Source: a virus. Taken from it: a stretch of 53,599 bases of DNA. Location: positions 1-53,599 of the IMG/VR virus record IMGVR_UViG_3300044954_000264; one strand, 5' to 3'. The notes beneath the pieces were generated by a model that was given only the letters and a program-made list of their open reading frames with translations, did no database searches and was not told the DNA's origin. Shown one piece after another: positions 1 to 53,599 of this stretch (its first letter is position 1; each line of letters starts with the position of its first letter). The position numbers were made by a program, and so were the translations under genes.

Positions 1-2
1 GC

Positions 3-839
3 AGAAGCTTTGCTATTCAAAAAGCTGGACCTCCCTCGCAGTCAAATGAAGGCACTGTAACAAACTACCACAACAGATTTGCCAGAATAAAATACAGTCC
101 AGCAGGATTTTCCCTAACCGGAACTCTAAGTGCAAAAAATACTCCTGGTCCAATTACAGGCTCAGATGAACTTGTTATTTGCGGAGGCGGCACAGATGCC
201 CTTCCAACCTACACTCAGTTCGTACCCGCGCTTGCAGAAGCATCAAACGGCTCCACTGCAATTTGGCACTGCATAGCCCAAACGACTGGAAACTATGGTT
301 TCATGCTTCTAGGTCAGTTTGGCTTTAACGTAATGTCTGTCTTCGGCCTTGACCCAGTTCTTACTGTAAATGCAGACGACACAGAACCGTATGTGGTTTA
401 TAGATCGTTTAACAACGCAAGTTTTCCTCTTGATAACATTGGTAATCTTGGAAGCATGGTAGATACCTCTGCCGGTATAAATTCCTTTAATAAGTGGACT
501 TGGGTTAGAAGAGGTCAGACAGACCAAAGAAGTGGCTCGATTTGTGGTGGTCTTTCCTACAACTACTTTAACCAGGACACTATAATAACTGCTGGTGGAA
601 TTGGAAGACCGCCAACAAAAACAGGTGTATTTTTACCCTTGTATTATGTTTGTTCGCAGTCAAACTTGGCAACAAGTAGCTTTAAGGGAATTTCTACCCT
701 TTTTAAGGTAGCACATCCTGCTGCCGTTCCGTTTACGCCGACACAAATGACATTCTCTGTATTTTCTTTGTATGACACTGCCATGGTTGGCAAGGGAACT
801 GTGATGCCATGGTTTGGCATAAAGTATGATGCCTATTAA
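3..839 (+). CDS. Fibre-like virion protein, 5' end outside the window
   Basis: The reading frame is open from base 3, so this is the C-terminal part of a longer gene; the first internal ATG (303) is not the start. It ends with TAA. The product is rich in Gly, Ser, Thr and aromatic residues, as in beta-rich phage surface proteins. It is a paralogue of the next gene: both share a segment around 'G(I/V)S(T/S)LF' and a C-terminal 'V(M/F)PWFGI', as well as an upstream 'F.LTG(T/S)' followed by 'GP(I/L)(T/V)TGS'-like residues. I infer a tail fibre, tail-tip or capsid-surface protein; no receptor-binding or enzyme motif is visible. Only 26 bases separate it from the next gene, consistent with co-transcription. 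Confidence 0.6.
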   Translation, partial: RSFAIQKAGPPSQSNEGTVTNYHNRFARIKYSPAGFSLTGTLSAKNTPGPITGSDELVICGGGTDALPTYTQFVPALAEASNGSTAIWHCIAQTTGNYGFMLLGQFGFNVMSVFGLDPVLTVNADDTEPYVVYRSFNNASFPLDNIGNLGSMVDTSAGINSFNKWTWVRRGQTDQRSGSICGGLSYNYFNQDTIITAGGIGRPPTKTGVFLPLYYVCSQSNLATSSFKGISTLFKVAHPAAVPFTPTQMTFSVFSLYDTAMVGKGTVMPWFGIKYDAY

Positions 840-865
840 TTAACAATTAAATAAAAGGATAACAA

Positions 866-2296
866 ATGGCTTGGATAACGGCATCTCTAGACACGGGATT
901 TTACGTAGGAAATACAATAAATCTTACTACGGAGTCTTCTGCTACTTCTGTTTTGTGGAAATGGAAATCTCTTCTAAAGACAGCGGGTTGGTATGTAGCA
1001 GCCTCTTGGAATGGTTCTTCTGGGGCGAAGGGCGAGGACATTTTAACTTCTTCTGTAACAAATATTCCGCTTAACTCCTGGTTTGTTATTTCCCAGCCTT
1101 CCTCTAGTAGAAGTTACCATGTAGCAAAAGGTAGCTCGCTGGAGACTTACCGTGTGAAATATTCTTCTACCGGATTTGACCTCACCGGGTCTGTAACCGC
1201 TCAGTACCCTGGGCCTCTTGTAACCGGTTCTTCTGCAATGAGAAGAATTTCTGATGGCTCAGTAATGAGAATCGACGGAGAGATCGTAATTTTGTCAAAC
1301 GGTCTTGACAGTTCTCCAAACTTTGTCAACAACCCATTTGGAACAATAGCTTCTGGTACCCATGTTGTTCACATAGCAGCACAAAACACAGATCCCTATA
1401 TGTTTTACGCTGTCAACTACCACAGCGCCTCAACTGCTGCCCAGCCAAGACTATATCCGTCTGGTGTATTTTGGCTTGACTGCATGGAACCAAGTTCAAG
1501 AGTAACAGGATTTGACCCGTATATAACATATTTCAGGATTCCTGGTGGTGGCTATTTCCCAATGATCGTAAGAGCTTTGTTAAATGGTGGTCCTGGTGAT
1601 GGCACGTCAGGATTTTCGTCCATGTTGAATCAAACCGCTTCTTTCTCGCAAAATACTTACGGACCATTCTCATATTCAAATCTAGCCGGCAACCCAGGAA
1701 ACATCGGTACAAACGGTATAGGTTATCAAATACCAGGAGGCATAGATCAATCGTCCTATGCAATTTCTGGAGTCAACCTTAATCCATATAATGGGAAAAT
1801 AGAACTATTTCCTGCTATTGCCGCGACCGAAGGAAGATGGGCAAGTAACCTTAGCTGTCCAAGAGACTCGGGATACAAAGGGGTTTCTAGTCTCTTCATG
1901 TGGAAAGGTACAAACAAGCCATCTTCTGACGTAGCCCTTCAACACGGCTACAGTCTCACAGGTTATACTTTGTCTGTAAGTTCCTCAAGCTCATTAGACT
2001 GGCTTGTTTTGTCAGACTCGGTATTTCCGTGGTTTGGAATTACTCCTTCTGGCACTACAGAAAATGCTAGCGCCATGTTAGGAATTTCTGCAAGTCTTTT
2101 GTATGCCACATCTTCAAATTGGTTTTCTGGAACCATGTTATATGGAGTAGATGACTCTGCCTTTATGACAACGACAGTTGTGGGTTCTACCGGGTCTATT
2201 CTTTACAGAGGAAGAGTAGGGGCGAACTATGTCTACAACGTAGGAACGCCGCCCGCTGGAGCCGTGGACGTTGTTATCGTTAAAATAGGAAATTGA
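866..2296 (+). CDS. Fibre-like virion protein, paralogue of the preceding gene
   Basis: A 476-residue protein rich in Ser, Gly, Thr and Tyr, with no signal peptide and no recognisable enzyme motif. It shares with the preceding gene the segment KGVSSLF and the C-terminal motif VFPWFGI, so the two arose by duplication. The start at 866 is supported by an AAGG ribosome site about 7 bases upstream. The stop TGA overlaps the TTG at which the following Nudix reading frame can begin. The composition and pairing suggest a tail fibre or other surface-exposed virion protein; the precise role is not determinable from sequence alone. Confidence 0.6.
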   Translation: MAWITASLDTGFYVGNTINLTTESSATSVLWKWKSLLKTAGWYVAASWNGSSGAKGEDILTSSVTNIPLNSWFVISQPSSSRSYHVAKGSSLETYRVKYSSTGFDLTGSVTAQYPGPLVTGSSAMRRISDGSVMRIDGEIVILSNGLDSSPNFVNNPFGTIASGTHVVHIAAQNTDPYMFYAVNYHSASTAAQPRLYPSGVFWLDCMEPSSRVTGFDPYITYFRIPGGGYFPMIVRALLNGGPGDGTSGFSSMLNQTASFSQNTYGPFSYSNLAGNPGNIGTNGIGYQIPGGIDQSSYAISGVNLNPYNGKIELFPAIAATEGRWASNLSCPRDSGYKGVSSLFMWKGTNKPSSDVALQHGYSLTGYTLSVSSSSSLDWLVLSDSVFPWFGITPSGTTENASAMLGISASLLYATSSNWFSGTMLYGVDDSAFMTTTVVGSTGSILYRGRVGANYVYNVGTPPAGAVDVVIVKIGN

Positions 2297-2865
2297 CAAA
2301 GTTATTTATGGGCAACGGTAATAAAGGCCATAAAGTTCTTTCGAGGAAGAAAATTAAAATCCGAGACAAGGACTCGGGTTATGAGAAGAACATTACTCTC
2401 AAGACCATAAAAATGCCAAATGGTCTGGAAGAGGATTTCTTTATTGACAACGACAAACATTCTGTACAGGTCTTCGCCATAACCGAGGATGAAGAACAGG
2501 TTATTTGTGTTACTCAGTTTAGACCTGGTGCAGAAGAAATAATGTTAGAACTTCCTGGTGGTGGACTTGAGGATGGAGAAGACGCCGCGAAGGCAGCCTC
2601 AAGAGAACTAAGAGAAGAAACGGGGTATACCGGAAATCCACCGGTTCATTTATCCTCCCCAGAATATTCCCCGTATAACACGGGTATTAGGCACATGTAC
2701 ATGATAACTGGGTGCAAAAAAACTGAGAAACTTGACTTGGACCCAAACGAATTTGTAAAGGTCGAAGTTATTCCCATGGATAAGTTCAGAAAGCTCATGC
2801 AGGAGGGCAAGGTGAGAGGATACGAGAGCGCCTACATGGGACTGGATAAACTTGGAAAACTTTGA
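2293..2865 (+). CDS. Nudix hydrolase, ADP-ribose pyrophosphatase-like
   Basis: Carries a complete Nudix box (G-x5-E-x7-REUxEExGU) at about residues 90-112: GGLEDGE, seven residues, then RELREETGY. The Nudix family hydrolyses nucleoside diphosphates linked to another moiety (ADP-ribose, NADH, capped RNA and others) using Mg2+ bound by the box glutamates. Length (190 aa) and the SPEYSPYNTG segment after the box suit ADP-ribose pyrophosphatases, but substrate cannot be fixed from this. The start is uncertain: TTG at 2293 overlaps the upstream stop, and ATG at 2308 (MGNGNKGHK) is an alternative; neither has a well-spaced ribosome site. In this phage it could clear ADP-ribose made by NAD-consuming enzymes (inference). 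Confidence 0.85.
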   Translation: MTKLFMGNGNKGHKVLSRKKIKIRDKDSGYEKNITLKTIKMPNGLEEDFFIDNDKHSVQVFAITEDEEQVICVTQFRPGAEEIMLELPGGGLEDGEDAAKAASRELREETGYTGNPPVHLSSPEYSPYNTGIRHMYMITGCKKTEKLDLDPNEFVKVEVIPMDKFRKLMQEGKVRGYESAYMGLDKLGKL

Positions 2866-2867
2866 AA

Positions 2868-3137
2868 TCAGACCATGGGCTTGCCTCTAAGCTTGTGAGG
2901 AACTTGTGGTCTAACTTTTCCTGTAAGTGCCCGGATATCAGGTGAATTGTGATGTGCTGCCTTACTTGGCGGGGGCTCTTTGTTTTTGCTGGCCTTCTCG
3001 AACTCCTCATTCAGTCTTTTCATCAACCATCTTCTATAGGTGATTGGAAAATTATAAAAAGTAACCCAGTCCATGCCGAAGTAATAGGCTAGGTTGAAGA
3101 AGGGTTCAAGAATTAGTTGTTCACGATTTTCGTGCAT
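2868..3137 (-). CDS. Small tail-assembly chaperone-like protein overlapping the gp26-like gene
   Basis: An 89-residue protein with 'LAYYFGMDW...FPITYRRWLMKRL' near the N-terminus. This resembles the short helical proteins found after baseplate/tail genes in contractile systems (DUF6760-like: hydrophobic 'aYxFxW' followed by 'RRW'). The C-terminal half is Lys/Pro-rich and probably disordered. Its ATG lies inside the 3' end of the gp26-like gene (17-base overlap, +1 frame relative to it), and a run of seven T on the coding strand lies just upstream of the ATG. It may therefore be made by translational coupling or as a frameshift fusion. It is only 3 bases from the convergent Nudix gene. Role inferred from position and weak motif similarity. 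Confidence 0.5.
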   Translation of the reverse strand: MHENREQLILEPFFNLAYYFGMDWVTFYNFPITYRRWLMKRLNEEFEKASKNKEPPPSKAAHHNSPDIRALTGKVRPQVPHKLRGKPMV

Positions 3138-4041
3138 TTGGCCAAAAAAAGTTTGGCCCCAGTGGAAGAGGCATTACCTCCCAGTGGCCACATGACCCAC
3201 AAGTAAAGTCAAACTTCATATCCATACCAGGTTCTACATCATCCATGTATTGCCTAAGCGCGATGGAGTCTCTGGCTGGCATAAAGGAAATAAACTGAGA
3301 TATTTTGTGCTTATCTGAGATACCGCCGATTGATACAACAGAATGGAGAAGTCTTGTGGTGACAACGTTGTCGTTCTGGACTCCCTTTTTCTTCTTCATC
3401 TCAAGTGCGGCAAGAATTTCCTCTTCTTCTCTTCCGGTAAGGAACTTAAACAAAACTTCCTTTTTGGTCAGCGGAAGAGTAAAGGCGAACTTGTTCACTC
3501 CGGCCTCTACCGGCTGAACTTTCAATGGCTTAATATTCAAGTCATTTAGGTTGACGGAAATTTCGTTCTTGTGCTCGCACTTTGGGCAGTCAATGCTTCC
3601 CTGGTACTCTGACCCGTAACCGAGGATTCGAATAGAAACCATGAGAGCATTTCTATCTCCGCCCACAAGACCCTGTACGTCCACACCCGGGGTAACAATG
3701 CAGGACTTGATAAGTTCACTTATAACCGTGCCTTTTCTGATGAGGGCTCTGGACATAAGAATGTCTTCTTCTCTGGTTGTCATTCCTCTAATTTCCACAT
3801 GCTCTTTCATGTGGAGAGGACTATCTGAGGGGTAAATCGCTCCTCCGCTCGGAAGGGGAACAAGAGCCGTAGGAATATCCAGGCCGAAGTCTCTTTTTAC
3901 AATTTCTTCTCTGGACATGGCCAAGCCCTTGGACATAGCCCAGTTTTTCTCAACGTCCTCTGGGGCAGAAAAAATAGCATTTTTATCTTTTCTGCTTCCC
4001 TCACCGCCGTTGCCATCATCGTTACCAAAATTATCCGACAT
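3121..4041 (-). CDS. Baseplate hub assembly protein, T4 gp26-like
   Basis: 306 residues. The N-terminal 50 are polar; the core carries 'RGMTTREEDIL..R.L...G..I..LI..C' and 'L..GDRN.L....RI.GYG', which are hallmarks I recognise from the T4 baseplate (gp26-like) family. Two Cys pairs, CPKC (about 152-155) and CGSC (about 281-284), could bind one zinc ion. In T4, gp26 acts in assembly of the central baseplate hub. The start is the ATG at 4041; its AGGAG ribosome site sits in the 3' arm of a strong hairpin (4051-4082). The 3' end overlaps a small helical gene, suggesting a coupled pair. Confidence 0.65.
   Translation of the reverse strand: MSDNFGNDDGNGGEGSRKDKNAIFSAPEDVEKNWAMSKGLAMSREEIVKRDFGLDIPTALVPLPSGGAIYPSDSPLHMKEHVEIRGMTTREEDILMSRALIRKGTVISELIKSCIVTPGVDVQGLVGGDRNALMVSIRILGYGSEYQGSIDCPKCEHKNEISVNLNDLNIKPLKVQPVEAGVNKFAFTLPLTKKEVLFKFLTGREEEEILAALEMKKKKGVQNDNVVTTRLLHSVVSIGGISDKHKISQFISFMPARDSIALRQYMDDVEPGMDMKFDFTCGSCGHWEVMPLPLGPNFFWPNARKS
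3144..3150 (-). other. T7 run near gene junction, possible frameshift site
   Basis: On the coding strand, codons AAC TTT TTT TGG near the end of the gp26-like gene form a seven-T run. A +1 or -2 slip here would enter the frame of the downstream small gene, which stays open back through this run. Position at the boundary of a large tail protein and a small helical protein resembles tail-assembly chaperone frameshifts, but this is unproven. Confidence 0.25.
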
Positions 4042-4050
4042 AAAATAAAA

Positions 4051-4082
4051 ACTCCTGATTCACAAAATAGTGTATCAGGAGT
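4051..4082 (-). promoter_or_regulatory. Hairpin that can mask the gp26-like ribosome site
   Basis: Nine perfect base pairs (4051-4059 with 4074-4082), one mismatch, then three more pairs around a six-base loop. Read on the minus strand, the 3' arm contains AGGAG and is followed by TTTTTATTTT and then the ATG of the gp26-like gene. The element therefore looks like an intrinsic terminator and also buries the ribosome site, so it could act as an attenuator or translational switch. Confidence 0.5.
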
Positions 4083-4131
4083 AAATACAAATGTCTTTTA
4101 GTTTCGAACTGGATGAAAAATAGATAAAATA

Positions 4132-4473
4132 TTACAAAAGTTTAGAAAAATCTGAAAGTTCTTCTGTGGAAGCCATTTCCTCTGGCTTATCTTGTTTCTC
4201 TGTGGGCATTTTACTTTCTAACTTAGCTACACTTGCTTTCAGGAGTTGAAGCGCCTTTTCTTTATCTCCCCCGGTTGCCTCCAGGGCGGTCATTATAACA
4301 AGCCATGAACCTCTGAGTTTGCCCATCTTAAGAAGAAGACGCATGTTTTCCCAGTCTACAGGTTGCTCCGACTCAGATACCAAACCGATAATACCAGATG
4401 AAGATAAATTTTTACTAACAGTTTCGTTTATAATGGATTTTAATTGCTTGAGGGATATCTTCATGGTAGTCAT
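4132..4473 (-). CDS. Small virion-type protein with putative capsid-targeting N-terminus
   Basis: 113 residues, function not recognised. The N-terminus MTTMKISLKQLKSIINETVS is an amphipathic helix that recurs, with variation, in many proteins of this window (for instance at 6965-7753, 24284-24643 and 30836-31321). It contains IxE (INE) of the kind cleaved by T4 gp21-type proteases. The rest has a helical segment (LLLKMGKLRGSWLVIMTALEATGG) and an acidic, Lys-rich tail. It lies among tail and baseplate genes. Being an internal head protein is an inference from the shared N-terminus; a tail role is possible. Confidence 0.55.
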   Translation of the reverse strand: MTTMKISLKQLKSIINETVSKNLSSSGIIGLVSESEQPVDWENMRLLLKMGKLRGSWLVIMTALEATGGDKEKALQLLKASVAKLESKMPTEKQDKPEEMASTEELSDFSKLL

Positions 4474-4479
4474 ATTAGG

Positions 4480-5148
4480 TTATTGTTTTTTTTGCTGGGC
4501 AAGTATTGCCATTATTTGCTGAAGTTGGTCCTCGGAGGCGTTTGCAAGCATCCCAGAAATGTCTGCTTTTGACGGAGGCTTATTTTGGGTTATAGGCTCC
4601 TGTTCCTGTCCCTTTCCCTTGGCGAGGGCAGCCTGCTGCGCAAGGGGTCGGCCGGCAATGGTTTTTCCTGGGTCCTCGCCGGGCTCTGGCTGCGTTTCCG
4701 GGAAAAGAGGGGCGGCGGTAGAGGATGGAGGCTCTGGAGCTTCTAAGGAAGTAGGGTCTTCATACCCGCCTTTTTGGGCCCAGGCTGCCTTTCGGTCAAA
4801 ACCTCCTTTTTTGGCCGCGTACCCAGGCAGGGCCTCATCTAGGTCTCCGCCACGTTCTTCCCTGTATTGTTTTTCTGCTTGGATTTCGGACCAAACATAA
4901 TCCAGAATATTTTCCCTTGTCACAGGGTCCTGAAGGAGGTTTTTCAGAAGACTGACAATTGCCTCGTCAGACCAGCCTTCCTGCATGAGCCAGTGGATTG
5001 CTTCCCTAACTTCTTCTCTTTCTGAGTCGCTTTGTAGAAATAAAAGTTCTGGATTTATTTTTTCATCCTCGTAAGGAACAAGCTTTTCCTTAATGACCGA
5101 ATTAATTCCGGCAAGCTTTTTCCATCTTTCTACCAAAAATATAGTCAT
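4480..5148 (-). CDS. Hypothetical protein with Pro/Glu/Gln-rich tail
   Basis: 222 residues, not recognised. The N-terminus MTIFLVERWKKLAGI is short, basic and amphipathic; residues about 40-95 are predicted helical (…EAIHWLMQEGWSDEAIVSLL), and the C-terminal half is low-complexity, rich in Pro, Glu, Ala and Gln, ending in LQQIMAILAQQKKQ. It sits between the tail tube gene and a small protein of the putative capsid-targeted type, six bases upstream of the latter, so the two are probably co-transcribed. The disordered tail and position suggest a virion or assembly protein, without further evidence. Confidence 0.5.
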   Translation of the reverse strand: MTIFLVERWKKLAGINSVIKEKLVPYEDEKINPELLFLQSDSEREEVREAIHWLMQEGWSDEAIVSLLKNLLQDPVTRENILDYVWSEIQAEKQYREERGGDLDEALPGYAAKKGGFDRKAAWAQKGGYEDPTSLEAPEPPSSTAAPLFPETQPEPGEDPGKTIAGRPLAQQAALAKGKGQEQEPITQNKPPSKADISGMLANASEDQLQQIMAILAQQKKQ

Positions 5149-5190
5149 AGCGATAAACCTATGCCCAAACGAGGCACGAAAAGAAGGATA

Positions 5191-5679
5191 TTAGTAGCTC
5201 AAAACCGCGTTATCAAAACGAATCGTCAAGGAAATCTCGGTCTGGTCGCTACCTTCATAGGTAACGTCATTAAAGTTTGCCTCTTGCACCCAGGCACCCT
5301 TGATGTCCCAAAGCTGGATTACGGTACCCACTGGGTCAAGCATTTTAAGCTGAATGTCTCTTTTGTAGAAGTCTGCGTAACCCGATCTACCGGTAACGGA
5401 CTCAAAGCACAATCTAATCCACTCCATGACCTGTTGGGAACCAGAAGGGGCGATGGCATCATGCAGGGTCACTGCCATGCTACCAAAGGTAGTTTTTCCT
5501 GCAAGGTACCTGGTTGAGTTAATCCAGTTAATTGCCACTTCTTCCGTGGTAATCGTTGGTCTTGCGGCAGTTTTAACCAAGAAGGCATCCACGCCCTCAA
5601 TTGCTAGGACGAACTGCCTTTTAGCAATATTTTGGAACTTTGTTGGGAGCATTTCTGTTACATCGAGAGTCGTTGCCAT
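5191..5679 (-). CDS. gp19: Tail tube protein, T4 gp19-like
   Basis: 162 residues, the usual length for T4 gp19. Tube-family features include an N-terminal 'P.KFQNIAKRQFVLAIEGVDAFLVKTAARPTI', a central 'GSMAVTLHDAIAPSGSQQVMEWI', and the C-terminal 'VTYEGSDQTEISLTIRFDNAVL'. The protein polymerises as stacked hexamers inside the contractile sheath and forms the DNA conduit. In T4 the tube gene follows the sheath gene; here a GIY-YIG endonuclease and small genes separate them. A clear ATG at 5679 is used. Confidence 0.9.
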   Translation of the reverse strand: MATTLDVTEMLPTKFQNIAKRQFVLAIEGVDAFLVKTAARPTITTEEVAINWINSTRYLAGKTTFGSMAVTLHDAIAPSGSQQVMEWIRLCFESVTGRSGYADFYKRDIQLKMLDPVGTVIQLWDIKGAWVQEANFNDVTYEGSDQTEISLTIRFDNAVLSY

Positions 5680-5696
5680 ATTATTTTTTTATCCTG

Positions 5697-6524
5697 TTAG
5701 GTTATTCTTAAATATTCGAGCAATGAAGATTTATCAGAATTACTATATTTCCATGCAAACCCGCCAGTTGAAGGACTTTTGCCGGAAAGTACTCTGCTGA
5801 TATTTGTTATTTTTAGACTAAGTTCGGCTTCTTTTATTGATGGCCAAATTGCTATCAGCGTTGATTTGTCTTTTGACCATTGCTCTATAGAAACACACCT
5901 TCTTTGAAGGTTACCAATACATTTATTTCTAAAAGAAGGATCTAACCATTTTTCTTTTATTTTTTGGCCATATTTTTTTCTACGTTCTTTATTTTTCCAA
6001 ATTTTTGTGCTATTGGCACTTACTATGTTTTTATGCTCTTGAGATTTTAAAGTTTTATTTCTAGTCTCACGATATTCTTTTTTATATTCGTCTGTTTGAT
6101 TTTTCCAAAAATTCTTTGCCGCTGCAGATTTCTTTTGTTTTGTTTCTTCTTGATTTTTAGTTCCATGTCCCTCTCTTGATATCGCTCTATCACAGAGATT
6201 GTAGCATTGATTTCCATTATCAAAATAAATTTTAAGCCATTTTTCTTCGGTCTCAAGCCTTTGTTCTCGGGTTGAATTCGGCATGTTTTCCAGAATATGA
6301 AACTCTAGGAAATCGTCATGTCCAAGTTCTTGTTTGCACTTATTGAAATCGGCTTGAAGAAATTTATTTTGGTGTTTGTTGTTTTTCAAGGAACTAAAGT
6401 GACCTGTATTCCACCTAGTTTTAAATCTTTTACAACTTCCAATATAAGTTCTCCAATTATGGTTGTTGAAGATTATGTAGAGGCCGGAAGATTTTGATAA
6501 GCCATTATAGTTGAATTGTGCCAC
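5697..6524 (-). CDS. GIY-YIG homing endonuclease
   Basis: 275 residues. GLYII (about 14-18) and TYIGS (about 26-30) form the GIY-YIG core, followed by the basic 'R..RW..GH' segment and 'F.E..ILE.M'. The middle is very Lys-rich. The C-terminus (W.S..EA...L.I..IS.VL.GKS..TGGFAWKYS) matches the NUMOD1-type DNA-binding repeat of homing enzymes. It is a free-standing gene between the tail tube gene and a small gene; its AT-rich composition differs from its neighbours. A second, related enzyme lies at 18445-19353, and the two share a 52-base identical stretch. It would cut an allele lacking it and spread by recombination. Confidence 0.88.
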   Translation of the reverse strand: MAQFNYNGLSKSSGLYIIFNNHNWRTYIGSCKRFKTRWNTGHFSSLKNNKHQNKFLQADFNKCKQELGHDDFLEFHILENMPNSTREQRLETEEKWLKIYFDNGNQCYNLCDRAISREGHGTKNQEETKQKKSAAAKNFWKNQTDEYKKEYRETRNKTLKSQEHKNIVSANSTKIWKNKERRKKYGQKIKEKWLDPSFRNKCIGNLQRRCVSIEQWSKDKSTLIAIWPSIKEAELSLKITNISRVLSGKSPSTGGFAWKYSNSDKSSLLEYLRIT

Positions 6525-6558
6525 ACAGTTAAGTATTTAAGTCAGGGCACGTTTCTTC

Positions 6559-6930
6559 TCAAATCCACTCAAAACCAAGCACTTCCATAATGCTGCCTGC
6601 AAGAGATTGGGCATTTTCGCAAATATCGGTAAGGTCTGGGTCCTCAGATGCGCAAGTTGCAAGGGCCTCAATAACCTGCTTCATTCCTTTCACCGTAGAC
6701 ATTGACTTCTGAGCTATCTCAGGGTTAAGTCCTGCCATTTCCATGGCAACCTTGAAAGAAACGGCATCCTGACCTTTTAGGTCCATGTGCCACCCGTCTG
6801 CAAGGGCAATCTCAAAAAGGTCATCGGAGGGCATAACGCCCCAGGTCATGCTGGCAAGATAGCCTTCTGGCATCTCGCTTATGAGATGCCGAAGTTCCTT
6901 GATAGAATTTTTTCTTGGTGTTCCAGTCAT
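6559..6930 (-). CDS. Hypothetical small protein
   Basis: 123 residues, unrecognised, acidic. The N-terminal stretch NSIKELRHLISEM is a short amphipathic helix with an IxE site, similar to the putative capsid-targeting motif of neighbouring genes. The rest appears to be a compact helical domain (GYLASMTWGVMPSDDLFEIA, then VSFKVAMEMAGL and MKQVIEALATCA). It lies between a homing endonuclease and another protein bearing the motif. I see no enzymatic motif. The ATG at 6930 is used. Confidence 0.5.
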   Translation of the reverse strand: MTGTPRKNSIKELRHLISEMPEGYLASMTWGVMPSDDLFEIALADGWHMDLKGQDAVSFKVAMEMAGLNPEIAQKSMSTVKGMKQVIEALATCASEDPDLTDICENAQSLAGSIMEVLGFEWI

Positions 6931-6964
6931 ATATGTTTCTTACATGTCTTTTTGGCTTAAGGTC

Positions 6965-7753
6965 TTACCCGCCATACTTCTTTTTCCATTCGTAATATTC
7001 AGGAGTACCAACCCGGGGTTGAGGTGGTTTTCCTTTAGGTCCTGGGCCCGCTGCCGGCGTAAGTGCATCTCCGGTTTTTGGGTCAACCCAGGAACCAGGC
7101 GGGTTGGCTTGCGCAGGGTCGTGCTTCATAAGACCAACGGGCTGGCGTGCAGGAGTAGGGCGGTTAGATGGCGCATAAGCCGAGCCTGCTTCATCAACCT
7201 CTCCTCTATCTCCAGCAAAATGTCTTTCACCCTGAGGAACCCCAAGACGATCCTCAAGTCTTTTAATAAGACCTCTGAGAGTAGCTCTACCGCTCTTTGT
7301 GGTTCCAAGGCGGTCCAACATGGTTTTTGCATGTTCTAGCTCTGACTTGGAGGTTTCTTCCCATCCCTTAACAGAAGGATGTGTACCCATGGCGATATCA
7401 TAGGCTTTTTCTCTTTCCTCTGGGGTTTTTACGGGTTCTTCCGATGTACCCAAGGTAGAAGACATCATTTCTTCTTCCCCTGGCTCAAACTCGGTTCCCC
7501 ACTCATGGCCCATTTCCTTGAGTTTAAGAGACATAGCCTCCTTAACCATTCCACGGAGTTGTTCCACTGTGATTTTTTGAACACCCGCACTTTCATTGGC
7601 CTTTTTCTTGTCGTCTTCGACTTTTTTGGCGCGTGCGGCAGCAGACTCACCTTGTCTTTTTGAAAGATTAAGAGAAATAGCCTCCTTGACCATTTTTCTG
7701 AGTTCCGCAATAGAAATTTTTGTTACAGTATTTTTGTTGTTGTTTGATGTCAT
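6965..7753 (-). CDS. Virion-type protein with two copies of the amphipathic targeting motif
   Basis: 262 residues, otherwise unrecognised. The amphipathic motif occurs twice: ISIAELRKMVKEAISLNL near residue 13 and ITVEQLRGMVKEAMSLKL near residue 60, joined by a Lys/Ala-rich linker. The rest is Pro/Gly/Lys-rich and probably disordered, except 'SELEHAKTMLDRLGTTKSGRATLRGLIKRLEDRLG', which should be helical. The C-terminus is YYEWKKKYGG. Duplication of the same motif in one protein supports its being a discrete sorting or assembly signal. It ends one base from the gene upstream (7755), so both are likely translated from one message. Confidence 0.6.
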   Translation of the reverse strand: MTSNNNKNTVTKISIAELRKMVKEAISLNLSKRQGESAAARAKKVEDDKKKANESAGVQKITVEQLRGMVKEAMSLKLKEMGHEWGTEFEPGEEEMMSSTLGTSEEPVKTPEEREKAYDIAMGTHPSVKGWEETSKSELEHAKTMLDRLGTTKSGRATLRGLIKRLEDRLGVPQGERHFAGDRGEVDEAGSAYAPSNRPTPARQPVGLMKHDPAQANPPGSWVDPKTGDALTPAAGPGPKGKPPQPRVGTPEYYEWKKKYGG

Positions 7754-7754
7754 T

Positions 7755-8444
7755 TTATGCTCTAGCTCCTGCTAATACCGGTTCTGTATCTTCTGAGTCC
7801 ACAACCCTAGATCCCACAACTCTTGGGGCTCTTTCAGGTCTGTAAGCCGCCATGGCAGTAGCGGACTTTCCAAGGTTATATCCCTGATTGCCTGCTTCTC
7901 TTGCAAGGGCAGAGAGATAAACCTCAATTCTTTTCTTTTCTTCCATCAGAACGTTGTAGAATGTTGCCACAACCCGCATAACTTCTCTTTCATACTTGCC
8001 TTTGGATTCAGGCGGCATTTTATCAAGAAGGTTTACGAACTTTCCAAGAAGATCAAAAATAGAGTTCTGAAGTTTGTTTATTGACTCGGAAGTCTTAAGG
8101 GTGTCAGACTTAAATGAAACAACTTCCTTGTTTGCCTGTGCGATGGTTCTGTCAAGGAGAGAGGCAACCTGCTTTGGGTCATCAATCATTGAAACTGGGT
8201 CCACGAGGATATTTTTCCTAGCCCAGTCTTTCGCGCCCTGTTCTGCACCCCAGGCTTTGTTTTTAAGCCATTGTCCTGCTCTCTTAAGAAAATCGAACTC
8301 ATTGAGTTCTATCATTTCATTTATGAGAGTAAGCCTGCTTTCTAAAACTATCTTTTGGATATTTTTGTTTTCAACAATAGCTTCCCTAACTGACTCTTTT
8401 ATGGCCAGATTTAGAGCTTCAGATTTTTTTACTTTTGTGTTCAT
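7755..8444 (-). CDS. Helical virion-type protein
   Basis: 229 residues, unrecognised. The N-terminus (ALNLAIKESVREAIVENKNI) is again an amphipathic helix with (I/L/V)xE sites. A basic amphipathic segment FLKRAGQWLKNKAWGAEQGA follows at about residue 55, then a long helical region to about residue 190 and a polar tail. It lies directly downstream of the first tail sheath gene and just upstream of the double-motif protein. Its role is unknown; packaging in the head or a place in the tail are both possible. Confidence 0.55.
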   Translation of the reverse strand: MNTKVKKSEALNLAIKESVREAIVENKNIQKIVLESRLTLINEMIELNEFDFLKRAGQWLKNKAWGAEQGAKDWARKNILVDPVSMIDDPKQVASLLDRTIAQANKEVVSFKSDTLKTSESINKLQNSIFDLLGKFVNLLDKMPPESKGKYEREVMRVVATFYNVLMEEKKRIEVYLSALAREAGNQGYNLGKSATAMAAYRPERAPRVVGSRVVDSEDTEPVLAGARA

Positions 8445-8453
8445 AAGTTATTA

Positions 8454-11400
8454 TCACCCGCTAATGTCGAAATTTCCTCTGTTCGTTAGAACGAAGGAAA
8501 GATCAAGGAACTCAAGGGTACGAACAGGAACGACATAAATCTTTCCACGGATCGTCTTGTTCTCGATATCCACCGTGGTTGTGGTGGTGGTGTCAATCTT
8601 CACGAGATATGCTTCCACGCCCTGCTGGTCTTGGATTCTTTTGAGAACCGGCTGACAGAGCTGCTGGAATCTGGCAAGAGTAGATTCTCTATTTGGCTCA
8701 AACAAGAATCTATTTGCAATCTTACGAATCTGTCTACGAAGGCTAAGCATTAACCTTCTGACATTTACTCTTTCTAGGGCACTTGGACTTGCAAACAAAG
8801 TCTTTTGTCCCCAGACAACCGTTCCCTCAGACCCAGGGAAAGCCACGAGAGGATTTATGTTAACCTGGTATAGGTCGTCCATGTTGTTTCTGGAAAGCTT
8901 AACAGAAGCCTCTTGTGTGGTCTCAAGAGCACCTCTTGAAAAGCCTGCAGGAGCAAACCATGGGAATGCCACAGCATCATTTCTAGAGAAGGCACCGAGG
9001 ACAGCCACGGACGGGGCAACCTCCCTGATAACATTGGAGAGCGAATCTCTAATGATGACGTTCGGGAAATAAGCAGCACCGAAGGAGGAGTTTAGGCCAC
9101 GATCTCTGAAGGTGTTTACGGTATTTCTTACCGAGACAATCTGGTCTTGTCCACCAACGATGGTTGCATTCTGGGTATCTTTTTCTTCGATATCCATAAG
9201 ATAAATGGCATCAAATCTATTTTCTGCCACAGCAAGAGCTTGGTCAGTAAGATACTTGTGGCGGATACCCGGAACTGTCAAAATCTGAACGTCTATTTCA
9301 GATGTGTCGTTCATAACGCTCAGGGCTCTCTCAAATGCCTTAACGGTTGGGCCGTTTGACAAGAGACGATTGCCGTTCTGTAGCTCCTGAACAACTGCAA
9401 TATTGTTCATGTACTGAGTATTTCTATCAAAGATTCTTACGCCATCATATCCGCCCTCTACAAAGAACGAAAACTTTGCAGCCTGACGTACTGTTGGATC
9501 CTGAAGGTCAGAAACCGTAAGAGCCTTTGTGAAGTTTACGGTATCCGTGGTGATACCGCCAGCGCGTACATATACCCAGTCATCTAGGTTGTTCATGTCT
9601 GGGAGATTCGAGGCAGAGATATATGGTACTTTGATTTTCTCCAGAGAGAACAAGTTGTTGTTGTATCTGTCGGCATCAATAATACCATTGGCTGCCGTGT
9701 CCGTCGTGTCCTCATTATCCCTTACGACTACGTTCTGCCAGTCGGTGTGGAAGTTTGGCAAATATCTTGTAAAGGAGACAATGGAATCATCTGGCACAAA
9801 GGAGGCGTTAGACTCAGAAATAGAAATAACTTTCTCAAACTGAACGCCCCAGTAGAACTGCCTGTCGCCAATAGTATTTCCAGAAGCTCCTCTGGAAACG
9901 TTTCTTCTCATTGGAACCGGTGGCTGTGCAAGCTTAAACCATGGATTAGTTGCAATCAAATTTCCGGCATCGGAGTAGGCACCCATTGGAGCAGTACCGC
10001 TTATCATAAGGTGCTGCGAGCCTCTGAAGCCTATAGGAAGGGCGGTAGCGTCTACATTCTGGTCATTTACACCAGAGGCTATCTCTATACGAATATACTT
10101 GGAGTTATTTGGGTACTCACCCTCAACTACAATCTTTTGTTCTCCGTCCGAAGCCTGGAAGTTATAGAACGTGTTGTAGTCGCCGATGACTCTAGCAATA
10201 TAGTTGTCAGCATTTGGATCAAGAGAAAGATTTCTCCACTGCTCCAAAACTTCCCTGCTCTTGTCGGTATCCCCACCATCTCTTATGAGAAGGTCGAATT
10301 TACCATAGAGGTAGGTGTCGCTAAGACTTGGAGCAATATTTTCAATGGAAATTTTGTATCTTCCATTGGAGTCTGCGCCGTCTGAAAGGGTATGAACCTT
10401 GAACAAGTTTTGTGGCTTGCCACCAAAAAGCTGGGAGGTGACCCAAGGAGACCTAGCTGTACGGAACCTATCCTCAAAGTTCTCAAAATTTGGTGCTGTG
10501 GTAGAACCAGAGTTTCTAGCCTGAGAGCCAGTAAGGATAAAGGCAATTCTTTCCATCGTGCTAACGCTAGGAGTAACTGCTCCTGCACCAGTTACGGTAG
10601 CTACGGAGGGGTAAATGTCCCACCAGTTATAAAGAACATAACCTGCTTGCTCTAGTCTGAATGGATCCTTGTTGAAAATGCTTCCGAAGTAATTCGGGGC
10701 AGTTGGATCGAAAGATGCCGTAACGACGTTTGGATAAGAAAGGTCAAGGGCTTTGTGACCATTTAGGAACATCACAAACTCTTGCTTGCTGCTAGAAAGA
10801 TTTACAGAACCAGTTTGGAATCCTCTGATGTTGGCAGCAACAGCAGGGAGAGTGGTGTCTGGGGCCGTATTTGTTCCGCCGACAGAATTTGAAAGCGACA
10901 ATACCACGCCAGAGGCAGCCATGAGCATACCTCTTACAACTGGAAGACCAGAACCGCTTAGACCGGCTTCAGAGAACCATGTAGAACCGTTAGATTCTGA
11001 CATAAATGCCCCGAGGAAGTACATTCTTCCGAGAGGACCCACGTCGGTACCGGAGGAAGTAACAGCGTAGGAGTTGGACCCAAGGGCACCAGAAAGAGTA
11101 CTCTGTGGCTGCTGATCGCCAACCACAAAACCAGCATTTGTTACTTTACCTTTGTTTTGCCCTGAAGTTGTTCTTGCTTGACCAGTTCCAATTCCCAAAA
11201 TTCTAAGGAAAGTTGCTGCCTGGGCGTTTCTTAGCCACTCAGACACAGCCAGAGGTCCATGGGTGGCACCATCTGTGGTCCTTCCGAAAATTACAACGAA
11301 ATCCTGAGCCGTAGGAACCGTAACCGGAACAAACGCAGGACCCTTCTGGGCGGTTCCAACAACTCCAGCAGGAATACCGACCGGAAGAAGGGCTGTAGGC

Positions 11401-11459
11401 CCCGTAAGGTCGATTGTTCTTGCGGACACACCCGCTGACTTGAATGAAATTTCTGTCAT
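8454..11459 (-). CDS. gp18: Tail sheath protein A, T4 gp18-like
   Basis: 1001 residues, longer than T4 gp18 (about 659). The N-terminal 'GIPAGVVGTAQKGPAF' and the C-terminal 'APAGFSRGALE', 'IRKIANRFLFEPN' and 'GKIYVVPVRTLEFLDLSFVL' are characteristic of contractile-tail sheaths. The sheath polymerises around the tube and contracts during injection. The extra length falls in the middle and probably forms additional surface domains. A second, separate sheath gene lies immediately upstream (11518-14559). The gene uses many C-ending codons, as expected for an abundant protein. Confidence 0.92.
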   Translation of the reverse strand: MTEISFKSAGVSARTIDLTGPTALLPVGIPAGVVGTAQKGPAFVPVTVPTAQDFVVIFGRTTDGATHGPLAVSEWLRNAQAATFLRILGIGTGQARTTSGQNKGKVTNAGFVVGDQQPQSTLSGALGSNSYAVTSSGTDVGPLGRMYFLGAFMSESNGSTWFSEAGLSGSGLPVVRGMLMAASGVVLSLSNSVGGTNTAPDTTLPAVAANIRGFQTGSVNLSSSKQEFVMFLNGHKALDLSYPNVVTASFDPTAPNYFGSIFNKDPFRLEQAGYVLYNWWDIYPSVATVTGAGAVTPSVSTMERIAFILTGSQARNSGSTTAPNFENFEDRFRTARSPWVTSQLFGGKPQNLFKVHTLSDGADSNGRYKISIENIAPSLSDTYLYGKFDLLIRDGGDTDKSREVLEQWRNLSLDPNADNYIARVIGDYNTFYNFQASDGEQKIVVEGEYPNNSKYIRIEIASGVNDQNVDATALPIGFRGSQHLMISGTAPMGAYSDAGNLIATNPWFKLAQPPVPMRRNVSRGASGNTIGDRQFYWGVQFEKVISISESNASFVPDDSIVSFTRYLPNFHTDWQNVVVRDNEDTTDTAANGIIDADRYNNNLFSLEKIKVPYISASNLPDMNNLDDWVYVRAGGITTDTVNFTKALTVSDLQDPTVRQAAKFSFFVEGGYDGVRIFDRNTQYMNNIAVVQELQNGNRLLSNGPTVKAFERALSVMNDTSEIDVQILTVPGIRHKYLTDQALAVAENRFDAIYLMDIEEKDTQNATIVGGQDQIVSVRNTVNTFRDRGLNSSFGAAYFPNVIIRDSLSNVIREVAPSVAVLGAFSRNDAVAFPWFAPAGFSRGALETTQEASVKLSRNNMDDLYQVNINPLVAFPGSEGTVVWGQKTLFASPSALERVNVRRLMLSLRRQIRKIANRFLFEPNRESTLARFQQLCQPVLKRIQDQQGVEAYLVKIDTTTTTTVDIENKTIRGKIYVVPVRTLEFLDLSFVLTNRGNFDISG

Positions 11460-11517
11460 TTTTTGTTATCCTTGAGTTTTTTCTAAGTATTTTCCTAGTT
11501 TTGTTTTGGGATTTTTA

Positions 11518-14500
11518 TTAGCTTGTAAACTGAATTGCAGAGTTGGTTATAATGAAGTCGATTGCGATAAACTCTGCTGCCCTTACAGGAATTACCTTAA
11601 TTGTTGCATTCATTCTATTTGCAAGCTTGTCTTGCTCGGTATTATTTCTTTCATCGCAGATTATTTCGAATCTCTCGATTCCGTCGCGGATTTGTACCGT
11701 GGACAATATTGGCTTAACCAGGTCAACAAACCTCTGACGAATTGCAGGGGTGAGTTGATCGAACATGAGACTATTTCCAGCAGCAATAATCTGTTGTTTA
11801 ATGGAGATAATCATTCTATTGACGTTAATAGACTGAAGGGCAGAAGTTGCCTGTTGGAGCGTCTGCTGGGAGAAAATCACGAAATTTTCCCCAGGAAGTT
11901 TGATGATTGGGTTCACTCTTACCGCATAAAGTCTTTCGCGCTCAGGCTGATTTACCTTAACGGAAGACATTTTTACAAAGTCGAGTGCGCCTCTGTTGAA
12001 TCCTGCAGGAGCAAACCAAGGATAAGCAACCCTGTCATTAAATCCGATAGCGGAAAGGGCTGCTACCGAGGCAGGAACCGTAACGTTTCTATTGTTGTTT
12101 ACAGTGTCCTCTACCACCACATTTGGGAAATAGGCGGACATATAAACGTTGTCAACGGCACGGCTTTCAAACATGTCTGCCGTTCTGTTTACAGAAACAT
12201 ATCTTCCGGTGTCACCATCGAAAACTCTGATAACGTCAGAATCGTAGGAAGGAATATCCACGAGATATTGTGCGAGACCATAGGTTCTTACAGCATCCCC
12301 GATGAAGTCAGTTACAAGAGGCTCTCTCTGTCCAGGGACAGCAAGAACATTTATGTTGCTGATAAATGGGTCGGTAATAAGTCTACCGGCAATTCTGTAG
12401 GAAGCCACAGAGTTGTTTCTTCTGGATGTACCTGCCTGGTTTGTAGCAAATCCAGGAGAGGTAAAGGAAGAGTTAGAACCACCGCCGTTTTCAGCAGAGG
12501 TACCCTTGTCTGTCATATATGCCTGTTCTTTATCCAGGATATTGAGACCATTAAATCCACCAAACATGACAGTAGTAAACTTCATGTAGTTTGAGAAACG
12601 ATTAAATGTGGTAGCGTCTCCGGTCTGGAGAAGGGTTCCAAAGGTAATACGATTCAAGTAGGTGTCATTTATTTTGTAGTCACTTGGATTTGGCATACCA
12701 TTTCTAAGATATGCTGCTTCTTTCATGTGGGTATCCACAGAGGCAGTCAAGTCTGTAATGGCTGTGTTTCCAAGGGCAACTCTAGAAAGAGTAAACTTGT
12801 TGTTATTGAAAAGGTCGGCCTGAGAACCGGTTACAAGGGTGTCAAGTTTTTGAATACCCTCAAAAGCCGTGTAGGCTCTTACGAGATTATTTATTTCACC
12901 ATTTATGTTGGTATTCAGAACATCGTTGTTGTTTCTGGTAACTTTTACGCCCCAGTAATAACGAGAGTCTGCGATTTCTGTTGGACCAGGAGTTCCAACA
13001 GGGCCGATTGCGGAAGTAATGGCACCTCTTGTGTTCTTAAATCTAAACGGAAGAGGTGGAACTACGGCATGAAGAAGTCTGTTATCGGTAGAACCAACTG
13101 CCCCAGAGGCTCCAAGGCGGGTAAGCGCAGGGAAAGACGAGGTAGCATCTGTAAGGAATGGGTTCGTGTTAAGTACATTTACCCCACGGAAACCGAAAGG
13201 AAGAGACTTGGCTGGAATAATCTTGTCTTCCACGCCTCTCGACATAACCACGCGAACGAAATTGGATCTTGACGGGTATTTACCTGTCTTTACGAGACGA
13301 CGATCATCCTCGTTTTCTACGTCAAAGTTGAAAAATACCTTTGCGTCACCAACGACTCTGGCAACGTAATTGTCGCTGTCTGGGTCGAGGTTGCATTCAT
13401 TGAACTGTTCAAGGATTTCCGGATTGAGGTCATCATCTTCAAACGATCTCACAAGAACGGCAAAGGAGCCATAGGGATCTTTTGGATCCGTGGATGCCTG
13501 CACGTTTGCGATAGAAACCTTAACCTTGCTATTTGCGTACTCGCCGTCATCAAGAGTCTCAAATCTGAAGAGGTCATATTCCGTAAGACCAAATGGCTGA
13601 GAAATAATTTGCGGACTTGATGGGGTTTTGTATCTGGTGTCGAATCTACCAAAAGCCTCCCTAAAGATCATGGAGGTGTCACCAGAATTTAGGGAAACGT
13701 TTGCAGAACCAGAGGCGATGCACACAGACTTGGAGCCGGTAGATGCAATAGCAATTTCGTTGTCCACGGCAAAGTCAAGATAGAGAAGATGTTTCTCTGT
13801 ACCAAACTTAAGCGGGTCGGTATTAAGAACCTTTCCAAAATAATCATCACTGGTTGGATTAAAGGAAGCGGTAACGATTTTTACGCCCGCATTTCCGTCG
13901 GTAGAACCGAAGGAGGACCCAGCCGAGCTAGAGATGGCTATTTTGATTTTTCTGGAGGAGTCTGGGGTAGCAAAGTCGTCTACCAGGTTTGCGAAGGACT
14001 CATTTGAGTCGAGAACCATTAGTCTGGTGCCGGAGGCACTGAACAACATACCGCGCAAAAGGTGTACGTCCGTGGCAGAACCCGTTGTAAAGAACGAGTC
14101 ATTGTCTGAGAACATTGGGAAGCCGGCTACCTCAGTACCCGTTACAACGTGACGAGCGGTAATAAACTGGACGGAGTGATTGTGTCTGCTGTCAGTTCCC
14201 TGGTTTACGGTAGAGCCACTGATTTTAAATCCGGCATTTACGACAATGCCCTTGGCTCTGGTTGCCTCAATGTCGGCGGCAGTCTCGTTTGCGCCTGCCC
14301 CGAGGGTACGGACAAACGTAAGAGCAAATCTATTTTTAAGATATAGATTTACCGCATATGGGGCTGGCATTTTGGCGTCTAAGGTGCCAAATTTAGTGTT
14401 GAAGTCGGCAAAGGACCCTACTGTAACCGGTACAAAGGCTGGTCCTTTTTGTGCCATTCCGATAACACCGGCAGGGATACCGGTAGGATTCTGTATAACG

Positions 14501-14559
14501 ACAGTTAGGTCTATTTCTCTGTCGAAAAATCCAGGTGCTTTAAAAATTTGCTCAGGCAT
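11518..14559 (-). CDS. gp18: Tail sheath protein B, T4 gp18-like
   Basis: 1013 residues, paralogous to the sheath gene that follows it on the same strand. Shared landmarks include GIPAGVIGMAQKGPAF near the N-terminus, 'FPNVVVEDTV', 'YPWFAPAGFNRGALD' and a C-terminal 'IKVIPVRAAEFIAIDFIITN'. Both copies are intact and similarly long but clearly diverged, so each is probably functional. They could form a mixed sheath, or one could be specialised. The gap between them is 58 bases, with no other gene. This tandem arrangement is less usual than one sheath gene. Confidence 0.92.
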   Translation of the reverse strand: MPEQIFKAPGFFDREIDLTVVIQNPTGIPAGVIGMAQKGPAFVPVTVGSFADFNTKFGTLDAKMPAPYAVNLYLKNRFALTFVRTLGAGANETAADIEATRAKGIVVNAGFKISGSTVNQGTDSRHNHSVQFITARHVVTGTEVAGFPMFSDNDSFFTTGSATDVHLLRGMLFSASGTRLMVLDSNESFANLVDDFATPDSSRKIKIAISSSAGSSFGSTDGNAGVKIVTASFNPTSDDYFGKVLNTDPLKFGTEKHLLYLDFAVDNEIAIASTGSKSVCIASGSANVSLNSGDTSMIFREAFGRFDTRYKTPSSPQIISQPFGLTEYDLFRFETLDDGEYANSKVKVSIANVQASTDPKDPYGSFAVLVRSFEDDDLNPEILEQFNECNLDPDSDNYVARVVGDAKVFFNFDVENEDDRRLVKTGKYPSRSNFVRVVMSRGVEDKIIPAKSLPFGFRGVNVLNTNPFLTDATSSFPALTRLGASGAVGSTDNRLLHAVVPPLPFRFKNTRGAITSAIGPVGTPGPTEIADSRYYWGVKVTRNNNDVLNTNINGEINNLVRAYTAFEGIQKLDTLVTGSQADLFNNNKFTLSRVALGNTAITDLTASVDTHMKEAAYLRNGMPNPSDYKINDTYLNRITFGTLLQTGDATTFNRFSNYMKFTTVMFGGFNGLNILDKEQAYMTDKGTSAENGGGSNSSFTSPGFATNQAGTSRRNNSVASYRIAGRLITDPFISNINVLAVPGQREPLVTDFIGDAVRTYGLAQYLVDIPSYDSDVIRVFDGDTGRYVSVNRTADMFESRAVDNVYMSAYFPNVVVEDTVNNNRNVTVPASVAALSAIGFNDRVAYPWFAPAGFNRGALDFVKMSSVKVNQPERERLYAVRVNPIIKLPGENFVIFSQQTLQQATSALQSINVNRMIISIKQQIIAAGNSLMFDQLTPAIRQRFVDLVKPILSTVQIRDGIERFEIICDERNNTEQDKLANRMNATIKVIPVRAAEFIAIDFIITNSAIQFTS

Positions 14560-14641
14560 TTGCTATTCCTCTAAGGATTTAAATAATATTTGAGGTGACA
14601 ACCTTGACTTAATTAGAGCGAATAAGGTCGTTTCCTAATTT

Positions 14642-15898
14642 TTATGTTTTGTGTTCGTTCAACAAAAACTCTTGTAAGGTCGCGATATCAGAGGCAGAGT
14701 AAACAGACTCTCCCTTTCTCTGATTTCTGCTAATTTTTTTAATATATTTTATAGACTTTTTCCCCGTAATTGGATTAATAAATGTCTTTTTAAACAGAAA
14801 TCTTTCTTCTGTTGTCGGTTTTTGCTTTGTTTTTTGCTCCTGGTTAATATCCGTTAAAATAAATTTGTCATCTGTAGATTTCTCCAGAGGAGGGACAGAC
14901 AGGTCCCTTTCGGTCAAAATATCTCCGGTTGGACTTTCGTCTATTTCAAAGAATACCGTTGGGGCACTCAAATACCTTCTAATTGGAACTGGATTTGCTG
15001 GGCCATTGGTGGCAAGGATAAATCCCTTTACTCTCATAGTAAAATTGTAACGAATTATTCTTTCGTCATCCGAAAAATCATCAAAGTTGTCCTGAGAGGC
15101 AAGGTTATCATCTACATAGGCCATAAACCAGTAGCCCTTGTCGGTACCAAGGCGGAACATCCTGCCCTGCGGTAAAAACGAAGACAAAAACGTCTCAATC
15201 ATGTAGTTCATGTGTTGATGATAGGAAGTCCAGAACAAAACTTCATAAGTGGCTGTAAAAAACTGAGGCTGTGGGATGGCGAACACCTCGAATATATTCT
15301 GTCCTAGGTTGGAGTCCAAAAGAACCCCAGCCTGAACATCCCTACTATCCTTTAAGCTCTCGGTTTTATTAATGTTTGTGGAATTTGGTAGATCCGGGAT
15401 ATTTTTGAAGGCATATTTATTTAGGAGCGTCTGGTAGTCTCTGTCCTCTGGGGCAAGTCTGCGTTTTATTACCAAGTCCCCGGTAAACTGATTCATACCT
15501 CTGCCAGTTATATCCTCTGGGGCTTGTTCTATCCCGGTTCTTCTTATGGACACGGCCGGCAGCAACAAAACTTGATTTTTATCTCTCGGTGGTCTAAGTT
15601 TCTTTGCAAGAGCAAATTTTTCTCCGGTGGCGAAGATCACCTCAGGCTTTTTGAGATAAATTGGCTTTTGGCCACCGCCATATGTTTGGACAGAAAATTT
15701 AATGGTTTCGTTGAACAGGGCGTGCATAGCTCTGTCACAATCCTCAATACCACAAGAAGGAATTGTGAAAGTCTCAGATGCAGCCCCGGCTGGGTCATCT
15801 CCGTAGCCAGAGGGAAGATTCCCTAAGGACTCCCCTGGGATTGGTTCTGGAATATTGTGCCGGGAGACGTTAGTGTCTCTGTTGGAAGTTACCATCAA
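14642..15898 (-). CDS. Tail completion / sheath stabiliser, T4 gp15-like
   Basis: 418 residues. The central part, PQPQFFTATYEVLFWTSY, then 'MNYMIETFLSSF' and 'YNFTMRVKGFIL', follows the pattern of T4 gp15 (a beta strand 'YEL.IFTRY', a helix, then 'EWSLTFEVNGW'), which caps the tail and stabilises the sheath. An early segment with 'VIFATGEKFA' and 'VLLLPAVSIRRTGI' also fits that layout. The C-terminal ~90 residues are polar and basic. Position between sheath and neck genes agrees. The identification rests on pattern similarity, so a related tail-terminator role is an alternative. Confidence 0.6.
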   Translation of the reverse strand: MMVTSNRDTNVSRHNIPEPIPGESLGNLPSGYGDDPAGAASETFTIPSCGIEDCDRAMHALFNETIKFSVQTYGGGQKPIYLKKPEVIFATGEKFALAKKLRPPRDKNQVLLLPAVSIRRTGIEQAPEDITGRGMNQFTGDLVIKRRLAPEDRDYQTLLNKYAFKNIPDLPNSTNINKTESLKDSRDVQAGVLLDSNLGQNIFEVFAIPQPQFFTATYEVLFWTSYHQHMNYMIETFLSSFLPQGRMFRLGTDKGYWFMAYVDDNLASQDNFDDFSDDERIIRYNFTMRVKGFILATNGPANPVPIRRYLSAPTVFFEIDESPTGDILTERDLSVPPLEKSTDDKFILTDINQEQKTKQKPTTEERFLFKKTFINPITGKKSIKYIKKISRNQRKGESVYSASDIATLQEFLLNEHKT

Positions 15899-15919
15899 TT
15901 AATAAGTAGACTATTAGCC

Positions 15920-16651
15920 TTAATAATATTTGCTGTATACGTCTTCGGTATACCCATAGTCGAAAAACCTAAGTTTTCCATTTATGGTTTTGCCGAAGTG
16001 ACTTGGATTAACATCGGGATATACAAGATTGTGAGTTTTAATCATTTCAATTATGTCTTCCACGAATTTTAACTTCTCTGGTGACATCAAAACATCCTGG
16101 ATGGCAGGAATTTTAGGACTTCTAGGAACGTCAGACTTGAGTCGTTTTAATTTGCTTTCTAGACCGTGGTCAACGGATTCCTGATCTAAAATTCCATAAG
16201 TAAACCAGTCTTCGTCTATGCCTGTTATGGCTCTGAACTCTCCTCTTCCCAAAGGCTTAACCAGTTCCGAAATAATCCACTTAAAATCTGGAGAAAAGTC
16301 AAATATTCTTGTTACCAGTTTATTATTTTTTGAGTGCGTGAAAATGGAGACCTCAGCTTCATTTTGTGCGATGCCTGCCTTGTTTTTTGATATTTTGAGA
16401 ACTTTATCGCCAGACAGGGCAAAAACTATTCTGCTGCTTCCCTCGCCGAGTTCTGGAAGATATTTTCTTGCATAGGCGACTTCTGGGTGAGATTTGTGTG
16501 CCCAGGCAAAATCCTCCTCTTCTTCCTTAGTTTCAGGACGAGCACTTCCTGCGGAAATGCTTTTAAACTTCTGCAGATTAAATCCTCTGAGAACTTCCTC
16601 AAGAGAAGCCTCAACAAGATTTTCTATTAAGCTTTTAATTGTTGTGTTCAT
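15920..16651 (-). CDS. Kinase-fold protein 2 with putative capsid-targeting N-terminus
   Basis: 243 residues from ATG 16651, which is preceded by AGGTGAG; GTG at 16663 is an in-frame alternative. The N-terminal helix TIKSLIENLVEASLEEVLRG resembles the recurring targeting motif. Kinase-fold signs are LGEGSSRIVFALSG (glycine-rich loop), VLKISKN (candidate strand-3 Lys), IISELVKP (hinge-like), YPDVNPSHFG (catalytic-loop-like Asp and Asn) and FFDYG (DFG-like). The order and spacing match protein or small-molecule kinases. The catalytic Asp is present here, unlike in the upstream paralogue. An N-terminal head-sorting signal would make it an injected effector (inference). Confidence 0.6.
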   Translation of the reverse strand: MNTTIKSLIENLVEASLEEVLRGFNLQKFKSISAGSARPETKEEEEDFAWAHKSHPEVAYARKYLPELGEGSSRIVFALSGDKVLKISKNKAGIAQNEAEVSIFTHSKNNKLVTRIFDFSPDFKWIISELVKPLGRGEFRAITGIDEDWFTYGILDQESVDHGLESKLKRLKSDVPRSPKIPAIQDVLMSPEKLKFVEDIIEMIKTHNLVYPDVNPSHFGKTINGKLRFFDYGYTEDVYSKYY

Positions 16652-16663
16652 GGTAGTGCTCAC

Positions 16664-17512
16664 CTAATATTGTGCCTTATAGTGTTTATCAAAAACGCTC
16701 TTAGTTAAGCCGTAGTCATAAAGTCTTATTTTGCCTTTTACCGTTCTTCCAAAGTGTTCTAGTCTTACGAGGTCTCCGATTTCAAGTTCAAGTTTTTTTG
16801 CAACGTCCATGAGATCTTTTGCAAATTTTATAATAGGCGAATGATAATTTAGACTTTTTAGAAAGTCGGATTGCCTATTTGCTCTTGCGATTCTTTCCAT
16901 GTAAATCTCTACGTCTTCGTCTTCGCCAAGTTGTTTGGCTCGGTCTGCATTATCCCGGTATCTATCAATGTCGGAGGCCAACTTATCCATTTGAGCTTTT
17001 CTCCAACGCCAAAAATCTTCTAAGCTTCTATTGTACTCAAACCAATCCATCAATCTTTGAAACTTATCACTATCAAGCCCAATGAATTGTTCAAATTCAT
17101 TAGGCTCCAGAGGTTTTACAATTTCGGCTACCATCCACTTAAAATCTGGAGAAAAGTCAAATACTTTAGTTACCAGCTCGTTTTGGCCAAGCTTTTGAGC
17201 CACCTCAACCTCGGCTTTATTTTGTGCGGCTCCAGCATTATTTTTGGCAATTTTCAAAGTTTTGTCACCTGACAAAGCGAAAGTTATTCTTGAAGAACCA
17301 CTGCCAAGAAATGGCAAAAATTTCTTCGCGTAGACAATTTCTGGATGGGCTTCCTGACCGGCTGTCGGAATATCCCAAATGTATTCTGGTTCCTTTGGTC
17401 TTTCGTTTGTTCTAGAAATTCTCTTAAACTGCTCAAAATCAAACTTGCCCAAAATTTCCAAAATGAGTAAGTTTACAGTTTCTTTAAGAGTATCATAAAT
17501 TTCGGTACTCAT
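16664..17512 (-). CDS. Kinase-fold protein 1, paralogue lacking the catalytic-loop Asp
   Basis: 282 residues. The N-terminal helix (IYDTLKETVNLLILEILG) is of the targeting type. FLGSGSSRITFALSG (about 69-82), LKIAKN, FKWMVAEIVKP and LYDYG (about 264-268) parallel the downstream paralogue, but the catalytic-loop position reads VRLEHFG without the expected Asp, so it may be a pseudokinase. An insert of about 60 residues between hinge and catalytic region is charged and helical. It ends in TAG, and the following codon is in frame with the second paralogue, so amber readthrough would join the two. The start at 17512 overlaps the stop of the neck gene (ATGA). Confidence 0.6.
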   Translation of the reverse strand: MSTEIYDTLKETVNLLILEILGKFDFEQFKRISRTNERPKEPEYIWDIPTAGQEAHPEIVYAKKFLPFLGSGSSRITFALSGDKTLKIAKNNAGAAQNKAEVEVAQKLGQNELVTKVFDFSPDFKWMVAEIVKPLEPNEFEQFIGLDSDKFQRLMDWFEYNRSLEDFWRWRKAQMDKLASDIDRYRDNADRAKQLGEDEDVEIYMERIARANRQSDFLKSLNYHSPIIKFAKDLMDVAKKLELEIGDLVRLEHFGRTVKGKIRLYDYGLTKSVFDKHYKAQY

Positions 17513-18201
17513 ATGTCGTCCTCGTCATTATAAAAGGAGCTTGCCTTCTTGTCGGAATCCACACCGACAACTCTGGGTCCTTCCCCAAGAGCAGTCTCAG
17601 ACATATCGTCCGCAAGTCGCTCTCTAAGCTGTCTGACATCCCCAGTTGCTCCCTCTTTGGCAGTCTCCCCAAGACCACGTTGCTGTTCAAAAGTTTTCTG
17701 GACGGTGGTTTGCTCGTATGCACCGGCACTGTCTTTGTTTGGCTCCAAAAAGTTCTTGGGGTCAAATTGTCCAAGTCTTGCAGCCTGCCCAATTATTTTG
17801 TACCCAACCTCATACTCTTCCTGACCAAAAATATTGCCGAGAGTAGTAAAGGATGTAATCTCAAATGCTTGATCTGCGAAAGTAAAGAAGTCTCCCTCGT
17901 ACAAAGTAAATCCTTTGTCAATAAGATCCCTTGCATGAACAAACACCTCTAGCTTGGCTGTTTTCTCAAGACCAAAAACATTTGCCCTAGGTGCATTGTC
18001 TGGCCAGTTTGCCAAAACAGGAACTTTTATAGGATTATCAAATATTTTCTGTACTGCCTCATTATAAACGGGATGAATCTTAGTCTTCAAGGTAGACACG
18101 GGATAGTAGTTAATGGTTTGCCCAATAACATCTTTCATGTACTCCTTGGTAAGGTCGTTTATCATGTGAATTTCACGACTTGAAATGAAAAGACGGGCCA
18201 T
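17509..18201 (-). CDS. Neck protein, possibly T4 gp14-like
   Basis: 230 residues. The core LYEGDFFTFADQAFEITSF followed by 'EYEVGYKIIGQAA' has the pattern seen in T4-like gp14 neck proteins ('GDL.YFP.....FEI..V' then 'YQLGQ'), and the C-terminal ~70 residues are polar and probably extended, as in that family. In T4, gp13 and gp14 form the neck that joins head and tail. Here it lies near the gp13-like gene, from which it is separated by a small gene and a homing endonuclease. The identification is moderate; a generic head-tail connector is the alternative. Confidence 0.5.
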   Translation of the reverse strand: MARLFISSREIHMINDLTKEYMKDVIGQTINYYPVSTLKTKIHPVYNEAVQKIFDNPIKVPVLANWPDNAPRANVFGLEKTAKLEVFVHARDLIDKGFTLYEGDFFTFADQAFEITSFTTLGNIFGQEEYEVGYKIIGQAARLGQFDPKNFLEPNKDSAGAYEQTTVQKTFEQQRGLGETAKEGATGDVRQLRERLADDMSETALGEGPRVVGVDSDKKASSFYNDEDDI

Positions 18202-18429
18202 TTATCTTAAATACCTTCTTCCTTTCCTAAGTTCTCGGAGTGCTTTTCTAAATAATGCAAGAGCTTGAGCTTCATCCTCTGAACGTTCCGGGTCTGTTTG
18301 TATTTTTAAAATAAGACTAGAAAGAGCCACGTCAGATTCCTCAAAAGAGCTTTGTAGATCGGCTTTTTTTCTTTTTTTGTCGTCGGAAGCGCCGTACTTG
18401 TTCTGTAGAAATGTTTTAAGAGTTGTCAT
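18202..18429 (-). CDS. Small basic helical protein
   Basis: 75 residues, unrecognised. It starts MTTLKTFLQNKYGAS, a short amphipathic stretch, and is rich in Lys, Arg and Asp/Glu, ending ALRELRKGRRYLR. It is adjacent to the neck gene, whose ATG is at the next base after its own stop side, so the pair is translated in tandem. A virion or assembly role is likely from position only. Confidence 0.5.
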   Translation of the reverse strand: MTTLKTFLQNKYGASDDKKRKKADLQSSFEESDVALSSLILKIQTDPERSEDEAQALALFRKALRELRKGRRYLR

Positions 18430-18444
18430 AATTTGCCAATAAAT

Positions 18445-19353
18445 TCAACATGTTGCCCTAAACCAACCTTTATAAGATAATCTCTTACCTAAAATAATTT
18501 CTTGCAATTTCCAAGAATCACTTATTCCAATATGGTGAGCAAAATCCCCTAGATTAAAGATATTGGCATACATAATCCGGCCATCTGGTGAAACTAAATT
18601 TGCCGCTGTAAACAACTTGGATTTATTTTCTTTTTTGCCTTCAAAATTTTTGATTTCTTGAACAAGTTTTGTTTTTTGTCTGAAAACATCGACATTTTTT
18701 TGGTGCGTCTTTTCATAGGTTTCTCTTGTTCTACCTACCCTTAGGGCAGCCTTTACTTTTTGAACATGGAGTGGATTTTCCTGCCATCGTTTTCTAGAGC
18801 GATCAGCCGCCTCTTTTCTTTGAATTTCGTTCCCCGGTCCATTCCATCTTTTTTCAAGAGCTTTTTTCATTCTATTTGGGTCAGAAGATTCCTTTTGTCT
18901 TTTTATCATCAAGTCTCTTATTTGCGGGTCGGACCATTGTTTTTTTGTATTTTCAGAAATAAGTTTTCTGGTTTCCTCAGGATTTTTGGCAGAAAATCCT
19001 TCTCTTGAAATAGCTCTGTCGCAGAGGTTGTAGCATTGATTTCCATTGTCAAAGTGGACCTTAATCCATTTTTCTTCCATTTCAAGTCTCTGGCCTCGGG
19101 TTGAATTCGGCATGTTTTCCAGAATATGAAACTCTAGGAAATCGTCGTGGCCAAGAAATTGTCTACATTTATTGAAGTCGGCTTGTAGGAATTTGTTTTG
19201 ATGCTTGCCTTTTAAAAGTGATTTGTAATGTCCATGCTTCCATCTTATTTTGAATACTTTGCAACTGCCAATATATGTTCTCCAATTGTGATTGTTGAAG
19301 ATTATATAAATACCGCCAGAATTCGCTTGTTCATTGTAGTTGAATTGCGCCAT
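18445..19353 (-). CDS. GIY-YIG homing endonuclease, second copy
   Basis: 302 residues; GIYII (about 14-18) and TYIGS (about 26-30) form the catalytic core, with the same 'HNWRTYIGSCK' and 'NSTRGQRLEMEEKW' segments as the enzyme at 5697-6524. The first ~120 residues of the two are closely similar, but the C-termini differ: here it ends with 'SPDGRI', 'IFNLGDFAHHIGIS' and 'GWFRATC', a different helix-turn-helix DNA-binding tail. It lies between the gp13-like gene and the small basic gene. The N-terminal nuclease was therefore duplicated, or exchanged, with different target-recognition tails. Confidence 0.88.
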   Translation of the reverse strand: MAQFNYNEQANSGGIYIIFNNHNWRTYIGSCKVFKIRWKHGHYKSLLKGKHQNKFLQADFNKCRQFLGHDDFLEFHILENMPNSTRGQRLEMEEKWIKVHFDNGNQCYNLCDRAISREGFSAKNPEETRKLISENTKKQWSDPQIRDLMIKRQKESSDPNRMKKALEKRWNGPGNEIQRKEAADRSRKRWQENPLHVQKVKAALRVGRTRETYEKTHQKNVDVFRQKTKLVQEIKNFEGKKENKSKLFTAANLVSPDGRIMYANIFNLGDFAHHIGISDSWKLQEIILGKRLSYKGWFRATC

Positions 19354-19385
19354 AAAGGTAAGTATGGCGCAAGGTTACGTTTTAC

Positions 19386-20654
19386 CTACCACATTCTTAT
19401 GATGTACTCAGGCGGGACAGGCAACATTTTCATTTGTTTCATAATATTGTCCGCCTTTTCTGCCTCTTGTTCTGCAAGTTTCGAATAACTTAGTCCGTCC
19501 AATATGGCTCTAAGACCTCCTTCTCCATTTAGGAGCTTATCCATGTCCTCTCTTCCCTGAGACATAAGTTCATCGCCATTGAGTTGAAGCTCGCCGGAAG
19601 GAATTGGGAAATTCTTGAATTTGCTTCTGATTAGACCAAGAAGTTCCTTGCAAAGCGCAAGAGTGTATTCATAAATCCAATGTCTAGCCCAAGGATTTAG
19701 GGACTTGTAGTCAATTAATCCGAAGGGCACGTTTGCGGGGTTGCTGACACCAAAAATGCTGCCATCAGGGAACGTTTGGAAGACGTTTACGCTTCCAGAG
19801 GGAGTTACAGAGCTTGACAAGGAAGAGGTTATCAGCAGAGAGGGTGCAGGGGACATGGGATAAGAAAATCTTATCCACAACTTGTCATTAAAACTTGGAA
19901 CAAGGTTATTTGGCACCGGAAAGATTCTGATAAACCTACCAGCTATTTTGTAAGAGTAGTGAGAACGTCTTACCCTAGAGGCTGCCTCTAACATGCCTGC
20001 CCTAAGAACGTCCTCGAACAAAGGAAGAACATAAAACCTGGTATCGGGAATATAGGACTCAACCGGAAGACCCTGGGCTATGAAGTTGCTTGCAAGATTT
20101 GAGTTAAACACATATTGAATTGGAGCGTAGTGAAAGACCTCATGAATTTTCAACTTGCCCGTGGACCCAGACGGCATGAGGGATGCCATGGGTGTACCAG
20201 ACTCGTCCTTTAGTTCTGTATAAAGGTCATAGTCTTGCTTGCCAACAGTAAGGGTAATAGACCCAGAGTATGTATCTTGAATTCCGCCATAACCAACTTC
20301 TGCCGCATATGGTTCTGCCTGTCGAACCAGGAACTCAAGAGTAGGTCTAACGTAGGTATTTGTAAGATTTATCTGTGAGAAATTGGTCTGATTATTTAGG
20401 GAGCCGGTTGGGGACCCAAGAAGGCTAGTAAGGTTACTTTTTGCCTGATATTCTATCATAAGGGCATTAAAGGCAAGAGTAGCCTCCTCAAAACAAGCCC
20501 ATATTTCTTTTTTCGTGAGTTCTACAGACAGAACATCCTCACCAAGCTTACGGAGAACGAACACGACTACCTTGTCGGCATCAGCCTGAAAGGCTGGGTC
20601 TGCATCGAAAAACCCAAACGGGGTAGGACGCAATGTGGTCATAAACGTAGCCAT
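19386..20654 (-). CDS. gp13: Neck protein, T4 gp13-like
   Basis: 422 residues, longer than T4 gp13 (about 309). The N-terminal 'VLRKLGEDVLSVELTKKEIWACFEEA' and the C-terminal 'NPWARHWIYEYTLALCKELLG', 'RSKF', 'IPIPSGELQLNGDEL' are strongly characteristic of gp13. The protein sits between portal and tail and closes the filled head. It ends with TAG, one of few amber stops in this window; readthrough would add 27 codons. The start ATG at 20654 faces the divergent HAD gene across a 67-base region. Confidence 0.8.
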   Translation of the reverse strand: MATFMTTLRPTPFGFFDADPAFQADADKVVVFVLRKLGEDVLSVELTKKEIWACFEEATLAFNALMIEYQAKSNLTSLLGSPTGSLNNQTNFSQINLTNTYVRPTLEFLVRQAEPYAAEVGYGGIQDTYSGSITLTVGKQDYDLYTELKDESGTPMASLMPSGSTGKLKIHEVFHYAPIQYVFNSNLASNFIAQGLPVESYIPDTRFYVLPLFEDVLRAGMLEAASRVRRSHYSYKIAGRFIRIFPVPNNLVPSFNDKLWIRFSYPMSPAPSLLITSSLSSSVTPSGSVNVFQTFPDGSIFGVSNPANVPFGLIDYKSLNPWARHWIYEYTLALCKELLGLIRSKFKNFPIPSGELQLNGDELMSQGREDMDKLLNGEGGLRAILDGLSYSKLAEQEAEKADNIMKQMKMLPVPPEYIIRMW

Positions 20655-20691
20655 TTACTTATTTCCTCGGTGTGTTAGAATCTTCTACAAA

Positions 20692-20714
20692 GGGTAATTA
20701 GGCTAACTTTACCC
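20692..20714. promoter_or_regulatory. Short inverted repeat in the divergent intergenic region
   Basis: GGGTAA (20692-20697) pairs with TTACCC (20709-20714). It lies between the divergent gp13-like and HAD genes, close upstream of the HAD start at 20722, so it could be an operator or a leader hairpin. Confidence 0.25.
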
Positions 20715-20721
20715 GTGTGTT

Positions 20722-21264
20722 ATGAAAAACAAAAAAAAGCTTGTAATAATGGACTTTGATGACACCCTTGTTATCTCAGATGAGCACAGCATTATTATTA
20801 CACACGAGGATGGAACAATTATCGAATTAAATGGAAAGGATTGGAGTAAATACTCCCCTAAACCTGGAGATATTTATGATTTTTCCCACCTAGAGCACCT
20901 AAAAAATCCAAGGCCAATCCACAAGACTTGGAAAACTCTCCTAGACCGCCTGTACTCCCTCGGTCCAGAAAACGTCCATATCCTTACGGCGAGAAGCTCC
21001 CAGAAGCCCCTAGAAAAATACTTTAGGGACCATGGGGTACTTGTACCGGTTCACGGACTAGGAATCCCCCCAGGGCAGAATAACGGCATCCACAAGGCAA
21101 GATGGATTGAAGAACAGATTGCCAAAGGTGGATGGGATATTATTGAGTTTTTTGATGACAGAGATGATTGCGTGACCGAAGTCCTAAGGCTAAAGGAAAA
21201 ATATCAAAATATTTTATTTTTCGTGTGGCAGATAAAGGACGAGGATATGTTTTATTGCTCTTAA
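20722..21264 (+). CDS. HAD-superfamily phosphatase
   Basis: 180 residues. All four HAD motifs are present: VIMDFDDTL (motif I, catalytic Asp pair), HILTARS (motif II), IHKARW (motif III Lys) and IEFFDDRDD (motif IV). The fold hydrolyses phosphate esters, using the first Asp as nucleophile. Its small cap and size suit phage nucleotidase or polynucleotide 3'-phosphatase-type enzymes, but the substrate is unknown. It is a lone plus-strand gene between minus-strand operons. Because RNA ligase, Thg1-like polymerase and tRNAs are also encoded, a nucleic-acid end-processing role is conceivable, not shown. Confidence 0.8.
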   Translation: MKNKKKLVIMDFDDTLVISDEHSIIITHEDGTIIELNGKDWSKYSPKPGDIYDFSHLEHLKNPRPIHKTWKTLLDRLYSLGPENVHILTARSSQKPLEKYFRDHGVLVPVHGLGIPPGQNNGIHKARWIEEQIAKGGWDIIEFFDDRDDCVTEVLRLKEKYQNILFFVWQIKDEDMFYCS

Positions 21265-21276
21265 GGTCAAATAGAT

Positions 21277-22560
21277 TTAGGGAGCAGAACTCATCCCAGT
21301 CTCAGTGCTTGTGCATGGGTCAGAAATAATACCAGAAAGATCATCTACCATAGTAAGTGGATCTCTTCTAAGCGCAAACACCATTCCGCACTGGTCAAAA
21401 TCATCAAAAAATGAAGGGTTCTCAAACACGGCAAGAACTTCTCCGTGAGTTAGGGACTCGCACATGGTTGTTTCTGTATTTCTCGGACTAGAATAACTCT
21501 GGGCGTATTCATCCGAAAATAGAATAATAATTCTGATGGTGTTCCTACGCCATCCAATCGCTAGGTCGCCTGTTCCAAGCATTGTAACGGCATCATAGCT
21601 TGGCTCGTCGCCACCCCCGGTGGTGGTAACCATAGCTAGGGCAGTTTCAAAAACTGCAAAAGGAGACAATGGCAAAAATACCTCCGGGTATCCATCCCTC
21701 GTCTCAGAAGGAAACAATACAATTCCAAATTTAAAACCCGGATCTGACCTATAAAGTTCACTAAACATATCCACCGCATCTCTTACGGCATTTATTGCTC
21801 CAAGCATGGAACCAGAAACGTCTATAGCAAACACAACGTCATAACCAGAAACAAGGTGTTCAGCACATTCTCCAGAACTTGTTAGGTAACCGTCTACACA
21901 CCCATCGCAATCATTATCTTCCCCGTCGCAAGCAAGAAGACCGACTTCTGGAATTGGCTGTACTCCTCCTACACACTCTTCCCACAAACCCATGTTACAC
22001 ACCTGTACTCCTCTCTCACACGGAGGAAAAAGCTCAGAAGTGGAGGCTGGGGTAAAGTCATCCCAACACCACCTAGAAATAGGACTGTCAACTGTCCCGT
22101 CGATGACTCCATCGCAATCATTATCTACGGAGTCACAAACTTCTGGAACGCACCTCACAAAAGAGCAATGCCCACGGAGACAGGCATATCCTGCAGCACA
22201 CTCGTCGTCAAACTCGCACACTTCCCCAAGCGGGTCGGATTCATGACAGGAATTAAATCTACACTCCTCCGTTGGGCCACACGAGTCCTCAAGGCCACAC
22301 ATACAAGTGCCAAAAACACACCTGTCGGTCACCACAGAGTCACACACGTTGTCACACATCCCGCAGTTAAAGAAATCAGAGTCGGTCCCGTCGTCTTCCA
22401 TGTCACAGGGGTGGATTTCTACATCCGAGAAAACAATAGGACCAGCGTCAGATGGAGTCCAGGGTACCGGCGGAGAGTTGCGAACTATACAGCCGCTTAC
22501 TGCGGCAACAAGAAGACCAAAAACAAACAAAAACCCTAGCTTCTCTACCTTTTTTAGCAT
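21277..22560 (-). CDS. Lipoprotein with Cys-rich MopE-type repeats and a VWA domain
   Basis: 427 residues. Residues 1-24 form a lipoprotein signal (hydrophobic LGFLFVFGLLVAA, lipobox VSGC with Cys 24). A Cys-rich region follows (CGMCDNVCDSV, CVFGTCMCG, 'CEFDDECAAGYACLRGHC'), then CDSVDNDCDGVIDG and CDGEDNDCDGCVDG, which match the metal-binding MopE-type motif. The C-terminal half is a VWA domain with a MIDAS (VFAIDVSGSM) and 'IIILFSDEYAQS'. It should be anchored in the outer membrane or periplasm and bind a ligand via a divalent metal. Such proteins are common in Myxococcota-like bacteria; host origin by transfer is likely. A hairpin covers its ribosome site. Confidence 0.8.
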   Translation of the reverse strand: MLKKVEKLGFLFVFGLLVAAVSGCIVRNSPPVPWTPSDAGPIVFSDVEIHPCDMEDDGTDSDFFNCGMCDNVCDSVVTDRCVFGTCMCGLEDSCGPTEECRFNSCHESDPLGEVCEFDDECAAGYACLRGHCSFVRCVPEVCDSVDNDCDGVIDGTVDSPISRWCWDDFTPASTSELFPPCERGVQVCNMGLWEECVGGVQPIPEVGLLACDGEDNDCDGCVDGYLTSSGECAEHLVSGYDVVFAIDVSGSMLGAINAVRDAVDMFSELYRSDPGFKFGIVLFPSETRDGYPEVFLPLSPFAVFETALAMVTTTGGGDEPSYDAVTMLGTGDLAIGWRRNTIRIIILFSDEYAQSYSSPRNTETTMCESLTHGEVLAVFENPSFFDDFDQCGMVFALRRDPLTMVDDLSGIISDPCTSTETGMSSAP

Positions 22561-22561
22561 T

Positions 22562-22595
22562 TATTACCCCATAACCTATAACTATGTGGGTAATA
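22562..22595 (-). promoter_or_regulatory. Leader hairpin over the lipoprotein ribosome site
   Basis: TATTACCC (22562-22569) pairs perfectly with GGGTAATA (22588-22595). On the minus strand the 3' arm contains GGGG just before the lipoprotein ATG (22560), so folding would hide the ribosome site. It could also act as a weak processing or termination signal after the Thg1-like gene. Confidence 0.4.
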
Positions 22596-22607
22596 TTTTT
22601 GTTTATT

Positions 22608-23399
22608 TTACTCTTCCAGAACTTTTAGATATTTGTTGATATAATCCCGGTTTTCTGAAAAAATCGGGATTTCATTGTCAACTGTCCACCTAGACCTGAG
22701 GACTCCCGTTTCATTTCCGGCAATAGAAACCGTATAGGTTTCCTTGAAAATAACCCGCCCTCTCCTATGTTGGGTAGGAATGTTGTTCCAGTTCTTATCT
22801 TTTTGGAAGCACATTTCTTGAAGCTCTGAGCTATTTTTGTTGTTACACTCCTTGTGGGAGTACAGGGACCTAGCAAGCATCTGGATGCTGTTTCTGGAAC
22901 AGTCCTGTTGCCTCCACAAAAAATAGTTGCAGACCTCGGACTCCGGGAGAACAAATACCCTGGAGTCAAAATAGGCCGGACGTATAGCATCCAAGTCAGA
23001 GTCTCCGGACTCAAGAAACCTACCAAAAATGTTTGGGGATTCCTTTGTCATGGTAGCAGCGGCGATCGAGGCGCTCACCGAAACCATCTTCTGGATTTCA
23101 TTGTCAAACCATGCGCAGGAGTTAAATTTTTTGTATCCGTGGATGAAAATAGAAATTTCATCCGACTGCACGTAGGCCATTTGTGCTCCCTGAATATTGG
23201 AACACAGAGCAATGGCTACATTATTCATGGCCTCGATGAGGGAGTCATCAAATGGCCGAGAACAGTTTTTTGTATAGGTATGGAAAGCCTTGCCGTCTAC
23301 ACGGAGAATAACCGGCATACGAATAGGAAGTTGTCCTTTGAAGGCACCTTCATACATTTTCATGCGGTCACCGAGAGAATCATTACTTGAAATGGTCAT
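22608..23399 (-). CDS. Thg1-like 3'-5' RNA polymerase (tRNA-His guanylyltransferase family)
   Basis: About 263 residues from ATG 23399. LGDRMKMYE (about 9-17), RVDGKAFHTYT (33-43, metal-binding Asp 35), and AYVQSDEISIF (75-85, Asp 80/Glu 81) are the diagnostic Thg1 motifs. The family adds nucleotides in the 3'-to-5' direction, either G-1 to tRNA-His or, in bacterial-type Thg1-like proteins, repairing 5'-truncated tRNAs. An in-frame GTG at 23438 could extend the N-terminus, but the conserved family start begins right after the ATG. With the phage's RNA ligase, tRNAs and Ro60 protein, tRNA repair is the likely role (inference). Confidence 0.88.
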   Translation of the reverse strand: MTISSNDSLGDRMKMYEGAFKGQLPIRMPVILRVDGKAFHTYTKNCSRPFDDSLIEAMNNVAIALCSNIQGAQMAYVQSDEISIFIHGYKKFNSCAWFDNEIQKMVSVSASIAAATMTKESPNIFGRFLESGDSDLDAIRPAYFDSRVFVLPESEVCNYFLWRQQDCSRNSIQMLARSLYSHKECNNKNSSELQEMCFQKDKNWNNIPTQHRRGRVIFKETYTVSIAGNETGVLRSRWTVDNEIPIFSENRDYINKYLKVLEE

Positions 23400-23458
23400 G
23401 CAAAGTACTCTATCAGAGACCAATTTTAAAGTCAACACTCTCTCTTCTCTAACGGCGT

Positions 23459-24274
23459 TTATTTATTTTTATTCTTTTTTTTCTTCTCGATTTTCACCTT
23501 ACCAACGACCTTGGCATAGGGAGAATAAAAAACGGTAGTACCTGGGTCATCATTAACAATAGAAATCGGCCCCTGAGGTTCAACCTGATATACGGTAGGA
23601 GTTCCCCCGCCAAAGGACTGCACAGCCCTACCAGCATAAATAAGGGCGCTCCTTGGGTCCTTGGTAAAAAATACCTTGTCCAGGTTTACCTTTCTACCTT
23701 TTTCTGACACCCGTCCGGTTTTACTAGGTGGCAAAACAAGACTTCCGGGTTTTAGGTCACCAAGATTAGTTCCATGATAGTACTTTTCTTGTGTTTCTTT
23801 TTCTTTTGGGGAGTCATCAACAAATTGCTCTAGGCTTTCAGAAAAATAAGGGGAGGACATGTCTGGGTCTCCATAGGAATATCTCCTAAAGTCCCTGAAT
23901 GGGTCCGGTTTCCTTGGCGCGTCTTTCTTGGAGCGGAGATATTTCGCAAGACCTCTTCTGTAGGCAGTTCCAAATGGAATATATTTCATCCACCTTGTCC
24001 AGAAATCAAGCTTTTCCATGTCACTTCTGGAAAGAGTTGCCCTGCCTTTTCTCCTGGTGAGAAGTTTTGCAATAAGGGCGTCAACTTGTTTTTCCTGGGC
24101 GGCGGTTATTTCTGGGTCCTGGTTAACATCCTTGAGTTTTCTTTTGGCCTTCCTCAGGGTGCCGACAAGGGGATTCTCTAGATTGGGGTCTCCGTCCACA
24201 ACCTGTGAAACCTCCTCAGAAATTACCTTAGTGGTAATTTCCTCAATCAAACTATGTAAAACTCCGTAGATCAT
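23459..24274 (-). CDS. Arr-like ADP-ribosyltransferase with putative capsid-targeting N-terminus
   Basis: 271 residues. The C-terminal ~110 residues match the rifampin ADP-ribosyltransferase (Arr) pattern: YYHGTN (His 167), LKPGSLVLPP, VFFTKDPRSALIYAGRAV, VYQVEPQGP, NDDPG and KVVGKV. In the family these form the NAD-binding site and a His-Tyr-Asp/Glu active site. The N-terminus VLHSLIEEITTKVISEEVSQ is the amphipathic motif with (I/L)xE sites seen in other virion-type proteins here; a Lys/Arg-rich domain links the two (about 40-135). I infer a head-packaged enzyme, analogous to T4 Alt but of a different ART branch. Its target is unknown; antibiotic modification is possible but less fitting for a phage. 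Confidence 0.7.
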   Translation of the reverse strand: MIYGVLHSLIEEITTKVISEEVSQVVDGDPNLENPLVGTLRKAKRKLKDVNQDPEITAAQEKQVDALIAKLLTRRKGRATLSRSDMEKLDFWTRWMKYIPFGTAYRRGLAKYLRSKKDAPRKPDPFRDFRRYSYGDPDMSSPYFSESLEQFVDDSPKEKETQEKYYHGTNLGDLKPGSLVLPPSKTGRVSEKGRKVNLDKVFFTKDPRSALIYAGRAVQSFGGGTPTVYQVEPQGPISIVNDDPGTTVFYSPYAKVVGKVKIEKKKKNKNK

Positions 24275-24283
24275 TCATGTTTC

Positions 24284-24643
24284 TCAAAATGCTGCATCTT
24301 CGGCAGGGTCATATTCTCTTAGCAGATATTTTATAACCGCATTTCCTCCATCGACAAAGAAGGTACCAAAGTCGTCGATAACATATGGTTCAATATCCAT
24401 GGCGGATCTTATCGAATCTATCAATGAATCCTGGAACTCATTTTGCAATACCGAAATATCTTTATTCCAATTTGGAATGGTTATTCTTAATTCTTCTGGG
24501 GTATAAAAAACTGAAGGACGGCCAGGAATATTATGTTCCTGCATAAATTCTTGCAAAACTTCCAGGATGCCAACAGGGACATCTCTTCCTGCTATCGCCT
24601 CATAAACGATTTCCTCAATCAAAGCCTGTAAAGTATTTTTCAT
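24284..24643 (-). CDS. Small protein with putative capsid-targeting N-terminus
   Basis: 119 residues, unrecognised. The N-terminus KNTLQALIEEIVYEAIAG is nearly the same pattern as the Arr-like protein's (LIEE followed by a second helical turn). The rest is acidic and mixed alpha/beta, with RPSVFYTPEELRITIPNW and DDFGTFFVDGGNAVIKYLL. It lies 9 bases upstream of the Arr-like gene and 6 bases downstream of another motif-bearing gene, so the three form one transcription unit. It could be an inhibitor, chaperone or independent packaged protein; nothing in the sequence decides this. Confidence 0.55.
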   Translation of the reverse strand: MKNTLQALIEEIVYEAIAGRDVPVGILEVLQEFMQEHNIPGRPSVFYTPEELRITIPNWNKDISVLQNEFQDSLIDSIRSAMDIEPYVIDDFGTFFVDGGNAVIKYLLREYDPAEDAAF

Positions 24644-24649
24644 CTGCTT

Positions 24650-25816
24650 TTACCTATCAAATTCTTTTGCGGCAAGGAATGCCCAGTGATCGGCATCCTC
24701 GTGACTCAATCCCCATTTTGCCTCAAGGGCACCAGAAATATCCTCGAATGACGGATTCTCTGATCCGGTGATGTCTTGCAACATTTTCCAAAACTCTGGC
24801 GACTGTGCCGTTACAGCCTTTTGTTGTGGATCAAAAGCATATAAGTCTTGAAACTTCGTTGGATTTGGCGTTACGTCAGACAACCTTGTCGTCATGGACG
24901 GGTCTTCTTCAGAATATCTAAGGGTTTTGGCTTCATTTTTACTGCCATGCTTCTTCCATGCAGTCGCATAAAGAACTTCCATGCCCTTCTCCTTGCCATA
25001 CTGCTTGATAAACTTTTGTTTATTTGCGTTTATCCACTTCTCAATTTCTGGATCTGGTGGAGCCTTTTCATATACCATGCCCTCTACCCTGACTCCGGTG
25101 CTTGCGTGAGCACGAGACTTTATTACTCCAGACATGAGTTCCATTGCCCGCCTGATGGCAGATTCGTCTTCGGAAGACAGATCCTCTGCGGCCATCATTT
25201 CCTCAATACTATTGAGAAGGTCCACAATTTCCTTTGTGCCCATGTTTCCCTTTGGAGGGCTTACAATAGGATTTTTTGGCATAGGAACAACCACCTTAGG
25301 CTTATTTGATGCGGTTTTTCCTTTTCTATTTAGCATGGTATCCTCAACGACCCTGCCAACAAGATATTTTATGTTTTCCATATAGGCTTCTTGTTGAGGA
25401 GCAACCCCACCAGCGAGTTGCTGATTTCCTCTTTGAATGGCCATGGCAATTTTCTGCCTTTTTTGTGGATCCGTCTCCCTTACGAGCATAGTTTGAAGCT
25501 GGGAAAGTTTTTGGGCAATCTCCGAAGAGGAAAGTGCCTCATCCAGCGAAAACGGATTATCTTTCCCTTCCCCAATCGCCCCAAGCGCCCCAGGGGGAAT
25601 TGGAGGAGCCATACCCTGGGGTCTACCACTGGCAAGCTGTTTAAGGGCTTTTTGTTTCTCTCTTTCCAGCTTTTGCCTTTTAGCGGGATCTTTTTCTACC
25701 TGTAGTCTGGCATGGATATCTCTCAGAGTACCTCCAAGGTCTTCTTCCATGGCTACATTTTCTGCTACTTTTTTAATTGCCTTTTCCAACAATTCAAGGG
25801 AAACCTTTTTGGTCAT
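24650..25816 (-). CDS. Virion-type protein with amphipathic N-terminus and two helical repeats
   Basis: 388 residues. The N-terminus VSLELLEKAIKKVAENVAME is of the targeting type. Two related segments (RLQVEKDPAKRQKLEREKQ about 32-50 and LVRETDPQKRQKIAMAIQR about 112-130) suggest an internal duplication. Near residue 270, KQYGKEKGMEVLYATAWKKH resembles a motif I have seen in head proteins of T4-like marine phages. The C-terminus ends in helical 'LEAKWGLSHEDADHWAFLAA'. It is first in the operon upstream of the Arr-like gene, and lies just downstream of the capsid gene's terminator. An internal head or core protein is a reasonable inference. Confidence 0.6.
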   Translation of the reverse strand: MTKKVSLELLEKAIKKVAENVAMEEDLGGTLRDIHARLQVEKDPAKRQKLEREKQKALKQLASGRPQGMAPPIPPGALGAIGEGKDNPFSLDEALSSSEIAQKLSQLQTMLVRETDPQKRQKIAMAIQRGNQQLAGGVAPQQEAYMENIKYLVGRVVEDTMLNRKGKTASNKPKVVVPMPKNPIVSPPKGNMGTKEIVDLLNSIEEMMAAEDLSSEDESAIRRAMELMSGVIKSRAHASTGVRVEGMVYEKAPPDPEIEKWINANKQKFIKQYGKEKGMEVLYATAWKKHGSKNEAKTLRYSEEDPSMTTRLSDVTPNPTKFQDLYAFDPQQKAVTAQSPEFWKMLQDITGSENPSFEDISGALEAKWGLSHEDADHWAFLAAKEFDR

Positions 25817-25882
25817 AATTGCGAATACCTCATGTCTAAATAGAGGAAATGTAAGGTGATATCAAACATAAAAGACAAAAAG

Positions 25883-25912
25883 AAAAGCCCAAGTTTTTAG
25901 GCTCGGGCTTTT
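25883..25912 (-). terminator. Terminator after the major capsid gene
   Basis: AAAAGCCC (25883-25890) and GGGCTTTT (25905-25912) form a perfect eight-pair stem with a 14-base loop. Read on the minus strand the stem is followed by a T-rich stretch (CTTTTTGTCTTTT), so it should end transcripts leaving the capsid gene. It lies 43 bases past that gene's stop codon. Confidence 0.75.
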
Positions 25913-25955
25913 CAGTGTCATTTTGTTCGAGCCGCTTTTCAGCAGCAAACAGAAA

Positions 25956-27881
25956 TTATATAAGGTTCATGTCTAGCACTGTAACAGTGGCGTAGAAATC
26001 AGCTCTAACCATCTTTTTGCCGTAACGGGTCATTATTCCCTTACGTGGAGTGAAATCCTCCTGAGCATAAATCACAGGCGTAAGGATTAGAGGCACGTAT
26101 GGGGCATAGATATAGCCGCTCTCAAGGAAGGTGTTACCCTTTAGACCGATGAGGATACGGTTCTGTGGGAAGTATGGATCCTTGTAAACAGTGTATCTGT
26201 TGTTAAGGGTACCAACGCTCTCAGCGCCGATCGTCATATTGTCGCTTACCTGGCCGTCCGTGTCGATCTTGTAAGAGGACTTGTAGGTGGTAAGGTGCTC
26301 AAGGATGGTGCATACGTCTGGGGACGTTACGATGAAGTTTGCACTTCCGCGAAGCGTCTTTCTGGCGATGGTATTTGCAGCGTCCGTGATCGTCTCAAGG
26401 AGCGTCTGGTACCAGTCCTGAATATTGACATAAGCCATTGGACCTGGGGCAAGGGCAGAACTCTGGAGAGCCTCTGCGCCTGTCTGCTTATTGACAATCT
26501 TACCAGGTGCTCTGGACCAGAAGAGGTTTGCAGCATTTGCCTGAGTAAGGAGGTCGTTAAGGATTTCCCTGTCGATATCGAGAGTAATGTGCTCGCTAAG
26601 GATGTTTGTAAGCTCTACCTCTACGTCGATATTGTAGAAGGCCGTGAGATCCTGGGCCATTTCTGGCGACCATCTTGCACGCAACTTACGGGTTGTGGCG
26701 GTGACTGCAACCGACTCAATCTTGATGTCAATCTCTGGGATGACAGGCGAAGGTGGGTTGATTGCGAAGTCAGACTCGAACGATGGGATCGTAAGAGTAG
26801 AGCCGTCCGAGTTAACAGAAAGAGCATCCGAGATAGCAGCAGAAGCCGTTACCTTTGTGGTTGCCGTGGCGTTAGGCTGTGGGGCCGTACCACCATTTGC
26901 AAGACGAACCACAAACTGTACGTGGGTACCACCGATTGGATCTGGGGTGAAAAGACCGGTTGTTGGATCCCAGTTACCGCGCTTATTCAGCTTGCGGAGA
27001 TTGAGAACTCCGGTACCACCCTGGTACTGGTCTCCCCAGGCTGTTGCAGAACCGACTGCCGAACCGAAGCCAGTTACCGTAACCTGCTCAAGGGACTGGA
27101 GGTCTGCACCACCAATTTTGGAAGTAAGCTCGGAAGCTGACATGTGGAGGAATACGAAGTCAAGTCTGTTGTCCGCAAGGTCAGTCTCGATTTTGCTGTC
27201 GAAGAGAGCAAATCTAGCATTAAACCCGGTGAACTGTGCGGAGGTACCTACCGTTGCGGTCGTACCAGTCGTCCAGATAGAACCCGAGGCCCAGTAACCA
27301 ACAGAGTCGGTTGTGGCATCAAGGTTAAGGGACTGCTTGTGAACCTTGGTAAAACCAGAACCCACAAGGTCATACTGACCACCGGTTGCAAAAGAGCCAG
27401 AACGGATTCTAGCACCAACTGGGTTATTGTAGATGGAGTCACCCTTCGTGTAGGTCTCGTTAGCGGAGGAAGATGAGAGGTTTACGCCTGCATCGCCACC
27501 CACGTTGGAGCCGTACATGTAATCAAGATAGAACAAAAGGCCAGACGGAAGGCTCATTGGCTGAACGGATACGATCTCGTTTGCAATAAGACCTGCGAAA
27601 ACCCTACGAACGATTGGGAATGCAACGTTCGTAAATCCAGCTACCTGGCCAGAGGACACAAGATTTGCGCCACCGGTAGAAAGGGCATTGGACTCACGAA
27701 GAAGCTCGGCTGCCTGGTTCTCAAGGAGACGCGACATAGAGTCACGGGTTGCTCCTTTTAGACCCTCAAGCAATCCGGTCTTGCCCCACTTATCGTTGAT
27801 ACGGGGCATGTCAGCGCCGAGAGACTTTCTCGAAACGCCTTCTGCAAGCTGTGCTAGCGAAAATGATTTAAGAGACGACAT
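25956..27881 (-). CDS. gp23: Major capsid protein, T4 gp23-like
   Basis: 641 residues (T4 gp23 is 521). LVSSGQVAGFTNVAFPIVRRVFAGLIANEIV, given here only as landmarks 'VAFPIVRRVFAGLIANEIVS' and 'MSLPSGLLFYLDYMYG', and the C-terminal 'APYVPLILTPVIYAQEDFTP', 'GIMTRYGKK' and 'VLDMNLI' are gp23 hallmarks. An LRE site at residues 61-63 is where the gp21-type protease probably removes the propeptide, close to the T4 position (65). Its first residues SLKSFSLAQLAEGVSRKSLG also resemble the targeting motif. AAAGGA stands before ATG 27881. Codons are strongly biased to C-ending forms, as for very abundant proteins. Confidence 0.95.
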   Translation of the reverse strand: MSSLKSFSLAQLAEGVSRKSLGADMPRINDKWGKTGLLEGLKGATRDSMSRLLENQAAELLRESNALSTGGANLVSSGQVAGFTNVAFPIVRRVFAGLIANEIVSVQPMSLPSGLLFYLDYMYGSNVGGDAGVNLSSSSANETYTKGDSIYNNPVGARIRSGSFATGGQYDLVGSGFTKVHKQSLNLDATTDSVGYWASGSIWTTGTTATVGTSAQFTGFNARFALFDSKIETDLADNRLDFVFLHMSASELTSKIGGADLQSLEQVTVTGFGSAVGSATAWGDQYQGGTGVLNLRKLNKRGNWDPTTGLFTPDPIGGTHVQFVVRLANGGTAPQPNATATTKVTASAAISDALSVNSDGSTLTIPSFESDFAINPPSPVIPEIDIKIESVAVTATTRKLRARWSPEMAQDLTAFYNIDVEVELTNILSEHITLDIDREILNDLLTQANAANLFWSRAPGKIVNKQTGAEALQSSALAPGPMAYVNIQDWYQTLLETITDAANTIARKTLRGSANFIVTSPDVCTILEHLTTYKSSYKIDTDGQVSDNMTIGAESVGTLNNRYTVYKDPYFPQNRILIGLKGNTFLESGYIYAPYVPLILTPVIYAQEDFTPRKGIMTRYGKKMVRADFYATVTVLDMNLI

Positions 27882-27923
27882 ATTTGTTTTTTCCTTTTAT
27901 ATCAGGTTACTATTGTGTAAATA

Positions 27924-30269
27924 TTACTTCTTAGACTTAATTCCTGCGAGAAGCATCCAACGAGCTTGATCAATTTGATCTACACCACCAGAATTTGCTC
28001 CTGTCTGAGCGGACTCCGTTAGTTTTGCGCTTCCTGTGGAGGTAGGCTTAGAGGCCGAACCCGACAATTTGGTGGAAGATGCACTTTCTGCTAGGATTTT
28101 CTTAATTTTATTATAGGTGTCCTTTGCCTCTGCGAGATTTTTTGCCTTATCAAAATACTCAGCAATTTTTTGCTTCTGTTTTGTGGTAAGGTCCTCACGG
28201 ACTGCAAACTTGGAAACATATAGTGACTTTGCTGTAAGAAGCTTGCTTTCTGCAAGCTGGGCCTTGAGAGATTTCACGGCTGCGGCTGCCTTGGCGACAA
28301 CTACCGACTCTGCAAGAACAGGCTTTTTGCTACCAGTTTTATTTTCTTTGGTGACTGCTGGCCTTTTGGACTCAAGAGCTACTTCCTCTTCCTCTTCTTC
28401 TCCCGAAGGCTCACCTTCTTCTTCTGTGTCAAGGAGCATTTCCTCGCCCTCGTCGTCATCGACAAGTTCGATATCTCCGCCACCAGAGACTTCGCCTTCT
28501 GGCTCAGCTACAAAATCCTCTGTGGCTCCAGAAAGTAGTGCCTCAAGGTCATCTACGTCAATCTGGAAAGTAAGCTCTACCTGGTCTTCTCCACCACCGC
28601 CATGACCGGCTTCCATGGACTCGACACTAGGAGCACCACCGGCCATGTCCATCTCTGGCAGACCACACTCCTCAAGCTTTTCCTGCGATGGATCCTTGCC
28701 ACCCTCAGGTTTTGCAGAACCCTGATCTCCTTCTGGAACCGAAGGAGGCTTAAGGTGACCGTCTTTGTCAGTTCCCTTAAGAGCAGCTTCTTTCTTTACG
28801 GCTGCAAGCTTACGTGCAAGATTTTCCTTGCGGAGCTTTGAAACAGCCTCACGGAGTTCCTTCTCATCAAACTCCAAAATGGTATTTGCACCCTTTTCAT
28901 CAGCAAGGGCTGCTCCCTTGTGAACATCTGGGGATGCGTTTTCTGCGCCTTTTGCTTTCTCGCCATCACCGAAGGCACTGGAAGCTGGGGCGGACTCTAC
29001 AATTCCTGCGCCCTTTTCCTTGGCAAGAGCATCTGGGTTGTGAACCTTAGGAGACTTATTCTCTGCGTTGCCTTCCATCTTTCCATCACCGAAGGCGCTA
29101 GAGGCAGGAGCATCTTCCCCGAGGAGGGCTTCTGTCATTTCCTTGAGATCGCCTTCGCCTTCATTTTTCTCTTCAGTGGAAGCTGCTGCACCTTTTACCT
29201 GATCGGTCTTTGGGGCTTCTCCCTCTTTGAAGAGGTCAACTCCGGGCTGAACGCCCGAAACTTTTTCTGCATGGGCGGTTGCCTTATCAGCGGTAGCTGG
29301 TCCGAGGGCATCTTCCTCAAAAAGCTTTGCTGCAAATTCTCTAAGAGTGGTCATCTGTACTCCTTTTATCTCTTTGTAACTATTCTGTTGTTCAGCTTCA
29401 TTCAGCTTCATAAATAAAAATTCAAGCTTGTTTTCTGCAAGGCGTGCTTTTTTAGATGAAATAATGTCCTCATTAACAAGTTCATCTAGATTTTCACAAA
29501 GAGTAAATAGTCTCGATTTAAGCGATTCTTTTACCAATAGAGGTACACTTCCTCTAAAATAGAGATAATCTATTTTTTCAGCAACAACTCTTACGTCGTC
29601 TTGAAATTTAATAATTTTGGACTCTCCTGCAACTACTGGAGTTGGGAGTTCTTCTTCTGGCGGAACTGCTGCGGCACCGGCTTCTGGAGGCGTGGCTGCG
29701 GCTGGCGCAGGCGCAACTCCAGGCTGTATAGGTGCTGCAGGAGCCACTTGAGAGGCACCTGGCATTTGAGGACCGCCCATTGGCCCGCCTGGAGCAACTT
29801 CACCGCCAGGCGGCGTAACCATTCCCGATGCTGCTGTTGCATTTCCCAAGTCTCCTTCTGGGGGACTTGCAAGAGCATCTCCCCCGCCCATTGTAAATAA
29901 CTGCTGAAAATCTACGGTTATTTTGCCTTCGTCATCTGGCATTGGCATTCCGACCAATCCGCCGGCTGGGGAAATTGGTGCAGCATTTGGTGAGTCACCA
30001 GGAGTTACTGCTGGTTCCTCGACTGGTGGAACCGGTGCAGAACCCGGAGGCATTTCTCCAGGAGAAACAGGCTCCATTCCTGACATCGGATCATCAGAAG
30101 GAGTGTCCTCTTCCCCAAATAAGAAAGAACTGGTACTTGTAGCCTCCGAGGCTATAATTTTTTTGATATACGGAGTAACAGCCTCGATTATTTTGTTGCG
30201 GGCATCAAGCTCAGCAACTTCTCTCAGCTTTTTTGCTTCCGCAATGGCTTCTTTGTAAAGTTCACTCAT
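27924..30269 (-). CDS. Prohead core scaffold, T4 gp22-like, greatly enlarged
   Basis: 781 residues; T4 gp22 is about 269. The N-terminus YKEAIAEAKKLREVAELDAR followed by 'NKIIEAVTPYIKKII' has the helical pattern of gp22-type core proteins. Long Pro/Gly/Glu-rich regions follow, then a duplicated stretch with APASSAFGDG (twice), a strongly acidic block (EEEGEPSGEEEEEEVALE) and a helical C-terminus (about 650-745). It lies next to the major capsid gene, as in T4. Many (L/I)xE sites mean it may be shredded by the maturation protease. Its size suggests fusion or repeat expansion of core modules. Confidence 0.7.
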   Translation of the reverse strand: MSELYKEAIAEAKKLREVAELDARNKIIEAVTPYIKKIIASEATSTSSFLFGEEDTPSDDPMSGMEPVSPGEMPPGSAPVPPVEEPAVTPGDSPNAAPISPAGGLVGMPMPDDEGKITVDFQQLFTMGGGDALASPPEGDLGNATAASGMVTPPGGEVAPGGPMGGPQMPGASQVAPAAPIQPGVAPAPAAATPPEAGAAAVPPEEELPTPVVAGESKIIKFQDDVRVVAEKIDYLYFRGSVPLLVKESLKSRLFTLCENLDELVNEDIISSKKARLAENKLEFLFMKLNEAEQQNSYKEIKGVQMTTLREFAAKLFEEDALGPATADKATAHAEKVSGVQPGVDLFKEGEAPKTDQVKGAAASTEEKNEGEGDLKEMTEALLGEDAPASSAFGDGKMEGNAENKSPKVHNPDALAKEKGAGIVESAPASSAFGDGEKAKGAENASPDVHKGAALADEKGANTILEFDEKELREAVSKLRKENLARKLAAVKKEAALKGTDKDGHLKPPSVPEGDQGSAKPEGGKDPSQEKLEECGLPEMDMAGGAPSVESMEAGHGGGGEDQVELTFQIDVDDLEALLSGATEDFVAEPEGEVSGGGDIELVDDDEGEEMLLDTEEEGEPSGEEEEEEVALESKRPAVTKENKTGSKKPVLAESVVVAKAAAAVKSLKAQLAESKLLTAKSLYVSKFAVREDLTTKQKQKIAEYFDKAKNLAEAKDTYNKIKKILAESASSTKLSGSASKPTSTGSAKLTESAQTGANSGGVDQIDQARWMLLAGIKSKK

Positions 30270-30306
30270 AATAGATTTGCCTCAAAGCAGTAATTACTAA
30301 GCAAAA

Positions 30307-30789
30307 TTACGGTTCTCTGCTTGATCTACCGAAAATTAAATCCCCAATACGTCTAGCGCCAATTTTGGCAGATGTTCTGTGTGGGCTTTCAAGACCGTTA
30401 CCTATGAAAGCGCCGCCGCCGCCCTTGGAATTTTCTGTAGCCTCAACACCAGCCTCAGGAATTCCGCTTGGGTTGTGTGGGTCAGTAGGAGCTACTGCAA
30501 TATTTGGACCAAATGGAGATCCCGGCAAACCACCGCCGCCAACTACAACCTCGGCGAGATTTGGAGAATCCTGATAGTCTCTGTTAATAGTACCGAAAGT
30601 ATGTCCACCGTCAGAAATAACAGGAGCCTGATTAAGCGTCTGGAAGAATTCCTCAACAATTCTATCGTTTAAGGTGCCATCGTTTACAGGAGACCCAGAA
30701 TAAATAATACTAAGGTCAGCCGTAGAAGAAGAACCAAGACCAAAGGTTCTTATAGGAGCTTCAACTTTTATCTGCTTATGTGTAGGCAT
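30307..30789 (-). CDS. Hypothetical virion-type protein
   Basis: 160 residues, unrecognised, rich in Gly, Pro and Asn with few predicted helices (VVVGGGGLPGSPFGPNIAV; SKGGGGAFIGNGLESPHR). It begins MPTHKQIKVEAPIRTFGLG and ends GRRIGDL-like, basic. Such low-complexity, loop-rich proteins are common in the head operon, and it stands between the scaffold gene and a small helical head-type protein. I infer a minor structural role; no motif supports more. Confidence 0.5.
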   Translation of the reverse strand: MPTHKQIKVEAPIRTFGLGSSSTADLSIIYSGSPVNDGTLNDRIVEEFFQTLNQAPVISDGGHTFGTINRDYQDSPNLAEVVVGGGGLPGSPFGPNIAVAPTDPHNPSGIPEAGVEATENSKGGGGAFIGNGLESPHRTSAKIGARRIGDLIFGRSSREP

Positions 30790-30835
30790 ACTTTAAATAA
30801 ATTCCTTTTCTATAAATACGCAACAGTAGTGAATT

Positions 30836-31321
30836 TTACCTTTTTCTCTTATTTCCACCAAAGGCTGCTAATGCCCACCGTGACACATTTCCACCAGACA
30901 TAGCCTTAAGCTGAGCCTCATCCAAGGCGGCTATTTCCCCAGAAACAGGAGCTTCATTATATAGAGCCCCAGCATTACCGAAGGCATCACCATTGCTAAG
31001 TTGCCTCTGAAGAGTAGTCATAGCCGTGTCAAGCATTATCTCCTCGAAAAGACCTTTGCGTTCTTTTGGCTGTGCAGAAGTAACATTTTTAACAGCTTCC
31101 AAAAGCTTAGGATTCACATTAGGCATGTTTTCGGAAGGAGTACTATTTTGTTGACCATACCCATAAAGAAGAGAGGGAGACTTAGCTTCTACTATCTGTG
31201 CAGGTTTGCTGAACTTGCTCTCCGCAATTTTTTCTAGCTTTTTGTCAAAAGCTCCTTCATTTATGAGTTCCGACAGGCACTCCTTCATAAGGGTTTTAAA
31301 TTGTGACCTTGACATTTTCAT
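30836..31321 (-). CDS. Small head-type protein with putative capsid-targeting N-terminus
   Basis: 161 residues, unrecognised. The N-terminus SRSQFKTLMKECLSELINEG fits the recurring amphipathic motif and includes LINE, a plausible gp21-type cleavage site. A further KLEKIAESKF and QIVEAKSPSLLYGYGQ follow, then a Gly/Asn/Ala-rich C-terminal half ending GGNKRKR. The start overlaps the stop of the prohead protease gene (ATGA), so the two are translationally coupled. Its neighbourhood (protease, scaffold, capsid) makes an internal or core head protein likely. Confidence 0.6.
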   Translation of the reverse strand: MKMSRSQFKTLMKECLSELINEGAFDKKLEKIAESKFSKPAQIVEAKSPSLLYGYGQQNSTPSENMPNVNPKLLEAVKNVTSAQPKERKGLFEEIMLDTAMTTLQRQLSNGDAFGNAGALYNEAPVSGEIAALDEAQLKAMSGGNVSRWALAAFGGNKRKR

Positions 31322-31965
31322 AGTTTTCGTATACCCAAAATTTCATTTACAATTCTATCAATTCTGTCAGACTTTTTAAGAAAATTGTCTACTTCCTTCT
31401 TTTGTTCTCTTGTTAATTCTCTTGCTTCCCTCATCATAAAGGCACCAGGCGTAGAGGGTTCACTTACGAAGTCCCAGCAAATAAGCTGAAGATCATCCTG
31501 TACCACAGCCGTATTTTGCTGCTGCTTTACAGAACCAACGGCTCTGGAAGAAATACCAACTTTAATGCCGTTATTGAACAGAGTCTTAAGCTGACGCCCC
31601 TGATCCATGTCTTCCAAAATTTCCACACGCCCCCAGACTATATCTCCCTCCCACCAAACATCCGTAATAACATGAGAGACTGTCTTAAGGTTAACCACAG
31701 GTTCATCTGCGTGGTCTAGTTCTCCGGTTGCCCTTCGTTCTTTTACCAGCTTCATGTAGTTGTTAATTTCTCTTTCCAAAATATCTTTTGGATAAACTCT
31801 TCCGTTTTGATTAAGGGTATTTGCTCTCTGGAGAATTCCCTTAACCATCATATTTCCGTACTTGGACTTCTTTGGAGAACCTGCGTCGTCCAACTCTTTT
31901 GTGTAGTCAAACTCAGCAAATTCCCTTAGGAGATAAAGTTTTTTATCGTTAGTTTCTTCAGTCAT
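31318..31965 (-). CDS. gp21: Prohead maturation protease, T4 gp21-like
   Basis: 215 residues, close to T4 gp21 (212). GNMMVKGILQRANTLNQNGR and YPKDIL begin the family core; ATGELDHA supplies the catalytic His (about 85) and IKVGISSRAVGS the catalytic Ser (about 139-140), as in prohead serine proteases of the herpesvirus-assemblin type. It cleaves capsid, scaffold and internal proteins after (I/L)xE. Position between portal and scaffold matches T4. Its ATG overlaps the previous gene by 8 bases, and its stop overlaps the next start. Confidence 0.93.
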   Translation of the reverse strand: MTEETNDKKLYLLREFAEFDYTKELDDAGSPKKSKYGNMMVKGILQRANTLNQNGRVYPKDILEREINNYMKLVKERRATGELDHADEPVVNLKTVSHVITDVWWEGDIVWGRVEILEDMDQGRQLKTLFNNGIKVGISSRAVGSVKQQQNTAVVQDDLQLICWDFVSEPSTPGAFMMREARELTREQKKEVDNFLKKSDRIDRIVNEILGIRKL

Positions 31966-32860
31966 TTTGACTTAATTCCTTTTGTAGCTTTACAAGAGTC
32001 ATGTAAAACATTATAGTTTCGTCATTGAATTTAGAGGTGTCCCTGTACTCACTAAGAAGTAAATTCTTTATGCCCATAAACTTCTTTGACAGGTGTTCTG
32101 ACAAAACTTCAGACCCTAGCTTCTTTGTTGTAAGGGCACCATCTACGAGTTTTAGGGTTGTTTCCCTAATGTTCTCAAGGGTATTTTTAAGATTATTCTT
32201 GGACTGATCACTTGTTTTTGAAAAAACGTAGTTAGAAACTATGTTTTTTTGTTCCTCGAAAAGTTCCTTGCCAAATTTGGAGTTGAACTTCTCTGACATT
32301 ATAGACACAACCAGGCCGTCAATTTCTTTGTCGATCTGGGAGTTATCCATTTCGAGATAGGTAGACACCCCAGAGATGGCATCTTTCTTCCTGCAGAGGT
32401 GCTCAAGGAGAGTATCCTCCAAATTTGCCATTTCTGTTAAGGACTCCACAAGTCTCTTGTCTCTCCAGTTGTTTAGGAGAACCTGGATGCTTGCCTGTAG
32501 TTTGTAGTCCGAAACCTCACGGGCAAAAAAGTTTTTATCTCCAAGCGAGTTGTTTATCTCGTGGATTAACTTGGTTTTCTCTAGTTCTAGTACCTTAGAG
32601 TCGAGGGTTGTCTCTGCAAGGGTTCTAACTCTTTCTACCAGTTTCGCCGCTGCCTCTTTTGAGGAAACGTTAGTTTCGTAAAGAGCCTTGAAGAGTTTCC
32701 ACTCTTGCGCAATCGCGGCTGAGCCGAGAAAATGCTTTTTGTAAAGAGCGGTAGCCTTTTCTATTGCGGAATGCTTTTGTTCAACCAAAGCATTTGCAAT
32801 ATACTTGGCAAAAAAATCATTCAAAAGACCAACGTTTCTTTTTTTGTTGTGATATAACAT
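31958..32860 (-). CDS. Helical protein between portal and protease genes
   Basis: 300 residues, almost entirely predicted alpha-helical and highly charged, with no membrane segment or catalytic motif. Landmarks are LYKKHFLGSAAIAQEWKLFK, 'NVSSKEAAAKLVERVR' and 'LLLSEYRDTSKFNDETIMFY'. Its stop overlaps the protease start. Helical proteins at this place in T4-like genomes are often core or connector-assembly factors; that is positional inference. The 79-base gap upstream (to the portal stop) is AT-rich and contains no gene. Confidence 0.55.
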   Translation of the reverse strand: MLYHNKKRNVGLLNDFFAKYIANALVEQKHSAIEKATALYKKHFLGSAAIAQEWKLFKALYETNVSSKEAAAKLVERVRTLAETTLDSKVLELEKTKLIHEINNSLGDKNFFAREVSDYKLQASIQVLLNNWRDKRLVESLTEMANLEDTLLEHLCRKKDAISGVSTYLEMDNSQIDKEIDGLVVSIMSEKFNSKFGKELFEEQKNIVSNYVFSKTSDQSKNNLKNTLENIRETTLKLVDGALTTKKLGSEVLSEHLSKKFMGIKNLLLSEYRDTSKFNDETIMFYMTLVKLQKELSQND

Positions 32861-32939
32861 CTACAGAACCTCAATGCCCAAAGATTTTTACCTTAGTACC
32901 AGATGGCAATCTATAAATAGACCATAAAAAAATCTATTT

Positions 32940-35066
32940 TCACTCTTCTGTCTTTATTTTATTTTGTTTTTGACTCAATTCTTGATTTTCTTCAAAGTCA
33001 AAATCAATTTCCTCATTATCATCCCCGCCAATATCTATTTTACCTTCTCCCTTCATTTCGGCTTCCAAAATTAAGGATAGGTCATCAGGCGAGGAAGAAG
33101 AGGCGGTAGAACTGTTCAAATTTAGTTCTTTTTCAAGGCGCTCCTCAAGGTTTTCTACAATCATCTTTGGCTTTGTTGTTCCAAAGAAGTCGTCCATTTT
33201 CTCAAACATATTTTTTATTTCTTTGGATATTTGTGGTGGTTTTTTGAGGATATTTTCTAATTCCCTCTGTTCTCGTTGGCTTTTGAAGAAATTCATATCA
33301 AAATGATCGGTATTAAATTGGTGTTTCCCTGAATAATCCAGCATTTTGCTGAACTGGGGCATTGCAAGATTTGCAGCACCGCCCATTCCAACTCTTCTTT
33401 TGTCATTTCTGCGTCTTCTGGTGGCATACGGGGTTACTTTAATTGGAGTCTGCCCCGGAATGGTTTCTGCCTTTATAAGCCCCCCAGATGAATCTAGTTT
33501 TGCAATTCCTTGCATAAGTTCCTGGTCGGAAACTCCGGCGGTGTTGCCCTGGCCTGTCGGCTCCTTTTCCACGTCGGCTCCAGGAACTTGATAGTTGGAT
33601 TGGTCAAAAGGATCCACAACTGCCTGACGTTCCTGATTTTCTTCCGAGACTGCTATTGCCTCAAGTTCTTTCTGATAAAGAATATCTTCCTTTCTGTTTT
33701 GTTTTGCCTTGGCTATGTCCTCTGGGGTGAATCCAAGAATTTCTCCCTGTATCCACTCCTCGGAAACAAGGACGGACTCCTTGAACTTAGAGGCTATGTC
33801 AATTCTGTCATTCCACAAGGCAAGCTTTTGCTGGACTGCCACAGAGGATGGATTTGACAAGAACAATTCAAAATTAATCAAATCTTCTCCGTCAAATCCC
33901 TTGGCATAGAGATGAATCATCGCTAGCTTGTTCATTTCTGCAATGATAATTTTCTGAATAATATTGATAGTTCTAGAGAATCTTATGTCCTCTTGTGCAA
34001 GAGTTGCCTTGGAGCTTAAGGACTCATCAAATCCAAGATAAGCTCTTGGAATTTTAAGAGCAGAGAACAACTTCTTTTGAAGGTATTCCACGTCTTCTGT
34101 GGCAGAGACATGCTGACCACCAGCAAGAGTTTCAATCTTCGTTCCTCCAGCTTCTCCTCTAACTGGAATAAAGTAGTCCTCATCTACGGCCACAGGATTG
34201 TATCTGTAGTCCATTCTTCCGTTTACTTTATCTACCAGCGTATTTGACCGAAGGGAAGCCTTTGCTTTTTCCATGAAGGATGGAATGTCATTTGGTGCAG
34301 TATTTCCAACGTCGATATAGAAAACTCTGCGCTCTGGTGAGCGCACAACTCTATACACGAGCATGGCGTCTTCCATCATTATTAACTGTCGCCAAATTCT
34401 TCTTGCGGGCTCAAGGATACTTGTGCCGTATGGAAGGAACAAGTCGTTTCCAAGAATTCTAAAGTGAGATACTTGCCAGTTTTCCAGAATTTTATTGCCC
34501 CTTGTAAGCCACTTAAATCTTATGGCATATGGGTCCTCTGGGTCAAATCCTTCCTCGCGTTCAATTTCGTTAACGGGAATTGGCACGCAATTTATAACTC
34601 CAACATTTGGCACAACCTCGTTATACAGAAGAAAATCTCCATGCTTACAAAGATTGCGAACCCATGGCCTGAGATTAAACTCCGAATTTATGGTGTCGTA
34701 AAAAAGTTCCTCTAAGGATTTTTTAATTTCTGGATTTTCTGAGTAAATGTGAAAGCACTTACCCTTTTCGTCACTTGAACAACTTTCATCTGCATAAATG
34801 TCAAGAGCAGCACCAATTTCTGCAGTTTGCTCCATTTCGGCAAACTCAGCATAACGACTTATGCGGTCCAATATGCCGTAGCCGCCTAGAATGCTGAACG
34901 GAGAAGATTCTTTGCCGAAGGGCGCAGGACCCCTGTACCCAAGATTATTCTGGACTATAGACTTATCGTAAAAGGCTTTGTAGTCATAACCTTTTACACG
35001 TCTTTGAATTGCTGGCCCGCTTCTAAAAAGTCTCGTGAGACGTTGAAAGAAATTATCATTTGCCAT
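32940..35066 (-). CDS. gp20: Portal protein, T4 gp20-like
   Basis: 708 residues (T4 gp20 is 524). Family landmarks include ISRYAEFAEMEQTAEIGAAL, 'LDIYADESCSSDEKG', 'KHGDFLLYNEV', 'ERRVFYIDVGN' and 'FSALKIPRAYLGFDE'. It forms the 12-fold ring at one capsid vertex, through which the terminase packages DNA. The C-terminal ~200 residues beyond the core are Gln/Glu-rich and acidic, and account for the extra length. It is the first gene of the minus-strand head operon, divergent from 35158. Confidence 0.95.
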   Translation of the reverse strand: MANDNFFQRLTRLFRSGPAIQRRVKGYDYKAFYDKSIVQNNLGYRGPAPFGKESSPFSILGGYGILDRISRYAEFAEMEQTAEIGAALDIYADESCSSDEKGKCFHIYSENPEIKKSLEELFYDTINSEFNLRPWVRNLCKHGDFLLYNEVVPNVGVINCVPIPVNEIEREEGFDPEDPYAIRFKWLTRGNKILENWQVSHFRILGNDLFLPYGTSILEPARRIWRQLIMMEDAMLVYRVVRSPERRVFYIDVGNTAPNDIPSFMEKAKASLRSNTLVDKVNGRMDYRYNPVAVDEDYFIPVRGEAGGTKIETLAGGQHVSATEDVEYLQKKLFSALKIPRAYLGFDESLSSKATLAQEDIRFSRTINIIQKIIIAEMNKLAMIHLYAKGFDGEDLINFELFLSNPSSVAVQQKLALWNDRIDIASKFKESVLVSEEWIQGEILGFTPEDIAKAKQNRKEDILYQKELEAIAVSEENQERQAVVDPFDQSNYQVPGADVEKEPTGQGNTAGVSDQELMQGIAKLDSSGGLIKAETIPGQTPIKVTPYATRRRRNDKRRVGMGGAANLAMPQFSKMLDYSGKHQFNTDHFDMNFFKSQREQRELENILKKPPQISKEIKNMFEKMDDFFGTTKPKMIVENLEERLEKELNLNSSTASSSSPDDLSLILEAEMKGEGKIDIGGDDNEEIDFDFEENQELSQKQNKIKTEE

Positions 35067-35137
35067 TCTATGCTCTACTTTATAATCAGATTACCAAAAA
35101 GTCTAAATGTTGTTATTTTGTCATCTGTTTCTTGAGG

Positions 35138-35143
35138 TATAAT
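35138..35143 (+). promoter_or_regulatory. Candidate -10 promoter element
   Basis: TATAAT lies 15 bases upstream of the ATG at 35158, in the 91-base divergent region between the portal gene and the plus-strand operon. A TTGTCA stands 14 bases upstream, which is a short spacing for a sigma-70 -35 box. AGGAAAG between the element and ATG is a good ribosome site. Confidence 0.35.
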
Positions 35144-35157
35144 TAGGAAAGAAATCC

Positions 35158-35499
35158 ATGACAACCACAAGACAAATAATTCTTGATAAATTGTACTATG
35201 TGGCAAGATATATTGGAGACCAAACCACAGACTGGTTCCGTGTAAAAAGAGAACTTTTATGCGTACTTCCTCCTAAAGCCAGGTCTTTTCTTTCAAAAAG
35301 ACATAAAACGAGCAAAAAACACTTTATAAATGACCTTGAACTTGAACTAATTAAGTCCTGGAAAGAAATAACGGGGATCCAGTTACAAGTGGATGACTCA
35401 AGACTCCATAAATCCTCTGATGAACGTCCACCAAGATACTGGGGACTCATGGAATATAACAAAAAGAGACAGGCAGCAAAGAAAAATGCAAAAAAATGA
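35158..35499 (+). CDS. Hypothetical basic protein
   Basis: 113 residues, Lys/Arg-rich, unrecognised. It is mixed helical (YYVARYIGDQTTDWFRVKRE; 'INDLELELIKSWKEITGIQL') and ends AAKKNAKK. AGGAAAG precedes the ATG by six bases. It is first in the plus-strand operon, opposite the portal gene. Its last 14 bases overlap the start of the next gene in another frame. Nucleic-acid binding is possible given its charge, but there is no specific motif. Confidence 0.55.
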   Translation: MTTTRQIILDKLYYVARYIGDQTTDWFRVKRELLCVLPPKARSFLSKRHKTSKKHFINDLELELIKSWKEITGIQLQVDDSRLHKSSDERPPRYWGLMEYNKKRQAAKKNAKK

Positions 35500-36628
35500 C
35501 TTAAAAGAATATATTGCCCTGCTCGTGGAAAAAGAAATTCGTCTTCTTTCCGAAGACGATGGTGGCGGAGGAGACTACGGCGGTTATGGGTTTGATATTG
35601 GTGCCTATGGCGGCGGCGGAACACCACCTGGACTTCTCAGGGCCATAGGCGGAGCCGTCAGTGACACCTTTAAAACAGCCGGGTATGCTGCTGAAAAAGT
35701 AGCCGGGGCTGCAATAGGACTGGTAAAAGGACTCAGCTATATTATTCCTACTATTTTAATTCCAGGTCTGGAGTTCAACTATGAACTCTTCAGAAAAGAT
35801 GAAAATGCCAGAATGGCAGAAATTAAAGGTAAATACAAGGATGTTCTCGGAAGAAACTGGGAAGCCCTAAAAGATCCCGATGTATTCGGTTTCTTGTTTC
35901 TTGCTAACCCACAGGCCATGCTTGGTTTTTCGGCAATCAAGAGAAGCCCTCTAGCCGTTCTCCATCTTCTTGAGACGATAACTGGCGGCATGGATTCTAT
36001 CACCAGTCTTAGACAAAGACTCGCCTCCTCGGCTGCCTACACCCCAAGAACAACCCCTCCGGCAACTCCTCCATCTGGCGGCGGGGGAGGAATGGGTTAT
36101 GATGATGGAGGCATGGGAGGATTTGGAGAAAGTCGCAAGAGAGGAAACAATCTCCTAGAACAAAATCCTGTTCCGCCACAGCAGCAGCAACAGCAACCGC
36201 CGCAGCAGCCTCAAGCCGCTCAGCAAGCAGGAGGCGTAGAACAAGAAATAATGGCCCTCATTAAGCAGCCAGAAGTTCAACAGGCCATTGCTTCCTCGCC
36301 TATTTTCCAAGATATGCAAAAGGCATCAGTTGACATTATGATGGCTCCAGTTTTAAGATTTCTAAAGGCCCAAAACCTTGAACAAATGAAGGGCTTTATA
36401 GATCCCGCTGCTATTGAAAAAGCAAAGGCAGAATTAAACAAAAATCCCGAGTTCCAAAAGGCAAACCCCCAAACCAAACAACAGGTGGCGGGAGAATTTA
36501 TCAAGAAGGTTAAACTTGCTTATGTAGATCAGTATGTTAAGTGGCTTTCAGGTATGACGAAAGACAATCCAGGAGCCAAGCCTGAGGTAAATGCCGCCGC
36601 TGCAAAGTTAAAGGCCGCAGTTAAATAA
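35486..36628 (+). CDS. Virion-type protein with amphipathic N-terminus and hydrophobic segment
   Basis: 380 residues from ATG 35486; an upstream in-frame ATG (35393) would lie wholly within the previous gene and is unlikely. The N-terminus NDLKEYIALLVEKEIRLLSE is of the recurring targeting type, with LVE and LSE sites followed by a Gly-rich linker. A hydrophobic segment, AAIGLVKGLSYIIPTILIPG (about 75-94), could insert in a membrane. Then come a helical middle, a Gly/Gln/Pro-rich linker and a helical C-terminus. I infer an internal head protein, possibly membrane-active at injection. It could instead be a structural protein with a buried hydrophobic helix. Confidence 0.55.
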   Translation: MQKNDLKEYIALLVEKEIRLLSEDDGGGGDYGGYGFDIGAYGGGGTPPGLLRAIGGAVSDTFKTAGYAAEKVAGAAIGLVKGLSYIIPTILIPGLEFNYELFRKDENARMAEIKGKYKDVLGRNWEALKDPDVFGFLFLANPQAMLGFSAIKRSPLAVLHLLETITGGMDSITSLRQRLASSAAYTPRTTPPATPPSGGGGGMGYDDGGMGGFGESRKRGNNLLEQNPVPPQQQQQQPPQQPQAAQQAGGVEQEIMALIKQPEVQQAIASSPIFQDMQKASVDIMMAPVLRFLKAQNLEQMKGFIDPAAIEKAKAELNKNPEFQKANPQTKQQVAGEFIKKVKLAYVDQYVKWLSGMTKDNPGAKPEVNAAAAKLKAAVK

Positions 36629-36690
36629 GAATATACACTCTGGTTTTAACAAATTAAGCTGTACTTGTTAGACATGGAGTAGTATTCTTT

Positions 36691-36954
36691 ATGACAGACG
36701 GTGCAGACTTACAGCCAAATTCACTAACAGACCTAAAGCCCATTATTAAGGAATTCGTTCAAAGACTCTCACAAATAGAGCATGAAATAGAAACCTTAAC
36801 TAATGACAAAAAAGAACTTTTTGAGGAGTTCTCTCAGAAGGTGGACATTAAGGAATTAAAAGCCGCTCTTAGAGTTCACAAAATACAACAAAAAGTGAGT
36901 CATAGGTTTGCTTTTGATAGCATTCTAGAATGTTTAGAGGATCCAACCTCCTAA
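36691..36954 (+). CDS. Small coiled-coil protein, GapR/DUF2312-like
   Basis: 87 residues: IKEFVQRLSQIEHEIETLTN followed by 'DIKELKAALRVHKIQ' follows the layout of the GapR/DUF2312 family (a helix with 'R...LE.E....D...', then 'D.K.LR...R'). GapR-type proteins bind AT-rich or overtwisted DNA as dimers. The coiled-coil region is clear, but the family assignment is weak. It is followed after 8 bases by the next gene, whose ribosome site (AAAGGA) overlaps its stop. Confidence 0.45.
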   Translation: MTDGADLQPNSLTDLKPIIKEFVQRLSQIEHEIETLTNDKKELFEEFSQKVDIKELKAALRVHKIQQKVSHRFAFDSILECLEDPTS

Positions 36955-36962
36955 AGGAAACT

Positions 36963-37361
36963 ATGGCGCAAACCAAAAATAATGACAAGTACGAAATTCC
37001 CACAATTCTATACGAGGAACCAAGGCCCGGGGAACCACCAAATCCAATTCCCTATATTGACGTTCCAAAAGATGGAAAAATGCCACCTGTTTTATTTATC
37101 TTTGAATATAAACAAACAGGTGAGTTTGAACCAGGCCCTAATGGGAATCCTATAGAAATAATTGATCAGTTGCCACATAAGTTCTTGGACATGGAATTTC
37201 TAAAGGAAAAACTTCCACCTCACTTGAATGACATGGTTAGAACTTTAGTTGGAATGAAGCCACTAAAAGAAGCCCAGAAAGAGGGTCAGGTTATTCTTGA
37301 TAAAGTACATCAGAATGTTGAGCAAAAAATTGCTGACACCAAAAAGAAAAAGAAGGACTGA
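36963..37361 (+). CDS. Hypothetical Pro-rich protein
   Basis: 132 residues. ATG 36963 has a good AAAGGA site; an in-frame ATG at 36930 is inside the previous gene and is not preferred. The N-terminal half is Pro-rich (ILYEEPRPGEPPNPIPYIDV) and the C-terminal half charged and helical, ending ADTKKKKKD. It has no recognisable motif. It is part of a plus-strand run of small genes upstream of GroEL, spaced by only a few bases. Confidence 0.5.
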   Translation: MAQTKNNDKYEIPTILYEEPRPGEPPNPIPYIDVPKDGKMPPVLFIFEYKQTGEFEPGPNGNPIEIIDQLPHKFLDMEFLKEKLPPHLNDMVRTLVGMKPLKEAQKEGQVILDKVHQNVEQKIADTKKKKKD

Positions 37362-37366
37362 AAAAT

Positions 37367-37570
37367 ATGAGATTACATAAAAGTGTTATTGATAAATTAG
37401 TTTACCTTTGCCAGACATATGGGGGTTATGAACATGAGCACAAACTTCGTGCCAAGTTTAATGAAGTAGACCTTACTCCGTATGAAAGAAAAGAGCAAAA
37501 TACGGGCGAGGTTATTCTGGTTCTTACGGATGACTATATCCGCGAGCTAGAAGGTAAGAAAAAGGCTTGA
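37367..37570 (+). CDS. Small hypothetical protein
   Basis: 67 residues, unrecognised, charged and mixed helix/strand (MRLHKSVIDKLVYLCQTYGG; GEVILVLTDDYIRELEGKKK). It begins five bases after the previous stop and ends with TGA. The tight spacing supports it being a real gene in the operon. No function can be assigned. Confidence 0.5.
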   Translation: MRLHKSVIDKLVYLCQTYGGYEHEHKLRAKFNEVDLTPYERKEQNTGEVILVLTDDYIRELEGKKKA

Positions 37571-37573
37571 AAA

Positions 37574-37590
37574 TCCAAGTACAATACTTG
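37574..37590 (+). promoter_or_regulatory. Short perfect hairpin before a ribosome site
   Basis: CCAAGTA, a three-base loop CAA, and TACTTGG form a seven-pair hairpin. It is followed at once by TGGAG and then, after ten bases, the ATG of the next gene (37606). It may mark a processing site or tune translation. Confidence 0.3.
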
Positions 37591-37605
37591 GTGGAGTATA
37601 GATAA

Positions 37606-38220
37606 ATGGAAACCAAAAATTTTGAAATTGGACAAGTTGTCTATATTTTGTCTGAGCAGGCTCAAACAATTCTTCCAGGAATTGTTGCAGAGGAAGTGGT
37701 CATTAGAAAACTTACAGGAAATAGTGTTTCCTGGAAAATAAAAGTAGGCCATGGAGACAAAGCCAAACTATTTGACTCTGCTAAAATAAAGGGAGAAGTG
37801 TATGGCTCTCTCGATGAAGTGAGAGCCATAATGACTAAACGCCTAAACGAATATATTGATAAAATTTCTTTAGAGGCGCAGGAACGTGTTGAAAAGTGGT
37901 ATGGTAAAGAAATAGCAGACAGGGAAAGGCAGCAGCAGTCTCAAATGACCGTACCAAGCCCTCCTAGTGTTGACGACAGAATAGACCCAGATATTTTATT
38001 ATCTACCATCGAAAACGGTCCTCCTTCCCCTAAGTTTACCCCGGATGCCACAGCTATGTCGGCAGATCCCAAAAGGGCACTAAAAAGCCATCTAACGTCT
38101 CTTGCCATTCCATCTCCAGAAGAAGATTTGGAGTCTGGCGAGGGTGAAACTTTCATTCAGGGGCCAAATGGGGAAAGAATTCGTGTTAGAATGCCAAAAC
38201 CAAAAATGACTCTATCTTGA
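37606..38220 (+). CDS. Hypothetical protein upstream of GroEL
   Basis: 204 residues. Residues 1-65 look like a small beta barrel (FEIGQVVYILSEQAQTILPG; 'VSWKIKVGHGDKAKLFDS'), followed by a helix (LNEYIDKISLEAQERVEKWY) and a disordered, Pro/Ser/Asp-rich tail ending in RIRVRMPKPKMTLS. Its stop lies 12 bases before the GroEL start. I do not recognise a family; the location suggests co-expression with the chaperonin. Confidence 0.5.
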   Translation: METKNFEIGQVVYILSEQAQTILPGIVAEEVVIRKLTGNSVSWKIKVGHGDKAKLFDSAKIKGEVYGSLDEVRAIMTKRLNEYIDKISLEAQERVEKWYGKEIADRERQQQSQMTVPSPPSVDDRIDPDILLSTIENGPPSPKFTPDATAMSADPKRALKSHLTSLAIPSPEEDLESGEGETFIQGPNGERIRVRMPKPKMTLS

Positions 38221-38232
38221 TGTGTTTATAGT

Positions 38233-39987
38233 ATGACAAATATTCCCCAGCACCAACAGACAACTAATTCGTCTCAAAAGCAAGAAGTAGTTTTTGAGGA
38301 AAAGGCACACGAGGAAATCCTTAAGGGTGCTACCATTTTAGCAAAGGCAGTTAGGTCAACAATGGGACCTAGTGGTCATGGAGTTATCATTGACTACAAA
38401 AACAAGGCACCCCTTATTACAAAAGACGGTGTAACGGTTGCAAAGTCCATAAACCTAAAAGATAAAATGCAAAATATCGGAGCAGAGCTTCTAAAAGAAA
38501 TTGCTTCTAAAACAAACGAATTATCTGGAGATGGAACTACTACCGCTACCGTTCTTGGACATGGGCTTCTGGCTCAGGGAATAAAAATGATTGCCACCGG
38601 AAGGTCTGCCATCGGCCTGAAAAAAGGCATTGACCTAGGGTGCAAGGAAGTAATAGACTTTCTAAAGGAAAACTGCGTTCCAGTTAGCAGCGAAAAAGAT
38701 ATAGTTGCAATTGGGACAATCTCGGCCAACGGTGACCAAAAAATTGGAGAACTTTTATCAGATGCCATCAATAAAGTTGGGGCAGATGGTATTATAACCG
38801 TAGAGCCGGCAAAAAGCGTGAATACTCAACTAGAGGTAGTTGAGGGACTTCAGATTGAAAGCGGATACCTGTCACCATACTTTGTAACAAATGGTGAAAA
38901 GCTGGTTTGTGAACTCCGTGAACCATATATTCTTCTTACCAACAGGAGAATATCATCACTGGATGACATAGTGCCAGTTCTAGAAACCGTTTACCGCGCA
39001 GGAAAACCGCTCCTTATCGTTGCAGACGAAATCGAAGGAGAAGCACTGCATACTCTTATTGTAAACAAGATGAAGGAAAAAATAAGCGTGTGCGCAATCA
39101 AGGCTCCTTCCTACGGGGAAAATAGAACCGATATTTTACAGGATATAAATTGTGTTATTGGCGGCAAAATAATTGACCTGTCCTCCGAGACTCAGCTAAA
39201 AAATATTCAACTTGCTCACTTTGGAACTTGCAAAAAAGTAATTGTCAGTAGGACAGCCACAACAATAATTGGTTCCTCGGATTCAAAAACAAAAGAAGCC
39301 ATAGCCGGAAGAATGCAAATGCTCAGAAATACCCTTTCTGATGGCACCTTGGACGATCTTCACACAAATAGATTTAGGAAGCGTCTTGCAAAACTATCTG
39401 GTGGCGTAGCTGTTATCAAGGTAGGTGGGTCTACCGAAGTAGAAATCCTTGAAAAAAAAGACAGAGTAGAGGATGCCCTTAACGCCACGATTGCTGCCAC
39501 TCAAGAGGGAATCGTTCCTGGTGGGGGTAGTGCTCTTTTTTATGCGGCACTACATCTTAGAAAAATGCTGGTAGAGGATGAAGTTTGGAAAACTCTTCCA
39601 GAGGACGTTGCCGCCGGCATTCAGGTTGTAGCAAATACCTGTGAACTTCCCCTTAGGACCATAGTAGAAAATACCGGCACTACATCGGAAATAGTAGTGG
39701 CCAAACTAAAAGATTTTGTGGCAACAAATAACCTTAGTCTCAAAAAGAAAAGAAAAATGGATATAGGCCACAAAAATATTATAGAGTGGGATAATCCACT
39801 ATTGCCATCCATGGTTTTCAAGGAAATACTAGGGTATGATGCCGCAAATCACGAATATGGAGACTTACTTGGTAAGGGCATTATTGACCCGGTAAAGGTA
39901 ACAAGATATGCCCTTGAACACGCATGTTCTGTTATTGGGCTGGTATTAACCTGCAGTGCAGTTATAATTAACCAAGAAGAGGAATGA
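38233..39987 (+). CDS. groEL: GroEL-type chaperonin
   Basis: 584 residues (bacterial GroEL about 548). [15 protein letters not shown], '[12 protein letters not shown]', [14 protein letters not shown] (ATP site) and '[16 protein letters not shown]', 'PGGGSAL' are canonical group I chaperonin motifs; the Asp needed for ATP hydrolysis (VEDAL) is present. The apical domain contains [13 protein letters not shown]. The GGM-rich tail of bacterial GroEL is absent and the C-terminus is longer and different. It probably folds capsid or other virion proteins. A GroES-like gene exists elsewhere (48007-48284) but appears frameshifted. Confidence 0.97.
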
Positions 39988-39990
39988 AAT

Positions 39991-40341
39991 ATGGCAGTAG
40001 GACACAGAATAATGGCAAAACCGGTAGGTTCCGGTACTGTTTTTAATACGTCAACCAAGGAGGACATGGTGCTTGTGTACAAGCTCATGCAGGACTCCTC
40101 TGGAAAGATGATCCAAGATACCACTGGTGGCGCCCTCGTAGAGCGCGCAGGGGGCGTTAAGGCTGGTTCTACCGGCGTCATCGTAGGTCCGTCCATCAAG
40201 GTACCGAGACGCTGCCTGATCGAGTACAAAGACGTTCCGGCAGCCATGGGTGTAGACCTGGTTGACATTTATCCTGTTCAGTTTGACCACTACTCTGGAA
40301 TTGGTTTTCTTCCAGGTGATGCAATAAAGCAGATTTCCTGA
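39991..40341 (+). CDS. Small, probably highly expressed protein, possible capsid decoration protein
   Basis: 116 residues, predicted beta-rich (VLVYKLMQDSSGKMIQDTTG; 'AGSTGVIVGPSIKVPRRCLI'). Its codon use is GC-richer and strongly biased to C-ending codons, like the major capsid gene and unlike GroEL, three bases upstream. AGAGGA lies 8 bases before ATG. Such bias suggests an abundant virion protein, so a head decoration or minor tail protein is possible. It is not GroES: the mobile-loop and conserved GroES residues are missing. No family recognised. Confidence 0.5.
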   Translation: MAVGHRIMAKPVGSGTVFNTSTKEDMVLVYKLMQDSSGKMIQDTTGGALVERAGGVKAGSTGVIVGPSIKVPRRCLIEYKDVPAAMGVDLVDIYPVQFDHYSGIGFLPGDAIKQIS

Positions 40342-40354
40342 AAAAGAAGATTCG

Positions 40355-40681
40355 ATGTCTTCTTCTGATTATTTGCCGCCGGGAGTCTACTCGGATATTG
40401 TTCCAAAGGTAGGAAACCTTTACGAGTGTTCCTATGGAACGATATTATTGCTTAAAGTTTCCTACGGAAATCCTAAGAAAAAGGGAATTCTGGAATGGGG
40501 CTGGCAAATGATACAAGGAAACAATCAGCCTGATGAGATTGACTGGGTAGAAAGAAAAGATAAAAATTCCTTGATGAAGTTAGATTTTTTCTCACTTACG
40601 GAGCGAGTAAAAAAGTCACTTATAATTGAGGTAAATTCCTTTGGATATTTCTTCGGGGATCTAAAAGACCTAGAAGAATAA
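40355..40681 (+). CDS. Hypothetical protein
   Basis: 108 residues, unrecognised, mixed alpha/beta with many aromatic residues (GTILLLKVSYGNPKKKGILE; 'IIEVNSFGYFFGDLKDLEE'). It begins 13 bases after the previous gene. Its stop (TAA at 40679-40681) is 3 bases from the convergent end of the Dps-like gene. Nothing in the sequence indicates function. Confidence 0.5.
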   Translation: MSSSDYLPPGVYSDIVPKVGNLYECSYGTILLLKVSYGNPKKKGILEWGWQMIQGNNQPDEIDWVERKDKNSLMKLDFFSLTERVKKSLIIEVNSFGYFFGDLKDLEE

Positions 40682-40684
40682 AAA

Positions 40685-41212
40685 CTATCCAACAACCCTT
40701 CTCTTCAAGAGATAAACATTTCCCTCATGTTTGTCGGCAATGCCACCAAGAAGGTTTTCAAGTCCTCTGGTAAGGAGACCCTGGGCTTCAAGTTTGTCCA
40801 TGACTGCCTCAATAAGCTGTATAAATAACTGCTCAGCCTCTAGAGACTTTCTGGCAAAGTCCTCACTCGTGGAATGCTCTTTTACGGCTTTAAGAAAAGA
40901 GCTAAGATTTATTACATGCTTTGAAAAGTTGGCCAAACTGCCAATCCCAAGCCCTACCATTTTTTCCGCAAGTCCATCTATGTCTTCATTGGCTACGCCA
41001 TACACTCTTTCGAAAAGAAGATGGTCGGCATAAAATGTAGGTCCAGAAGCCTGCCAGTGATGGACCTGGTGAAGAATTGCCAGACCTCTAAGGGAGCCTA
41101 TAACAACTGCCAGTTCCGCATATTTTTCTCCAGGAAACATGGCCAAACCACTTTCAAGCAGTCTTGCAACTGCAATATTCTCAGATAATTCAGGTTTTTG
41201 TAATGGAAGCAT
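40685..41212 (-). CDS. Dps/ferritin-like protein
   Basis: 175 residues. HHWQASGPTFYADHLLFERV followed by 'NEDIDGLAEKMVGLG' lines up with the Dps ferroxidase region of E. coli ('HWNMRG..F...H.M.D.F' then 'D..D..AER...LG'). The iron-ligand positions are His 51/52, His 64, Glu 68, Asp 79 and Glu 83. Length is typical of Dps (about 167). Dps dodecamers oxidise iron and protect or condense DNA. The C-terminus has no obvious Lys-rich DNA-binding tail. It ends with TAG and is divergent from the gene at 41278. Confidence 0.6.
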   Translation of the reverse strand: MLPLQKPELSENIAVARLLESGLAMFPGEKYAELAVVIGSLRGLAILHQVHHWQASGPTFYADHLLFERVYGVANEDIDGLAEKMVGLGIGSLANFSKHVINLSSFLKAVKEHSTSEDFARKSLEAEQLFIQLIEAVMDKLEAQGLLTRGLENLLGGIADKHEGNVYLLKRRVVG

Positions 41213-41277
41213 TTAAACCTCTGTATTTACTTAAGTATATTTACTAAAACATACTTAATACATAAGAAGGCAAATAC

Positions 41278-41724
41278 ATGACATACGGCAATTCCCGCTC
41301 AGGAGCAAATAACGTTGGCGAATATCAGGCATCTGGATTGCCCTGGGTTACCAGTTCAGTTTTAACGGCAACTCCCTTTAAGGTAGAATTTCCTTATGTT
41401 ACCAACCACATAAGCATTTATGGAGGCACCGGGTCAACAGATGGAGTCCGCCTAGGATTCAGTCTAAACGGAGTAAATGGAAGCAACTATGCCCTTGTGA
41501 AGGGCGGGGGCTCATGGGTAAATTTTGACATTAGGTGCAAAGAAGTGTATATAAGATCAGACGTTGGAACTGTGGCTATGTCCATGTGCGTTGGCCTTAC
41601 CATGATAGAAAATAAGTCTTTCCCTGTTCTTACCGCCTCTGCAATCTACGGGGCAAATGTCACCGGTTCTTTGTTTGGTTACGGAAAACCAGGAGATCCG
41701 GGAGTCGGCAGCGGATTGGGTTGA
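41278..41724 (+). CDS. Small beta-rich virion-type protein
   Basis: 148 residues, rich in Gly, Ser and Val, with alternating hydrophobic residues (VRLGFSLNGVNGSNYALVKG; 'WVNFDIRCKEVYIRSD') and a Gly/Pro tail (GYGKPGDPGVGSGLG). GAAGG stands about 10 bases before ATG. It resembles short capsid-surface or head-fibre proteins in composition; I recognise no exact family. It lies alone on the plus strand between two minus-strand genes. Confidence 0.5.
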   Translation: MTYGNSRSGANNVGEYQASGLPWVTSSVLTATPFKVEFPYVTNHISIYGGTGSTDGVRLGFSLNGVNGSNYALVKGGGSWVNFDIRCKEVYIRSDVGTVAMSMCVGLTMIENKSFPVLTASAIYGANVTGSLFGYGKPGDPGVGSGLG

Positions 41725-41729
41725 ACGGC

Positions 41730-42200
41730 TTACTGTTGGTCTACACCGCCATCGTCACCACCGCCATCGTCACCACCGCCATCATTTTTTTGGGATGGTG
41801 GCGCGACGGGCTTACCATTAGCCGCCTGGGACAATACCTTTTCAAAAGAAGCACAGATGATTAATATTTCTGCCATGTGGGCAGCAATTTTCTTTTTGTG
41901 CAATCTTTGCTCGTTTATAATTGCTAGATTGTAAAGCTGGTTAAACCATCTTTCATAGACAGAAAAGATTTCTTGAACGGGCATCTTGGCGTCCATTAGC
42001 TTGAAATATTCTGTACGGATGGAGGGATCAAGCCAAATGGAATTATTTTCCTGTTCCTTCGATATCTTGAGCTTCACCATCTTTCTAGTGGAAAGCAACT
42101 TGGATATCTCTAGGAATATCTCCAGGAATTCTTCCGACTTCTTAGCCATGTAGGCATTTTCTACGGGGCTACAATCTGCTAAAGTATTAGAAGGTATCAT
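41730..42200 (-). CDS. Hypothetical helical protein with GGGDD repeats
   Basis: 156 residues, largely helical, ending in a low-complexity tail made of repeated GGGDD units. No motif is recognised. At DNA level the tail is a short tandem repeat (41742-41785), prone to length change. The gene's ATG is 5 bases from the 3' end of the tRNA-Thr gene at 42205, which suggests it shares the transcript of the Ro60 gene and tRNA. Confidence 0.5.
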   Translation of the reverse strand: MIPSNTLADCSPVENAYMAKKSEEFLEIFLEISKLLSTRKMVKLKISKEQENNSIWLDPSIRTEYFKLMDAKMPVQEIFSVYERWFNQLYNLAIINEQRLHKKKIAAHMAEILIICASFEKVLSQAANGKPVAPPSQKNDGGGDDGGGDDGGVDQQ

Positions 42201-42204
42201 TTAA

Positions 42205-42277
42205 AGCTCCCATTGGGATTTGAACCCAAATTTCTGCTGTACGAGAGCAGTGTACTTGGCCGTTGTACGAAAGGAGC
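42205..42277 (-). tRNA. tRNA-Thr (anticodon CGT)
   Basis: 73 bases with complete cloverleaf: acceptor GCTCCTT/TGGGAGC, D-stem GTAC/GTAC, anticodon stem CTGCT/AGCAG with loop CTCGTAC, and T-arm TTGGG-TTCAAAT-CCCAA. CCA is not encoded. It lies between the Ro60 gene and a small gene and would be co-transcribed. Confidence 0.8.
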
Positions 42278-42324
42278 AAGTATGTCCCACTAAGTAGTAT
42301 AGCAGGACATTTTAATGGTGCAAA

Positions 42325-43962
42325 TTATTCTAGCTTGTTGCCGTCGTCTGTTTCCGTCGTAGACGCTACCGACCGAGAAGCACCATCAAACTCTGTTATT
42401 TTCTTAACCCAATATTCAGGTTCGCCAGTTCCCTTAACGAACTCATCAATTACGGTGAATACAGCATCGCTGAATCCACCTACATTAAGGCGTTCTTTTG
42501 CATCCGGGGCCTGAACTGTTGTATTTGGCGTAAGGTCAATGCAAACCAGCTTTGCTTTAGGATTTCGATTCTTGAACTTCTGCCACTCGCTCATAAGAGT
42601 CGTGGCCGGACCATGATAGTTACCACGATCATACCAAGACTCATTGTCGGAGACAACAATCACGAGATCGCCCTTACGGGAGTTTTCGTTAAGCAGTCTA
42701 ACAAAGGAGGAGCAATCAGTACCACCGCCAGGCGTAGCAATTTTTCTAGCATTGGTCATAACGGAATCACGACCATTTAGATTAACAGGCTTAGCTTGTG
42801 TGTCGAAAGTAAATACTTCCGTTTCCTCATTCTTACGCTTTATTGCGGAAGCAATAAGAGCAGCCACCTGACGACAGGAGGTTTTAGAGGTGGCAGAACC
42901 ACGATAACCGGACACGGAAGAATCCATGGAACCGGAGATATCTACGCCGACAAAGATTTTACCAGAAAACGTTGGTACGTTTTCAATAGAGTGCTCCATA
43001 GCATCCTGCAGGGCATTTATTACGCTCTGCGGAATGTCTGTAGATTGTTCAGTGTTAAGGTATGCCGTGAAAAGCTGATATGGGAAAGCCTTGGCCTTCT
43101 CAACGAGAGACTTGTCACGAAGCCTGTCAGCTACAAGCTTAGCAATTTCAGAATTCTTGAAAACCCCGTGGCGAGCGAAGGTATTAAGATTCATTCTCGT
43201 CATCTGCCACTTTGCATTTCTGGCAATAGACTCCCACTCTGCCGTAGCTAGAGGAAGTGCCGTAAGCATCTGGAAATTGACATTTGGAATCTTGGCTTCT
43301 CCAAAATTACGGTTCTTGTTGGCCATAGCAGCCTTAAATGCCTCAAACTCCTGAACGATGCCAGGAAGAACAGAAGCATCGTGCTTCTTGTCCATAATGT
43401 AGGCATATAGAGCTTCCCTCGTCTTTGTCTCTGGACGTGGGTGAACCATCTTGATAATGTCCGACAGAGACGGGTCATTACCAACCGAGTCGTTAAAAAT
43501 CTGATTGTCGCTTCTGGTTTCCAGCCACTTCTCAATCATGCGCTTTGGAGCAGTTCCAAGAGATTTACGACCGGTTACACCCGAACGCATAATCTGAACA
43601 AAGTTGCGGACCATCTTTCCGTTATCCATTACCTTTGGGAAGGTAATCTTGAACATGTCGATGTCCCTAGCGGCTAGTGTAGCCAGAAGAAATGCCGGCA
43701 TATCCTTCATAAAGGCAGAATTTCTAGAGTACACAGCAAGGCTCGAAATAAAGGCCGTGTCAACCTTGTTGACAAGGCTTTTAATTTCCTCAAGCTGCTT
43801 AACAGCATCCGAATAGAAGGTATTTCCGAACATACCGGTGCAGGCAAACTGTGCAAGAGCATGTTTGTCTGTCATGCTGTAGGCTTTTCCTCCAGCCAAG
43901 TTCGTGGTGTCTGCAGCAGGAAGAGTCGTGCCAGCGGACTTAAAAATGTTTTTGTTTGCCAT
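42325..43962 (-). CDS. rsr: Ro60 / TROVE-domain RNA-binding protein
   Basis: 545 residues. The TROVE ring is recognisable from 'HALAQFACTGMFGNTFYSDA', 'FISSLAVYSRNSAFMKDMPAF', 'MRSGVTGRKSLGTAPKRMI'; the C-terminal VWA domain has a MIDAS (VGVDISGSM). Ro proteins bind the 3' ends of misfolded RNAs and Y RNAs, and in bacteria work with nucleases in RNA quality control. Codon use is biased to C-ending codons, suggesting strong expression. It is flanked by tRNA-Thr downstream and a 278-base gene-free region and a tRNA upstream, a setting that could hold a Y RNA. GAGACG-type purine-rich sequence precedes ATG 43962. Confidence 0.9.
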   Translation of the reverse strand: MANKNIFKSAGTTLPAADTTNLAGGKAYSMTDKHALAQFACTGMFGNTFYSDAVKQLEEIKSLVNKVDTAFISSLAVYSRNSAFMKDMPAFLLATLAARDIDMFKITFPKVMDNGKMVRNFVQIMRSGVTGRKSLGTAPKRMIEKWLETRSDNQIFNDSVGNDPSLSDIIKMVHPRPETKTREALYAYIMDKKHDASVLPGIVQEFEAFKAAMANKNRNFGEAKIPNVNFQMLTALPLATAEWESIARNAKWQMTRMNLNTFARHGVFKNSEIAKLVADRLRDKSLVEKAKAFPYQLFTAYLNTEQSTDIPQSVINALQDAMEHSIENVPTFSGKIFVGVDISGSMDSSVSGYRGSATSKTSCRQVAALIASAIKRKNEETEVFTFDTQAKPVNLNGRDSVMTNARKIATPGGGTDCSSFVRLLNENSRKGDLVIVVSDNESWYDRGNYHGPATTLMSEWQKFKNRNPKAKLVCIDLTPNTTVQAPDAKERLNVGGFSDAVFTVIDEFVKGTGEPEYWVKKITEFDGASRSVASTTETDDGNKLE

Positions 43963-44240
43963 GATGTATTTCGTCTCCTTTTGACTTTATGTAAAATTGG
44001 TGGCGACAAAGTTTGCAAAGATTTTTTTTGCTAGATGTAATCCTTGCGGCATTCGCCGAAATTTATTTTAAATTCGTCTCCCTTAATCCGAATTTCCCTT
44101 TAGTATTTATTTTTGGTAGCGCCCCGACAAGAATTATAGAGTTTTTTTATCCGTAATATGATGTAAACCCTATAGCATTCGGGACATTCTTACTATAGTG
44201 CCTGGTTAAATAGTTGTACACCACTCTTTTAATGTTTTTT
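43963..44240 (-). other. Gene-free region upstream of Ro60, possible structured RNA
   Basis: No plausible coding frame. It contains two inverted repeats: a 7-bp stem (AAATTCG 44070-44076 with CGAATTT 44089-44095) and a small hairpin (CGGC 44047-44050 with GCCG 44055-44058). On the minus strand there is also CCCGAATGC with a distant TCGGG partner. Bacterial Ro genes are often next to Y RNA genes, so a Y RNA-like transcript is possible here, but I cannot show the conserved Ro-binding element. Confidence 0.25.
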
Positions 44241-44312
44241 AGTTCCCAGAGGGAATCGAACCCTCCTAATCCGGTTTTAGAAGCCGTTGGCTCACCACTA
44301 GCCTATGGGAAC
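44241..44312 (-). tRNA. tRNA with apparent CTA anticodon (possible amber suppressor)
   Basis: 72 bases: acceptor GTTCCCA/TGGGAAC, D-stem GGCT/AGCC, T-arm GAGGG-TTCGATT-CCCTC. With standard numbering the anticodon loop is TTCTAAA, giving CTA, which reads UAG. The anticodon stem ACGGC/ACCGG has mismatches at its first and last pair, so a loop shift giving TCT (Arg) cannot be excluded. Confidence 0.6.
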
Positions 44313-44318
44313 GAACAA

Positions 44319-44651
44319 TTACCCTTTACCGGTAAATTGCCCTGCCAATTTTAAGCTGGATAAAAACTCCGAGGTCTTTAATCCGGGCTCAAATGCAATG
44401 GACGTTATGGAGTCTTCAAGGTAAGGTTCCTTAAAAATAGAGAACTTGATGTTCCTTGCTATAGCATCTAGTCTAAGTTGCACAAGCTCACTCTCATTTT
44501 TGCACCCAAGTATGACAATCGTGTTACTCGTCTTATACCACTCTTTTTCAATTTCAGGGTGATATTCGACGAATTCCCTAAAAGCATGGAGACTTTGGGC
44601 CATTTGAGAACCCGGGGAAAGGTCTTCCCTAACAACAACATATAATTTCAT
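44319..44651 (-). CDS. Peptidyl-tRNA hydrolase, Pth2-like
   Basis: 110 residues, the normal Pth2 size. LYVVVREDLSPGSQMAQSLH (N-terminal strand, 'R.DL..G...AQ..HA' signature), a central 'NTIVILGCKNESEL' and the C-terminal 'ITSIAFEPG' fit Pth2. The enzyme frees tRNA from stalled peptidyl-tRNA. The N-terminal Lys usual in the signature is replaced by Ser/Gln here. It lies directly beside the possible suppressor tRNA, which is a suggestive context. Its start overlaps the stop of the next gene (ATGA-type, 44648-44651). Confidence 0.75.
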   Translation of the reverse strand: MKLYVVVREDLSPGSQMAQSLHAFREFVEYHPEIEKEWYKTSNTIVILGCKNESELVQLRLDAIARNIKFSIFKEPYLEDSITSIAFEPGLKTSEFLSSLKLAGQFTGKG

Positions 44652-45079
44652 AGTTGTTTTACGCTCCTTTTGTTCTCATCCTTGGTAAGGAAAAATCTTT
44701 TTCCATCCACTATCCATTCTTTTAGATTTTCCTTAGTTATGAATTTTCCAACAGAATTATATTGGTAAATCAATATTAAATCGTGCAAGGCTCCAATGCT
44801 AATATACTCAACACCCCATGGAATTTTACCAAAATAATCTATAGCCTTCGACTTACTATTTTTCTCGATTTGTTTATAGTCCATACCTCTTAGAAATCCA
44901 TAGACAAGATTATAGTGTCTTGTATAAATTCCAAGGCGGATTTTCTCCTGGTGGACAGCTTGCTTTTTTTCCTTGACAAGCTTTCTTGCATTTTTTGTGA
45001 GCAATGCAGACTCTTCCGCGCATCCCTTGATTATGGCCTTAAGCGGACGTAGATTTTTTTTCGATTGCGGTCTAAACAT
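44648..45079 (-). CDS. Hypothetical basic protein beside Pth2
   Basis: 143 residues, Lys/Arg-rich and helical (KIRLGIYTRHYNLVYGFLRG; 'YISIGALHDLILIYQYNSVG'). GAGGAG lies about 10 bases before ATG. It overlaps the Pth2-like gene by 4 bases and is probably co-translated. No family recognised; its basic nature and neighbours would allow an RNA-binding role, but there is no direct evidence. Confidence 0.5.
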   Translation of the reverse strand: MFRPQSKKNLRPLKAIIKGCAEESALLTKNARKLVKEKKQAVHQEKIRLGIYTRHYNLVYGFLRGMDYKQIEKNSKSKAIDYFGKIPWGVEYISIGALHDLILIYQYNSVGKFITKENLKEWIVDGKRFFLTKDENKRSVKQL

Positions 45080-45116
45080 ATTTATTTTCTCCTCTTTGTA
45101 CTAAAACGAACTATTT

Positions 45117-45147
45117 CTAACGAATTATTGCCTAAAACTATCGTTAG
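45117..45147. promoter_or_regulatory. Inverted repeat in the intergenic region before 44648-45079
   Basis: CTAACGA (45117-45123) pairs with TCGTTAG (45141-45147) around a 17-base loop. It lies in the 151-base gap between the RNA ligase and the basic-protein gene, in the leader of the latter. It may be an operator or mRNA hairpin; nothing else is visible in the gap. Confidence 0.3.
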
Positions 45148-45230
45148 TAGAGGAGGACCGCGAGAAAAAATCTACCAAAAATGTATCATGCTACTTATCC
45201 TACAATTTATATTTTAGCTTGTACAGCCGA

Positions 45231-45845
45231 TTACAACAAATCTTCTAAAAGGTCATTTCTATGGCCGTAACGTTCTTTGACCTTATCAATCCACGCTTGA
45301 TTCTTAACCTTGAATAAAATAGGCAGGGACCACTTCTTGGGTGGGGCAGACTTGCAAACAACTCCCTCGAAAGAAGCCCCTGCGAATGTCCCGGATCTTA
45401 TTTGATTTTCTATTTCGTAGTTTATTTTCCCATAGTAAATAAACTTGGGGATTTCCACTCTTTCATAAAATGCCTTTAGGAATTGGCTTGGAGTTAAAAA
45501 CCCATTTTTAAAGACATCTACGTCAATAAGAACAACCCTATGCGTCTCTTTCTCGTGGAGGCCAGCAAAGGAATTTTGCCCAAGGAACTCAAAATAAGCT
45601 GTAATGCTTTCAAAATTATTTTCCTTGAAAATCCTAGAGAGAACAGCCTCCTGATTCCTAATCAGACTAATGGCCTCGCCAAACATAGGGTCGTCTTCCC
45701 CGAGAAGACGTTTCCTGGTGCCGAACTTATAGAACCCTCTCTTTGCGGACCACTCTGCCCTGATATTAGAGCCGTCAAGTTTCTCAAAGACATACACGTC
45801 GATATCTCTTTGTATTTGACTAGAAATTGTGGGATAGTGCTTCAT
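45231..45845 (-). CDS. RNA ligase
   Basis: 204 residues. VFEKLDGSN (about 20-28) is the ligase motif I with the nucleotide-binding Lys; 'AYFEFLGQNSFAG' (motif III region), 'FEGVVCKS' (motif IV) and ILFKVKNQAW (motif V) follow in order. The protein ends soon after motif V, so it is the small, single-domain type seen in phages. It joins 5'-phosphate to 3'-hydroxyl ends of RNA using ATP. With Ro60, Pth2, Thg1-like protein and tRNAs it points to repair of cleaved tRNAs, for example after host anticodon nuclease attack (inference). Confidence 0.88.
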   Translation of the reverse strand: MKHYPTISSQIQRDIDVYVFEKLDGSNIRAEWSAKRGFYKFGTRKRLLGEDDPMFGEAISLIRNQEAVLSRIFKENNFESITAYFEFLGQNSFAGLHEKETHRVVLIDVDVFKNGFLTPSQFLKAFYERVEIPKFIYYGKINYEIENQIRSGTFAGASFEGVVCKSAPPKKWSLPILFKVKNQAWIDKVKERYGHRNDLLEDLL

Positions 45846-46058
45846 TTATCTTCCAGAAGGACAATGCCAGGGCCTAAACTCAGAAGAACAGTTGGTTAAC
45901 TCTGGCGGGAATGCTCTATCTGTAACAGAACTTCTAGCGGGGGCAAGAACTCTTTGCGCCTGTGTAAAATTATAACTGCCAACAATAATGTTCCAGTCGG
46001 CACATCCAGCGGGCAAAACAAACAACAGCAAGCTGAATAGAAAAATAAGTTTTTTCAT
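45846..46058 (-). CDS. Small lipoprotein
   Basis: 70 residues from ATG 46058; longer in-frame readings run through tRNA and endonuclease sequence and are not credible. MKKLIFLFSLLLFVLPAGC is a lipoprotein signal with lipobox PAGC (Cys 19). The mature 52 residues are polar with two further Cys (NCSSEFRPWHC). Candidate roles are an outer-membrane spanin (Rz1-like) or superinfection protein, but neither the Pro content nor a partner proves it. The ATG lies right after the 3' half of an interrupted tRNA. Confidence 0.55.
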   Translation of the reverse strand: MKKLIFLFSLLLFVLPAGCADWNIIVGSYNFTQAQRVLAPARSSVTDRAFPPELTNCSSEFRPWHCPSGR

Positions 46059-46061
46059 AAA

Positions 46062-46096
46062 AGCGGGTGATGGGATTCGAACCCATGACGTTAAAG
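46062..46096 (-). tRNA. Interrupted tRNA, 3' half
   Basis: T-arm ATGGG-TTCGAAT-CCCAT, acceptor strand CACCCGC (46063-46069) and discriminator T. The matching 5' acceptor strand GCGGGTG is at 46762-46768, about 700 bases upstream on this strand, with an HNH endonuclease frame and an intact tRNA-Gly between. The halves resemble a glycine tRNA. Confidence 0.6.
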
Positions 46097-46723
46097 TTTT
46101 AATAGCCCATTGTCCAATTCGTAATGGTGGTTTGGACACAAAAAGACCAAATTGGTGAACACGTTTATTTCGGCCAGCGTTGCAGTTAAAGGAAAATTTG
46201 CAATTCCTATCTTGTGACAAACTTCAACATGGTTTGAATATTTACAAACCGCACACTCTCTTTTTGCGCCAGAATATTTCATCATTTTCTTGGCATAGTT
46301 TCTAACTGGTTGGTATGCATGTCTCGAACTCCACTTAACGGATTGCGCCAATATATCTTTTAAAGTGGTGATTTGCATTTTCTGAAGCACTTGTTTTTGC
46401 AGAGCAAAATTTAGACATGCACGACAAGAAAAATTTTTATACCCAATTAGCGGCACTCCACATTGGCAATAAGCTCTAGGTTTCCGAATCTGAATTTTTT
46501 TCTCGGCTGTTGTTTTATTAATAAAACGACACTTTTTCGTACAGAAACGAGTCCACTTCCCATGTTGTTTGTAAGATGAGAATTCTTTCTTGCAGCCTTC
46601 ACAGGACTCTATTTTTCCTATTCTTCTATCTTTAGAGCGAGGTAGCGGATTCGAACCGCTGTTGTCGGGATGGAAACCCGAAGCACAAACCTCTATACCA
46701 ACCTCGCTTATTTGATTGCTCAT
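46091..46723 (-). CDS. HNH endonuclease, start uncertain
   Basis: The frame runs 210 codons from ATG 46723, but the first ~30 codons coincide with the tRNA-Gly gene, and no ATG, GTG or TTG lies between that tRNA and the first conserved residues. Recognisable parts are an N-terminal zinc-finger-like region (CEGCKKEF...FCTKKC), a second Cys cluster (CQCGVPL...CRACL) and the HNH core (CAVCKYSNHVEVCHKIGI, 'NLVFLCPNHHYELDNG'). HNH homing enzymes are mobile. The gene's stop lies within the 3' half of an interrupted tRNA. It may be a recent insertion, with an unusual or lost start. Confidence 0.65.
   Translation of the reverse strand: MSNQISEVGIEVCASGFHPDNSGSNPLPRSKDRRIGKIESCEGCKKEFSSYKQHGKWTRFCTKKCRFINKTTAEKKIQIRKPRAYCQCGVPLIGYKNFSCRACLNFALQKQVLQKMQITTLKDILAQSVKWSSRHAYQPVRNYAKKMMKYSGAKRECAVCKYSNHVEVCHKIGIANFPLTATLAEINVFTNLVFLCPNHHYELDNGLLKL
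46636..46707 (-). tRNA. tRNA-Gly (anticodon TCC)
   Basis: 72 bases: acceptor GCGAGGT/ACCTCGC, D-stem GTAT/GTGC, anticodon stem TCGGG/CCCGA with loop TTTCCAT, T-arm AGCGG-TTCGAAT-CCGCT, discriminator T. It is intact and lies between the halves of another tRNA, within the 5' part of the HNH reading frame. Confidence 0.85.
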
Positions 46724-46734
46724 GGTAGTAAATA

Positions 46735-46768
46735 TATTCTTACCATTCTACCACTGAATTACACCCGC
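46735..46768 (-). tRNA. Interrupted tRNA, 5' half
   Basis: GCGGGTG acceptor strand (46762-46768), TA, D-stem ATTC/GAAT around loop AGTGGTA, then GGTAAG where the anticodon stem should begin. Continues with no acceptor partner nearby; its partner is at 46063-46069. The stop codon of the gene at 46759 lies inside it (TAA at positions 8-10 of the tRNA). Confidence 0.6.
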
Positions 46769-47670
46769 GCTTTAAGGAGAAGAAAATTTCTAAGATTATT
46801 GGATTCCTTACCAAGGAACACTTTATGATACACGTCTGGACTTATGTTGTCAAGTGCCTTTAGGGCGAAAGGAAGCCTTCTTGAATCCAACAGATTATTG
46901 TAGTAGCTCCTAACAATCAACATGAAGGAGTTTATTTCCGGGAAGGGAACGACAACCTGGCGTTCAAATCTAATAAATGCCTTCTGCTCATCTGTCCATG
47001 TCCAAGTGTCTTCGGAAACATATTTCAGATTTCTATTTACAAAGTTATTTGGCCTAAAGGAAACGCTTCCAACTCTTTGGACAGGTTCAGACAGCTTTAT
47101 TAGACCCTCAACCATCTTGTCGGGTCTTTGGATAACGAGATTTCCATTGCCTCTCTTGACATTTTTATGAATATAGTCAAAAGATTTTTCAAACGCCCAA
47201 TCTACGTTCCAGTCAGAGGGAGCACACAGATGAAGGAGAGTCGCCTCATCCTTGCCCGTTGCCGGGTCCCTGGTAATCACAGCAAAATCTTCTACCACGG
47301 AGGAGGCGAAGGTATCAAAGTCATCCACGGACGTTTTTAAGCCGTCTATAGGGATTTCCTTTGCAAGGAAATCAAGAATGGGTTTCATCTGCTTGTCTGT
47401 CAGCTTATTTTTGTACCATTCTCCCTGCGGAAGGGCATTCTTTACCATTATTTTGTTGATTAAGAAACTTTTGTAATCCTCTCCAAGCTGGAAATACCTG
47501 GCCCTTCCTCCAGATAACTGAGAAAGTCTGGTAGTCTTGGTAGAGGAAATCGGTATATCGCCATCCTGTAAAGGGAAATAGTCGAGGTAGTCAGAATCCA
47601 GCGGTTCTACAGTGGCACCAAATATTCTTTGGATAATGTCAGAAGTCATTACTGTTAACATATTCTTCAT
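46759..47670 (-). CDS. DUF3445-like protein (heme-dependent oxidative demethylase family)
   Basis: 303 residues. LLHLCAPSDWNVDWAFEKSF followed by 'DYIHKNV', then FIRFERQVVVPFPEINSFML with 'VRSYYNNLL' follow the DUF3445 layout ('PS.W....K.G....IH.PV', then 'RVERQTL.RLP.....F.IR.Y..PL'). Characterised members are heme-dependent oxidative N-demethylase subunits. The match is at pattern level only. The start may be 47670, 47661 or 47649 (all ATG). Its last codons and stop overlap the 5' half of an interrupted tRNA. An oxidoreductase on a phage would be an auxiliary metabolic gene. Confidence 0.5.
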   Translation of the reverse strand: MKNMLTVMTSDIIQRIFGATVEPLDSDYLDYFPLQDGDIPISSTKTTRLSQLSGGRARYFQLGEDYKSFLINKIMVKNALPQGEWYKNKLTDKQMKPILDFLAKEIPIDGLKTSVDDFDTFASSVVEDFAVITRDPATGKDEATLLHLCAPSDWNVDWAFEKSFDYIHKNVKRGNGNLVIQRPDKMVEGLIKLSEPVQRVGSVSFRPNNFVNRNLKYVSEDTWTWTDEQKAFIRFERQVVVPFPEINSFMLIVRSYYNNLLDSRRLPFALKALDNISPDVYHKVFLGKESNNLRNFLLLKARV

Positions 47671-47926
47671 CTGCCATCTGTTCCATGATTTCCTGACGAA
47701 GATGTTCTTTTTCTCTTCTTTTGGCCTTTATGTTCTTGGAGTCGGTTTTAATGGACTCAAGAACCCTGTCAACTGCCTTTTCAAAGGTTCCACCAGAAGC
47801 CTTATAGGTTTCTTTTTCATACCTAATTTGCACAAAGGCATTTTGCTTGCGGAGTTTTATTGTTATATCCGCTCCCCTGTCACTTAGGCTTTTAAGTCGT
47901 TCGTCCATATTCTTGTCTTTATCCAA
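47639..47926 (-). CDS. Small basic helical protein
   Basis: 95 residues, charged (KNMDERLKSLSDRGADITIK; 'VDRVLESIKTDSKNIKAKRR'), with no family recognised. It begins right after the tRNA-Thr gene (47928-48000), and its end overlaps the start of the DUF3445-like gene by 32 bases, indicating coupled translation if the longer start of the latter is used. Confidence 0.5.
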   Translation of the reverse strand: MDKDKNMDERLKSLSDRGADITIKLRKQNAFVQIRYEKETYKASGGTFEKAVDRVLESIKTDSKNIKAKRREKEHLRQEIMEQMADEEYVNSNDF

Positions 47927-47927
47927 A

Positions 47928-48000
47928 AGCCACCATCCAGAGTTGAACTGGAATCACACCCTTACCGAGGGCGTGTCTTAAACCATTAGACGATGGTGGC
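47928..48000 (-). tRNA. tRNA-Thr (anticodon GGT, unusual C33)
   Basis: 73 bases: acceptor GCCACCA/TGGTGGC, D-stem GTCT/AGAC, anticodon stem CGCCC/GGGTG with loop TCGGTAA, T-arm CCAG-type with TTCAACT. Position 33 is C instead of the near-universal U; otherwise the arm matches tRNA-Thr(GGT). Confidence 0.75.
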
Positions 48001-48006
48001 GTTGTG

Positions 48007-48284
48007 TTATTCTATCATTTTACCAAGGACGTGTTCCTTTTGAATTATAAAGTGTTCTTCTGCGCTTGAGTTGTTGCACTTGATTGGAATACCAAACATT
48101 TTTTGAAAAACGACTTTATCTCCTACGCATATTTTTCCACCAGCCCAAACACTTGGCCCCATTTCAATAACCAGGCCACAAATAATTTTTGTTCCGAGGA
48201 CTCCGGCCTTATTATTCCAGAGTCATTTTGGACAGGGATTTCCTTGGCTACTAAGATATAGTTGTATGTTGGATAAAAGCGCAT
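48007..48284 (-). CDS. groES: GroES-like co-chaperonin interrupted by a frameshift
   Basis: Two frames together give about 92 residues. Frame 1 from ATG 48284 encodes MRFYPTYNYILVAKEIPVQN and 'DSGIIRPESSEQK'; left alone it would end with TAG at 48123. A -1 shift at the five-A run (48186-48190) continues as IICGLVIEMGPSVWAGGKIC, 'VGDKVVFQKMFGIPIK' and 'FIIQKEHVLGKMIE', ending at TAA 48007. Both parts match GroES in order: the N-terminal strand, the GI..P mobile loop, then 'G.V...GP', 'VGD.V.F' and the C-terminal I-strand. It would partner the phage GroEL. A sequencing error, a real mutation or programmed slippage all fit. Confidence 0.65.
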
Positions 48285-48295
48285 ATTTGTTTCTA

Positions 48296-48367
<72 letters not shown>

Positions 48368-48374
48368 AATACTA

Positions 48375-48590
48375 TTATTTTGTGTTATCGGCAGAGTTTT
48401 GGATATTTTTCCACTTCTCATAAAGCTCAGAAAGAGGAACTTTCGCAGCCTTGGAAACAGGAATCCCGTCTAAACTTAGTCCCTGCCACCCGACTATAGA
48501 TGGCTTAGATTTTGCCTTACATTTTTCAATATGCTCAGCATTTGCCTTGGGATCTGCCTGGCAGGCATCACATTTAGAACATTGCCACAT
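48375..48590 (-). CDS. Small Cys-rich protein
   Basis: 71 residues. The N-terminal WQCSKCDACQADPKANAEHI with a further Cys (EKC) could hold one zinc ion (CxxCxxC...C). The rest is helical and basic (KAAKVPLSELYEKWKNI). It lies between two tRNA genes, with a tRNA fragment immediately upstream. Family not recognised; the short Cys cluster is reminiscent of nucleic-acid-binding or zinc-ribbon proteins. Confidence 0.5.
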   Translation of the reverse strand: MWQCSKCDACQADPKANAEHIEKCKAKSKPSIVGWQGLSLDGIPVSKAAKVPLSELYEKWKNIQNSADNTK

Positions 48591-48598
48591 TATCTTTA

Positions 48599-48630
48599 CG
48601 TCCCTAGCAAGACTCGAACTTGCAATTATT
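48599..48630 (-). pseudogene. tRNA 3' fragment
   Basis: T-arm GCAAG-TTCGAGT-CTTGC and acceptor strand TAGGGAC with discriminator G, but no 5' half: the adjacent upstream sequence is the intact tRNA-Arg(CCT). It is probably a remnant left by deletion or recombination in the tRNA cluster. Confidence 0.6.
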
Positions 48631-48633
48631 TAA

Positions 48634-48706
48634 CAGGCCCACCAGGATTCGAACCTGGAATTGAAACTTAGGAGATTTCCGTGATTTTCCCTTTCACCAT
48701 GAGCCC
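48634..48706 (-). tRNA. tRNA-Arg (anticodon CCT)
   Basis: 73 bases: acceptor GGGCTCA/TGGGCCT (two G-U pairs), D-stem GTGA/TCAC, anticodon stem GAAAT/GTTTC with loop CTCCTAA, T-arm CCAGG-TTCGAAT-CCTGG, discriminator G. Confidence 0.85.
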
Positions 48707-48725
48707 AAAGTTCTTTTTTTTGTAG

Positions 48726-48805
48726 CACTTCCGGTTGGAGTCGAACCAACATTTTCAGATCCTTTTACGGATAACAGCTTAGAAGGCTGCCTCGTCTACG
48801 GAAGC
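48726..48805 (-). tRNA. Atypical tRNA (apparent TCT anticodon) with no D-arm
   Basis: 80 bases: acceptor GCTTCCG/CGGAAGT, only eight bases (TAGACGAG) before the anticodon stem GCAGC/GCTGT with loop CTTCTAA, then a 23-base variable region that can form ATCC/GGAT, and T-arm GTTGG-TTCGACT-CCAAC. Missing D-arm plus long variable arm is unusual; it may be a degenerate Leu- or Ser-type tRNA. Confidence 0.6.
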
Positions 48806-48814
48806 AAAGGAACT

Positions 48815-49051
48815 TTATTTTTCGTCTTTCTCGTCGTAATTATCAACCCACTCTACATCTGTCGCACCAGAGTGACCATGAATTTCAAGAAAGCTTGCAA
48901 TGGTATCGTGAAATTCCATACTTGAGGGCTTGTTAGGGACTCTCCATCTTACCACAACACTGCCGTCTGTAAACTTACAACCTTCTGCGACATAACCGTT
49001 TCCAGAGATGCCAGAAATATCCTGTTTACGAACTACATGAAAGCGTTTCAT
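48815..49051 (-). CDS. Small conserved-type protein (GNGYVAEG motif)
   Basis: 78 residues. RFHVVRKQDISGISGNGYVA followed by 'EGCKFTDGSVVVRW' and 'IHGHSGATDVEWVD' matches a small protein family I have seen in bacteria and phages (SGTGxVAEGxEF...HGHxGxTxxxW), whose function is unknown. It is beta-rich and acidic at the C-terminus. It lies between an atypical tRNA and a very small membrane-protein frame, within the tRNA cluster. Confidence 0.65.
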   Translation of the reverse strand: MKRFHVVRKQDISGISGNGYVAEGCKFTDGSVVVRWRVPNKPSSMEFHDTIASFLEIHGHSGATDVEWVDNYDEKDEK

Positions 49052-49059
49052 GGTCTTAA

Positions 49060-49161
49060 TTATTTGCCTCTCTTCGACAACACTAACTTAACATCATTCC
49101 TTAGGCAGTCAAGCCAAAAGACTAATCCTAAAATAAGTACCATTAAAATTCCGAGTGTCAT
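49060..49161 (-). CDS. Very small membrane protein
   Basis: 33 residues: MTLGILMVLILGLVFWLDCL followed by a basic tail (RNDVKLVLSKRGK). The first ~18 residues form one membrane helix, with the basic end predicted in the cytoplasm. It ends 9 bases before the start of the following gene. The ribosome site is weak. Short one-helix proteins are frequent in phage accessory regions; function is unknown, and it could be a chance frame. Confidence 0.4.
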   Translation of the reverse strand: MTLGILMVLILGLVFWLDCLRNDVKLVLSKRGK

Positions 49162-49179
49162 ATGTATTTGTTTTTATTA

Positions 49180-49272
49180 CGGAAGACAGAGGGCTCGAAC
49201 CCCATACCCCTTTACAGAGGCACCACTTGTTTAGCAAACAAGGCTCGTCACCAAGAGACGAGATTATCTTCC
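49180..49272 (-). tRNA. tRNA-Ser (anticodon GCT)
   Basis: 93 bases: acceptor GGAAGAT/GTCTTCC, anticodon stem CTTGT/ACAAG with loop TTGCTAA, long variable arm as expected for serine tRNAs, T-arm with TTCGAGC, discriminator G. Confidence 0.88.
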
Positions 49273-49278
49273 AAGATA

Positions 49279-49473
49279 TTATCCGATATTTACTTCAGAG
49301 ACAATTCCATTTTTATCCACTTTGAAGGAAAGTCTGTTTGGTACAAAAACGGAAGAAACCACCATTCCAGGAAGGATAACAATAAATCCATTTTTCTTAG
49401 CAAGATTAATTGCGCTTTTTTCTTTCATTCCAATTAATTTGAAAACGTTAAAAGATTTCTTATTGTTTTTCAT
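49279..49473 (-). CDS. Small protein resembling I78-type protease inhibitors
   Basis: 64 residues. LIGMKEKSAINLAKKNGFIV followed by 'VPNRLSFKVDKNGIVSEVNIG' follows the inhibitor I78 pattern ('G....A...A...G..V' then '.RL...VD..G.V..V..G'). That family blocks serine proteases with a short loop. There is no signal peptide here, so an intracellular target would be implied. The match is at pattern level. The gene sits between two tRNA-Ser genes. Confidence 0.5.
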   Translation of the reverse strand: MKNNKKSFNVFKLIGMKEKSAINLAKKNGFIVILPGMVVSSVFVPNRLSFKVDKNGIVSEVNIG

Positions 49474-49485
49474 TTGTGTCCTTGA

Positions 49486-49571
49486 CGGTGAGCACTGGTC
49501 TCGATCCAGATAGAGTTGCCCCTACGACTAACTTTCCAGGATAGCCCGACACCCCGGCCGGTTTACTCACC
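49486..49571 (-). tRNA. tRNA-Ser (anticodon GGA)
   Basis: 86 bases: acceptor GGTGAGT/GCTCACC, anticodon stem CTATC/GTTAG (one T-T mismatch) with loop CTGGAAA, long variable arm (GTAGGGGCAACTCTAT), T-loop ATCGAGA with A54 in place of T. Discriminator G as in serine tRNAs. Confidence 0.8.
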
Positions 49572-49576
49572 ATTTA

Positions 49577-49747
49577 TTATTTTCTTAAGTTTTTTCTGGT
49601 TAAAAATAGAACAACTGCTCCTTTTACCATCGTCTTTATTCTATTGAACACAGGTTTTCTATTTTCAATATCCTTTAGATATTCAACAACCTCTTCTCTT
49701 AGTTTGTTGCGCCAAAGCCCAAAAGTTTTACCTTGAACTATTTTCAT
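49577..49747 (-). CDS. Small basic protein with hydrophobic segment
   Basis: 56 residues from ATG 49747; a longer in-frame reading to 49789 would enter the next tRNA gene. The protein is Lys/Arg-rich (LWRNKLREEVVEYLKDIENR) with a hydrophobic stretch near the end (MVKGAVVLFLT). It lies between two tRNA-Ser genes, and no family is recognised. It could be chance, but the tight fit between tRNAs favours a real gene. Confidence 0.4.
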   Translation of the reverse strand: MKIVQGKTFGLWRNKLREEVVEYLKDIENRKPVFNRIKTMVKGAVVLFLTRKNLRK

Positions 49748-49750
49748 ATA

Positions 49751-49837
49751 CGGAAAAGTGAGGTCTCGATCCCCAGTGGTTTTCACCACCCATACGCTTT
49801 CGAGGCGTCGCCGTCATGCCTATACGGTTACTCTTCC
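49751..49837 (-). tRNA. tRNA-Ser (anticodon CGA)
   Basis: 87 bases: acceptor GGAAGAG/CTTTTCC, anticodon loop CTCGAAA closed by ACGC/GCGT, long variable arm (TGGTGAAAACCA), discriminator G. The T-loop is ATCGAGA. Confidence 0.82.
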
Positions 49838-49840
49838 ACA

Positions 49841-49913
49841 TGACCCATAAGAGTTTTGAACTCTTTCCTGAAGATTGAGAATCTTCTGATCTTGCCGATT
49901 AATCTAATGGGCC
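49841..49913 (-). tRNA. tRNA-Glu (anticodon CTC)
   Basis: 73 bases: acceptor GGCCCAT/ATGGGTC, D-stem GATT/GATC, anticodon stem GAAGA/TCTTC with loop TTCTCAA, T-arm AAGAG-TTCAAAA-CTCTT, discriminator A. It is only three bases from the tRNA-Ser gene and is the first tRNA of the cluster. Confidence 0.88.
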
Positions 49914-49929
49914 AAATTATTTCCTTTTG

Positions 49930-50148
49930 CTACCAGGTTTCATATTCTGTTATGTCTATCTTTTGTCCACACCAACACTTTACAACACAAATAAGTCCAA
50001 TGGAAGTTGGGGTTAATTCATACGTGATTCCTCCGCCAATCGCCCCGGTGGGCTTACCGCGCTTTATACAGTCGTGATTTTTTACCCATATAACAGCTTT
50101 TGCTGACTCTTCCTTCGATAGAGAAAATTGTATATATTCGTTGGTCAT
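49930..50148 (-). CDS. Small hypothetical protein at end of NAD operon
   Basis: 72 residues, unrecognised. Beta-rich C-terminal half with CWC (VVKCWCGQKIDITEYETW) and an earlier Cys could form a small metal site. Its ATG overlaps the stop of the NMNAT-like gene (ATGA), so it is the last gene of the NAD operon. It ends with TAG, 16 bases before the tRNA cluster. Confidence 0.5.
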   Translation of the reverse strand: MTNEYIQFSLSKEESAKAVIWVKNHDCIKRGKPTGAIGGGITYELTPTSIGLICVVKCWCGQKIDITEYETW

Positions 50149-50774
50149 TTTTTGGAGTTTCTTATTTTTGTGCTAGAGTATCCAAGAAATTCATCCGGTG
50201 GTTGAGATGGATTTCTGCTGACGTTTGAAATTTTATGCCTAAACTCGGAGGTTGGATACTTTAGAATACCGTTTCCCATGTCTCTGTCATATACAGAGAA
50301 CCGGGCTGGGAGTCCTCTAATTCCAACCTCTCCATAGTCATCCCTCATTCTTTGAATTGTGTCAACACCAATGTGAAAGGTGAAATTTTTTATACCAGAG
50401 TTTAGAAACACAGAACATTTTTCAATAAATCTAGGGGCATCTGTAACAACAACCGGGGCATACCACGTAAACTGGTCCAGTCTTTGTTTTAGTTCCTCAA
50501 GGGAGAGGTTAGGCTTTCCAATCCTAGACAAGGAAATTTCAAACACCTTTTTGAAGGAAAAAATTTGGTTAAAGATAATTCTGTGACCAAAGTGCAGAGG
50601 GTTAAAAGATCCTGGAAAAATATGAAGTTCTTGCGAAGGGAATTTCTCGCCCAGATCCTCATTTGCCATATTTAAAAGCTGTTCCTTTTCGGCAATCTGC
50701 CCATCGGAACGAATCATAAAAATTTCATACGGATTTTCAACTAACTGTTCATAGCACTTTTTCAAGTTGTCCAT
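50145..50774 (-). CDS. NMN adenylyltransferase-like nucleotidyltransferase
   Basis: 209 residues from ATG 50774 (alternative ATG 50807 overlaps the previous gene by 59 bases). FPGSFNPLHFGHRIIFNQ carries the nucleotidyltransferase HxGH-type motif, and YSSTKIR the ISSTxxR-like motif. FEISLSRIGKPNLSLEELKQ and 'FTFHIGVDT' resemble plant-type CinA-NMNAT fusion proteins more than NadD. Such enzymes make NAD from NMN and ATP. The upstream CinA-like gene overlaps it, so the two functions that are fused in some eukaryotic proteins are encoded here as overlapping neighbours. Partner: NadV makes NMN. Confidence 0.75.
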   Translation of the reverse strand: MDNLKKCYEQLVENPYEIFMIRSDGQIAEKEQLLNMANEDLGEKFPSQELHIFPGSFNPLHFGHRIIFNQIFSFKKVFEISLSRIGKPNLSLEELKQRLDQFTWYAPVVVTDAPRFIEKCSVFLNSGIKNFTFHIGVDTIQRMRDDYGEVGIRGLPARFSVYDRDMGNGILKYPTSEFRHKISNVSRNPSQPPDEFLGYSSTKIRNSKK

Positions 50775-51336
50775 TGTCGTAAAGTTCCTGTAGTGTTTCT
50801 TTTTCAAATCCCGTTAAAAGCTTAACGGCGACCATCGCGACCATTTCGTCTTCTTGTTTTCTCTTGTTAAAAATCTTTTGTTCTGCCCAGGGAACAATAG
50901 AGTCGGTATATATTTCTTCTGGAAGTTTGTCGAAGGACAATTTATAAATTGCGCCTGTATTAAATTCCCTCTCGACTCCAATATATGCTCTGTTATCTCC
51001 TTTTCGTGGACGATTTGTTGTGAGAGCAGCAGTAATGCTAAGTTTGAGAGATTTCTCTTTGTGGATATAATCTAAAGCATCCCACAATTCCTTTGCGGCC
51101 CAGCCTCCAACTGCCGCATTTTGAAATGCAGTAGACTCCATGTTGCGATTCTCAAGCCAGGAAATGGTTTCTTCCTCGCTGTAAGGCATCCAGATTGCGT
51201 CCAAGATTTTGCTTGACCCTGGGGTCATTGCAATCCTAGAAAAACTCACGCCTCCGCCACAAATAACGGCAACAATCTTTTTTTGATTTTCGTACTGTTG
51301 TACAAACCTTGCAAGAAATTTTTCGTATTCGGTCAT
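50749..51336 (-). CDS. CinA-like protein (NMN-metabolism type)
   Basis: 195 residues from ATG 51336 (MTEYEKFLARF), which lies after the ATP-grasp stop; an upstream frame to 51420 overlaps that gene. VICGGGVSFSRIAMTPGSSK, then 'MPYSEEETISWL', 'AVGGWAAKELWDAL' and 'ITAALTTNRPRKGDNRAYIG' follow the CinA C-terminal domain as found in plant and fungal CinA-NMNAT proteins. Bacterial relatives are NMN deamidases (PncC). The catalytic residues differ in detail, so activity is unsure. Its end overlaps the NMNAT-like gene. Confidence 0.65.
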   Translation of the reverse strand: MTEYEKFLARFVQQYENQKKIVAVICGGGVSFSRIAMTPGSSKILDAIWMPYSEEETISWLENRNMESTAFQNAAVGGWAAKELWDALDYIHKEKSLKLSITAALTTNRPRKGDNRAYIGVEREFNTGAIYKLSFDKLPEEIYTDSIVPWAEQKIFNKRKQEDEMVAMVAVKLLTGFEKETLQELYDNGQLEKVL

Positions 51337-51337
51337 T

Positions 51338-52069
51338 TTACATTTCTTTCCAGCGGGCAAGTAACATTTTAACTTGTAAAGGAGAACGAAGTCCATAGGT
51401 TCCAAGAGAAAATCCATCATTTACTTCTATGAGAGCAGTATCCCACATTCTCTCTCGGGAGTCAAGCATGGCACCGACATCCACTGAATAGGCTACCGGC
51501 ATCACAGGGGTCGCTATCTTAATCATTTTTTGAACTTGTTCAATTCTCGGGTACCACTCCACAGAGCCGGCATAACGCCTTACGTCAAGGAGTTCTCCGT
51601 CTAGAACGAAACATCTGTATTCGCTTTTCCAGAAAACTACTTCACTCGCCAAGATTGGCATGTCCTTTGGAAGATGGGACGTTTTCAGAAGTTCTAAGAA
51701 ACTTTTAACAACGTGCCCTGTGAAAATCTTGTGGTCAACCTTAGGCTTAATGAAAACTGGCCACTTATCCTCATTAAGGTGAATATCTCCTAAGGTAGTC
51801 GTCCATATTTTCCTATGAGTAAAAACGGCTAGACAATCTGGAATATCAATTGGTTCTGGCGGCTTGCACCCAAGAATTTCAATTGCCTTCCTGACATATC
51901 CAATCCCGCCAACGACAGGAGTTTCTTTTGTTATGTTGTTTCGAATTTCTTCGATGTTGGCGAAAGGGACAACTTCCCAGCCCATTTGATGAAACCAGGA
52001 AGCTGCCGAGAAACAATTAATATCTAACCAATCGGTATTAAACTGATTTCGTTGTACGAAAACCTTCAT
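51338..52069 (-). CDS. ATP-grasp protein, R2K-type
   Basis: 243 residues. WPVFIKPKVDHKIFTGHVVK, LASEVVFWKSEYRCFVLDGE and 'LIEVNDGFSLGTYGL' fit the phage-rich R2K ATP-grasp group (FIKPK, SEVV..SEYR.F, VEVNDG). The fold ligates a carboxylate to an amine or thiol using ATP; Lys, Glu and Asn residues of the ATP/Mg site are visible. Substrate unknown: a peptide or protein tail modification, or a step linked to the NAD operon. The start (ATGA) overlaps the NadV stop, so it is translationally coupled. Confidence 0.75.
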   Translation of the reverse strand: MKVFVQRNQFNTDWLDINCFSAASWFHQMGWEVVPFANIEEIRNNITKETPVVGGIGYVRKAIEILGCKPPEPIDIPDCLAVFTHRKIWTTTLGDIHLNEDKWPVFIKPKVDHKIFTGHVVKSFLELLKTSHLPKDMPILASEVVFWKSEYRCFVLDGELLDVRRYAGSVEWYPRIEQVQKMIKIATPVMPVAYSVDVGAMLDSRERMWDTALIEVNDGFSLGTYGLRSPLQVKMLLARWKEM

Positions 52070-53599
52070 ACGCGCTCGCGGACTGTGCTGCGATACCTCT
52101 GGGTTATTTCTTTCACCAGATTATCCACGGCCGTAGTCGTATGACCGGCTACCTTTGGCATTTCATCAAAGCCCTTTATGACCCTTGCCTCACAGGTGTT
52201 AAAGTCGTCCAGGAAGCCAGGACCAAAAGGAGCCTCCGCAGAGCCGTCATAGTAGGTTACAAGAGCATCCTGACCATAGGGCTCTCCAGGTAGAGCAACT
52301 GTAATGCCGCTCTTGCGGGCAAGTTCATTGCGACAAACCTTAACCAAGGGAAGAGTACCCTTGCCCTTTTCTTCCGAAAGCTTGATAACCGGACGATTAT
52401 CTTTGCCAACGGCGCACAAAGCAAACTTCGTGCTCATGTGGTCACGGTTAATGTTGTTACGAAGGTGTCCGCCAACGCCGAAAATACCACAGCGCCAAGG
52501 AACAAAGCCTTCATTAATGCACGCACGAATAATTGCACGAATCGTGTCGAACGTTTCACCGTTTCCAACAATGAATCGAAGATTGGTACTTTCGTACATT
52601 GGACGATTAATCCTCGTCTCCACCGGCTTCATAAGTCCAGCAGCCTTTGCACGATTGAGCGTTCCGACAACCATTTCAACGCTATCGCCGGAATCAGGAC
52701 GAGCCACGACAATTTTTCCATTGCCCTTGGCTTTTGCATCCAGGGCTAGAGGAATCAGACACTTCTCAACAGCGTTCCAATAGTCGTAGCAATCTGCAAC
52801 CATCGACAAGAATTCGCCATTCTCAGCAACCTCGTACATCTGGCGGTAGCAGTCGAATTCATTTTCGAAACCCTGAACAAGTCGATGGGCAAGAGCATTT
52901 ACCGAGGAACCCATTGCAGGATTTGCGCCATTCTTCCAGTTTTGGTAAGCACCACGGAAAGTGTCGGTACCAAACCACACGTAGTTATGAACTTTGGCTA
53001 CAAATTCAGACTCCTGAGGACATGCTGCTGCACGGTCGCCGAAGTCATGGACCATCAACCGAGCCCAAAACATGCACTGCTCATCCGAAACGCTTGGCAT
53101 TTCAAGTTCGCGGATTTCGTTGTATGCCCACTTAAGGAAGTGGCGAGCAGCAGTAAGGCGCTCAGAAGCCGACCACACATGAAGGAGGGTGCTCTCGAAC
53201 CAAGGAACAAGAGGACCAAATCCAGGCTTCGTGGCAGAGACACGGATACATGGCTCCCCGGGGTAAACAACTCCGCCCTCTGGAATGCCCTCAACCTTCA
53301 AGGGAAGGTAACCGTCACACTCATCCACCACTCGTCGCCACAAGGCTTCCGGGAATTCCCAGTCCTTGAAGCCAAAAGCCGTCGCCTTGCGACCCTTGAG
53401 AAACTCTACAGAGTCATCAATTTCCTTGTGAGTGTAGGGCTCGTAAAAGAGCATGTCACACACAGACTGCAATCCGGCAAACAAAATACGAAGATCATGC
53501 TGCTCATAAACAGCAGGTTCGGCCTTTAGGGGGAACTTGCGATAGGTGCCGTAGTAGACCGAATTTTCGGTAGCCTCAACACTTTCAAGTTTGTAGCCG
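52066..53599 (-). CDS. nadV: Nicotinamide phosphoribosyltransferase, 5' end outside the window
   Basis: The frame is open to the window edge; the apparent start at 53484 is internal because residues GYKLESVEATENSVYYGTYR are encoded upstream of it. 'DLRILFAGLQ' matches the FGLQ region, 'MVHDFGDRAA' and 'WFGTDTFRGAY' match the nicotinamide/PRPP pocket region, and 'VARPDSGDSVEMVV' the phosphate-binding loop of NAMPT. It makes NMN from nicotinamide and PRPP. Codon use is biased to C-ending codons, implying strong expression. It is first in an operon with the ATP-grasp, CinA-like and NMNAT-like genes. Confidence 0.93.
   Translation of the reverse strand, partial: GYKLESVEATENSVYYGTYRKFPLKAEPAVYEQHDLRILFAGLQSVCDMLFYEPYTHKEIDDSVEFLKGRKATAFGFKDWEFPEALWRRVVDECDGYLPLKVEGIPEGGVVYPGEPCIRVSATKPGFGPLVPWFESTLLHVWSASERLTAARHFLKWAYNEIRELEMPSVSDEQCMFWARLMVHDFGDRAAACPQESEFVAKVHNYVWFGTDTFRGAYQNWKNGANPAMGSSVNALAHRLVQGFENEFDCYRQMYEVAENGEFLSMVADCYDYWNAVEKCLIPLALDAKAKGNGKIVVARPDSGDSVEMVVGTLNRAKAAGLMKPVETRINRPMYESTNLRFIVGNGETFDTIRAIIRACINEGFVPWRCGIFGVGGHLRNNINRDHMSTKFALCAVGKDNRPVIKLSEEKGKGTLPLVKVCRNELARKSGITVALPGEPYGQDALVTYYDGSAEAPFGPGFLDDFNTCEARVIKGFDEMPKVAGHTTTAVDNLVKEITQRYRSTVRERV

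What the first reader, a model, noticed from the sequence alone, without database searches (positions are those of the whole stretch)
21277..22560. Phage-encoded VWA lipoprotein with MopE-type repeats
The lipoprotein signal, Cys-rich repeats with CDxxDNDCDG and a VWA domain are a combination typical of bacterial surface proteins, rarely seen in phages. It may alter the host surface (superinfection exclusion, adhesion) or hint at the host group. The leader hairpin suggests regulated expression.
Basis: partly seen in the sequence, partly recalled or inferred. Interest (0 to 1): 0.6.

Follow-up and report, generated by a model that had tools for sequence, protein, structure and literature searches.

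The report
Phage integrin-like surface lipoprotein, MopE repeats
A large virus of bacteria carries an optional gene for a membrane-anchored, integrin-like sticky protein that belongs to a family found in at least a hundred uncultured viruses, absent from the reference collections searched here and often paired with the virus's cell-wall-cutting enzyme, so it probably alters the surface of the infected cell.

Summary
Window 21277-22560 (-) encodes a 427-aa protein with a lipobox (VSG|C24), two exact CDxxDNDCDG MopE-type motifs and a VWA/MIDAS domain predicted with high confidence (integrin-beta-like by fold). The window is a fragment of a T4-like phage, and the gene lies inside its structural block, so it is not host DNA. 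'Rarely seen in phages' needs correcting. No homologue was found in 50,697 GenBank phages, PHROGs or NCBIfam, but at least 100 IMG/VR contigs encode the family, and those read in full are nearly all lipoproteins with 1-8 MopE repeats plus a VWA domain. The family is phage-restricted in my searches; cellular relatives (CglD-type gliding lipoproteins of Myxococcota) are distant. The gene is accessory: the closest syntenic phage has an ADP-ribosylglycohydrolase-like gene in the same slot and no copy anywhere in 320 kb. In other carriers it is repeatedly coupled, often overlapping, to the phage's only small secreted lytic transglycosylase (6 of 7 records that have one). Best reading: a surface MIDAS lipoprotein displayed on the infected cell that remodels its envelope. 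Whether it serves release, exclusion of competing phages or adhesion is undecided. The leader hairpin exists but is unexceptional for this genome. Host unknown.

The parts
21277..22560 (-). gene for the MopE-VWA lipoprotein (427 aa, P0001)
22492..22560 (-). signal peptide, residues 1-23; lipobox VSG before Cys24 (codon 22489-22491)
   Evidence: sequence; nearly all full-length relatives also have a lipobox
22165..22299 (-). Cys-rich DUF7107-like segment, residues 88-132
   Evidence: E 1e-3, below cut-off
22096..22137 (-). MopE-type motif 1, CDSVDNDCDGVIDG, residues 142-155
21889..21930 (-). MopE-type motif 2, CDGEDNDCDGCVDG, residues 211-224
   Evidence: invariant or nearly so in the family alignment
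21313..21843 (-). VWA domain, residues 240-416: MIDAS DVSGS (247-251), conserved E319, D323, and D350-E351-x-x-Q354 signature, family-conserved Cys416
22563..22594 (-). leader inverted repeat (about 12 bp stem) directly upstream of the start codon; significance doubtful
20722..22607 (.). accessory slot between Thg1 and neck gene: here VWA gene plus HAD/PNK-like gene (+); in the closest relative an ADP-ribosylglycohydrolase-like gene plus the HAD gene

Best explanation
The gene is an accessory cargo ('moron') gene of a T4-like, probably jumbo, phage. It encodes a Sec-exported lipoprotein anchored in the infected cell's envelope, most likely surface-exposed on the outer membrane. A stalk of disulphide- and metal-stabilised MopE-type repeats presents an integrin-like VWA/MIDAS head that binds a ligand through a divalent metal. 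It is made by the infected cell, not built into the virion, and acts by remodelling the surface of that cell, in many relatives together with a co-encoded secreted lytic transglycosylase. Shown by computation: lipobox, repeats, MIDAS fold and conserved metal-site residues, a family restricted to phages in these searches, presence/absence variation at the locus, coupling to a transglycosylase in relatives. Inferred: outer-membrane and outward location, metal-dependent ligand binding, action on the infected cell surface. Not resolved: whether the benefit is lysis/release, exclusion of competitors or adhesion.
For: Lipobox and Sec signal in P0001 and nearly all full-length relatives. VWA with invariant DxSGSM, E, D and DExxQ across 21 diverse members; AlphaFold VWA at pLDDT around 90 or more and Foldseek top hits integrin beta I-like domains, inter-alpha-inhibitor and the mussel byssus MIDAS protein PTMP1. 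Family in 109 IMG/VR contigs but not in GenBank phages, PHROGs or NCBIfam. Accessory status: the closest syntenic phage (L198/L278: MCP 92-97% over the part held, neck 82%, Thg1 63%, HAD 51%) has another gene in the slot and no family member in 320 kb; none is found in 17 of 18 related records, and the one weak match is a short VWA hit. Pairing with a small secreted SLT transglycosylase in 28 of 80 loci, reading frames touching or overlapping by about 50 nt in many, 6 of 7 records with such an SLT having it beside the VWA gene, two opposite arrangements in distant clades and the SLT-VWA pair found in a different gene neighbourhood in L038/L039/L048. Bacterial MIDAS lipoproteins with this layout act at the cell surface: CglB/CglD (PMC4488436, PMC12288465), Bd0875 (PMC11003981).
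Against: No direct evidence of expression, localisation or ligand. The window's own copy has no transglycosylase within the 53.6 kb held. Many carriers lack the SLT altogether. The N-terminal and MopE part is poorly predicted (pLDDT below 50). Outer versus inner membrane retention cannot be read from sequence in an unknown host.
Confidence: 0.6

Rival explanations
1. Release/lysis factor: the lipoprotein is the outer-membrane component of an envelope-rupture cassette with the secreted transglycosylase, doing the job of an outer-membrane spanin or loosening the outer layer or cell-cell matrix so that progeny escape.
For: The only small secreted SLT of the genome lies beside the VWA gene in 6 of 7 records, often with overlapping frames; the arrangement recurs in two distant clades and the pair occurs in more than one gene neighbourhood. 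L016/L025/L032 have a TM plus coiled-coil, inner-spanin-like ORF overlapping the VWA start; L018/L045/L049 have a small Cys-rich lipoprotein there; L023 has a VanY peptidase two genes away.
Against: Much larger than known spanins and with a ligand-binding MIDAS head (own knowledge of spanins); in the main clade it sits among nucleotide and replication genes, not a late cassette; about two thirds of carriers examined have no SLT gene and the window has none nearby.
Confidence: 0.27
2. Superinfection exclusion: the lipoprotein binds or masks the phage receptor or surface of the infected cell, so that competing virions do not adsorb or inject, like the T5 Llp lipoprotein but from the outer face.
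For: Phage-encoded envelope lipoproteins with known roles are mostly exclusion or conversion factors (own knowledge); accessory, swapped gene content fits such a role.
Against: No receptor, no exclusion data; does not by itself explain the coupling to a transglycosylase.
Confidence: 0.25
3. Behavioural or adhesive mimic: the phage protein imitates host MIDAS adhesin lipoproteins (CglB/CglD of gliding myxobacteria, Bd0875 of Bdellovibrio) and changes gliding, predation or cell-cell contact so that infected cells meet new hosts or are held in place.
For: In a Myxococcus genome the one match to the phage VWA profile at E <= 1e-6 is CglD (E 8.7e-7); hhalign to CglD gives 93% probability, E 2.9e-7; same layout of lipobox, Asp-rich metal-binding repeats and VWA.
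Against: Similarity to CglD is remote and partly the generic VWA fold; CglD has thrombospondin-3-like, not MopE, repeats; host group not established.
Confidence: 0.18
4. Virion or tail-associated protein.
For: Lies among structural genes in the window.
Against: Sec/lipoprotein signal conserved in the family, absent from close relatives with the same structural block, sits among replication genes in other carriers.
Confidence: 0.05
5. Misassembled or captured host DNA with no function in the phage.
For: MopE lipoproteins are plentiful in Myxococcota genomes.
Against: Independent contig L002 with the same junction; at least 100 other phage contigs carry relatives; GC and GC3 within the window's range; intact frame and conserved MIDAS.
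Confidence: 0.02

Closest known systems
CglD / CglB, outer-membrane gliding-motility lipoproteins of Myxococcus (NCBIfam NF033765 for CglD)
   Same: Lipoprotein with a VWA (VWA_2) domain, Asp-rich metal-binding repeats before it in CglD; CglD is the best match of the phage profile in a Myxococcus genome
   Different: Phage proteins have MopE instead of thrombospondin-3-like repeats, the SDExxQ signature and C-terminal Cys, are shorter than CglD, score nothing with NF033765, and are phage-encoded
MIDAS-family adhesin Bd0875 of Bdellovibrio (PMC11003981; NCBIfam NF052240 is the Bdellovibrio MIDAS adhesin model)
   Same: Lipobox followed by a VWA/MIDAS domain; surface-expressed
   Different: No MopE repeats described; no NF052240 hit for any phage member
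MopE / Cu-binding_MopE motif (Pfam PF11617)
   Same: CxxxDNDCDGxxD repeats; P0002 passes the Pfam cut-off (E 1e-14)
   Different: Only the short motif is shared; copper binding is untested and should not be assumed
Phage-encoded envelope lipoproteins (T5 Llp, lambda Bor, outer-membrane spanins; own knowledge)
   Same: Lipoprotein made by a phage for the infected cell; many relatives lie beside a peptidoglycan hydrolase gene
   Different: Far larger, Cys-rich, with a MIDAS ligand-binding head; no sequence relation tested

Membership tests
Bacterial lipoprotein | N-terminal Sec signal with lipobox ending in Cys | tested here: met
   VSG|C24 in P0001; lipobox in nearly all full-length relatives
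VWA/MIDAS domain proteins | Rossmann-like VWA fold with DxSxS and further metal-site acidic residues | tested here: met
   single-sequence Pfam score is just below the cut-off
VWA/MIDAS domain proteins | divalent-metal-dependent ligand binding | not testable with these tools
   needs biochemistry
MopE-type repeat proteins (PF11617) | score above Pfam cut-off | tested here: inconclusive
   P0001 19.5 bits against 27, but two exact motifs and relative P0002 at 54.8 bits
CglD gliding lipoprotein (NF033765) | score above the curated cut-off of 400 bits | tested here: not met
   no hit for any phage member; remote profile similarity only
Bdellovibrio MIDAS adhesin (NF052240) | score above the curated cut-off of 700 bits | tested here: not met
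   no hit for any phage member
Known phage protein family (PHROGs) | hit to any of 38,880 families | tested here: not met
Superinfection exclusion lipoprotein (Llp-like) | blocks adsorption or injection of related phages | not testable with these tools
   no experiment possible
Outer-membrane spanin | small lipoprotein encoded with an inner-membrane coiled-coil partner and endolysin | tested here: inconclusive
   SLT neighbour in 28 of 80 loci, TM coiled-coil partner only in near-identical loci L016/L025/L032; size far above spanins; window copy has neither next to it in the 53.6 kb held

The most novel reading that the evidence does not exclude
A phage-restricted family of integrin-like MIDAS lipoproteins forms, with a secreted lytic transglycosylase, a mobile envelope module that replaces classical spanins or opens the outer surface for phage release: a MIDAS-based lysis or release mechanism not described before.
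Probability: 0.17. Interest if true: 0.82.

Novelty: new variant of a known kind. Interest (0 to 1): 0.57.

Why it matters
It reveals a widespread but, in the databases searched, unnamed family of surface proteins made by uncultivated large phages: integrin-like heads on MopE stalks, attached as lipoproteins. If functional on the infected cell, they are a new class of phage tool for altering the outer surface of diderm hosts, and their pairing with the only small secreted wall-cutting enzyme makes a specific role in release or envelope remodelling testable. The family signature (MopE, DxSGSM, SDExxQ, lipobox) allows annotation of more than a hundred hypothetical proteins.

Tried and rejected
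Cultured-phage homologues by tblastn with P0001 and P0002: none; window DNA against GenBank phages: none. First genome-contig scan with P0001: 23 pattern matches, none a relative; the alignment scan found MopE repeats in Myxococcota-type genomes, but matches cover mostly the repeats, not the VWA. VWA profile over 379 Myxococcota genomes: the only strong match (G232, E 3e-41) is itself phage-like; true cellular matches reach only 3.5e-15 (L178) and 2.5e-13 (L299). In that survey only 7 candidates per genome were scored, so absence of a closer cellular relative is not proved. P0001 over the same phylum: nothing at 1e-12, with 4 candidates scored per genome. T4-like late-promoter octamer TATAAATA: 4 in the window, near chance, none on the gene's strand. 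sigma70-like sites: at chance level. A CglB-like 420-aa protein of Myxococcus (identity as CglB not established) gave no convincing profile match. Host from portal relatives: hits include Microcystis and Flavobacterium phages, so uninformative. Papers combining phage, von Willebrand and MopE: none in the library; virus, lipoprotein, von Willebrand, auxiliary metabolic and marine together: none.

Full report
WHAT IS THERE. The ORF at 21277-22560 (-) encodes 427 aa starting MLKKVEKLGFLFVFGLLVAAVSGC, a signal peptide with lipobox VSG|C24. The mature part is Cys-rich (29 Cys) and holds two exact CDxxDNDCDG motifs (residues 142-155 and 211-224; 0 of 100,000 shuffles contain one), then a VWA domain with the MIDAS motif DVSGS (247-251). 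Single-sequence Pfam hits are real but below the curated cut-offs. AlphaFold with 20 family members gives the VWA domain pLDDT around 90 or more and leaves the N-terminal repeat region uncertain. Foldseek places the VWA with integrin beta I-like domains, inter-alpha-inhibitor heavy chain, PTMP1 and CMG2. The family-invariant Glu319 and Asp350 could be the counterparts of the second- and third-loop metal ligands of integrin beta MIDAS sites (inference).

THE GENOME. The window is a 53.6-kb IMG/VR virus record of a T4-like myovirus: gp20 portal, gp21-type protease, gp23 capsid, gp19 tube, sheath-like proteins. No close DNA relative exists among GenBank phages (for the 20 kb around the gene). The closest relative found is a 320-kb contig, so the phage is probably a jumbo phage. 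The VWA gene lies in the structural block on the same strand, between Thg1 and the neck gene. A second contig, L002, has the identical Thg1-VWA junction. It is not host DNA.

A PHAGE FAMILY. No homologue exists in 50,697 GenBank phages, PHROGs or NCBIfam. In IMG/VR, 109 contigs encode a relative. Of the 80 retrieved, nearly all full-length members have a lipobox, 1-8 MopE-type repeats and a C-terminal VWA with DxSGSM and SDExxQ-like signatures; some pairs of loci are near-identical or overlapping records. Fifteen of 27 records tested (the window included) have a T4-type portal; the rest are often short fragments. P0001 groups with L007 (165-kb contig; 40% identity over the matched region) inside the phage family (SH-aLRT 96), though the tree has long branches.

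CELLULAR RELATIVES ARE DISTANT. MopE-rich genomes are mostly Myxococcota. Individual genomes reached through these loci, and then 379 genomes of the phylum, gave at best E 3.5e-15 for the phage VWA profile, against about 1e-46 to 1e-98 for phage members. The single strong match (G232) is a phage-like contig binned with a bacterial genome: it has DnaJ, a SprT-like lipoprotein and other genes seen beside the phage homologues. This is at most a weak hint at a Myxococcota host. Only a few candidates per genome were scored in the big surveys, so a closer cellular relative could have been missed. In a Myxococcus genome the one match at E <= 1e-6 is CglD, a predicted outer-membrane lipoprotein with a VWA domain (PMC4488436); hhalign supports a remote relation (93%, E 2.9e-7).

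ACCESSORY GENE. In the closest syntenic phage (L198/L278) the order capsid, Arr-like, Thg1, slot, HAD, neck is preserved, but the slot holds an ADP-ribosylglycohydrolase-like gene on the opposite strand (identified by reading its sequence, not by a family search). Its 320-kb contig has no family member. Seventeen of 18 related records lack one; the exception is a short, weak VWA match. Other relatives (L199, L201) have yet other genes between capsid and neck. The lipoprotein is therefore cargo, not a core structural gene.

LINK TO A TRANSGLYCOSYLASE. A small exported SLT-domain protein (Pfam SLT E about 1e-17 to 1e-19) lies near the gene in 28 of 80 loci. Of 24 carrier or comparison records, seven have a single small SLT, and in six of these it is beside the VWA gene. 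Its reading frame touches or overlaps the VWA start (often by about 50 nt) in many loci of one large clade, while in L019, L020, L024 and L074, a distant clade, it lies about 0.35 kb downstream. In L038/L039/L048 the same SLT-VWA pair sits in a different neighbourhood. Other envelope proteins recur beside the gene: VanY peptidase (L023), trypsin-like lipoprotein (L026, L068, L086), SprT-like lipoprotein (L050, L066, G232), small Cys-rich lipoprotein (L018, L045, L049). The loci are not independent, so I give no P-value. The window shows no SLT in the part held.

HOW IT PROBABLY WORKS. The anatomy gives a lipid anchor, a disulphide-rich stalk with metal-binding-type repeats, and an integrin-like head. 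Bacterial proteins of this build act at the surface: CglB, the adhesin of gliding focal adhesions (PMC12288465), and Bd0875, which needs its MIDAS motif for prey invasion (PMC11003981). The phage protein should thus be shown on the envelope of the infected cell and bind a ligand there. Three payoffs remain open: lysis or release with the SLT, exclusion of competitors, altered adhesion. I hold the envelope-remodelling reading at 0.6 and none of the three payoffs above 0.3; the payoffs are alternatives within that reading, so these numbers overlap.

LEADER HAIRPIN. A 12-bp inverted repeat precedes the start codon (22563-22594). It folds at z = -3.05 in a 101-nt stretch but z = -1.6 in a 70-nt leader, tenth of 41 leaders. 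Its significance is doubtful and no covariation can be tested because L002 is identical.

VERDICT. The gene is one member of a sizeable, so far unnamed phage-specific family: a new variant of the known MIDAS-lipoprotein kind.

Noticed in passing
window 4132-4473, 6965-7753, 16664-17512, 23459-24274, 24284-24643, 24650-25816, 30836-31321: Several unrelated proteins, including the Arr-like ADP-ribosyltransferase, share a similar amphipathic N-terminal peptide (such as LKQLIxEiVxeal, once repeated in tandem in 6965-7753); relatives show similar N-termini (MKLLFENWRKLLKE-type). It may be a capsid-targeting tag for injected internal proteins.
   Followed up: no
L198:4559-5422 against window 23459-24274: The closest relative has an ADP-ribosylglycohydrolase-like gene in the slot of the VWA gene, two genes from the shared Arr-like ADP-ribosyltransferase: a possible transferase/hydrolase pair.
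   Followed up: partly
window 22608-23438: Phage-encoded tRNA-His guanylyltransferase (Thg1; PHROG 4717, E 2e-89); relatives in 20 other viral contigs.
   Followed up: partly
window 42325-43962: Ro60/TROVE protein with its own VWA domain in a tRNA-rich region.
   Followed up: no
window 44241-44312: ARAGORN calls a tRNA with anticodon CUA (labelled tRNA-Pyl): possibly an amber suppressor; not checked.
   Followed up: no
window 5697-6524 and 18445-19353: Two closely similar GIY-YIG homing endonucleases in the structural region; the second has a strong hairpin spanning its start codon (z -3.8).
   Followed up: no
window 38233-39987 and 52066-53484: Phage-encoded GroEL and nicotinamide/nicotinate phosphoribosyltransferase.
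   Followed up: no
L052:5786-10400: Two different MopE-VWA lipoprotein genes in tandem in one phage contig; the second is very diverged.
   Followed up: no
L066:+1 neighbour, L050:+1, L182:7750-8505: Family of small secreted proteins with a HELVH metalloprotease-like motif directly downstream of the VWA lipoprotein; no Pfam match.
   Followed up: partly
L067 and L053, +1 and +2 neighbours (clusters 1 and 2): Two unknown proteins of about 260 and 285 aa follow the VWA gene throughout the main clade (54-56 loci) and have no Pfam match.
   Followed up: partly
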